Assembly (NCBI GenBank): GCA_023140215.1
Contig: JAGLMC010000019.1
Coordinates: 1-35,879 of the forward strand
Direction of reading: 5' to 3'
DNA from: Alphaproteobacteria bacterium
GTDB lineage: Bacteria; Pseudomonadota; Alphaproteobacteria; Micavibrionales; Micavibrionaceae
DNA: 35,879 nt
Shown here piece after piece: positions 1 to 35,879 of the stretch (within the stretch, counting starts at the first letter, position 1; each line of letters starts with the position of its first letter). The translations under genes were made by a program, and so were the position numbers. The notes below the pieces were generated by a model. The model saw nothing but the letters and a program-made list of their open reading frames with translations. It searched no databases and was not told the DNA's origin.

Positions 1-1313
<1,313 letters not shown>

Positions 1314-1327
1314 ATAGCTATAAATAT

Positions 1328-3487
1328 CTAACGGCTGCGAGATCTATCAATATAGGACATAAGAGGAGTTGCTCGCAAAGCTGCAATAATATTGTTTAAA
1401 TGCTTTGTATCATCAACATTAATATCAACAGATAATTCCCAAAAATCAATAGAGCGATTTGTTACTTTTAAATTCACAATATTCCCACCATTTTTGCTAA
1501 TTACGGTTGACATGTTTGATAATGCGCCTGGTTCATTTTGGAATGTAATTTCAAGACGGCCAACATGGGATTGTGGTGAATCCGAATCATCACCCCAAGA
1601 TACATCAAGCCATCTTTCAGGTGTATCTGCAAATGTTTCCAAAGTTTCACAATCTATTGTGTGAATAGTAACACCTTTACCGGTTGTAACAATTCCAACA
1701 ATTCTATCCCCCGGTAAAGGGTGACAGCAACGTGCAAAGTGAACAGCCATACCGGGAATAAGACCTTTAATTGGAATTGGTGCATCGCTATCGTTTAGTG
1801 GTTTAACCATTACGGCCTGATCCATGGCCGTTGACGGACGTTTTGCTATTTTTGTTTCATGATCGGGAAATATAGCCTTAAAGACATCACGTGCAATTAA
1901 AATACCAGAGCCTATATTGGCATAAATATCATTATTTTCATTTAGTTTAAATTGCTCAAGGATATTTGAAACAGTTTTTTCATTGAAGCTATATCCCTCT
2001 TGTTTGAAAATTTTCTGGAGCATTGCCTTGCCAAGTATAATATATTCATCTCGTTGCTGATTACGAATAAATTTTCTAATATGTGAGCGAGCCTTGCCTG
2101 TGACAACAAATCTTTCCCATGTTGGGGATGGTGTTTGTGTTTTTGAGGTGATTACTTCTATTTGATCGCCATTGGATAGTCTGCTATTTAGTGGAGCAAT
2201 TCGGCTATTAATTTTAGCGCCAACACATTTATCACCGACATCAGAGTGAATAGCATAGGCAAAATCAACAGGAGTTGCTCCTGAAGGTAGTTCTATTAAG
2301 TCACCTTTTGGAGAAAAAACATAAACTTGATCTTGGAATAGTTCCAGTTTTGTATTTTCCCAAAAATCTTCTGGAGCTTGCTCTTGCTCCAGAATATCAA
2401 GTAGCTCACGAAGCCAACGATATTTTTTAGCGTCTTTTGTACTAGGATCTTTACCATCTTTATATGCCCAGTGCGCGGCTACACCTAAATCTGCCTGATC
2501 ATTCATTTTATGCGTGCGAATTTGAATTTCAATGCGTTGACGGGAGGGGCCCATTACGGTTGTATGAATAGAGCTATATCCGTTTGGTTTTGGAGTTGAT
2601 ATATAATCTTTAAAACGTCCCGGAACACTTGGATATGCGCCATGAATAATACCAAGAGCTTTATAACATTCATCAGATGTATCAACTAAAATTCGGAAAG
2701 CCATAATGTCTGAAAGTTGTTCAAAAGCTACATTCTTTCTTTGCATTTTCTTCCAGATTGAGTATCGAGTTTTCTCACGACCTATTATTTCTGCTTTAAT
2801 TCCCTCACTGTTAAAAAGTTTTTCCAATTCTTTAATAATGGTTTTAACGATATTAGAGCCCTCTGCGCGCAAAAAAGATAATCTATTAGATATGCTTTCT
2901 CTCGCCTCAGGATTAAGTTGGTTAAATGCTAGATCTTCAAGCTCTTCCTTTATTTTATGGAGTCCGATACGTTCCGCTAGCGGTACATAAATTTCAAGAG
3001 TTTCCAAAGAAATTCTATGTCGCTTTTTTTCTAGAGAAATCCCTTCGATTGTGCGCATGTTATGTAAACGGTCTGCCAGCTTTACTATAAGAACTCGAAT
3101 ATCTTCTGACATGGCTAGCAAGAGTTTACGGAAATTCTCAGCTTGCTTATCTTCTCGATTCTTACTTTCAATTTGGGTAAGTTTACTAACGCCATTAACT
3201 AAATCAGCAATTTCCTTGCCAAAGGCGTTTTTTAGATCTTCATAGGTTGCATCAGTATCTTCTAATGTATCGTGAAGAATGGCCGTTACAATTGTACCGA
3301 CATCCATTTTTAAATCAGCAAGAATGTTAGCTACTTCTATAGGATGCGTATAATATGGTTCACCGGAGGAGCGGAATTGACCTTCATGCATTTTTTTTGC
3401 ATATTGGTAGGCGCTTTCTATAAATCCTGGTTGGAGATCAGAATTATAAGTCTTTATTTGTTTAACAAGATCATATTGTTCTATCAT
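1328..3487 (-). CDS. rel: Bifunctional (p)ppGpp synthetase/hydrolase, Rel/SpoT family
   Basis: This 719-aa protein makes and degrades the stringent-response alarmone (p)ppGpp. Domains in order: HD hydrolase (about 25-180) with H48 and an intact HDTLED motif at 72-77; synthetase (about 235-345) with RFKD at 291-294; TGS domain (about 385-450, starting VYVFSPKGD); a conserved-cysteine region with CCHPLPGD; and a C-terminal ACT domain (about 645-715). The intact HD motif predicts working hydrolase. The RxKD form of the synthetase loop is typical of bifunctional Rel/SpoT enzymes rather than monofunctional RelA (ExDD). It is probably the single long RSH of this organism, as usual in alphaproteobacteria, though that cannot be shown from one window. 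It is convergent with thiC. Confidence 0.97.
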   Translation of the reverse strand: MIEQYDLVKQIKTYNSDLQPGFIESAYQYAKKMHEGQFRSSGEPYYTHPIEVANILADLKMDVGTIVTAILHDTLEDTDATYEDLKNAFGKEIADLVNGVSKLTQIESKNREDKQAENFRKLLLAMSEDIRVLIVKLADRLHNMRTIEGISLEKKRHRISLETLEIYVPLAERIGLHKIKEELEDLAFNQLNPEARESISNRLSFLRAEGSNIVKTIIKELEKLFNSEGIKAEIIGREKTRYSIWKKMQRKNVAFEQLSDIMAFRILVDTSDECYKALGIIHGAYPSVPGRFKDYISTPKPNGYSSIHTTVMGPSRQRIEIQIRTHKMNDQADLGVAAHWAYKDGKDPSTKDAKKYRWLRELLDILEQEQAPEDFWENTKLELFQDQVYVFSPKGDLIELPSGATPVDFAYAIHSDVGDKCVGAKINSRIAPLNSRLSNGDQIEVITSKTQTPSPTWERFVVTGKARSHIRKFIRNQQRDEYIILGKAMLQKIFKQEGYSFNEKTVSNILEQFKLNENNDIYANIGSGILIARDVFKAIFPDHETKIAKRPSTAMDQAVMVKPLNDSDAPIPIKGLIPGMAVHFARCCHPLPGDRIVGIVTTGKGVTIHTIDCETLETFADTPERWLDVSWGDDSDSPQSHVGRLEITFQNEPGALSNMSTVISKNGGNIVNLKVTNRSIDFWELSVDINVDDTKHLNNIIAALRATPLMSYIDRSRSR

Positions 3488-3747
3488 AGTCTACGCAAGA
3501 GTTTCTCTATAGTTCAAAGCCTACCAAGATAGCATGATAATGATTGAATGAAAAAAGAAAAGTCGAAATCTGATATGCTTTTATATATGCTTCTATAAAA
3601 GTAGACATCTTGTATGGTGAAAATGTAAGCGGGAAATAATTATGAAAAATTTGTTCGGATAAAATGTTTAAAAATTTTTGCGGGGAATTCTATAATTACG
3701 ACATATTCTAGACATTATATTACATTTAGTGTATCCATCTGCTTGTC

Positions 3748-5718
3748 ATGATAAAATTATGTATATTACATTTCAGGCGTGTGGGCGTACTGTCAGTATT
3801 TACCGTTTGTATTATTGGTTTTATGTCTATAGCAAGTTTTTCGTGGGCAGGGGATTTTATACCTGTTCCTGAAGAAAAGCCTGTTTTTAACTTTAAAACT
3901 CCACAAGTAAAAAAGAATGTAATTAAGTATTCATTAAGTGATTTTGCAAAAATCTTTTTTGATTCAAAGATATTTTTTGATGATGATATACCGCCTGTTC
4001 CGAAAGCGCGGCCTTTTATATCATCTAATACAGCTATCTCAAAGAATACCGTGAAGCGTTATAAGCGTATTTTTACTTTGCAATCCTCTGGAAATATGGC
4101 GGAAGCAAGTAAAGAAATTGCAAGTCTCAGAGATATGCGGTTTCGTGGTCATGTATTGTATCAGCGTTATATGCATCCAACGGCATATAGGACAAGTTTT
4201 AATGAACTCAGGGAGTGGTTGTTATTATATGCGGATCATCCTAAAGCATTAAAAATTTATAATTTGGCTATGCGAAAAAAACAATCTGATTTTGAAGGAA
4301 GTATATCCAAACCAAAAAAACGAAAAGGTATAGCTAGCGTATGTGATCCTATGGCATATCTAGGACAATCTTATCATTCGGGTAAAAGTCGTTCTGTTTC
4401 TGAAAAACAGCAGGTAAAAAGATTTAAAGAATTTGTTTTTTCTATTATTTATAAAGGAGATTCAACAAAAGCTTATAAAGTTTTACAAAGAGATTCTCGT
4501 GCTAAGTTGCTAGATACTGTTGAGATAGATTTATTACAAGCGAACATTGCTGCTTCTTATTTGTATTCTGGAAAACTTGAGGAAGCTCGTAAGCTTGCTG
4601 TTTCCAGTTCTGCCCGATCTGGGCTGCATGTGCCATTGGCCGGTTGGGTTGCCGGTTTGGTGGAATGGCAAAATGGTAATTATTCAGAAGCTGCCGGATT
4701 TTTTGAAATTACAGCACGTTCGCCCTATGCATCTGGATGGACATCCTCTGCGGGGTCATATTGGGCAGCGCGTTCTCATATGCGTAGCGGGAATGTAAAG
4801 GATGTAAACATATGGCTTAAGCGTGGCACATATCATCCAAGGACGTTTTATGGCTTACTTTCAACACGTTCTCTTGGTTATGATTTCAGTTTTGATTGGA
4901 ATATTCCGAATTTTACAAAAGAGCATCAACAGCTTCTTGAAGGAACTTCCGTTGGAAGACGTGCGATGGATCTTGTCAAAGTAGGGCAGATGCATTTGGC
5001 TGAAGTAGAGTTTTTACATATGGATACAGGTAAGAATGAAGCTATGCGCGATGCGCTGCTTTATTATGCTGCTCATGCTAAACTGGCTGCTCTTGGGCTT
5101 CGTTTAGGCAATCTTGTTTTATCTTCAAAAGGCACATATTACGATACGGCAATTTATCCAACTGGAGCATGGAGTCTTAAAGACGGTTATAAAATTGATC
5201 CGGCGCTTATTCATGGAATTATACGTCAAGAATCGCGTTTTGATGCAATGGCAAAAAGTTCAAGCGGTGCAATGGGTCTTATGCAGCTTATGCCAAGCAC
5301 TGCAAGTTATGTTGATGGAAATAATAAAGCTCATGATTTAACAGATCCTGAAACTAATATTAATATTGGGCAAAAATATATTGAAAATCTGTTGACTGGA
5401 AGGTTTGTGAAAGGTGATCTTGCAGCTCTCCTTGTAGCCTATAATGCAGGGCCCGGAAATTTGGCTCGATGGAAGAAGACTTGGGGAAAAAAGACTTGGG
5501 GGAAAAAGAACAGGGTTGTTGAAGATCCTTTGCTTTTTATTGAACTTCTTCCTTCAAGAGAAACTCGTGTTTATGTTGAGCGTGTGCTAGCTAATTACTG
5601 GATTTATCGTATTCGTGATGGTCTGCCAACACCAACTATGGATTCTATTGCCGCCGGTAAGGTTGCGCGTTATGCGGACGCTGGCTATGTTGCGCCTTAT
5701 AAAGTTGCGGTTAAATAA
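3748..5718 (+). CDS. slt: Periplasmic soluble lytic murein transglycosylase (Slt70-like)
   Basis: This exo-acting transglycosylase cleaves the MurNAc-GlcNAc bond of peptidoglycan and forms 1,6-anhydroMurNAc ends. The 656-aa product begins with a signal peptide (cationic start, hydrophobic core about 11-31, SWA|GD cleavage near 34). Next come a proline-rich region with two VPxxxP-type motifs, a long helical superhelix region, and a C-terminal SLT domain. Catalytic Glu495 sits in IRQESRF, followed by SGAMGLMQLMPSTA and LLVAYNAGPGNL, all classic family motifs. Residues 577-586 are a tandem KTWGK duplication inside the catalytic domain. No good Shine-Dalgarno precedes the ATG, but the signal peptide begins right there. 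Its anhydro products are substrates for the pathway containing nearby anmK. Confidence 0.95.
   Translation: MIKLCILHFRRVGVLSVFTVCIIGFMSIASFSWAGDFIPVPEEKPVFNFKTPQVKKNVIKYSLSDFAKIFFDSKIFFDDDIPPVPKARPFISSNTAISKNTVKRYKRIFTLQSSGNMAEASKEIASLRDMRFRGHVLYQRYMHPTAYRTSFNELREWLLLYADHPKALKIYNLAMRKKQSDFEGSISKPKKRKGIASVCDPMAYLGQSYHSGKSRSVSEKQQVKRFKEFVFSIIYKGDSTKAYKVLQRDSRAKLLDTVEIDLLQANIAASYLYSGKLEEARKLAVSSSARSGLHVPLAGWVAGLVEWQNGNYSEAAGFFEITARSPYASGWTSSAGSYWAARSHMRSGNVKDVNIWLKRGTYHPRTFYGLLSTRSLGYDFSFDWNIPNFTKEHQQLLEGTSVGRRAMDLVKVGQMHLAEVEFLHMDTGKNEAMRDALLYYAAHAKLAALGLRLGNLVLSSKGTYYDTAIYPTGAWSLKDGYKIDPALIHGIIRQESRFDAMAKSSSGAMGLMQLMPSTASYVDGNNKAHDLTDPETNINIGQKYIENLLTGRFVKGDLAALLVAYNAGPGNLARWKKTWGKKTWGKKNRVVEDPLLFIELLPSRETRVYVERVLANYWIYRIRDGLPTPTMDSIAAGKVARYADAGYVAPYKVAVK
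5476..5505 (+). repeat. 15-bp tandem duplication inside slt
   Basis: Two adjacent 15-bp units (5476-5490 and 5491-5505) differ at one base and encode KTWGK twice. The unit is a whole number of codons, so the frame is kept. It lies just after the YNAGPGNL motif of the catalytic domain and looks like a recent slippage event. Confidence 0.85.
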
Positions 5719-5749
5719 AGATTTTAATTATAATGAAATAACGTGAGTA

Positions 5750-7006
5750 TTATTTTGTTTTGATTAGTGCGTGTTTTTTCTTTCCGGATGATAATTTTAT
5801 GTATCCTTCAGCGGTAAGATCATTGTTTGAAATTATATGTTCCAGTGTTTCAATTTTGATATCGTTTATACGTGCTCCTCCGCCCTGAATTAGTCGTTTG
5901 GCTTCTCCTTTTGAGCTAACAAGCGCTGTTTCAACCAATAAGTTAATTACGTTGATACCTGCGTTAAGGCGTTCTTCGTTAATATTAATGCTTGGTAAAT
6001 CATCTCCAACGCTGCCTTGTTCAAATGTTTTTGCAGCAGTGGTTTGTGCGTCTTTAGCAGAGATTTCACCATGACAAAGTTTTGTTGTTTCAAAAGCTAG
6101 AATCTTTTTAGCTTCATTGATTTCCGCACCTTGAAGTGTTTCCAGTCTGGAAATTTCATTTATTGGCAAGGTTGTAAAACGTCGTAGTAGCGTTCCAACC
6201 ATTTCATCATCAACATTACGCCAGTATTGAAAGTAGTCATAAGAACTGAGCATGTCTTTATTTAGCCATATAGCTCCGCTTTCAGTTTTTCCCATTTTCT
6301 TTCCATCCGGTGTGGTAAGCAATGGTGCTGTAAGAGCAAAGAGCTGTGTGCGGTCTGATTTATGACCAAGATCAACGCCGTTGATAATATTTCCCCATTG
6401 GTCAGAACCACCCATTTGCAAGATTGTTCCATATCTCCGGTTTAGTTCAAGAAAATCATAGCCCTGCATAACCATATAGTTAAATTCCAGCAGTGAAAGC
6501 GGGCTTTCACGTTCAAGGCGTGTTTTAACAGAGTCAAAGGAGAGCATGCGGTTGACGGTGAAATATCTTCCATAATCACGCAGGAATTCAAGATATTTTA
6601 ATCCGTCCAGCCAGTCGTTATTATTAACCATCAGAGCATCTGTTTTACCATCGCCATAGCTCAGAAATTGTTTAAAGCAGGTTGATTGAATATGGTTGAT
6701 ATTGGTTTGTATGGTTTCATCATTTAACAATTTGCGCTGTTCATCCTTAAAAGAAGGATCTCCTATTTTTGACGTTCCTCCTCCCATGAGTGTTATTGGT
6801 TTGTGCCCGCTTTGCTGAAACCAGTATAGCATCATGATTCCGGTTAGATTGCCTACATGCAGACTTTGTGCTGTAGCATCAAAACCGATATATGCGCTTT
6901 GTGTGCTTTCATTGAGCTTATTATCAAGCGTATCGAAATTGGAGCACTGGTGAATGAAGCCACGCTCAGTTAATATGTTTAAGAATTCTGATTTGTAATT
7001 ACTCAT
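5750..7006 (-). CDS. tyrS: Tyrosyl-tRNA synthetase
   Basis: This class I aminoacyl-tRNA synthetase charges tRNA-Tyr. With the ATG at 7004-7006 the protein is 418 aa, normal for bacterial TyrRS. The frame stays open upstream to 7204, but that 66-residue extension has no family similarity and would run antisense through anmK, so it is rejected. Motifs: HVGN at 50-53 (HIGH), QMGGSDQWGN near 197-206 (tyrosine and tRNA recognition), KMGKT at 237-241 (KMSKS equivalent), and a C-terminal S4 RNA-binding domain (AKRLIQGGGARIND). The start is only 18 bp from the divergent anmK start and has no visible Shine-Dalgarno, so its promoter must lie inside anmK unless the transcript is nearly leaderless. Confidence 0.96.
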   Translation of the reverse strand: MSNYKSEFLNILTERGFIHQCSNFDTLDNKLNESTQSAYIGFDATAQSLHVGNLTGIMMLYWFQQSGHKPITLMGGGTSKIGDPSFKDEQRKLLNDETIQTNINHIQSTCFKQFLSYGDGKTDALMVNNNDWLDGLKYLEFLRDYGRYFTVNRMLSFDSVKTRLERESPLSLLEFNYMVMQGYDFLELNRRYGTILQMGGSDQWGNIINGVDLGHKSDRTQLFALTAPLLTTPDGKKMGKTESGAIWLNKDMLSSYDYFQYWRNVDDEMVGTLLRRFTTLPINEISRLETLQGAEINEAKKILAFETTKLCHGEISAKDAQTTAAKTFEQGSVGDDLPSININEERLNAGINVINLLVETALVSSKGEAKRLIQGGGARINDIKIETLEHIISNNDLTAEGYIKLSSGKKKHALIKTK

Positions 7007-7024
7007 AATAGAGATGTTATAAGC

Positions 7025-8128
7025 ATGGAACAAAAAAAAGTCTATACAGCAATTGGTTTGATGTCCGGTACTTCTCTTGATGGAGTGGATGCGGCACTGC
7101 TTGAAACTAATGGAAATGAGTATGTAAAGTCGCTTGGTTTTATTTTTATTCCTTATGACGATAAGTTGAAAACATCTATTCGTAGAGTTTTTGGAAAGCA
7201 GCAAAATGATGAAGGGGTTGCGGATGTAGAGCGTGCGTTAACTCTTGTTCATATTGAAGCTGTTAAGAAATTACTCATTGATACGAAACGGGATTTTTCT
7301 GAAATAGATGTGATTGGATTTCACGGACAAACACTTTTTCATGATCTTGTTAATGGCGTAACTGTGCAAATTGGGGATGGCGGATTGCTTGCTCGTGAAA
7401 CTGGAATTGATGTTGTAAATAAAATGAGAAATGAGGATGTTGCTGCCGGTGGGCAGGGCGCTCCTCTTTTACCTCTTTATCACAGAGCTAAAATTTTGGC
7501 TGATAATATTATGCTGCCGGTTGCTGTTTTAAATATTGGCGGAGTCAGTAATGTAACGTGGATTGGTGAGGGAGAAGATAATATTCTGGCGTTTGATACA
7601 GGCTCCGGAAATGCTTTGCTTGATGATTTTATTAAAAAGAGAACCGGAATGAATTTTGATAAGGATGGTCAGATTGCAAGAAATGGGATTTCCAACAAAC
7701 GGATTTTGCATAGTGCTCTTTCTTTAGAATATTTTAATAGGCAAGCTCCGAAATCTCTGGATAGAGATGAATGGAAAAGCGTAGTAATGGCTGTTCAGGG
7801 TTTATCAATAGAAGATGGTGCTGCAACTCTTGCAGATTTTACTATTAATTCTATTAAGCTTGCTGAGGATTTGTTTTTTGAGCCTTCAAAACAATGGGTA
7901 GTTACAGGCGGTGGACGGCATAATCATTATATTATGGATGGATTACGTAGTGTTTTAGCATCCCCCGTTATTCCTGTTGAGGATATAGGCTGGAATGGTG
8001 ATGCATTGGAGGCTGAAGGTTTTGCTTATTTGGCAGTTAGGAGCTTATTAGGTGAGCCTCTTAGTTTACCGACAACTACAGGTGTTCCTATTCCTCAGAC
8101 TGGAGGAACGTTTTATAAAGCTGTTTAA
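7025..8128 (+). CDS. anmK: Anhydro-N-acetylmuramic acid kinase
   Basis: AnmK opens and phosphorylates 1,6-anhydroMurNAc to MurNAc-6-phosphate in cell-wall recycling. The 367-aa length is typical. It belongs to the ASKHA/hexokinase-like kinases and shows the family N-terminal phosphate-binding signature GLMSGTSLDGVDAALLET, then GFHGQT, NIGGVSNVTWI and FDTGSGNALLDDF. The C-terminal VVTGGGRHN is the second nucleotide-binding loop. It is divergent from tyrS, a common neighbour of anmK in proteobacteria, and lies a short distance downstream of a lytic transglycosylase that produces its substrate type. Only a weak GAG lies upstream of the ATG. Confidence 0.96.
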   Translation: MEQKKVYTAIGLMSGTSLDGVDAALLETNGNEYVKSLGFIFIPYDDKLKTSIRRVFGKQQNDEGVADVERALTLVHIEAVKKLLIDTKRDFSEIDVIGFHGQTLFHDLVNGVTVQIGDGGLLARETGIDVVNKMRNEDVAAGGQGAPLLPLYHRAKILADNIMLPVAVLNIGGVSNVTWIGEGEDNILAFDTGSGNALLDDFIKKRTGMNFDKDGQIARNGISNKRILHSALSLEYFNRQAPKSLDRDEWKSVVMAVQGLSIEDGAATLADFTINSIKLAEDLFFEPSKQWVVTGGGRHNHYIMDGLRSVLASPVIPVEDIGWNGDALEAEGFAYLAVRSLLGEPLSLPTTTGVPIPQTGGTFYKAV

Positions 8129-8195
8129 ATTATAGTTATTTAAAAGACTTAAGGGCTTGCTTTTTTTTGTTTGTAATGGCTTTGTATCAGGCATT

Positions 8196-9185
8196 ATGAC
8201 ACGAATTATAAGCGTTAATGATGAAGCTATTAAAGAAGCCGTCCAAATTTTAAAAGATGGTGGTTTAGTGGCTATGCCTACTGAGACTGTCTATGGATTG
8301 GGTGCGAATGCGTTGGATGGAAAAGCCGTTGCTAGAATTTTTGAAGCTAAGGGGCGACCTTCGTTTAATCCCTTGATTGCTCATTTTTATTCTTATGTGC
8401 AGGCTGAAGAGTTTGCTGTATTTAATGAGCAAGCTAAAATCATTGCTCATCATTTATGGCCGGGGCCATTAACGCTTATTTTACCGCGCAAAAAAGATAC
8501 AGGTCTCTCGGAGCTTGCAACAGCCGGTTTGGAGACTTTGGCTGTGCGCGTTCCTAACCATCCGGTAGCGTTGGCTTTGTTAAAAGAGGTTGGTGTACCT
8601 ATAGTTGCGCCGAGTGCTAACAGGTCAGGGAGTCTTAGTCCTACAAGTCCCGCTCATGTTGCTGATAGTCTTGGTGATAAAGTTGATATAATTCTGGCAG
8701 CAGGTTCATGTTCGGTTGGGCTTGAATCTACGGTTTTGGATTTATCTGGAGAGCAGCCTTGTATTTTGCGCCCCGGTGCGATTATTGCCGAGGATATTCA
8801 GCGTGTTTTAGGTGTTCCTGTTTCTTATGATTATGGTGAGAGTTCTACACCAAAATCACCGGGGATGTTATTAAAACATTATGCGCCGGATACTCCTGTG
8901 CGTCTTAATGCTACTGATTTAGGAGTTGGGGAAGCACTTCTGGCATTTGGTTTGTGTAAATTTATTGGTGTTGAAAGTGGTGGTTTTGCTAGTGATTTGC
9001 CTGATACAATGCTTAGGAATTTGAGTGAAGAGGGTGATTTACATGCTGCCGCGTCGAATTTGTTTGCTATGCTTAAGGATCTGGATCAACCGGAACATAA
9101 ATCTATAGCTGTGATGTCTGTGCCGGAAACAGGACTTGGCGTTGCGATTAATGATCGCTTGCGCAGGGCAGCTTCTCAAGGGTAG
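8196..9185 (+). CDS. Threonylcarbamoyl-AMP synthase, Sua5/YwlC type
   Basis: This enzyme makes threonylcarbamoyl-AMP from threonine, bicarbonate and ATP, the first step of t6A37 tRNA modification. The chosen ATG (8196) gives 329 aa. A TTG at 8157 would add 13 hydrophobic residues outside the family, so it is not preferred. The N-terminal YrdC/TsaC domain shows PTETVYGLG at 28-36, KGRPSFNPL at 52-60, LAVRVPNHP, and APSANRSGSLSPTSP. The linker KSPGMLLKHYAPDTPV and the following domain mark the longer Sua5 architecture rather than the short TsaC. The stop is 9 bp upstream of the epimerase start, so the two genes may be cotranscribed. Confidence 0.93.
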   Translation: MTRIISVNDEAIKEAVQILKDGGLVAMPTETVYGLGANALDGKAVARIFEAKGRPSFNPLIAHFYSYVQAEEFAVFNEQAKIIAHHLWPGPLTLILPRKKDTGLSELATAGLETLAVRVPNHPVALALLKEVGVPIVAPSANRSGSLSPTSPAHVADSLGDKVDIILAAGSCSVGLESTVLDLSGEQPCILRPGAIIAEDIQRVLGVPVSYDYGESSTPKSPGMLLKHYAPDTPVRLNATDLGVGEALLAFGLCKFIGVESGGFASDLPDTMLRNLSEEGDLHAAASNLFAMLKDLDQPEHKSIAVMSVPETGLGVAINDRLRRAASQG

Positions 9186-9194
9186 AACAATGAT

Positions 9195-10202
9195 ATGAAG
9201 AAAATACTTGTTACAGGCGTGGCTGGATTTATTGGTTTTCATTATGCCAAAAGATTGTGTGAGGCTGGATACACGGTGCTTGGTATTGATAATCTGAATG
9301 ATTATTATGATGTTTCACTCAAAGAAGTGCGTTTAAAAATACTTGAGCCTTTTGATAATTTTGAATTTGAAAAGCTGGATATTGCTGATCGAACCGGCAT
9401 GGAAAAGCTTTTTATGAGTTATAACCCTGATGTGATAGCACATATCGCTGCGCAGGCCGGTGTGCGCTATTCTATTGATAATCCGCATATTTATGTTGAT
9501 AGTAATTTACAGGGGTTTCTGAATGTACTTGAAGGCGCTCGCCAAACAAGAGCAGGGCATTTGATTTTTGCATCAAGCAGTTCTGTTTATGGCGCTAATA
9601 CGGTTGTGCCGTTTTCAGAGAAACACAATGTAGATCATCCGATTAGCCTTTATGCCGCTACTAAAAAATCTAATGAATTAATGGCGCATAGTTACGCCCA
9701 TCTTTATGGTTTGCCTTGTACCGGTTTGCGATTTTTTACTGTATATGGGGCTTGGGGACGGCCGGATATGGCAGTTTATAAGTTTACCAAAGCTATCTAT
9801 GAAGGACGTAGTATAGATGTTTATAATAATGGAGATATGTTGCGTGACTTTACCTATATTGACGATATCATTGAAGCAATGATGCGTTTGGTGGATAAAA
9901 TTCCCGATTTGGATAGTGAAAGTAAAGCACCATATAAAATCTATAATATTGGAAATAACAGACCTGAGAAGCTTATAGACCTTATTAAATTTATTGAGGC
10001 TGAAACAGGGATAAAGGCCAAGAAAAATATGATGGAGATTCAGCTTGGTGATGTTTATTCGACATATGCTGATATTGATGCTTTATCTGATGCGATTGAT
10101 TTCAAGCCATCTACTTTGCTTAAAGATGGAATTCACAAGTTTGTAGAGTGGTATAAGGATTTTTATCAAATTGATTTAGAGGTAAAATCAAAAATTACAT
10201 AA
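9195..10202 (+). CDS. NAD-dependent epimerase, probable UDP-glucuronate 4-epimerase
   Basis: This 335-aa extended short-chain dehydrogenase probably interconverts UDP-glucuronate and UDP-galacturonate for surface polysaccharide. The Rossmann motif TGVAGFIG (7-14) binds NAD; the serines at 127-130 with SSVYG and the pair Y153/K157 in YAATKK are catalytic. The stretches DNLNDYYDV, HIAAQAGVRYSI and GRPDMA are typical of the CapI/LspL/GAE subgroup and distinguish it from GalE. A closely related UDP-sugar substrate cannot be excluded. It follows the Sua5-type gene by 9 bp and is followed by a 175-bp hairpin-rich gap before gmd, so it may end a transcript there. Confidence 0.88.
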   Translation: MKKILVTGVAGFIGFHYAKRLCEAGYTVLGIDNLNDYYDVSLKEVRLKILEPFDNFEFEKLDIADRTGMEKLFMSYNPDVIAHIAAQAGVRYSIDNPHIYVDSNLQGFLNVLEGARQTRAGHLIFASSSSVYGANTVVPFSEKHNVDHPISLYAATKKSNELMAHSYAHLYGLPCTGLRFFTVYGAWGRPDMAVYKFTKAIYEGRSIDVYNNGDMLRDFTYIDDIIEAMMRLVDKIPDLDSESKAPYKIYNIGNNRPEKLIDLIKFIEAETGIKAKKNMMEIQLGDVYSTYADIDALSDAIDFKPSTLLKDGIHKFVEWYKDFYQIDLEVKSKIT

Positions 10203-10210
10203 TTTTAATG

Positions 10211-10337
10211 ATATAGCATGAGCATTATAAAATAATCATGCTATATAAGGTCGCGACTGCGACCCGCCCCTTATGGGGCGCAGCCTGCGTGGCGTTTGAA
10301 CGCAGATATAAAATGATTTCTTGAATCATTTTATATC
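10211..10337. repeat. Array of five consecutive perfect hairpins (palindromic intergenic element)
   Basis: Five inverted repeats follow each other between the epimerase and gmd. A: 11-bp arms 10211-10221/10236-10246. B: GGTCGC-GACT-GCGACC, 10249-10264. C: CGCCCC-TTAT-GGGGCG, 10265-10280. D: CTGCGT...ACGCAG, 10285-10305, with GGCGTTTGA as its loop. E: 14-bp arms 10105-offset equivalent at 10105+, that is 10305-10318 and 10324-10337, loop TCTTG. All arms pair perfectly. B to D are GC-rich in an AT-rich setting. The segment from GACTGC (10255) to GTTTGA (10299) resembles 16284-16326 in motif order and length. A non-coding mobile palindromic repeat or a processing/termination region is possible; no coding frame is evident. 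Confidence 0.8.
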
Positions 10338-10392
10338 GCATAGACTATAGAAAAATTTTGCATTTAGTAATGAAGTCGTGCAATTTGCCGTT

Positions 10393-11433
10393 ATGACTTC
10401 AAAAATAGCATTTATTACAGGCATAACCGGACAGGATGGTGCATTTTTAGCTTCATTCTTGTTGGATAAGGGCTATGAAGTTCATGGACTTGTGCGTTGG
10501 GATTGTGTGGATACATGCACACGTCTTGAAGGTCTTGATATACAGCTTTATTTTGGAGATATGATTGATGCTAATAATCTGAACTTTCTTATTAAAACAA
10601 TCAATCCGGATGAAATTTATAATTTAGCTGCGCTTAGTCATGTAAAAGTTAGCTTTGAAACTCCTTCTTCTATGTTTGATATAAATACAAAGGGCGTTTT
10701 AAATATTTTAGATTCTGTGCGTGTTTTGGGATTGGAGCGTAGTGTTCGTATTTATCAAGCATCCAGCTCTGAGATGTTTGGTGTTTCTCCTGCTCCGCAA
10801 AATGAAGAAACTCCGTTTGCGCCGTGTAGCCCTTATGGTGTAGCCAAGCTTGCAGCTTATTGGTTGGCTAGAACATACCGTGATTCATATTGTCTGTATG
10901 TATCAAACGGGATTTTGTTTAATCATGAAAGCTCATTGCGTGGTGAGGATTTTGTAACACGTAAAATCACTCAGGCCGTAGCTGCTATAGAAGCGGGGCA
11001 GCAGGATATGCTGACGCTTGGTAATTTGGATTCTGTGCGTGATTGGGGGCATGCGCGTGATTATGTTGTCGGGATGTGGTTAATGTTACAGCAAGATGAG
11101 CCTGATGATTATGTCCTTGCTACCGGACAGGCACATACTGTGAGGGAGTTTGTAGAACGCGCTTTTGCCCATATTGGTATTGAGATTTTATGGAAAGGTG
11201 TTGGCGTTAATGAAGTAGGTGTTAATGTTAAAACCGGCAAAATATTAATTAATATTGATTCTAAGCTTTTTCGTCCCAAGGATGTGAATTATTTACTCGG
11301 TGATGCATCAAAGGCCAAAGAAAAGCTTGGTTGGCAGCCGGAAATATATTTCGATGAGTTGATTAGTGATATGGTTAATGCAGATCGCCGATCTTTTTTG
11401 GATGGTTGGGAATCATGGCAAAAGGCTGGTTAG
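10393..11433 (+). CDS. gmd: GDP-mannose 4,6-dehydratase
   Basis: Gmd converts GDP-D-mannose to GDP-4-keto-6-deoxymannose, the first step to GDP-L-fucose and related deoxysugars. With the ATG at 10393 the protein is 346 aa; a GTG at 10378 would add five residues, and neither start has a strong Shine-Dalgarno. Cofactor motif GITGQDG is at 10-16. The catalytic group comprises S124-S126, E127 in QASSSEMFG, and Y148/K152 in SPYGVAK. FNHESSLRGEDFVTRK, LGNLDSVRDWGHARDYV and the C-terminal RPKDVNYLLGD are characteristic of Gmd. It overlaps the next gene by 19 bp, so the two are almost certainly cotranscribed. Confidence 0.96.
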   Translation: MTSKIAFITGITGQDGAFLASFLLDKGYEVHGLVRWDCVDTCTRLEGLDIQLYFGDMIDANNLNFLIKTINPDEIYNLAALSHVKVSFETPSSMFDINTKGVLNILDSVRVLGLERSVRIYQASSSEMFGVSPAPQNEETPFAPCSPYGVAKLAAYWLARTYRDSYCLYVSNGILFNHESSLRGEDFVTRKITQAVAAIEAGQQDMLTLGNLDSVRDWGHARDYVVGMWLMLQQDEPDDYVLATGQAHTVREFVERAFAHIGIEILWKGVGVNEVGVNVKTGKILINIDSKLFRPKDVNYLLGDASKAKEKLGWQPEIYFDELISDMVNADRRSFLDGWESWQKAG

Positions 11434-12356
11434 ACACGCTATTTTCTCTTGAAGGTAAGAAAATCTGGGTAGCCGGTCATAATGGTATGGTCGGAGCAGC
11501 TTTGTTACGGCGTTTGAGTTTTGAGCATTGTGAGGTGTTAATTGCTCCTCGCGGTGAGCTTGATTTGCGCAATCAGGTGGATACTTATGACTGGATTTCG
11601 CAGTACAAGCCCGATGTTATTATTATAGCAGCAGCAAAAGTTGGTGGTATTTTGGCTAATGATACTTATCCGGCAGATTTTCTTTATGATAATTTAATGA
11701 TCCAGAATAATATTATTCATGCTGCGCATAAGCTGTGTGTGGAAAAACTTCTCTTTTTAGGTTCATCGTGCATTTATCCGAAAGATGCTGAAAATCCTAT
11801 TACTGAGGATGCATTGTTAACTGGAGCATTAGAGCCAACAAATGAAGCATATGCGATTGCAAAGATTTCCGGAGTTAAGCTTTGCCAAGCCTATCGTCAG
11901 CAGCATGGTTGTGATTTTATATCTTCGATGCCATGTAATCTTTACGGGGTTGGTGATAGTTTTGATGCACATAACTCGCATGTTATTCCGGCACTTATGA
12001 TGAAAGCACATATAGCAAAGTGTAATAACGCTGCGGAGATGATTGTATGGGGGAGTGGTGCTGCCCGTCGTGAGTTTTTGTATGTTGATGATTTGGCTGA
12101 TGCATTGGTGTTTTTGTTGAAAAATTATAGTGATATGAAGCCAATAAATGTTGGCTCCGGTGAAGATATTACTATTGCTGACTTAGCGCATCTTATTGCT
12201 GAATGTACCGGATTTACCGGAGAGTTGGTTTTTGATGAATCAAAACCGGATGGAGTGGCGCAAAAATTAATGAATTCTTCTCGTATTTTTAATGCCGGTT
12301 GGATGCCTTCTACAACGCTTTTTGATGGGCTTATTAAAACATATGAATGTATATAG
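11415..12356 (+). CDS. fcl: GDP-L-fucose synthase (3,5-epimerase/4-reductase)
   Basis: This enzyme epimerizes and reduces the Gmd product to GDP-L-fucose with NADPH. The 313-aa protein has the NADP motif GHNGMVG at 21-27, the SSCIYP segment (S117, S118, C119) supplying active-site Ser and Cys, Y146/K150 in YAIAK, and PCNLYG plus an HNSHVIPALM segment, all typical of WcaG/Fcl. It starts within the end of gmd (19-bp overlap), forming the standard two-gene GDP-fucose module. Together with the epimerase upstream it points to a fucose- and uronate-containing envelope polysaccharide. No glycosyltransferase or transport genes lie directly beside the pair. Confidence 0.96.
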   Translation: MAKGWLDTLFSLEGKKIWVAGHNGMVGAALLRRLSFEHCEVLIAPRGELDLRNQVDTYDWISQYKPDVIIIAAAKVGGILANDTYPADFLYDNLMIQNNIIHAAHKLCVEKLLFLGSSCIYPKDAENPITEDALLTGALEPTNEAYAIAKISGVKLCQAYRQQHGCDFISSMPCNLYGVGDSFDAHNSHVIPALMMKAHIAKCNNAAEMIVWGSGAARREFLYVDDLADALVFLLKNYSDMKPINVGSGEDITIADLAHLIAECTGFTGELVFDESKPDGVAQKLMNSSRIFNAGWMPSTTLFDGLIKTYECI

Positions 12357-12371
12357 CGTGATTATTTTATA

Positions 12372-12410
12372 ATATTCCTTGACACTTATCATAAAATGTG
12401 ATAGGAATAT
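12372..12410 (+). promoter_or_regulatory. Possible promoter with interrupted dyad upstream of the CheD-like gene
   Basis: A perfect TTGACA (12379-12384) is followed after 17 bp by TAGGAA, a weak -10. The same stretch carries an interrupted dyad: ATATTCC (12372-12378) with GGAATAT (12404-12410), and TATCA (12387-12391) with TGATA (12399-12403). It lies about 160 bp before the CheD-like gene. Function is inferred only. Confidence 0.3.
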
Positions 12411-12568
12411 ATACTTATACATGGGACAATTGTATCTTAAGCGCTTTTTAGCTCATATTAACATGAATTAGTAATTTTATTTCTCTCTTGGCAGGATATT
12501 GGTTGATGGAAAAGATTACTTAGATTAAAATCAATAAACGTGCATATATATTTTGAGATGAAAGAATC

Positions 12569-13225
12569 ATGAGTGAAGATAATTCATATACCGAAAATCA
12601 AGAGTCTGATGTTGATGATAAGTCCTTGAAGAAAGAGCGTCGTGATAGTGATCGTCATGATGATTATTTTAATAGTAAGTTTTCAGAACGTCCTGTTTAT
12701 TTAGAGCCGGGTCAAATTATTTTTAGTGATAAAAATGATGAAATGTTAATTGCTGTAGTTGGTTCCGGTGTTGTGGTGTCAATTTATGATCAGCATTTAA
12801 AGATTGGGGTTTTGGGTTACGTTCTTTTACCGGATGAGATTTTAGCGGCATTTCCACATTTTGAAGAAGTTGACCAATCGCTTATGGATAATGCTTTTAA
12901 ACCTATCAATGAGTGTATTCATGAGATGAAACGTAATGGTGCCGGTAAGAACCGTATTTTAATTCGTTTGATGGGTGGCTCTAATATACCTAGTGATGAA
13001 ATGGATGCCGGTACTAAAAATTATGTGTTTGTTCATGAATATTTAGTTGGTAAGGGGCTTAAAATTTCAAATCAGGATCTTGGTGGTTCTTATGTCCGCC
13101 GTGTTCACTTTTTTCCGACAAGAGGGCATGTTGTTCGTAGTTTGCTTCGTCGGGATTCTGATTTTAAGACTGTTGAATTGCTTGAGAATGAATACTTAAA
13201 AGAATTTCCGTCTAAAGAATCTTGA
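12569..13225 (+). CDS. CheD-family protein lacking the catalytic triad (putative pseudoenzyme)
   Basis: CheD proteins deamidate glutamines in chemoreceptors using a Cys-His-Thr triad and can bind CheC. This 218-aa protein has a charged, probably disordered N-terminus (1-40) and then a full-length CheD-like fold. EPGQIIFSDKNDEMLIAVVG leads into GSGVVVSIYD where CheD has GSCVAV; KIGVLGYVLLPD replaces the KxGxxxHxxLPD segment; RLMGGSNI, GTKNYVFVHEYL and DLGGSYVRRVHFFP match the rest. By alignment to recalled CheD sequences, the catalytic Cys is G67, the His is Y84 and the Thr is I61, so deamidase activity is not expected. No methyl-accepting, cheA, cheC or flagellar gene is in the window. A scaffold or binding role is inference. 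Confidence 0.8.
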   Translation: MSEDNSYTENQESDVDDKSLKKERRDSDRHDDYFNSKFSERPVYLEPGQIIFSDKNDEMLIAVVGSGVVVSIYDQHLKIGVLGYVLLPDEILAAFPHFEEVDQSLMDNAFKPINECIHEMKRNGAGKNRILIRLMGGSNIPSDEMDAGTKNYVFVHEYLVGKGLKISNQDLGGSYVRRVHFFPTRGHVVRSLLRRDSDFKTVELLENEYLKEFPSKES

Positions 13226-13255
13226 TTAATTATCTTTGGTGCTTTTTTATTATTA

Positions 13256-14026
13256 TTAAAAGTTACGGAATTCTATTGAAAATCCTTTAGGTTGCGGTAG
13301 CTGGGATATATCCAGAATACGTTCCTGAGGAGGTAAGATTTCCAATGTAGGGCTATCGTTATTATTTTGGAAATTCTGAACGTAATATGTTCCAATGTAA
13401 TTTTTAGATGAAAGATCATTTATGATCGCGGTAATATCCTGTTCGTTTAAAAGGCTGGTATGAACTGTAGTGCGAATTTCAAATTGAACTGTGTTTTGTT
13501 TACATAAAATTGATAATGTTTCTAGAAAAGTTTCAAATTTTTGAAAGCCGGTAATTCTTTTAAATTTTTCCGGAGGAGCTTTGTAATCCAGAGCAATATA
13601 ATCCAGATATCCGTGTTCCAGAAAATTCTTCACAAGATCAGGACGTGTGCCATTGGTATCAAGCTTGATTGCATATCCCATTTCTTTGACTTTGCGAACA
13701 AAATCAGGAAGACCCGGATAGATTGAGGCTTCTCCTCCGGATAGAACGACACCGTCAAGCAAGCTTTTTCGTTTTTCTAGAAAGTTAAGTACGTCATCAA
13801 TTTTTGTATTTCCTTTACCTTTTACAATTTCCGGATTGTGACAATAAGGACAGCGCATATTGCATCCGGAAAACCATATTATTGCGGCACATTTGTCTGG
13901 AAAATCCAGCATAGTAAATGGTGTAAGGTCATAGATTGGAAGTACTGCTTCTTTAGTTTTCCTTGTATTCGGAGCCTCCCTTATATTTGGAGGATAGCTT
14001 TGAAGAGCAGTGGCATTATTTGACAT
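13256..14026 (-). CDS. nrdG: Anaerobic ribonucleotide reductase activating protein (radical SAM)
   Basis: NrdG uses S-adenosylmethionine and a [4Fe-4S] cluster to create the glycyl radical on NrdD. The 256-aa protein has C55-x3-C59-x2-C62 in CNMRCPYC and the SAM-binding GGE in VVLSGGEASIYPGL (about 93-106). It is longer than the approximately 155-aa enterobacterial NrdG and belongs to the longer type seen in many bacteria. The start overlaps the nrdD stop by one base (TAATG), so translation is coupled. It converges with the CheD-like gene, 30 bp apart. Confidence 0.94.
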   Translation of the reverse strand: MSNNATALQSYPPNIREAPNTRKTKEAVLPIYDLTPFTMLDFPDKCAAIIWFSGCNMRCPYCHNPEIVKGKGNTKIDDVLNFLEKRKSLLDGVVLSGGEASIYPGLPDFVRKVKEMGYAIKLDTNGTRPDLVKNFLEHGYLDYIALDYKAPPEKFKRITGFQKFETFLETLSILCKQNTVQFEIRTTVHTSLLNEQDITAIINDLSSKNYIGTYYVQNFQNNNDSPTLEILPPQERILDISQLPQPKGFSIEFRNF

Positions 14027-16020
14027 TAGGCATCCTCAAATAAATCAGCAGATTCAATGCGGCGTTCAAAAAAGTGTTTACGTTCTTCATGCTCACCTTT
14101 TTTACCTTTATTGAAGCTCGCAACGGGACGGAAATAACCCATAACACGTGTCCAGACATTTGTTTCTTCACCGCAAATTGGGCATGTAGATTGTTCACCA
14201 TTTAAATAACCATGTGTTTCACAGGTAGAAAAGACCGGTGTAACGGTAATGTATGGAAGCTGGTAGTTTTCAATTACTTTTTTTACGAAGCGTTTGCAAC
14301 TTTCAGCAGAGGATAGTTTTTCACCCATATATAAATGTAAAACCGTACCACCGGTATATTTGCATTGTAGTTTATTTTGTAGATCTAAAGCTTCAAATGG
14401 ATCATCTGTGTAGTCTGCCGGTATTTGTGAAGAGTTTGTGTAGTAAATATTTTCTTCTACACCAGCTTGAATAATATCAGGGTAGTGTTTTAAATCTTCT
14501 TTTGCAAAACGATATGTTGTACCTTCCGCCGGAGTAGCTTCCAGATTATAAAGATTTCCACTTTCTTCCTGATATTCCACCATACGGCCTCGCATGTGAT
14601 CTAGAATATCTATACTGACTTGAATACCGTATTCATCGGTTAGGTCATGTTTATCGTTGGTAAAATTACGAATCATTTCATTCATACCGTTAATACCAAT
14701 GGTCGAAAAGTGATTGCGAAAGAATGGTAAGTAACGCGCAGTATAAGGATAGAGTCCGCGATCATACATTTTTTGAACAAAATCACGTTTTTTCTCAAGC
14801 GTGGATTTTGATATATCCATCAGCCGATCAATTTCTTTGATTAATCCTTCATAATCATTTTTGAATCTATAGCCTAACCGAGCCATATTAAGTGTAACTA
14901 CACCTATTGACCCTGTCATTTCCGCTGAACCGAACAGACCATTTCCGCGTTTGAGAAGTTCACGCAAGTCCAGTTGTAACCGGCAACACATAGAACGCAC
15001 AGCTCCCGGAGAATAAGCTTCCGGATTACGAACTTTTTCGCCAGCTTCATTTGTCATCCATTGACTTCCGACAAAATTTTGAAAATAAGAACTTCCGACT
15101 TTTGCAGTGTTTTCAAAGATGGCTTGGGCAACTTTGCTATCCCAGTCAAAATCTTCTGTGATATTTACGGTCGGGATTGGGAAAGTAAAAGGTTTGCCAC
15201 TGGAATCGCCTTCTGTCATTACTTCATAATAGGCAATGTTAATAAGCTCCATTTCAGGAAGGAAGTGCTTGAAAGCCATATCTTCAAGCGTGCGGATACC
15301 AAGATCGCGTTGTTGCGCTCTTTTTAGTGAATCATTATTTTCCATATCTTTGAATAAATGTAGATCATTATAAGTTGGAATTTGATCTGCCAGATCTTCC
15401 GGAACAGTAATATCAAGCGTAATATTTGTAAAAGGTGACTGTCCCCAACGCGCAGGAACATTCAAATTATAGACAAATTGGCGAATTGCTTTCTTAATTT
15501 CATTGTATGGCAGGTTATCTAGAAAAACATATGGCGCAAGATATGTATCAAAAGAGCTGAAAGCTTGTGCGCCTGCCCATTCTGATTGTAAAATACCAAG
15601 AAAGTTACTCATTTGGCCAAGAGCTTCTCTGAAATGGCGTGGAGGACGAGAGGATACGCGTCCGTCTACACCGTTAAATCCTTCGTTAAGAAGTGCGCGT
15701 AACGACCATCCCGCACAGTAACCGGTTAAACAATCCAGATCGTGGATATGAACATCACCTTTACGGTGCGCTCCGCCTTCTTCAGGGCTGTAAATTGTAT
15801 CAAGCCAGAAATTGGCTATAACTTTACCGGCGACATTGTTAATTAGTCCTGCATTAGAGTATCCAGTATTGGCATTAGCTTTAACGCGCCAGTCAGAGCC
15901 TGTAATATATTCGTTTACAGCATCACTACAATTAACATCTGTTCCAATAAAAAGTTCTGTAATTTCATCGGAGTTTAAGCCATCAGGTTTAGATTGGGAT
16001 AGAGCGGCGATAGTCGTCAT
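14026..16020 (-). CDS. nrdD: Anaerobic (class III) ribonucleoside-triphosphate reductase
   Basis: NrdD reduces ribonucleotides to deoxyribonucleotides without oxygen through a glycyl radical. The start at 16018-16020 is chosen because AGGAG stands seven bases upstream and family sequence begins there; a longer frame to 16083 would run into the regulatory palindrome. The 664-aa protein shows C102 in LTGYCAG, the second active-site Cys region SMCCRLQLDL, a C-terminal zinc site (C600, H603, C613, C616), and the radical motif RVMGYFRP with Gly628. No N-terminal ATP-cone is recognizable, so allosteric activity control by dATP through that domain seems absent. It forms an operon with nrdG and is probably repressed by NrdR. 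Confidence 0.96.
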   Translation of the reverse strand: MTTIAALSQSKPDGLNSDEITELFIGTDVNCSDAVNEYITGSDWRVKANANTGYSNAGLINNVAGKVIANFWLDTIYSPEEGGAHRKGDVHIHDLDCLTGYCAGWSLRALLNEGFNGVDGRVSSRPPRHFREALGQMSNFLGILQSEWAGAQAFSSFDTYLAPYVFLDNLPYNEIKKAIRQFVYNLNVPARWGQSPFTNITLDITVPEDLADQIPTYNDLHLFKDMENNDSLKRAQQRDLGIRTLEDMAFKHFLPEMELINIAYYEVMTEGDSSGKPFTFPIPTVNITEDFDWDSKVAQAIFENTAKVGSSYFQNFVGSQWMTNEAGEKVRNPEAYSPGAVRSMCCRLQLDLRELLKRGNGLFGSAEMTGSIGVVTLNMARLGYRFKNDYEGLIKEIDRLMDISKSTLEKKRDFVQKMYDRGLYPYTARYLPFFRNHFSTIGINGMNEMIRNFTNDKHDLTDEYGIQVSIDILDHMRGRMVEYQEESGNLYNLEATPAEGTTYRFAKEDLKHYPDIIQAGVEENIYYTNSSQIPADYTDDPFEALDLQNKLQCKYTGGTVLHLYMGEKLSSAESCKRFVKKVIENYQLPYITVTPVFSTCETHGYLNGEQSTCPICGEETNVWTRVMGYFRPVASFNKGKKGEHEERKHFFERRIESADLFEDA

Positions 16021-16026
16021 AGTTAA

Positions 16027-16031
16027 CTCCT
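16027..16031 (-). promoter_or_regulatory. Ribosome binding site deciding the nrdD start
   Basis: The minus strand reads AGGAG six bases before the ATG at 16020. It is one of the clearest Shine-Dalgarno sites in the window and fixes the nrdD start inside a longer open frame. Confidence 0.85.
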
Positions 16032-16079
16032 GTGAAGTGTTTGATATGAATATATTTTTAGTCGATGGCGACCCCAAAA

Positions 16080-16095
16080 ACACAACATGTTGTGT
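16080..16095 (-). promoter_or_regulatory. NrdR box 1 (promoter-proximal)
   Basis: ACACAACATGTTGTGT is a perfect 16-bp palindrome. It matches the NrdR-box consensus acaCwAtATaTwGtgt except in the central bases. It lies 60 bp upstream of the nrdD start codon. NrdR is the ATP/dATP-sensing repressor of ribonucleotide reductase operons. Confidence 0.85.
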
Positions 16096-16103
16096 CTACG
16101 AGA

Positions 16104-16109
16104 ATCATA
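16104..16109 (-). promoter_or_regulatory. Possible nrdDG -10 element between the NrdR boxes
   Basis: The minus strand reads TATGAT, a good -10 match, in the gap between the two NrdR boxes. No strong -35 is present at ideal spacing. If used, transcription would start near 16097, with one box just downstream and the other over the -35 region, the usual repressor geometry. Confidence 0.4.
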
Positions 16110-16112
16110 AGG

Positions 16113-16128
16113 ATACAATATATGGTTT
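16113..16128 (-). promoter_or_regulatory. NrdR box 2 (distal)
   Basis: ATACAATATATGGTTT matches 13 of 16 positions of the NrdR consensus. Its centre is 33 bp from that of box 1, about three helical turns, as expected for the paired boxes that NrdR binds cooperatively. Confidence 0.7.
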
Positions 16129-16283
16129 TTGTAATTTATTCCAGAGTATTTTTTATTTTTTTTATTTACTTTAGTAACTATTGAATAATTATAGTTGTTT
16201 AGCTTTATTTTTTATCCAAGGGCATAAATAATAAATGATGGTAGAAAATAAATAATGTAATTATATTTGAAATTGTACCGTGT

Positions 16284-16326
16284 GACTGCATGGCGGGCAT
16301 AAGCCCGAAGCATGTCCGGCGTTTGA
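16284..16326. repeat. Second, shorter copy of the intergenic palindromic element
   Basis: GACTGC is followed by a hairpin CGGGC-ATAA-GCCCG (16294-16307) and ends in GGCGTTTGA (16318-16326). The same order (GACTGC, GC hairpin with a four-base AT loop, GGCGTTTGA) and nearly the same length (43 against 45 bp) occur at 10255-10299, although the stem bases differ, as in compensatory change. It lies in the 418-bp gap between nrdD and cspA; apart from this copy, the NrdR boxes and the csp terminator, I see nothing definite in that gap. Confidence 0.6.
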
Positions 16327-16373
16327 GGGCTTGTATTAAAAATATCAGATTTCTAATCCAAATTATTATAAGT

Positions 16374-16407
16374 AAAAAAGGCATTCAACGCTATTGCTGA
16401 ATGCCTT
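16374..16407 (-). terminator. Rho-independent terminator of the cold-shock gene
   Basis: Ten-base arms AAGGCATTCA (16378-16387) and TGAATGCCTT (16398-16407) flank a 10-base loop. On the minus strand the hairpin is followed by a T run (16374-16379), as expected 30 bp after the csp stop codon. Confidence 0.88.
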
Positions 16408-16438
16408 CTTTTAAAAGATATATTTCTCAGAAGTTTTA

Positions 16439-16654
16439 TTATGCAGCTTCTGAAAGATTTGTAGCGTTTGTTTTACCGCGTTTTTCGTCAGTTTCAATAT
16501 CGAAATTTACTTTCTGACCTTCGCGCAATGTTTGTAAACCAGACTTTTCAACAGCCGAAATATGTACGAATACATCATTTCCACCGTCTTCAGGTTGAAT
16601 AAAGCCGAAGCCTTTTTGTTCATTAAAAAATTTTACTGTGCCTGTTTGTGCCAT
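16439..16654 (-). CDS. cspA: Cold-shock domain protein (CspA family)
   Basis: This 71-aa single-domain protein binds single-stranded RNA or DNA, acting as an RNA chaperone. It has RNP1 (KGFGFI) and RNP2 (VFVHIS), with the usual GTVKFFN start. The ATG at 16652-16654 is preferred over an in-frame start six codons upstream because AAAGGA stands before it. A long leader of roughly 190 nt, a promoter candidate and a strong terminator make it a monocistronic unit. The long leader is typical of cold-regulated csp genes, but cold induction itself is inferred. The gene lies between the nrdDG and ubiUV blocks, without an obvious functional link. Confidence 0.96.
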
Positions 16655-16780
16655 TGTATTTTCCTTTCGCAAAAAACAGTTCTATGGGTTCATTCGCACC
16701 GTGCGAGGTTTACCCTTAAGTTCGATGGATCACTATTTGAATAACTGAACTTTTTAGGAAAGGTGAATTCTAAGGTTCAC

Positions 16781-16809
16781 GTATCTTTCTCGTATCTACT
16801 GAAAGATAC
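16781..16809 (-). promoter_or_regulatory. Hairpin in the csp 5' leader
   Basis: A perfect 9-bp stem, GTATCTTTC (16781-16789) with GAAAGATAC (16801-16809), encloses an 11-base loop within the predicted csp leader. Structured leaders act as temperature-sensing switches in E. coli cspA; the same role here is only inferred. Confidence 0.5.
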
Positions 16810-16857
16810 CTTACCAAAAGCTCTGTCCATAAGAGCATCATGTCAAACTGGTTGCGA

Positions 16858-16886
16858 CATCTACCATTCTTATTGATTGATGTCAA
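16858..16886 (-). promoter_or_regulatory. Probable sigma-70 promoter of the cold-shock gene
   Basis: The minus strand shows TTGACA (16881-16886), a 17-bp spacer, and TAGATG (16858-16863) preceded by TGG, giving an extended -10. Transcription would begin near 16850, giving a leader of about 195 nt. The short dyad GACATC...GATGTC overlaps both elements and might be an operator. Confidence 0.5.
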
Positions 16887-16942
16887 GAAATTATGCTAAT
16901 AATCTATGGTTTTGAATATGTTGCCAGATCGGATTGTAGTCC

Positions 16943-17848
16943 TTAATTTTTTTTAATCCACAAGTAACCTGCCTTTTTATGGTAAAATCCGTTAGAAAAT
17001 ATATTGCTAAATCTTGTTTTATTAAGTTGTTCCAGAGCTTCTTTATAATTTTTTTCTTTATTTATAACTGAATAGAAGATTTTGGATATTTCAATCATAT
17101 CATGATTATGTGGAGACAAACGAAAGTGAGTAACTCCTATAGAGATCATTTCTTGTATTTCCTGTATTAAATTAAGACAGCTATATGAAAGGGTTTGTAT
17201 ACCGTTAATAGAAAGAAAAGGTTTTCCGGATAGCGTTTTGATATCCAAACCGTCAGGATCATTTTTACAAATGAATTTACAGTTATTCTTAACACGATCA
17301 TGAGATCGGGCATGATAACAGCGTGCTGAAAGAGCTAAGCCGGTTCGTCCATAAACCTGAACTTCCAGACCAACTTTCAGCTTTTTTGCCTTTTCTCCAA
17401 GAATAGCTATAGATTCAGCCGACAGCTCGGATAAAAGGGAAAAATGCGTCGCTCCTTTGGAAACCATATAAGCCATTGTTTCTTCATTATAAGTATTGAA
17501 ATATTGACCAACTCTATGAGGTTTTCCGCGTAAATGATAAAGCGCAGCGGAATCATTTGCTTCTATCTCAAAAGAATCCAATTCACAAATTTCCTTGGTC
17601 ATTTTACGTTCTCGTAAAGTCATGATTTCTGCCAAGGAAGAAAAAACAACGGTTTTTCCTGCTCTTACTAAGCGATCTGCTACCTCATCGTAATAAGCTT
17701 CAAAAAAAGGTGCGCGCTTTGAACAAATAACTTCACCGATATAAACTGTATCAACTGGGGATTCGTCAGCAATTTTAAAATAAAAGTCTCGTTTCTTGTC
17801 AGCCTCCCAGTGAAATAATATAGGCCCCATTGTTAGTTTTGCTGTCAT
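16943..17848 (-). CDS. ubiV: UbiV, O2-independent ubiquinone hydroxylation protein (U32 family)
   Basis: UbiV works with UbiU in a heterodimer that hydroxylates the ubiquinone ring without oxygen, using prephenate as the oxygen donor. The ATG at 17846-17848 gives 301 aa and has GGAG nine bases upstream; an in-frame ATG at 17881 would overlap ubiU and is less likely. The four expected cluster ligands are present: C42 in GEVICSKR, then C177, C190 and C194. The 13- and 4-residue spacings match E. coli C180/C193/C197. It follows the ubiU stop by 4 bp. The third anaerobic factor, the SCP2-domain protein UbiT, is not in the window. Confidence 0.92.
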   Translation of the reverse strand: MTAKLTMGPILFHWEADKKRDFYFKIADESPVDTVYIGEVICSKRAPFFEAYYDEVADRLVRAGKTVVFSSLAEIMTLRERKMTKEICELDSFEIEANDSAALYHLRGKPHRVGQYFNTYNEETMAYMVSKGATHFSLLSELSAESIAILGEKAKKLKVGLEVQVYGRTGLALSARCYHARSHDRVKNNCKFICKNDPDGLDIKTLSGKPFLSINGIQTLSYSCLNLIQEIQEMISIGVTHFRLSPHNHDMIEISKIFYSVINKEKNYKEALEQLNKTRFSNIFSNGFYHKKAGYLWIKKN

Positions 17849-17852
17849 GATG

Positions 17853-18872
17853 CTATCTCCACATTTTGCTTTCATAAGCACCTTGAGTTTGTTTATGTCC
17901 CTCTGTAAGTGCTAGAAGTCCTTCTACTTCAGGAGTTTTTCCTTCCATAATATCGTCTATTGCATTGCTCCATGCTGAAACTACTGCTTTGACATATGCT
18001 TTGGATCTTTGTCTGCCTTCAATTTTAAAAGCATCTACTCCGGCTTCTACAAGCTCTGGAAGTAATTTTGCAAGATTTAAGCTAACCGGTTCTTCAAAAG
18101 CATAATAGCCTTCTCTCTTATGAGAAACTAAATAGCGTCCTTTGCAAATTGTAGGGTATCCCGGATTTTGATTACAGGAAAAACAATCAATCACAAATTC
18201 ACCTAGTTGTGCTGTAAGGTTTTTTTCTTGATCTTCTTTATATTTAATATGGCTGGCCGGTGAGCAAACTCCATCCATATTTGTAGATAGACCAGTTGCA
18301 TAATTAGTAAGATTGCATCTTCCTTCGGTCATTAAACCATGGTTTCCGAAAATAAAGCATTCAATTTCACAGGGAATATCTTTTTTTAATAGTTTAATTT
18401 CAGGAATAGTGAGAATACGTGGCAAAATTGCACGTTTTACGTTAAATTCTTCACAGTAATATTTTATAGCTTCAACAGAAGGCGCTCCTGCTTGAACGGA
18501 TAAGTGTAATCGCTGCTTAGGGTATGTTTCTTTTACATAATTTGCGACGGCAATATCAGCAATTATAATTGCATCAATTCCAAAATTTACAGCATTATCT
18601 ATTGCTTCTTTCCAAAGAGCAGTTTTACCTGCGGGAGGAAAAGTATTCGCTGCCAGTAAGACTTTTGCATTATTAGTATGGGCATATTTTACTGCTTCTT
18701 TCATTTCATCCGGTGTGAAATTAAGTCCGGGGAAATTCCGAGCATTAGTCTCATTTTGAAAGCCACAATAAACGGTATCCGCCCCAGCATCTACTGCTGT
18801 TCTGAGTGATGCCGGTGTTCCTGCGGGACAAATCAATTCAGGACGAAATTTTTTATCCTTTATTTTTACCAT
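17853..18872 (-). CDS. ubiU: UbiU, O2-independent ubiquinone hydroxylation protein (U32 family)
   Basis: UbiU is the partner of UbiV. The 339-aa protein starts with an ATG behind AGAGGTGA. The family segments ELICPAGTPASLRTAV, DADTVYCGF type, SVQAGA, EGRCNLTNY, GVCSPAS and TICKGRYL are present, followed by KIEGRQRS. Three of four E. coli [4Fe-4S] ligands align (C186, C203, C243 for C176, C193, C232). The position of E. coli C169 is Gly179 here (GNHGLM in place of GSLCIM); C168, C172 or H178 might substitute. The operon with ubiV beside a class III reductase supports a role in growth at low oxygen. No FNR box is visible upstream. Confidence 0.9.
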   Translation of the reverse strand: MVKIKDKKFRPELICPAGTPASLRTAVDAGADTVYCGFQNETNARNFPGLNFTPDEMKEAVKYAHTNNAKVLLAANTFPPAGKTALWKEAIDNAVNFGIDAIIIADIAVANYVKETYPKQRLHLSVQAGAPSVEAIKYYCEEFNVKRAILPRILTIPEIKLLKKDIPCEIECFIFGNHGLMTEGRCNLTNYATGLSTNMDGVCSPASHIKYKEDQEKNLTAQLGEFVIDCFSCNQNPGYPTICKGRYLVSHKREGYYAFEEPVSLNLAKLLPELVEAGVDAFKIEGRQRSKAYVKAVVSAWSNAIDDIMEGKTPEVEGLLALTEGHKQTQGAYESKMWR

Positions 18873-19110
18873 TAGTTATCACCTCTCTTAAAGTTTCAGT
18901 AAAGTTAAACAACTGTAGATTTTTTTGCTACATCTTAATTTTTTCAAAAAGATGAAAAAATTTACTTCAAATTATTTTGTAAGGGCATTATAAAAATATA
19001 GGGTTGTGTTTTTGTTTTAATTCAATATCTTGATTTTCAAACTTCATCTTTCCAAGCATAAAAGATATTTATAGATAATACGCTAACCGTCAATATTAAT
19101 CTAAGGAACA

Positions 19111-19125
19111 ATGGCAATAACATGA
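19111..19125 (+). promoter_or_regulatory. Four-codon upstream reading frame overlapping the maeB start
   Basis: ATG GCA ATA ACA TGA follows AAGGA at 19103-19107, and its stop codon overlaps the maeB ATG (ATGA). The Shine-Dalgarno lies 3 bases from the short ATG and 14 from the maeB ATG, so maeB could be translated by termination-reinitiation. This is a sequence observation without proof of use. Confidence 0.35.
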
Positions 19126-21464
19126 CAAAGAAAAAAGAAGCCCCTAAGGAAGATGCTTTTCGTAAAAGCGCACTTGATTATCACAGATATCCAAAACCCG
19201 GAAAAGTTTCATTATATCCGACAACTGCCATGGCATCGCAAATGGATTTGGCACTTGCTTATTCTCCGGGAGTTGCCGCACCATGTGAAGAAATAGAAAA
19301 AGACCCCAAAACAGTTTATGATTATACATCAAAAGGAAACACTGTTGCAGTTATAACAGATGGTACGGCTGTTTTAGGTCTTGGAAATATAGGAGCATTA
19401 GCATCCAAACCTGTAATGGAAGGCAAGGCTGTTCTTTTCAAAAAATTTGCAAATATTGATTCTGTTGATGTCGAAGTTGATATGAGTGTTCATACAAATG
19501 AAGACACATCGAGAGAAGAATATATTCAGAAATTCGTTGATATCGTTGCGGCACTTGAGCCAAGTTATGGCGGGATTAACCTTGAAGACATAAAAGCTCC
19601 GGAATGTTTCGAGATTGAAAAACGCCTTAAGGAACGTATGGGTATTCCTGTCTTTCATGATGACCAGCATGGTACTGCGATTATTGTTAATGCGGCTTTT
19701 AAAAATTGGATTAAATGGTCCGGTCGTGACATAAAAGATATCAAACTTGTTGCATCAGGAGCCGGAGCTTCAGCTATTGCTTGTCTGTCGCTGTTAGTTA
19801 AAGCCGGATTAAAAAAAGAAAACATAATTGTTTGTGATAGCAATGGTGTTATTTATAAAGGTCGTAACAAAGGCATGACTCTGGAAAAGGAGATGTTTGC
19901 CGTTGATACAAAACACCGTGTTATAAAAGAAGCAATCAAAGGCGCAGATGTTTTTCTTGGCCTATCAGCACCGGGAGTTGTTGATAAAGGTATGATTGCA
20001 TCTATGGCTGATGCGCCGTTGATTATGGCTCTTGCAAACCCAACACCTGAAATTATGCCGGAAGAAGCTAAAGAAGCCAAACCGGATTGCATTGTCTGCA
20101 CAGGACGTTCTGATTATACAAATCAGGTTAATAATGTTTTGTGTTTCCCTTTTCTGTTCCGTGGCGCTCTTGATGTTGGGGCAACTACAATTAATGAAGA
20201 AATGAAACTTGCTTGCGTTGATGCCATTGCATTATTAGCTCGCAAGGAAGCTTCGGCAGAAGTCTCCGCAGTTTATAGCAATGAACATTTATATTTTGGT
20301 TCAGAATATCTAATTCCAAAACCATTTGATCCAAGATTGATAGTTGATCTTCCAATAGCTGTTGCAAAAGCAGCTATGGAAACCGGTGTCGCAACACGTC
20401 CAATTACTGATTTTGAAGCATATGAACAAAAATTAAATCAATTTTTTATTCGCTCACAGCTTATCATGCGTCCAATTTACAGTCGCGCTAAAGAAAACCC
20501 GAAGCGGATAGTTTATTGTGAAGGAGAAGAAGACAGAACACTTTTAGCTATACAAACGGTTCTTGATGAGAATCTTGCAATCCCTATTTTAATTGGACGT
20601 AAAAGAATTGTTGAAACGCGGGTTAAACGTCTTGGGCTGCGTTTCGATATAGAAAAAGATATTGAGTTTATTGATCCGGAAAATGATTCACGTTACAGGG
20701 AATATTGGGAAACATATCATAAAATCATGGAACGTCATGGAGTTACACCGGAAGATGCACGTACAATAGTACGAACAAACACGACTGTAATCGGTGCGCT
20801 AATCGTTTACAAAGGAGAAGCAGATTCTGTTATTTGCGGTACAACAGGACAATACAGATATCATATAAAAGATATTATTGATATTATCGGACTCAAATCC
20901 GGAGTTGAAACACCGGCTGCAATGAACGCTTTACTCTTACCAAGCGGCACTTACTTTTTCTGTGATACACAAATAAATTCAAATCCAAGCATTGAGCAAA
21001 TTTCTGAAATGACTCTTATGGCAGCAAAAGAAGTTGAAAAATTTGGTATTTCTCCAAAGGTTGCGCTGCTTTCTCATTCAAATTACGGTACGGGAGATTC
21101 AGACTCTGCCAATAAAATGCGGGCTGCTTATAAAGATATTCGTAGACGTGCGCCAAATCTGGAAATAGATGGAGAAATGCAAGCAGATGCAGCGCTTTCT
21201 GAAACAATTCGTAAAAGGATTATGCCAAATTCAAGTTTGGAAGGAAGTGCAAATCTTTTCATTATGCCAAATGTTGATGCATCTAACATAGCATTTAATA
21301 TGGTACGAGTTCTTGCAAAAGGAATAAGTGTTGGGCCAATTCTTCTGGGTGTAGCACGTTCGGCACATGTATTAACAAGATCAGCATCATCACGAAGTAT
21401 TATTAATATAACAGCACAAGCAACGGTCTCTGCTCAGGTTTTGGAAAAAGAAAATAACGGTTAA
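19122..21464 (+). CDS. maeB: NADP-dependent malic enzyme with phosphotransacetylase-like domain
   Basis: MaeB decarboxylates malate to pyruvate while reducing NADP. The 780-aa length is standard for the two-domain bacterial type. The malic enzyme part (about 1-430) shows [38 protein letters not shown] (metal-binding aspartates) and the dinucleotide loop [22 protein letters not shown] follows. The C-terminal half (about 440-780) is a phosphate acetyltransferase-like domain, usually inactive and regulatory in this family (acetyl-CoA response). A mini frame overlaps the start. It is followed 35 bp downstream by mgtE on the same strand, without a terminator, so cotranscription is possible. Confidence 0.96.
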
Positions 21465-21499
21465 AAAAACATATATTCATATTAAGGAACATTTTTGTC

Positions 21500-22897
21500 A
21501 TGCGAAAAAAAATACATGACATAGCACAAGAATTAAACGGTACAGAAGATACTTCTTTCCTTATGACGGATGAGCAAATCATAACAATGATTAATGCTGT
21601 GCGGGCACAGGACTCCGACACCGTTAGTGCATTCCTCAAAGATTTAAGTGTTGCAGATACAGCGGAACTCATTGCCAAAGTAAATGGTGATGATCGTGAT
21701 GAATTATTGTTAATGTATGGAGATCTTCTTGATCCTTCTGTCTTTACAGAAATAGACTCCGAGCTGTGCAAAAATGCATTAACTTCAATGCCTCCGGAAC
21801 AAGTTGCAGCTATTATTTCAGCTCTTGAAAGTGATGATGCTCTGGAGCTTGTAATCAATCTTGAGGAAAATTTTCAACAAGAGATAATACGAAAATTATC
21901 AGACAAAATCAGAACAGCCGTGGAAGAAGGTCTGAATTTTCCAGAGGATAGTGCCGGACGTTTAATGCAGCGTGAGGTTGTTGCCATACCTGAGTTTTGG
22001 ACAACAGGCAATGTGATTGATTATCTTCAAAAAGAAACGAATGATCTTCCGGATGATTTTTTTGATATTTTTGTTATTAATCCGGCCTATCGTGTTGTTG
22101 GACAAATCCCTTTACATAAAATTGTTCGGGCAAAACGTTTTGATAAGATTGAAACATTATTACTTGATGAAATTCATCCAATTCCGGCAGATATGGATCA
22201 GGAAGAAGTGGCGCATATTTTCCGGCGTGACGATATAACATCTGCGCCTGTTATTGATGAAAACGGACGGTTAATCGGTGTTATCACAATTGATGATGTC
22301 ATTGATGTTATTGACGAAGAAGCTCAGGAAGATCTTTTGAAAATGGCCGGTGTGGATCAAGGAGATTTATACCGTGCAGTTATTTCAACTACAGAAAAGC
22401 GTTTTCGCTGGCTCTTTATTAATTTGTTAACGGCCATTTTAGCATCACTTGTTATTTCTATTTTTGACGCGACAATAGAAGAAATTGTTGCTCTGGCTGT
22501 CCTAATGCCAATTGTTGCCTCTATGGGTGGAAATGCAGGAACACAAACGCTAACAGTCGCAGTGCGTGCCTTGGCTACCCGTGAGCTTTCCGGAGCAAAT
22601 ACATTGCGCATTATCTGGAAAGAAACGCTTGTAGGGTCTTTAAATGGAGTAGCCTTTGCTTTTATTTCAGGGATGATTGCATCTCTTTGGTTTGGCAATA
22701 CTATGCTGGGATTCGTGATTGCTATGGCAATGCTTATTAATCTATTTATAGCCGGCTTATTTGGAGCAACAATACCGATTATTATAAACCGTATGGGGTC
22801 TGATCCGGCAGTTTCTTCAACCGTATTGCTAACAACCGTCACAGATATTACAGGATTTTTATCATTTTTAGGTCTGGCTTCAATCTTTATGTTTTAA
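21500..22897 (+). CDS. mgtE: Magnesium transporter MgtE
   Basis: MgtE is a Mg2+-gated inner-membrane Mg2+ channel. The 465-aa protein has an N-terminal MgtE_N superhelix (about 25-145), two CBS domains (about 150-275, including TSAPVIDENGRLIGVITIDD), a connecting helix, and five transmembrane segments from about 305. The membrane part carries the conserved PIVASMGGNAGTQT ion-path motif. It follows maeB by 35 bp. The last 38 bp, coding for SFLGLASIFMF and the stop, are duplicated exactly at 23905-23942, so the gene end is a likely integration target that regenerates an intact gene. Confidence 0.95.
   Translation: MRKKIHDIAQELNGTEDTSFLMTDEQIITMINAVRAQDSDTVSAFLKDLSVADTAELIAKVNGDDRDELLLMYGDLLDPSVFTEIDSELCKNALTSMPPEQVAAIISALESDDALELVINLEENFQQEIIRKLSDKIRTAVEEGLNFPEDSAGRLMQREVVAIPEFWTTGNVIDYLQKETNDLPDDFFDIFVINPAYRVVGQIPLHKIVRAKRFDKIETLLLDEIHPIPADMDQEEVAHIFRRDDITSAPVIDENGRLIGVITIDDVIDVIDEEAQEDLLKMAGVDQGDLYRAVISTTEKRFRWLFINLLTAILASLVISIFDATIEEIVALAVLMPIVASMGGNAGTQTLTVAVRALATRELSGANTLRIIWKETLVGSLNGVAFAFISGMIASLWFGNTMLGFVIAMAMLINLFIAGLFGATIPIIINRMGSDPAVSSTVLLTTVTDITGFLSFLGLASIFMF
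22860..22897 (+). repeat. 38-bp direct repeat, left copy (mgtE 3' end; att-like)
   Basis: The last 38 bp of mgtE, up to and including its TAA, are identical to 23905-23942. A gene 3' end repeated on the far side of a short accessory segment is the usual footprint of site-specific integration. No complete integrase is present. Confidence 0.9.
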
Positions 22898-22936
22898 CGG
22901 AGTGTTTAGGGATTGGGTTTAAAGATATAGAGCTGT

Positions 22937-22945
22937 GGGGGGGGG
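22937..22945 (+). repeat. G9 homopolymer
   Basis: Nine consecutive G residues lie just after mgtE in an AT-rich gap, not inside a recognized gene. The tract could be unstable but has no obvious target for phase variation; it may affect the upstream region of nothing recognized on the plus strand. Confidence 0.7.
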
Positions 22946-22964
22946 CGGTTTTTTCGAGTAATCC

Positions 22965-22996
22965 GACGTATTAAAAGAAAGACGTATTAAAAGAAA
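22965..22996 (+). repeat. Perfect 16-bp tandem duplication
   Basis: GACGTATTAAAAGAAA occurs twice back to back (22965-22980, 22981-22996). The stop codon of the small membrane peptide on the minus strand lies inside the right-hand unit, and the left-hand unit is downstream of it. Confidence 0.9.
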
Positions 22997-23088
22997 AATG
23001 CTCCAATTATAATACCTATTACACCGTATAAAAACGCCATAAACAGGTGATAGAAAATCCATATAGAGCGGTCGTTATTATCATCCAT
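22987..23088 (-). CDS. Putative 33-aa single-pass membrane peptide
   Basis: A short frame starts MDDNNDRSIW and continues into an uninterrupted hydrophobic helix of about 22 residues (YHLFMAFLYGVIGIIIGAFF), ending at a TAA. The acidic N-terminus followed by one transmembrane segment is the pattern of real small membrane proteins, but no strong Shine-Dalgarno precedes it and I do not recognize a family. It lies between mgtE and the 65-aa gene, on the same strand as the latter, inside the segment bounded by the 38-bp repeats. Toxin-like or regulatory roles are possible but not shown. Confidence 0.45.
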   Translation of the reverse strand: MDDNNDRSIWIFYHLFMAFLYGVIGIIIGAFFF

Positions 23089-23132
23089 TATTAGCACTTT
23101 TCATATTATAGTCAAATTATTATTTGAGGAGA

Positions 23133-23330
23133 TTAGGATCTGCAAAGAATTAAGGATAAATCTCCGGTTTTTATAAATTCTAGAGCATTTTCTTTGTTTC
23201 TAAATTCATAATGTATCCACCCACGTGTTTCTGGATATAGTTGTTCTTTGACAATAAAAATACTGTTTTCCTCATCTGCATATTTAAGATCATCCAGACG
23301 ATGCGCAGCCAGTTTGTCTTTTTGATTCAT
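23133..23330 (-). CDS. Hypothetical 65-aa protein
   Basis: A small acidic, soluble protein (starts MNQKDKLAAHRLDDLKYADE). It has a plausible alpha/beta pattern in the middle (SIFIVKEQL, then GWIHYEFRNKENALEFI). I do not recognize a family. It lies on the minus strand between the membrane peptide and the XRE regulator, inside the repeat-bounded segment, and the divergent XRE gene begins 130 bp away, so the XRE protein could control it. Upstream signals are weak. The hydrophobic/charged pattern looks coding, but conservation would be needed to be sure. Confidence 0.55.
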   Translation of the reverse strand: MNQKDKLAAHRLDDLKYADEENSIFIVKEQLYPETRGWIHYEFRNKENALEFIKTGDLSLILCRS

Positions 23331-23460
23331 TGGTTTTTCTTTATCATTCGATTATTTCCTATTTTCTTACCCGAAGTTACTCCGTGTAAATAGAAATATC
23401 AACATATATTCGTAGTCTATATTAGTGTTTCCTCTTGAAATTATAAGTAAGAATGCGAAT

Positions 23461-23835
23461 ATGATAAAAGAAAATAAATTTAACAGTCTATTAGGGCAAA
23501 GAATACAGAAACTAAGAAAAGCTAAAAAGCTATCGCAAGAAGCGTTAGCTGAGCTTATTGATAAGAGCGTTGATACGATTTCAAATATTGAGCGTGGAAA
23601 GTTTGCTCCGCGTCTTGATACTGCCTTAGAAATAGCAAATGCGCTAAATATTGAATTATTTGAATTATTCCAAGTAAGAGAAATGCCGTTAAAAGACAAA
23701 GAAAAAATGAAGCTCCTTGATGAGATTTTTGACCTGCTTAAAGATCAATCCGATGAAATATTGCAATTCACATTATCGCAGACAAAAGAACTCGTTTCTT
23801 TGAGAGAACAATTCATAGATAAGCTGCGAAAGTAA
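23461..23835 (+). CDS. XRE-family transcriptional regulator
   Basis: A 124-aa DNA-binding protein with an HTH_3 domain at about 8-65. It shows LGQRIQKLRKAKKLSQEALAELI, the recognition-helix region VDTISNIERGKFAP, and LDTALEIANALNIELFELF. The C-terminal 50 residues are charged and helical, perhaps for dimerization. The ATG at 23461 is preferred over an upstream GTG at 23425. It lies within the segment bounded by 38-bp repeats, divergent from the 65-aa gene, as is common for phage-like or island regulators. Its operator is not identified. Confidence 0.88.
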   Translation: MIKENKFNSLLGQRIQKLRKAKKLSQEALAELIDKSVDTISNIERGKFAPRLDTALEIANALNIELFELFQVREMPLKDKEKMKLLDEIFDLLKDQSDEILQFTLSQTKELVSLREQFIDKLRK

Positions 23836-23910
23836 GTCGTAATCTTTTTCGTCGGCTAATTCATTATAATAATCTTCCGCAACATCGTGTCCATAATGTT
23901 TCTCTATCAT
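23773..23910 (-). pseudogene. Truncated tyrosine integrase, C-terminal stub
   Basis: The minus strand encodes MIEKHYGHDVAEDYYNEL and continues to a stop at 23773. MIEKHYGH is typical of the end of phage-type tyrosine recombinases, containing the nucleophile Tyr region. The upstream frame reads only a few more codons into the 38-bp repeat and meets a TAA, so the rest of the integrase is missing and the break coincides with the repeat. Its last 63 bp overlap the XRE gene on the other strand. The assignment rests on a short motif, so it is moderate. Confidence 0.5.
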
Positions 23911-23942
23911 TTTTAGGTCTGGCTTCAATCTTTATGTTTTAA
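23905..23942 (+). repeat. 38-bp direct repeat, right copy (att-like)
   Basis: This is identical to the last 38 bp of mgtE (22860-22897), with no mgtE sequence before it. Instead the integrase-like stub abuts it on the left. Spacing between copy starts is 1045 bp. Confidence 0.9.
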
Positions 23943-23979
23943 ATGGTGGTACTGGGAAAGATTGGAAATGCAAAACTGG

Positions 23980-24001
23980 GGACATATTAACTAATATGTC
24001 C
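23980..24001. repeat. 22-bp near-perfect palindrome after the KAP gene
   Basis: GGACATATTA and TAATATGTCC (10-bp arms) are separated by two bases. It lies 14 bp past the KAP NTPase stop codon on the minus strand. No T run follows in that direction, so it is as likely an operator or element end as a terminator. Confidence 0.6.
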
Positions 24002-24015
24002 ACGTTTCCGGAATA

Positions 24016-25563
24016 TCATTTCACATCCTCAGTTAAGAAAAATGCTTTTTCCAACTCTTTATACACATGGCCTGCAATAGAGGGAAGTACGTCAAAGGGA
24101 ACAGAGGGAACAGAGGAAACAAAGCAATCTATACCAGAGGGGTCTACGTTAGACATTATAAAATTTTGAAATATTTCGAATATTTTTTCTATATAATTAT
24201 GTCGTTTTTCGTTTGCTATTGTGTCTTGGTTACGGAGGTTATTGTTACTCGCTTCATTCATTTTTTTTATCACCGCATTATGTTCTTTTTTTAGATCGTC
24301 CCATGTTTCATTTGTCAGAAACATGGCATGTAAAAGTGGCTTGAGTTTGTCCCAATTTTCGAATTTTATTTGTGTATATTCTTCTTTAGGAATTTTACTT
24401 CCTATTTTTTCTAATAAAGGCTCACAAGATATTTCTCCCAGACAATATGCTCTGAGTTCATTGATTGGAATTACGTGTCTCATGACTGAGAGAAACCCTA
24501 GCATATAACTAAATGGGAGATGTTTTGCTGGGATAGACCGGACATATAAATTTATATCAGTAAAAATCTGTGTAATTTGGCGCAGGCTTAGATTATAAGT
24601 ATTTGCAAGCATACCTATCATTTTCGTGAGATTACCTCTCCCTGTAATAACGTTTACATCCTCTGTAAATTTTCCAGTTTCTTCCAAGTTGAACGAATTA
24701 AACATAAATTCTGCATATTTATATGCTGATGGTTTGGGCAAATTTAATTGCCAGTCTATAAATTTTCTCAGATATCCTTCTCCCGTGTCTTTCAGGCCAT
24801 ACACGGAAGATACCGTACTTCTAAGCTGTTCGACATCAACAGCCAGAATAAATACCAGCCCTTCCACATTAAAGAGATGTTTTATACATTCCAGTATTTC
24901 AATAGCGTATGTAGGACGGCAACGATCAAGCTCATCAACAAAGATGATTAGCTTTTTCTTATCTTTGTTATCTGTGTCTTGTGTAAGTTCGATAACAAGT
25001 TCTTTCAGAAACTCTCGAAAACCTTTTATAGATTTCTGTATATCTTCATGACGTGAAAGGGTGTCCCCGGCAAAATCACCAATGAGAGATGTTAGTTCAT
25101 TATCAATATTGTCAGGCAGGTCGACTATATCCTCAACTGCCTTTGAGCCAATAAGCGCACGAAACAAAATTTTGGCAACAACCGGCAATGTCCTCCTGTT
25201 TATATATGGCTTTGCTTTAGCAAACAATTCATCCAGTTTTTTTGTCTTCTCATTGTCATTATCTAAGTTGATTTGATCTTTGATAGAACTAATGAATGCA
25301 ATCAGAGCATCTTCGGCATAATCGGTCTTCCACGCATTAAAGTAGATTGCCTTATATCCATCATCTTCCAACTGTTTTTGCCAGTTTTTGATAAAGAATG
25401 ATTTTCCTGTTCCATACGGTGCATTCAGAGAGATTACGAATGGTTTCCGAATACTACCAATAATTGGAGTAAGGTAATCAGCGACAGTCTGCCGATCCAG
25501 TTTATCTTCCTCCCAAGGAGTTTTGCATTCGGTGAAAGCGTCTTTTTTTGTCAGTAATTCCAT
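24016..25563 (-). CDS. KAP-family P-loop NTPase
   Basis: This 515-aa protein belongs to the KAP group of STAND-like P-loop NTPases. Walker A is APYGTGKS at 48-55. Walker B is LIIFVDELDRC, with DELDR at 210-214, followed by AIEILECIKHLFNVEGLVFILAVD, the typical KAP stretch (sensor 1 region). No transmembrane segments are inserted, so it is a soluble form. The remaining C-terminal half (about 270-515) is helical and I do not recognize it. Bacterial KAP proteins are linked to plasmid and phage interactions (for example PifA), so defence is a reasonable hypothesis, not shown. It lies between an att-like repeat and a tRNA-Val 3' end, on the minus strand. Confidence 0.88.
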   Translation of the reverse strand: MELLTKKDAFTECKTPWEEDKLDRQTVADYLTPIIGSIRKPFVISLNAPYGTGKSFFIKNWQKQLEDDGYKAIYFNAWKTDYAEDALIAFISSIKDQINLDNDNEKTKKLDELFAKAKPYINRRTLPVVAKILFRALIGSKAVEDIVDLPDNIDNELTSLIGDFAGDTLSRHEDIQKSIKGFREFLKELVIELTQDTDNKDKKKLIIFVDELDRCRPTYAIEILECIKHLFNVEGLVFILAVDVEQLRSTVSSVYGLKDTGEGYLRKFIDWQLNLPKPSAYKYAEFMFNSFNLEETGKFTEDVNVITGRGNLTKMIGMLANTYNLSLRQITQIFTDINLYVRSIPAKHLPFSYMLGFLSVMRHVIPINELRAYCLGEISCEPLLEKIGSKIPKEEYTQIKFENWDKLKPLLHAMFLTNETWDDLKKEHNAVIKKMNEASNNNLRNQDTIANEKRHNYIEKIFEIFQNFIMSNVDPSGIDCFVSSVPSVPFDVLPSIAGHVYKELEKAFFLTEDVK

Positions 25564-25716
25564 AATATTTTACCCTGTAAGAAATTTAGTGAAGGCATTA
25601 ATGCTTTAATTTTTAAAAGATTAATTTTACTTCACCATGATATTAAACTACAGCTTTTTGGTAAATTCAATGTTTTTGTACCTGTTTACTAATGGATGCT
25701 GCCGGAAAAAAGAAAA

Positions 25717-25791
25717 TGGTGGGCGGTACTGGGATTGAACCAGTGACCCCTTGCGTGTCGAGCAAGTGCTCTGCCGCTGAGCTAACCGCCC
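25717..25791 (-). tRNA. tRNA-Val(GAC)
   Basis: The minus strand folds as a full cloverleaf. The 7-bp acceptor pairs GGGCGGT with ACCGCCC. The D arm reads TAGCTCAGCGGCAGAGCA. The anticodon stem CTTGC/GCAAG has loop TCGACAC, giving anticodon GAC, and the T arm contains GGTTCAATCC. The 3' CCA is encoded (25717-25719). Its 3' end faces the KAP gene and the repeat-bounded segment, the usual side for integration. Confidence 0.95.
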
Positions 25792-25853
25792 ATTTTGCGC
25801 TGTATTGTTGTATTCTATTGCTTTTTGAATTTCAAGCGTCAATGAGAAAATAT

Positions 25854-26216
25854 TTATGCAGCCTTTAGTATAAGTTCTACTTGGGATATCAGTTCATTCA
25901 GGTGAAATGGTTTTGATAAAATTTTGGCATTTTTGAGGGTATTGCTGTTTTGCTCCATTGCTACGGCTGCAAATCCGGTGATAAACATCACCTGTATATG
26001 CGGGCATTTCTTTGTTGCTTTTTGCGCTAGTTCTATACCATCCATTCCCGGCATAACAATATCTGTTAGGAGTAGGTCGAATTTGTCGTTATCAAGAGCA
26101 GTTAGAGCTTTAAGTCCATTGTTATTAGCTGTGACATCGTGTCCTGCGCGTTCTAGTGCAAGTTTTAGAAACTGAAGCATTGAGATATCATCTTCTGCGA
26201 GTAATATATTGGCCAT
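25854..26216 (-). CDS. cpdR: Single-domain response regulator CpdR
   Basis: CpdR is a receiver-only protein; when unphosphorylated it helps ClpXP degrade cell-cycle proteins in Caulobacter. The 120-aa sequence starts MANILLAEDDISM, with the acidic pair at 9-10, phospho-acceptor D52 in LLLTDIVMPGMDG, and the conserved MFITGFAAVA and LSKPFHLNEL segments that distinguish CpdR from other receivers. CckA, which feeds CpdR through ChpT, is encoded 6 kb away in this window; ChpT and CtrA are not seen. The gene lies just upstream of tRNA-Val on the same strand. A hairpin-rich repeat fills the gap to the glycosyltransferase. Confidence 0.92.
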   Translation of the reverse strand: MANILLAEDDISMLQFLKLALERAGHDVTANNNGLKALTALDNDKFDLLLTDIVMPGMDGIELAQKATKKCPHIQVMFITGFAAVAMEQNSNTLKNAKILSKPFHLNELISQVELILKAA

Positions 26217-26231
26217 TTAGTTTCCTTTTAT

Positions 26232-26358
26232 TCACTATATAGCGACTTGCATTTATCCTTGCACGTTGTTACTCGTCACTCACTTAGTATTACTAAGCTT
26301 CGTTCCTTGTGCCTAGTGCAAAAATAAAGCCAAATCACTATAGCAACTTGTGTTTATG
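26232..26358. repeat. Composite intergenic repeat: imperfect direct repeats around nested palindromes
   Basis: TCACTATA-TA-GCGACTTG (26232 onward) recurs imperfectly as TCACTATA-GCAACTTG (26336 onward), about 104 bp apart. Between them TTGCAC (26259-26264) pairs with GTGCAA (26316-26321), and the 15-bp palindrome CTTAGTATTACTAAG sits at 26283-26297. The element fills the gap between the glycosyltransferase and cpdR. It has the look of a dispersed non-coding repeat, but only this copy is in the window. Confidence 0.6.
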
Positions 26359-26359
26359 G

Positions 26360-27394
26360 TTATTTCCGGATGATTTTTTGATATTGTCGCGCTGCATTTT
26401 CCCATGTGTAGTAGTTTTTTGCATGTTCTGAGCGTTGTTCCGGTGTTCCTGATTTTAAAGCATTCTTTGATGCTTCCAGCAAGTTATGTTCATGAAGCGA
26501 TCCTAAAAACGGCTCGGTGATAATATCTTTTGATCCTGTTACGTTGTATCCGGCAACTGGAAGGCCGGAGGCTATGGCTTCGATTAGTACAATTCCGAAT
26601 GTGTCTGTGCGTGACGGGAATACAAATAAGTCAGCAGATCGGTAATGTGCGGCCAGTTCTTCGCCTTCTTTTTTTCCGGTGAAACGGACGTTGGTATATT
26701 TTTGTTTGAACTCGTTTAGACTGGGGCCTTCGCCTACAATAACTTTTGAGCCTTTCCATTTCATGTCCAGAAAATCTTCCAGATTTTTTTCAATGGCAAT
26801 GCGTCCGACATATAGTGCTACTGGTTTGGGCAGGTCATGAAAGAGAGTTTTTTCTCCCGGAAAGAAAATATCAATATTAACGCCTCTGGAAAGTCTATGC
26901 ATAGGCGTTTTAAATCCCCATTCTTTAAGTTCATCTTCCAGACTTTGTGTGGCTATCATTATGGCTTTGGCCGGAGCGTGGAAATATCTCACCATATTTT
27001 TTGCTGCCTTGTGAGTTATGTTGTTTAGGAATGGCAGTAAGCGTTCTACGCGCTTGGCTATATAGTATGGGAAATGCGTATGGTATGAGGTTGTAAAACT
27101 ATGGTTATGTTTGAGGCAATAGCGTCTTGATGCCCATCCTAAAGAGCCTTCTGTTGCTATGTGAATATCGTCCGGCTCGTAGGCTGCTATCATTTTTTTG
27201 AGTCGCCGATATGGCATTATGGCCAGATTGATTTCTGAATAGCCCGGCATTGGAAGTCTAAAAGGGAAGTCAGCAGGGCCAATAACTTTTACTGTATGGC
27301 CAAGCTTCTCCAGCTCCTCACTAAGATGTTGGTAAGTTCTTACAACGCCGTTAATTTGTGGATGCCATGCATCACTGATAATAAGAAGCTTCAT
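26360..27394 (-). CDS. GT4-family glycosyltransferase
   Basis: This 344-aa GT-B fold enzyme probably transfers a sugar from a nucleotide donor to a lipid or polysaccharide acceptor on the cytosolic side of the membrane. The N-terminal half shows SDAWHPQINGVVRTYQHL and TSYHTHFPYY. The C-terminal half shows the donor-binding pattern YVGRIAIEKN, VGEGPSLNEF, and TDTFGIVLIEAIASGLPV, an EX7E-type motif with Asp in the first place, as in mannosyltransferase-like relatives. Acceptor and donor are not determined by sequence alone. It is divergent from the secreted-protein gene (67-bp gap) and upstream of cpdR. Confidence 0.9.
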   Translation of the reverse strand: MKLLIISDAWHPQINGVVRTYQHLSEELEKLGHTVKVIGPADFPFRLPMPGYSEINLAIMPYRRLKKMIAAYEPDDIHIATEGSLGWASRRYCLKHNHSFTTSYHTHFPYYIAKRVERLLPFLNNITHKAAKNMVRYFHAPAKAIMIATQSLEDELKEWGFKTPMHRLSRGVNIDIFFPGEKTLFHDLPKPVALYVGRIAIEKNLEDFLDMKWKGSKVIVGEGPSLNEFKQKYTNVRFTGKKEGEELAAHYRSADLFVFPSRTDTFGIVLIEAIASGLPVAGYNVTGSKDIITEPFLGSLHEHNLLEASKNALKSGTPEQRSEHAKNYYTWENAARQYQKIIRK

Positions 27395-27461
27395 TTATAT
27401 CTCATTGTAATAGACTTTTGTTGACACTAAATCTAAACTATCCAAGTGGTGTTGGCCAATT

Positions 27462-28817
27462 ATGATGAGCATAATGATTCGTAGGTTTTTGTATATAATT
27501 TTTGTTTTGTTTTTGAATGTTTTGCTTTCTGGCGAATCTGCGGCTCAGGATTGTGTACCTCGTTATCAACTCATTCTTGAAATGCGGGAGGCTAGAATTG
27601 GCTCTTATAGCGTGTGGAATACGGTTTATGGAGAGAAGGATTATGATGAGCGTTTTGTAGCGGCTCTTCCTGTCGGTCAGGAAGGACATCATATAGTTGC
27701 CGGTGAGCGTCGTTCGCTTAATGCTAGTGTTAGAGCTAATGATATTGATGTTTTGCTTGTTAGATTTGATTATCGAGGTCGGATGAAATGGGAGCAGGTA
27801 CATAAAATTAAGGGGTTGTATGAAATTATAACGCTGATGAAGCATTCTGGTGGATATATGATTGTAGGCAATAAAGCATTACAGCGTGAGCTTGGAAGCA
27901 TATGGATTGGTTTTTTTGATGATGAAGGCCGGTTTTTAAAATCTAGAGAAATTAAGAATAGTAAGGGGCATATCTCCGGTAATGATTTATTAAAAGTCAA
28001 GGATGGTGGCGGTTATGAGCTGGTGGCTTCTTTTGAAGACAAGCTTGGTATAATTCAAAAACACGCTGTTCTTTATAGTATTGATAAAAATGGGCGCGTT
28101 GTTTCTGATCGTTCTTATATGTCGGGGCTGGAAAATGGTATTTTAGGGCTGGAGCATGCGGAGGGGATTGGATATATAGCTAGCGGGTATATATATGATG
28201 ATAGCGGTCGAAAGACCGGCTGGGCTTTAGGACTTGATAAGGATGGTGGCATTTTATGGCAACGTCAATATCCGCGTGGTTATGGTGCTCAAATTGAAGT
28301 TGCAAAATCTTATGGGAAAGATTATCTGGTAGTTGCCGGTAATGCAGAGCCTTTTGGTGAAGGGCAGATGGCCGGTTGGGTAATGTTATTAAATGCTGGA
28401 GATGGAAGCGTTGTCTGGCAGCGTTATTACAGGGGAGAAAATCATTATTATGGTCGTGATTTACTCGTTGGTGATGATGGATTAATTTCTGTTATGCTCG
28501 ATGGGAAAATGGTTTCTGATTTGAAAAATACAGATAATTTAGAGAAACATTCTGATTATGTTCGGCTTTTGACTTTAAATCCTCGTGGAGAGTTACTTTT
28601 TGGTGATGCTTATTTTAACGGGCAGGGGGCTGATGCATATCAAATGTTATTTGGGAGTGGAGGTCAGCGTATTATGGTTGGGTCTACAAGAATATCTTAT
28701 CAGATTGAGGGCGTTGATGGTGCTGAGCCGGTTGTTAAAACCAGTATGGATGGTTGGGTTGTGTCTGCTGTTAGTGCAGAAGTTTATGATGATCCATGTA
28801 AGGCACAGGTAAGATGA
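27462..28817 (+). CDS. Secreted beta-propeller-like protein of unknown function
   Basis: The 451-aa protein has a signal peptide (IMIRRFLYIIFVLFLNVLL core, SAA|QD cleavage near 28). The mature part carries about six repeats of an aromatic-Asp-Gly pattern ending in W/Y: FDYRGRMKWEQ, FDDEGRFLKSRE, IDKNGRVVSDRSY, LDKDGGILWQRQY, LNAGDGSVVWQRYY and LNPRGELLFGDAY. This suggests a six-bladed propeller-like fold. The only mature cysteines noted at the ends, C31 and C446, could join the two termini. ATG at 27465 and 27474 are alternative starts. It overlaps rluD by four bases (ATGA). I do not recognize a named family, and no enzymatic motif is evident. Confidence 0.8.
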   Translation: MMSIMIRRFLYIIFVLFLNVLLSGESAAQDCVPRYQLILEMREARIGSYSVWNTVYGEKDYDERFVAALPVGQEGHHIVAGERRSLNASVRANDIDVLLVRFDYRGRMKWEQVHKIKGLYEIITLMKHSGGYMIVGNKALQRELGSIWIGFFDDEGRFLKSREIKNSKGHISGNDLLKVKDGGGYELVASFEDKLGIIQKHAVLYSIDKNGRVVSDRSYMSGLENGILGLEHAEGIGYIASGYIYDDSGRKTGWALGLDKDGGILWQRQYPRGYGAQIEVAKSYGKDYLVVAGNAEPFGEGQMAGWVMLLNAGDGSVVWQRYYRGENHYYGRDLLVGDDGLISVMLDGKMVSDLKNTDNLEKHSDYVRLLTLNPRGELLFGDAYFNGQGADAYQMLFGSGGQRIMVGSTRISYQIEGVDGAEPVVKTSMDGWVVSAVSAEVYDDPCKAQVR

Positions 28818-29824
28818 GCGTGGAGAATCCTAAGAAAAATAATAAAAACGAAACGTATCGTTACAAGGTTGGCGAGGCACAAAATGGTTTGCGTATTGAT
28901 AAAGCTTTAAGTGATTTGAATGATGATCTATCACGCTCTCGCGCTCAGGCTTTGATTGTTGATGGTCAGGTATTTTTAAATGGTTTTGTTTGTAAAAGCA
29001 CTTCAAAAAAGCTGGTAAATGGGAGTATCATTGATGTTACAATTCCTCCTCCTGTTGTGAGTGATCCTCATCCGGAAAATATCCCTCTTGATGTTATTTT
29101 TGAAGATGATGATATTATTGTTATTAATAAACAAGCTGGGCTTGTTGTGCATCCGGGCGCAGGTAATTGGTCCGGTACGTTGGTTAATGCGCTTTTGTAC
29201 CATTGTGGAGATAGTCTGTCTGGGATAGGCGGTGTCATGCGTCCCGGAATTGTGCACCGTCTTGATAAGGATACGAGCGGTATCATGATTGCAGCTAAAA
29301 ATGATAAGGCGCACAAAGGGTTATCTCGTCAATTAGAAGATCGAACTTTAAGCCGTATATATAAGGCACTTGTTTTAAAGGTTATTGTGCCGCCAAAGGG
29401 AGTAATTGATAAGCCGATTGGCCGTCATCCCGTGCAGCGTACAAAAATGGCGATAAGATTGCGGGATGGTAAGCAGGCTAGGACATATTATCATGTTAGG
29501 GAAGTTTATCATGATGCTTGTGCTTTAGTTGAGTGTAGGCTGGAAAGTGGCCGTACACATCAAATTAGAGTGCATATGGAGTCTATTAAGCATCCCTTGA
29601 TTGGCGATCAGTTTTATGGAGCGCAACCTACAGCTTTGCGAAGTGTTCTTGAAAGAGCCGGATATGATGAGCAAGCAATAAAGTATATTATGTCTTTCCC
29701 ACGGCAAGCACTTCATGCACAGCGTTTATCATTTATGCATCCTTGTTCGGAAGAGCAAATGAGCTTTGAGGTTTCTTATCCTGACGATTTTTTTAAGCTG
29801 TTGAATTTGTTGAGTGAAAAATAA
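28814..29824 (+). CDS. rluD: Ribosomal large subunit pseudouridine synthase, RluD type
   Basis: This RluA-family enzyme isomerizes uridines in rRNA; RluD modifies helix 69 of 23S rRNA. The 336-aa protein has an S4 domain (about 24-78, SRSRAQALIVDGQVFLNG), then the catalytic domain with D151 in HRLDKDTSG, INKQAGLVVHPGAG, and GRTHQIRVHM, followed by HPLIGDQFYG. An RluC-type substrate is possible, but the architecture and the VVHPGAGN segment favour RluD. Translation is coupled to the upstream secreted-protein gene by an ATGA overlap. A terminator follows. Confidence 0.94.
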   Translation: MSVENPKKNNKNETYRYKVGEAQNGLRIDKALSDLNDDLSRSRAQALIVDGQVFLNGFVCKSTSKKLVNGSIIDVTIPPPVVSDPHPENIPLDVIFEDDDIIVINKQAGLVVHPGAGNWSGTLVNALLYHCGDSLSGIGGVMRPGIVHRLDKDTSGIMIAAKNDKAHKGLSRQLEDRTLSRIYKALVLKVIVPPKGVIDKPIGRHPVQRTKMAIRLRDGKQARTYYHVREVYHDACALVECRLESGRTHQIRVHMESIKHPLIGDQFYGAQPTALRSVLERAGYDEQAIKYIMSFPRQALHAQRLSFMHPCSEEQMSFEVSYPDDFFKLLNLLSEK

Positions 29825-29825
29825 T

Positions 29826-29858
29826 GGAAACACATTGATTTAATGTGTTCCGGTTTTT
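29826..29858 (+). terminator. Rho-independent terminator of rluD
   Basis: The arms 29826-29836 and 29842-29851 (AACACATT/AATGTGTT core plus GGA/TCC with one bulged A) are followed by GG and TTTTT (29854-29858). It overlaps the end of the convergent yjbH-like gene. Confidence 0.75.
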
Positions 29859-31969
29859 CAGAAAATAATATTATCCCAATATTTCACCATATGTTCATAA
29901 GAGAATCCTTGTGTGAGTTCATATAGCGGTAATGGAGTATTTAAGCTTTGAGCTGTATCTCGGCCAAATGGGGATGTTTTTATGTTTATATGTGTATTAT
30001 TGGGCATATATTTAAAGCCTCCTAAAGGCAGGCTTAGTTGCATTCCGTGGTAGGCATGCGTTGTTCCTCCGAACAGGTCAAAATCCGCATTATCCGTGAT
30101 GGTTACAAAGCTTTTCAGGTTTGCTCCATTTTTGAATTGTTTATTTAGGGAGAGTGTTCCTCCGATATCTTCGGCTAGATATCTTCCGAAACGTGCTTGA
30201 AGCGTTAGGTCATGCTTTGGAATGTTGTACCAGCCGTTTATGTGTCCGGTTAAAAGATGATCTCCGTTAAATCCTAAATTTAGAGCTGTAGATGGGTCAC
30301 GTTTAAAGGCAAGCCAGCTTTCAGCCCCAATTGCAAACCGTGATCTAAATGGGCGGTAGAGGATTTCGCCTCCATATCCGCCATACATTTCTTCCAGATA
30401 ACCGCCTGTTATTGCTATATGAAGGTCTTCGTTAATGCTGTGTGTAAATGTAGTGTATAGCGTATCAAGTGCAAGTGTTCGTTTGGCAAACCGGTCTACA
30501 TTACTTCGTATTGGTAAAAGTGCGGTTGGGCGTATGTTGTTAATGTTGTGTAAATTGTCTTTGATGTTCAGGCGAAAAGCGTATCCGCTATCTAAAAGAC
30601 CAAAGAATTTAGGCCCTCTTAATCCTGCTATTAGTGATGTACGGTATAGTGTTGCGCTATCTTCTTCAGCCAGACTGAATTCATTATCGAGAGCTATGTT
30701 TGCGTCAATAATTCCATGTTGCGTTTTTATAAGGCGGGAAGGGCGTTTCAGTATTTTTTTGTTAAATGTTCCAAATTCAGTATGTTGCCAGATTTCTTCA
30801 GGGCTGCCTTGATGGTGCGTGATGGCTTGTTCAAAGTCGCGTCTCATAAGACTTATGGAAGTTCCTTGTAGCCCCATAATGCTTGGAAGAAATGTTATTT
30901 CTTCAATTTCTGATCCGCTGTAGTTGGCTATATGTGGTAGCATTAGCCCGATTTGTTCCGGTGTTGAGCTGTTTGGTCGTAGTGTTAGTTGTGCCTGAGC
31001 TTTGAGTTGATTTGTTTGTATATCGTGAATCTCCAGTCCTTCACGCTCCGCTGATAGTTTTATATTTACCGGTGAGCTAGCCTTTATTCTATAGGGGCGC
31101 ATATGGATTGGTTTTTTGTTTTGCGCTGATTGGTCACGCCATTTGTTTAGAGAATTTTTCAGTGATAAGCGTCCCATGAGCTTATCTGTTCCTTGCATGG
31201 CGATGCTTAGATTAGACCAGTTTGTTGGCTGGTAGGTAATTCCGGCACTCCATGGGTCTGGTGCATTGTAATTAAGCGCTGTTTTTTCAGCTTTGTAGCG
31301 ATCAGCACCATAATCCAGTTTTATAGACAAGCCTTTTATTGGAGTAAAATATTCTACTCCGGCAAAAATTCCAATTTTTTCACCGGTGAACCAGTTTGCA
31401 GGCTCGTTTGGCATTTCTCCATCTAAAGAACGGTTTTTACCAAAATGCTTTAGTATGCTTTTGAGAGGGTTGTTAAAGTGTTCGGCACTTCCTAAGCGTC
31501 CCCATCCTAAACCGGCTGTAAAGTCAAAATTGTTATGTTGTTTGGAAATAGCTATATATTCACCGGCCATGCGTTTATGTCCAATTGCAGATTGTAAACC
31601 GATAGAAAGTTCCGGTTGAATATGATTTTCTTTAAGTAAGCGAAGTTTTATATCTACTCCCGGATAGAGGTGTTTAGCATCTTTATTTATATTGGAGATT
31701 TCAGCGCTTTGGCGGATATTTATATGAAGATGGTCTGTGAGCTGGATACCTGCAAAGCTGTGAATATACGGATCTAGTGTGCTTACGCCGATTTTGATTG
31801 TTCCGGTTTTATCCATTCTAGCGCTTGGAATGACGTTAAGCCCTATTTGTCCATACAGCATTGAGGAGTGTTTTGAGTTGTTTGCGTATGTTGTATTGCA
31901 GAACGCAAAGAGTAAGATTATGTAAAGTATTGGGTGTTTAATCCAAATTATTATATGAGCGTAGAGCAT
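29858..31969 (-). CDS. YjbH-family outer-membrane beta-barrel protein
   Basis: YjbH proteins are predicted outer-membrane barrels associated with exopolysaccharide or capsule export. The 703-aa protein starts with a signal peptide (hydrophobic 13-24, TYA|NN near 29). C24 is not in a good lipobox. YGQIGLNVIPSARMDKTGT is the family N-terminal signature, and DPWSAGITYQPTNWSNLSIA matches the middle; alternating polar and hydrophobic strands with aromatic ends continue to the C-terminus (YDNIIF-like end). No yjbE/F/G homologues are adjacent. The gene is convergent with rluD and divergent from cckA. It may serve the polysaccharide made with the nucleotide sugars encoded at 9-12 kb, but this is inference. 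Confidence 0.85.
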   Translation of the reverse strand: MLYAHIIIWIKHPILYIILLFAFCNTTYANNSKHSSMLYGQIGLNVIPSARMDKTGTIKIGVSTLDPYIHSFAGIQLTDHLHINIRQSAEISNINKDAKHLYPGVDIKLRLLKENHIQPELSIGLQSAIGHKRMAGEYIAISKQHNNFDFTAGLGWGRLGSAEHFNNPLKSILKHFGKNRSLDGEMPNEPANWFTGEKIGIFAGVEYFTPIKGLSIKLDYGADRYKAEKTALNYNAPDPWSAGITYQPTNWSNLSIAMQGTDKLMGRLSLKNSLNKWRDQSAQNKKPIHMRPYRIKASSPVNIKLSAEREGLEIHDIQTNQLKAQAQLTLRPNSSTPEQIGLMLPHIANYSGSEIEEITFLPSIMGLQGTSISLMRRDFEQAITHHQGSPEEIWQHTEFGTFNKKILKRPSRLIKTQHGIIDANIALDNEFSLAEEDSATLYRTSLIAGLRGPKFFGLLDSGYAFRLNIKDNLHNINNIRPTALLPIRSNVDRFAKRTLALDTLYTTFTHSINEDLHIAITGGYLEEMYGGYGGEILYRPFRSRFAIGAESWLAFKRDPSTALNLGFNGDHLLTGHINGWYNIPKHDLTLQARFGRYLAEDIGGTLSLNKQFKNGANLKSFVTITDNADFDLFGGTTHAYHGMQLSLPLGGFKYMPNNTHINIKTSPFGRDTAQSLNTPLPLYELTQGFSYEHMVKYWDNIIF

Positions 31970-32144
31970 ATGTATTGTTGCGTATGTAATATTTAATAAT
32001 GGCTAGAGAATCGTTTAGTGAAAACACAGATAAAATATTTTACAGGCTCTTGGAACACCTGTGTATGTTAAAACTTGATTTGCCCCCGTCTTTTGTTGTT
32101 AGAGGCTATGTTTTCACCTTATAGTTGAATTATGAGGTGTTAAT

Positions 32145-34256
32145 GTGAGGGAATTTTTTATAATGCCTGTTTTGCTGTTTCCAACGTTTGTTATTTTTAT
32201 ATTGGCTGTTTTTATATTCATTTTATTTTGGAAAATGAGATGTCTTAAAGAGAGTACGTTGGTGTTTGAGGATTCTATTGATGCGCTTTCCTATGGTCTT
32301 GTCTTTTTTAATATAGATGAAAAGTTTTGTATGGCTAATAAGTGTGCTTGTCGATATTTGCCTTTTATCTCTGAAGATACGGCTATGTCGGATAATTCTT
32401 TTAAAACTCTAAATGATTTTTTTGGTTATATGTTTGATCATGCTGTTGAGTGCGATAAAGGATTGAAAAGGATTCTTGATAAATCATTTGGGCATATGGG
32501 AGAAGAAGGTTTCAGAGAGGTTATTGAGTGTTCTAATGGTATGTTATGTCTTGCCGATGTGCGAAAGACTATTGTTGGACGAAAGGTTATTATTCTTCGT
32601 GATTTAAGTGAATTTAAAAAAGATGAAGATAATTTTATACAGCTTCACCAGCATAATTTTGAACTTACTGAAGCTGTTGAGGCTGCGACAAATGGTATTT
32701 TAATTGCTATAGGAGAGGAAAAGCTTGGTTATAGGATTGCTTTTGTGAACAATGCTTTTTGTGAACATGCTTTTTTGCTTAAAAAGGAAATTGTCGGTTC
32801 TGATGTTCAGGAATTACTTTACGGTTTTGTCGGAGATAATAATAAAGCTCTTGTTATAGATTCATTTGAGAATGTTAAGTCTGTTGATTTTGAAATTCAA
32901 ACGGAATATGAGCAGAAAAAACGGTGGTTTAATTTTAAGCTAACTCCTGTGATTAATAATATTGGTTATCCGGGATTGTTTATTGGGGTTAGTACCGAGA
33001 CAACAGAGCTAAAATTGCGTGAGGCTGAATTTTTTCAGGCGCAAAAGCTTGATGCTCTTGGAAAACTGGCGGCCGGTGTTGCTCATGACTTTAATAATGT
33101 ACTTTCGATTATTGATGGTTATTCGCATATTGCCATTAATTTGCTTGAAGATGGGGATACAACGAAAGATTATTTAGAGAAAATTCGTACAGCTTCAGCG
33201 CGTGGTGCTGCTTTAACACAGAAAATGTTGACGTTTAGTCGTCATAAGATTGTTGTCGAGAATGTTATTGATTTGTCGAGTACAATCAGTATGCAGGAAA
33301 TATTATTGCAGCCTTTAATTGATGCATCGGTCAATATGTCTTTTTATACATATGATAAGGATCTTTTTGTCGAGTGTACGGCAGACAGTATTATACAGGT
33401 GGTGATGAATCTTGTTGTGAATGCCAGAGATGCTATGCCGGATGGCGGTGATTTACAGGTTGAGGCGCGTAAGGTTGAGCGGTGTGCGGTTTCTTCTGAA
33501 GTTCAAAAAGAAATGTGTGATGATGTTTTTGTTTGTTTGTCTATATCTGACACAGGGCATGGAATAAAGAACGCTACGTTGGAGCGTATGTTTGATCCGT
33601 TTTTTACAACAAAGGATCAAGGTAAGGGTGCCGGACTTGGTTTATCTATGGTTTACGGTCTTGTTAAACAAATGGGCGGTTGCATTGATGTTAAAACAAA
33701 ATTGAATCAGGGAACCACTTTTTTTGTGTATTTGCCTGTTAGTGATAAGAAGCCGCAAAAAGTTATAGCTGGAAATGTGCAAGATATTAGTAGTTTGAGC
33801 CTTAAGGGTTATACGGTGCTTGTTGTAGAGGATGAGCCGGAATTGCTGAATATTGTTGCAAATTTGCTTGAGAAGCTTGATATGAATGTCTTAACAGCCT
33901 CTAACGGTAATGAGGCATTGTTGAAGCAGGATAATTACACAGGTGATATTGATTTATTGCTTACAGATGTTGTGATGCCTGAACTAGATGGTATTAAGTT
34001 GGCCGAGCTTTTGACATCTCTCCGGACGGAAACAAAAACTATATTTATGAGCGGATATCCTGCTGATGGGCGTTTGGCTTGTATTGATCTTCCTGAAAAA
34101 GCTTTGTTTGTTGCAAAGCCAATAAATTATGAATCTTTGGCAAGAATTGTTTTTAAAACTGTTTCAGACACAATGGAATTACAGAATGGCGATCTTTTTG
34201 AAACAACGCCGCATTGGGAGTCATCAGATATTATTCAGGAATCAAGCGAGGTTTAA
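32145..34256 (+). CDS. cckA: Hybrid histidine kinase CckA
   Basis: CckA starts the phosphorelay that goes through ChpT to CtrA and CpdR and controls cell cycle, motility or envelope genes in alphaproteobacteria. The 703-aa protein has one N-terminal membrane segment (about 8-29), two PAS-like regions (about 40-165 and 170-290), HisKA with H314 in GVAHDFNNVLSIIDGY, an ATPase domain (NLVVNARDAMPDGG; DTGHGI; FDPFFTTK; GKGAGLGLS), and a C-terminal receiver with D608 in LLLTDVVMPELDG. The GTG start is supported by GAGGTG five bases before it; an ATG six codons later is possible. Caulobacter CckA has two membrane passes; only one is evident here. It is followed after 3 bp by a receiver gene. Confidence 0.94.
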   Translation: MREFFIMPVLLFPTFVIFILAVFIFILFWKMRCLKESTLVFEDSIDALSYGLVFFNIDEKFCMANKCACRYLPFISEDTAMSDNSFKTLNDFFGYMFDHAVECDKGLKRILDKSFGHMGEEGFREVIECSNGMLCLADVRKTIVGRKVIILRDLSEFKKDEDNFIQLHQHNFELTEAVEAATNGILIAIGEEKLGYRIAFVNNAFCEHAFLLKKEIVGSDVQELLYGFVGDNNKALVIDSFENVKSVDFEIQTEYEQKKRWFNFKLTPVINNIGYPGLFIGVSTETTELKLREAEFFQAQKLDALGKLAAGVAHDFNNVLSIIDGYSHIAINLLEDGDTTKDYLEKIRTASARGAALTQKMLTFSRHKIVVENVIDLSSTISMQEILLQPLIDASVNMSFYTYDKDLFVECTADSIIQVVMNLVVNARDAMPDGGDLQVEARKVERCAVSSEVQKEMCDDVFVCLSISDTGHGIKNATLERMFDPFFTTKDQGKGAGLGLSMVYGLVKQMGGCIDVKTKLNQGTTFFVYLPVSDKKPQKVIAGNVQDISSLSLKGYTVLVVEDEPELLNIVANLLEKLDMNVLTASNGNEALLKQDNYTGDIDLLLTDVVMPELDGIKLAELLTSLRTETKTIFMSGYPADGRLACIDLPEKALFVAKPINYESLARIVFKTVSDTMELQNGDLFETTPHWESSDIIQESSEV

Positions 34257-34259
34257 ATT

Positions 34260-34655
34260 ATGTCAATTGTTTTATCAGATTTAAAAATATTGTTGGTTGA
34301 GGATCAGTCGGAAGCTAGGGCGATGATGCGTAATATGCTTATGGAGATGGGAATAAGTCAGGTTTTTGAAGCTCCGGACGGTAGGAAAGCTTTGAGCTTT
34401 ATTGATGCTGCTTTTGATTTTGTTGATCTTATTATTTGTGATTGGAATATGCCTGAAATGAACGGTGTTGAGTTTTTAAGGCAGCTTAGAACTGTCGATC
34501 AGGATATGCCGTTTTTAATGGTGACAGGTCGCAGTGATATGGATTCTGTGGTTGAGGCTAAATCTTCCGGTGTTACCGGTTATATCCGGAAACCGTTTTC
34601 TCCTGCTCAGTTTGAAGCGAAGGTGCGGATTATCTTGCAAAAAGTTGCCGCTTGA
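34260..34655 (+). CDS. CheY-like single-domain response regulator
   Basis: A 131-aa receiver without an output domain. It has the acidic pocket VEDQ, phospho-acceptor D61 in IICDWNMPEMNG, the switch Thr in VTGRS, and Tyr and Lys in GYIRKPF, so it should be phosphorylatable. It begins 3 bp after cckA, with GAGG in the end of that gene, and is surely cotranscribed with it. A partner relationship with CckA or ChpT is plausible, but a chemotaxis CheY cannot be excluded by sequence because the residues are similar. Confidence 0.9.
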   Translation: MSIVLSDLKILLVEDQSEARAMMRNMLMEMGISQVFEAPDGRKALSFIDAAFDFVDLIICDWNMPEMNGVEFLRQLRTVDQDMPFLMVTGRSDMDSVVEAKSSGVTGYIRKPFSPAQFEAKVRIILQKVAA

Positions 34656-34686
34656 ATATTGTTTTCAGACTTCTTTTTTAGATTTT

Positions 34687-34743
34687 AGCTATTATAGCTC
34701 ATAATTTTTCCAGCTTCATAAGCTAACATGTTGGCAAATGTTA
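34687..34743. repeat. Three short hairpins between the receiver gene and alaS
   Basis: AGCTA-TTA-TAGCT (34687-34699), AGCTT-CAT-AAGCT (34712-34724) and TAACAT...ATGTTA (34724-34743) follow one another. Each stem is only 5-6 bp and AT-rich, so they may be a weak transcript end or an alaS leader structure. Confidence 0.35.
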
Positions 34744-34806
34744 AAAATTCCTGCATAAATACGTTCTTAATTAATAATGAAAATGACTATGGAATAGAGT
34801 TCAATA

Positions 34807-35879
34807 ATGAAAACAGTTAATGATATCCGCAGTGAGTTTTTAAGTTTTTTTAAAAGTAAAGGCCATACGGTTGTTCCGTCTTCACCGCTTGTACCACATA
34901 ATGATCCGACTTTGATGTTTGTTAATTCAGGTATGGTGCAGTTCAAGGATGTTTTTACCGGTAAGGAAAAACGCGATTATACCCGAGCCACCACCTCGCA
35001 AAAATGCGTACGTGCAGGAGGTAAACACAACGACCTTGAAAATGTCGGCTATACGGCGCGTCACCATACTTTTTTCGAGATGCTGGGGAATTTTTCCTTT
35101 GGCGATTATTTCAAGGACGATGCGATTGTCTTTGCTTGGGAACTGGTCACCAAAAACTTTGGCCTGTCTGCCGATAAGCTTTGCGTGACTGTACATGCCA
35201 CAGATGAAGAAGCCGCCAATATCTGGAAAAAAGTCACAGGGTTCGAAGATCATAAAATCATCCGCATTAACAGCGACGATAATTTTTGGCGCATGGGAGA
35301 TACCGGCCCGTGTGGTCCTTGTACAGAGATTTTCTATGACCATGGAGAGCACATTCGGGGCGGGCCTCCGGGTTCACCGGAAGAAGACGGAGATCGCTTT
35401 ATTGAGATATGGAACAACGTCTTTATGCAATATGAACAAATCGACACGGAAACACGCATCGACCTACCGGCGCAAAGCGTGGATACAGGCATGGGCTTGG
35501 AGCGCATCGCTGCTACTTTGATGGGGTCGAATAATAACTACGATATTGATATCATGCGTGCGCTTATCGAGCACAGCGCTGATCTCACAGGAGTAAAACC
35601 AGATGGTGAAATGGCAGCTTCTCATAAAGTGCTGGCCGACCATATTCGCGCAGCAGCCTTTTTGATGGCCGATGGCGTGATGCCGTCTAATGAAGGGCGA
35701 GGCTATGTACTGCGCCGGATTATGCGCCGTGGTATGCGTCACGCTCATTTGCTTGGAGCTAATGAACCGCTGATGTATAAGCTTTTTCCCACGTTACAGA
35801 GTAAAATGGGAGAGGCCTATCCAGAGCTTAAACGAGCAGAGGCACTTATCACACAGACTCTTGAGACGGAGGAAAAGCG
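34807..35879 (+). CDS. alaS: Alanyl-tRNA synthetase (3' end outside window)
   Basis: AlaRS is the class II synthetase that charges tRNA-Ala. The frame is open from the ATG at 34807 to the end of the window (357 codons of about 880). The start [81 protein letters not shown], and [10 protein letters not shown] are strongly conserved in the catalytic domain; GMGLERIA is motif 3. The editing and C-Ala domains would lie beyond the window. The first 175 bp use AT-rich codons like the neighbours, and the rest uses many C/G-ending codons. There is no strong Shine-Dalgarno. Confidence 0.97.

Follow-up and report, generated by a model that had tools for sequence, protein, structure and literature searches.

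CheD proteins are commonly annotated on sight as chemoreceptor deamidases. A gene on a Micavibrionaceae contig (JAGLMC010000019.1, assembly GCA_023140215.1) raises the question of what such a protein may be doing once the residues of its deamidase site have been replaced and no chemotaxis locus surrounds it. We analysed the gene within the whole stretch of 35,879 nucleotides in which it lies, hereafter the window, and compared it across a family sample of 104 genomes. Public contigs share their CheD sequence with 12 of the genomes that carry this form of the gene: two bear the label Micavibrio sp. (UBA7657, UBA2638), a name that NCBI files under Bdellovibrionota, and the others come from alphaproteobacterial MAGs. 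Micavibrio aeruginosavorus is reported to be an epibiotic predator that expresses chemotaxis genes in its attack phase (PMC3189940), and in Caulobacter crescentus a transposon insertion in canonical cheD is reported among hyperadhesive mutants (PMC11481889).

The CheD fold

The gene occupies 12569..13225 on the plus strand, beginning with ATG and encoding 218 amino acids, with a stop codon that ends at 13225; promoter-like sites near it number 5 against 5.2 expected. Its product matches the Pfam CheD model PF03975 at 53.5 bits (cut-off 25, E 3.1e-14), the best stretch being residues 112-189 only, and it matches nine NCBIfam CheD models, the best at 88.1 bits over residues 24-198, with all nine matches falling under equivalog cut-offs of 223 or more. 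The sole significant PDB sequence match found by phmmer is T. maritima CheD (2f9z_C, E 6.9e-08, residues 58-187). All 12 members of set A1 match CheD models, and an AlphaFold2 model built from 12 family members reached a mean pLDDT of 86.4 and a pTM of 0.83. When Foldseek was run with this model 2f9z_C was ranked top (E 2.6e-12), and VIA-align superposed 145 residues on it at 2.7 Å and Z 16.9, followed by NTAN1 (Z 11.8) and then YfiH/YlmD proteins (Z ~9). Together the Pfam, NCBIfam and PDB sequence matches, the model and the two structural comparisons make the fold secure, and the window protein is a member of the CheD family by sequence and fold, as a preliminary description made from the sequence had proposed. 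Residues 1-22 (12569..12634, plus strand) form a charged, poorly conserved N-terminal tail that is predicted to be disordered (pLDDT < 50), and residues 1-31 hold 11 D/E and 6 K/R. The 40-residue charged extension described earlier is a fair account when the comparison is with short CheD of the T. maritima type, but not with the long proteobacterial type (PRK13487), where the match starts at residue 24.

Replacement of the catalytic residues

The CheD triad is given as Cys27, His44 and Thr21 (PMC7022378), and in the phmmer alignment with T. maritima CheD these positions fall on G67, Y84 and A62 of the window protein. We compared them with 101 canonical rows, made up of 33 and 68 from two sets whose species may overlap, and with the 21 family sequences that share the glycine. 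At the nucleophile site (Gly67 codon, 12767..12769, plus strand) Cys is present in 101/101 canonical rows and Gly in all 21 members of the clade. At the histidine site (Tyr84 codon, 12818..12820, plus strand) His is likewise universal among the canonical rows, and the clade has Tyr in 13, His in 4, Cys in 2, Phe in 1 and Asn in 1, a replacement in 17/21. The threonine site (Ala62 codon, 12752..12754, plus strand), again Thr in 101/101 canonical rows, is Ala in 14, Gly in 4, Ser in 2 and Thr in 1 of the clade and so is replaced in 20/21; the one sequence that keeps Thr (L057) has Asn at its His site. On the alignment shared with the clade, canonical rows have Cys and His in 33/33. As four members retain His and one retains Thr, loss of the site is graded outside the Cys. 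The preliminary description was thus right that all three residues are replaced and right about G67 and Y84, and its placing of the threonine at I61 was one residue off; whether the substitutions are conserved within a clade, a question it had raised, is answered by these counts. Because the nucleophile is missing, the clade protein is very probably non-catalytic as a cysteine deamidase.

The changes extend well past the triad. Residues C71, G81, N83, R107, G109, L116, N118 and E162 are invariant in 101/101 canonical rows and each is found in <30% of the clade; at position 162 the canonical Glu has become Lys in 19/21. Gains include Arg25 (21/21), Phe95 (21/21), Pro96 (19), Pro112 (18), Lys121 (18), Arg133 (19) and Lys150 (20), and the clade-specific Phe95-Pro96 pair together with inserted residues 98-101 spans 12851..12871 on the plus strand, the inserted residues being gaps in 95, 101, 101 and 96 of the 101 canonical rows. 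At no position does Cys, Ser, Thr or His reach at least 85% of the clade, which argues against a replacement chemistry; Cys116 occurs in 11/21. The polar residues invariant in the clade are R25, R177, R195, D198 and E206, of which R177 and E206 are common to canonical CheD.

A single clade under purifying selection

The Gly-for-Cys form was found in 21 of the 104 family genomes, about a fifth, and the clade profile matches 24/104. An order-wide search likewise matched 24 of 142 genomes, all within one family, and a single-protein search of genome contigs found no relative. Canonical CheD is present in 4/104 family genomes (G084, G083, G032 and G019) as five genes, L063-L067, two of them in G019. 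The preliminary description had asked about a canonical CheD beside the variant: the window's genome (1.71 Mb, 97% complete) gave no match to any other CheD, and among the 21 carriers G019 has both forms. In a maximum-likelihood tree of 54 rows, rooted at the midpoint, the 21 Gly-form rows make up one side of a branch supported at 100/100, and the family's five canonical CheDs fall across it. No second origin of dead CheDs was seen in a sample of 28 class-level loci (those with a locus given; 11 further class-level rows had none), 68 of 80 named loci (80 of 118 named relatives) and 24 phylum-level loci (a minority of the phylum rows), all of which have Cys and His; the remaining 12 of the 80 named loci are identical in CheD sequence to 12 of the 21 clade members. 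A natural clade of dead CheDs was likewise not found in open-licence titles and the starts of abstracts, where absence proves little.

It is worth considering whether these genes are simply decaying, a reading that has the patchy presence of the gene (21/104 family genomes) in its favour and that is contradicted by the sequences themselves. Internal stops are found in 0/21, the fold is predicted at pLDDT 86, and dN/dS for five pairs from three genera is 0.12, 0.20, 0.10, 0.08 and 0.11, a sixth pair being saturated in dS. With values of 0.08-0.20 the clade gene is not decaying, and decay, to which we assign next to no probability, was rejected on the open frames and dN/dS. The clade is under purifying selection, and on that ground its protein is, with a high degree of confidence, functional. 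The variant is a pseudoenzyme clade within the known CheD family; the earlier suggestion of a conserved-fold pseudoenzyme is upheld by a glycine fixed at the Cys site, by selection and by finding no second CheD in the window's genome.

Genomic neighbourhood

In the window the gene closes a run of plus-strand genes: an L-threonylcarbamoyladenylate synthase (Sua5; 8157..9185, TIGR00057 198 bits) and an NAD-dependent sugar epimerase/dehydratase (9195..10202, PF01370), both placed by synteny in the conserved neighbourhood, a GDP-mannose 4,6-dehydratase (10378..11433, TIGR01472 463.8 bits, cut-off 415) and, directly upstream across a 212-bp gap, a GDP-L-fucose synthase-like reductase (11406..12356, NF047922 468 bits, below the cut-off of 500). 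Downstream and convergent lies an anaerobic RNR activase gene, NrdG (13256..14026, minus strand, TIGR02495 211 bits). Outside the window, neighbours were named by sequence reading and BLAST, except for the family-searched L064 and the genes of G036 and G101. On this footing the gene directly upstream shares the strand of the clade gene in 21/21 carriers (Fcl 11, ManC 5, FA-hydroxylase 4, unassigned 1), and in all 21 at least one of the two upstream genes comes from the Sua5/epimerase/FA-hydroxylase/GMD/Fcl/ManC run, ManC being part of it in some carriers only. Downstream, 16/21 fetched stretches have an amidinotransferase-like (ctlX) or M3-peptidase gene, the window, L046, L051, L061 and L062 being without either. 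Non-carriers such as G001 (L176, same genus), G010, G086 and G118 (L177, L186 and L192) show the gene run closed up without the clade gene. One ancestral gain at this locus, followed by repeated loss, would be the simplest reading.

The company of GDP-sugar genes makes it natural to ask whether the clade protein acts with the adjacent dehydratase and reductase genes to control polysaccharide synthesis; the preliminary description had mentioned a possible polysaccharide-control partner. A GDP-sugar gene of Fcl or ManC type is directly upstream on the same strand in 16/21 carriers, at <140 bp in 15 of these 16, and a YjbH-type exopolysaccharide gene also lies within the window. However, gmd scores above cut-off in 14/21 carriers against 71/83 non-carriers, a weak inverse trend (p 0.06); of the seven carriers that do not reach the cut-off, two (G019 and G073) have a near-full or split GMD. 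In four carriers an FA-hydroxylase gene precedes the clade gene with no GDP-sugar gene between or beside them, and at 20 chosen gmd loci of non-carriers gmd and the reductase gene are present without the clade gene. Since gmd is no commoner in carriers, the neighbourhood is better seen as a shared position than as a shared function, and the suggested polysaccharide role, which we judge very unlikely, is not supported.

Several other features of the window were recorded. The YjbH-type exopolysaccharide protein is encoded at 29858-31969 on the minus strand (PF06082, 378 bits), and after it, on the opposite strand, come a hybrid histidine kinase (32145-34256) and a lone receiver (34260-34655). 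A KAP-family P-loop NTPase at 24016-25563 (minus strand) scores 355.8 bits against PDC-S20, a candidate defence model of PADLOC, and a 451-aa ORF at 27462-28817 (plus strand), adjoining a pseudouridine synthase gene, has no Pfam match at E 0.01.

Chemotaxis genes and CheC

Among the 26 ORFs scanned with Pfam, of the window's 46 ORFs of at least 80 aa, none matched CheA, CheW, CheR, CheB or MCP, and the nearest receiver domain in the window is 12.6 kb downstream of the gene; for those 26 ORFs the earlier statement that it has no chemotaxis neighbours holds. The clade gene was inside a che operon in none of the 21 stretches. Genes related to the che genes around L063-L067 occur in 2/20 other carrier stretches (G036 and G101), non-adjacent in both. 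In G036 (L046, contig 64) cheR is 5.6 kb and cheB 6.5 kb upstream on the same strand, the order being cheB/cheR, purH, the FA-hydroxylase/GMD/Fcl/ManC genes and then the clade gene, and the contig also carries cheA and cheW; in G101 an MCP gene lies ~3.4 kb from the clade gene. In the fetched stretches of carriers other than G036 neither cheB nor cheR was seen. By protein clustering, the family's canonical CheDs have che genes around them, and for L064 (G083) Pfam gives a receiver, CheA, CheW, MCP, CheR, CheB and a second MCP, a full che operon. The four of 104 genomes that have canonical CheD (G084, G083, G032 and G019) also have an extra, higher-scoring CheA.

Across the family CheA (H-kinase_dim) was found in 76/104 genomes, 16/21 carriers against 60/83 others (Fisher p 0.79). 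CheA, MCP and CheW are all matched in 16/21 carriers, the window's genome included, where there are two MCPs, one CheA and CheW matches. In the same five carriers (G023, G029, G085, G119 and G120; 94-100% complete) none of CheA, MCP and CheW was matched, though a gene missing from a MAG may represent an assembly gap. These five genomes suggest that some branches of the group have lost chemotaxis. Where the clade gene persists without detectable receptors, kinase or coupling protein it is unlikely to depend on them, and on the strength of these five carriers we think it likely that the role of the clade protein lies outside chemotaxis.

A CheC-like partner had also been proposed. CheC (PF04509) was found in 1/104 family genomes (G118, a non-carrier) and in 0/21 carriers, the controls for this search, B. 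subtilis and T. maritima, both being positive. B. subtilis CheD is reported to bind CheC through a Met-Phe pair, M101 and F102 (PMC3513319), and in the phmmer alignment the T. maritima pair falls on Ile140 and a gap in the window protein. With CheC all but absent from the family and the pair missing, a CheC partner is unsupported, and CheC was rejected as a candidate.

Discussion

We consider it probable that the gene encodes a CheD paralogue whose deamidase site was lost in an ancestor of the clade and which has persisted as a non-enzymatic protein, redirected to a partner other than a chemoreceptor. Under this proposal the loss of the site would have come in that ancestor and the paralogue would have been retained without its chemistry, catalysis being dropped and a binding role kept. 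The altered pocket and surface, with the insert at 95-101, the change of Glu162 to Lys and the further Arg/Lys gains, may then have turned the protein to its new partner. There is precedent for a non-enzymatic function of CheD in B. subtilis, where, as reported, binding to the receptor and to CheC outweighs deamidase activity for chemotaxis, CheD binding to receptors raises their activation of CheA, and a mutant with normal deamidase activity and poor binding has a defect equal to that of the null (PMC3513319); an older model held that CheD strengthens receptor-kinase coupling and credited this to deamidation (PMC340952). By analogy we infer that the clade protein works by binding, and the chance that what it binds is a protein helix seems to us about even.

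The same precedent may be turned to a different end, in that the protein could still belong to chemotaxis as a dead CheD that binds the few chemoreceptors present and tunes CheA without deamidation. The receptor, kinase and coupling genes of the window's genome, which gave no other CheD match, would fit such a role, as would the occurrence of CheA in 16/21 carriers and the position of cheB and cheR upstream of the clade gene in G036. It is nevertheless difficult to square with the five carriers that lack any match to CheA, MCP or CheW, with the absence of any association between the clade gene and CheA, with the loss as a set of the residues invariant in canonical CheD, and with a clade gene that stays outside che operons in every stretch when canonical L064 sits in a complete one; we regard this reading as unlikely. 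That the pocket has instead acquired a new chemistry or binds a small molecule would be in keeping with the versatility of the fold, given NTAN1 and YfiH/YlmD as structural neighbours, and some encouragement could be drawn from clade-specific residues at or close to fixation (R25, F95, K121, K150 and K162) and from Cys116 in about half of the rows. The clade, however, offers no broadly conserved Cys, Ser, Thr or His to carry such chemistry, and two of its five invariant polar residues are shared with canonical CheD, leaving this reading highly improbable. Seen as a whole, the clade would have left both catalysis and chemotaxis, and it is somewhat likelier than otherwise that it represents a pseudoenzyme of single origin in a predator-related lineage, vertically kept at one locus, where it serves on its own as an adaptor or regulator of some partner outside the chemoreceptors. 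A clade that retains the fold but not the nucleophile, and that survives in genomes where chemotaxis genes were looked for and not found, would be an example from nature of a CheD scaffold useful through binding alone. It would also draw attention to a possible regulator in a group that has been little studied and has epibiotic predators among its relatives, and automatic CheD annotation would be corrected.

Comparison with known systems

Set beside the enzymes of its fold class, the window model resembles NTAN1 and the YfiH-type proteins at the Z scores given above. Enzymes of the CheD/NTAN1/YfiH-type fold are reported to keep Cys and His strictly (PMC7022378), unlike the clade, in which the site has no Cys and His survives in 4/21. 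The likeness to the CheD deamidase itself (PF03975; PRK13487) is closer, encompassing the whole fold, a similar length and the structural residues G48, G124, G136, R177, P183 and G186. It departs from that enzyme in the replaced Cys, His and Thr, in eight further invariant residues that are mostly lost, in the extra insert and in window protein scores below every NCBIfam equivalog cut-off, as well as in a gene that lies outside che operons and occurs in five genomes with no match to CheA, MCP or CheW. From the CheC/CheD/CheYp system of B. subtilis the clade differs in having CheC in 0/21 carriers, no Met-Phe pair in the window protein and five carriers in which no core chemotaxis genes were found. 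What that system shares with our proposal is its precedent, a CheD in which, as reported, binding stands above enzyme activity (PMC3513319).
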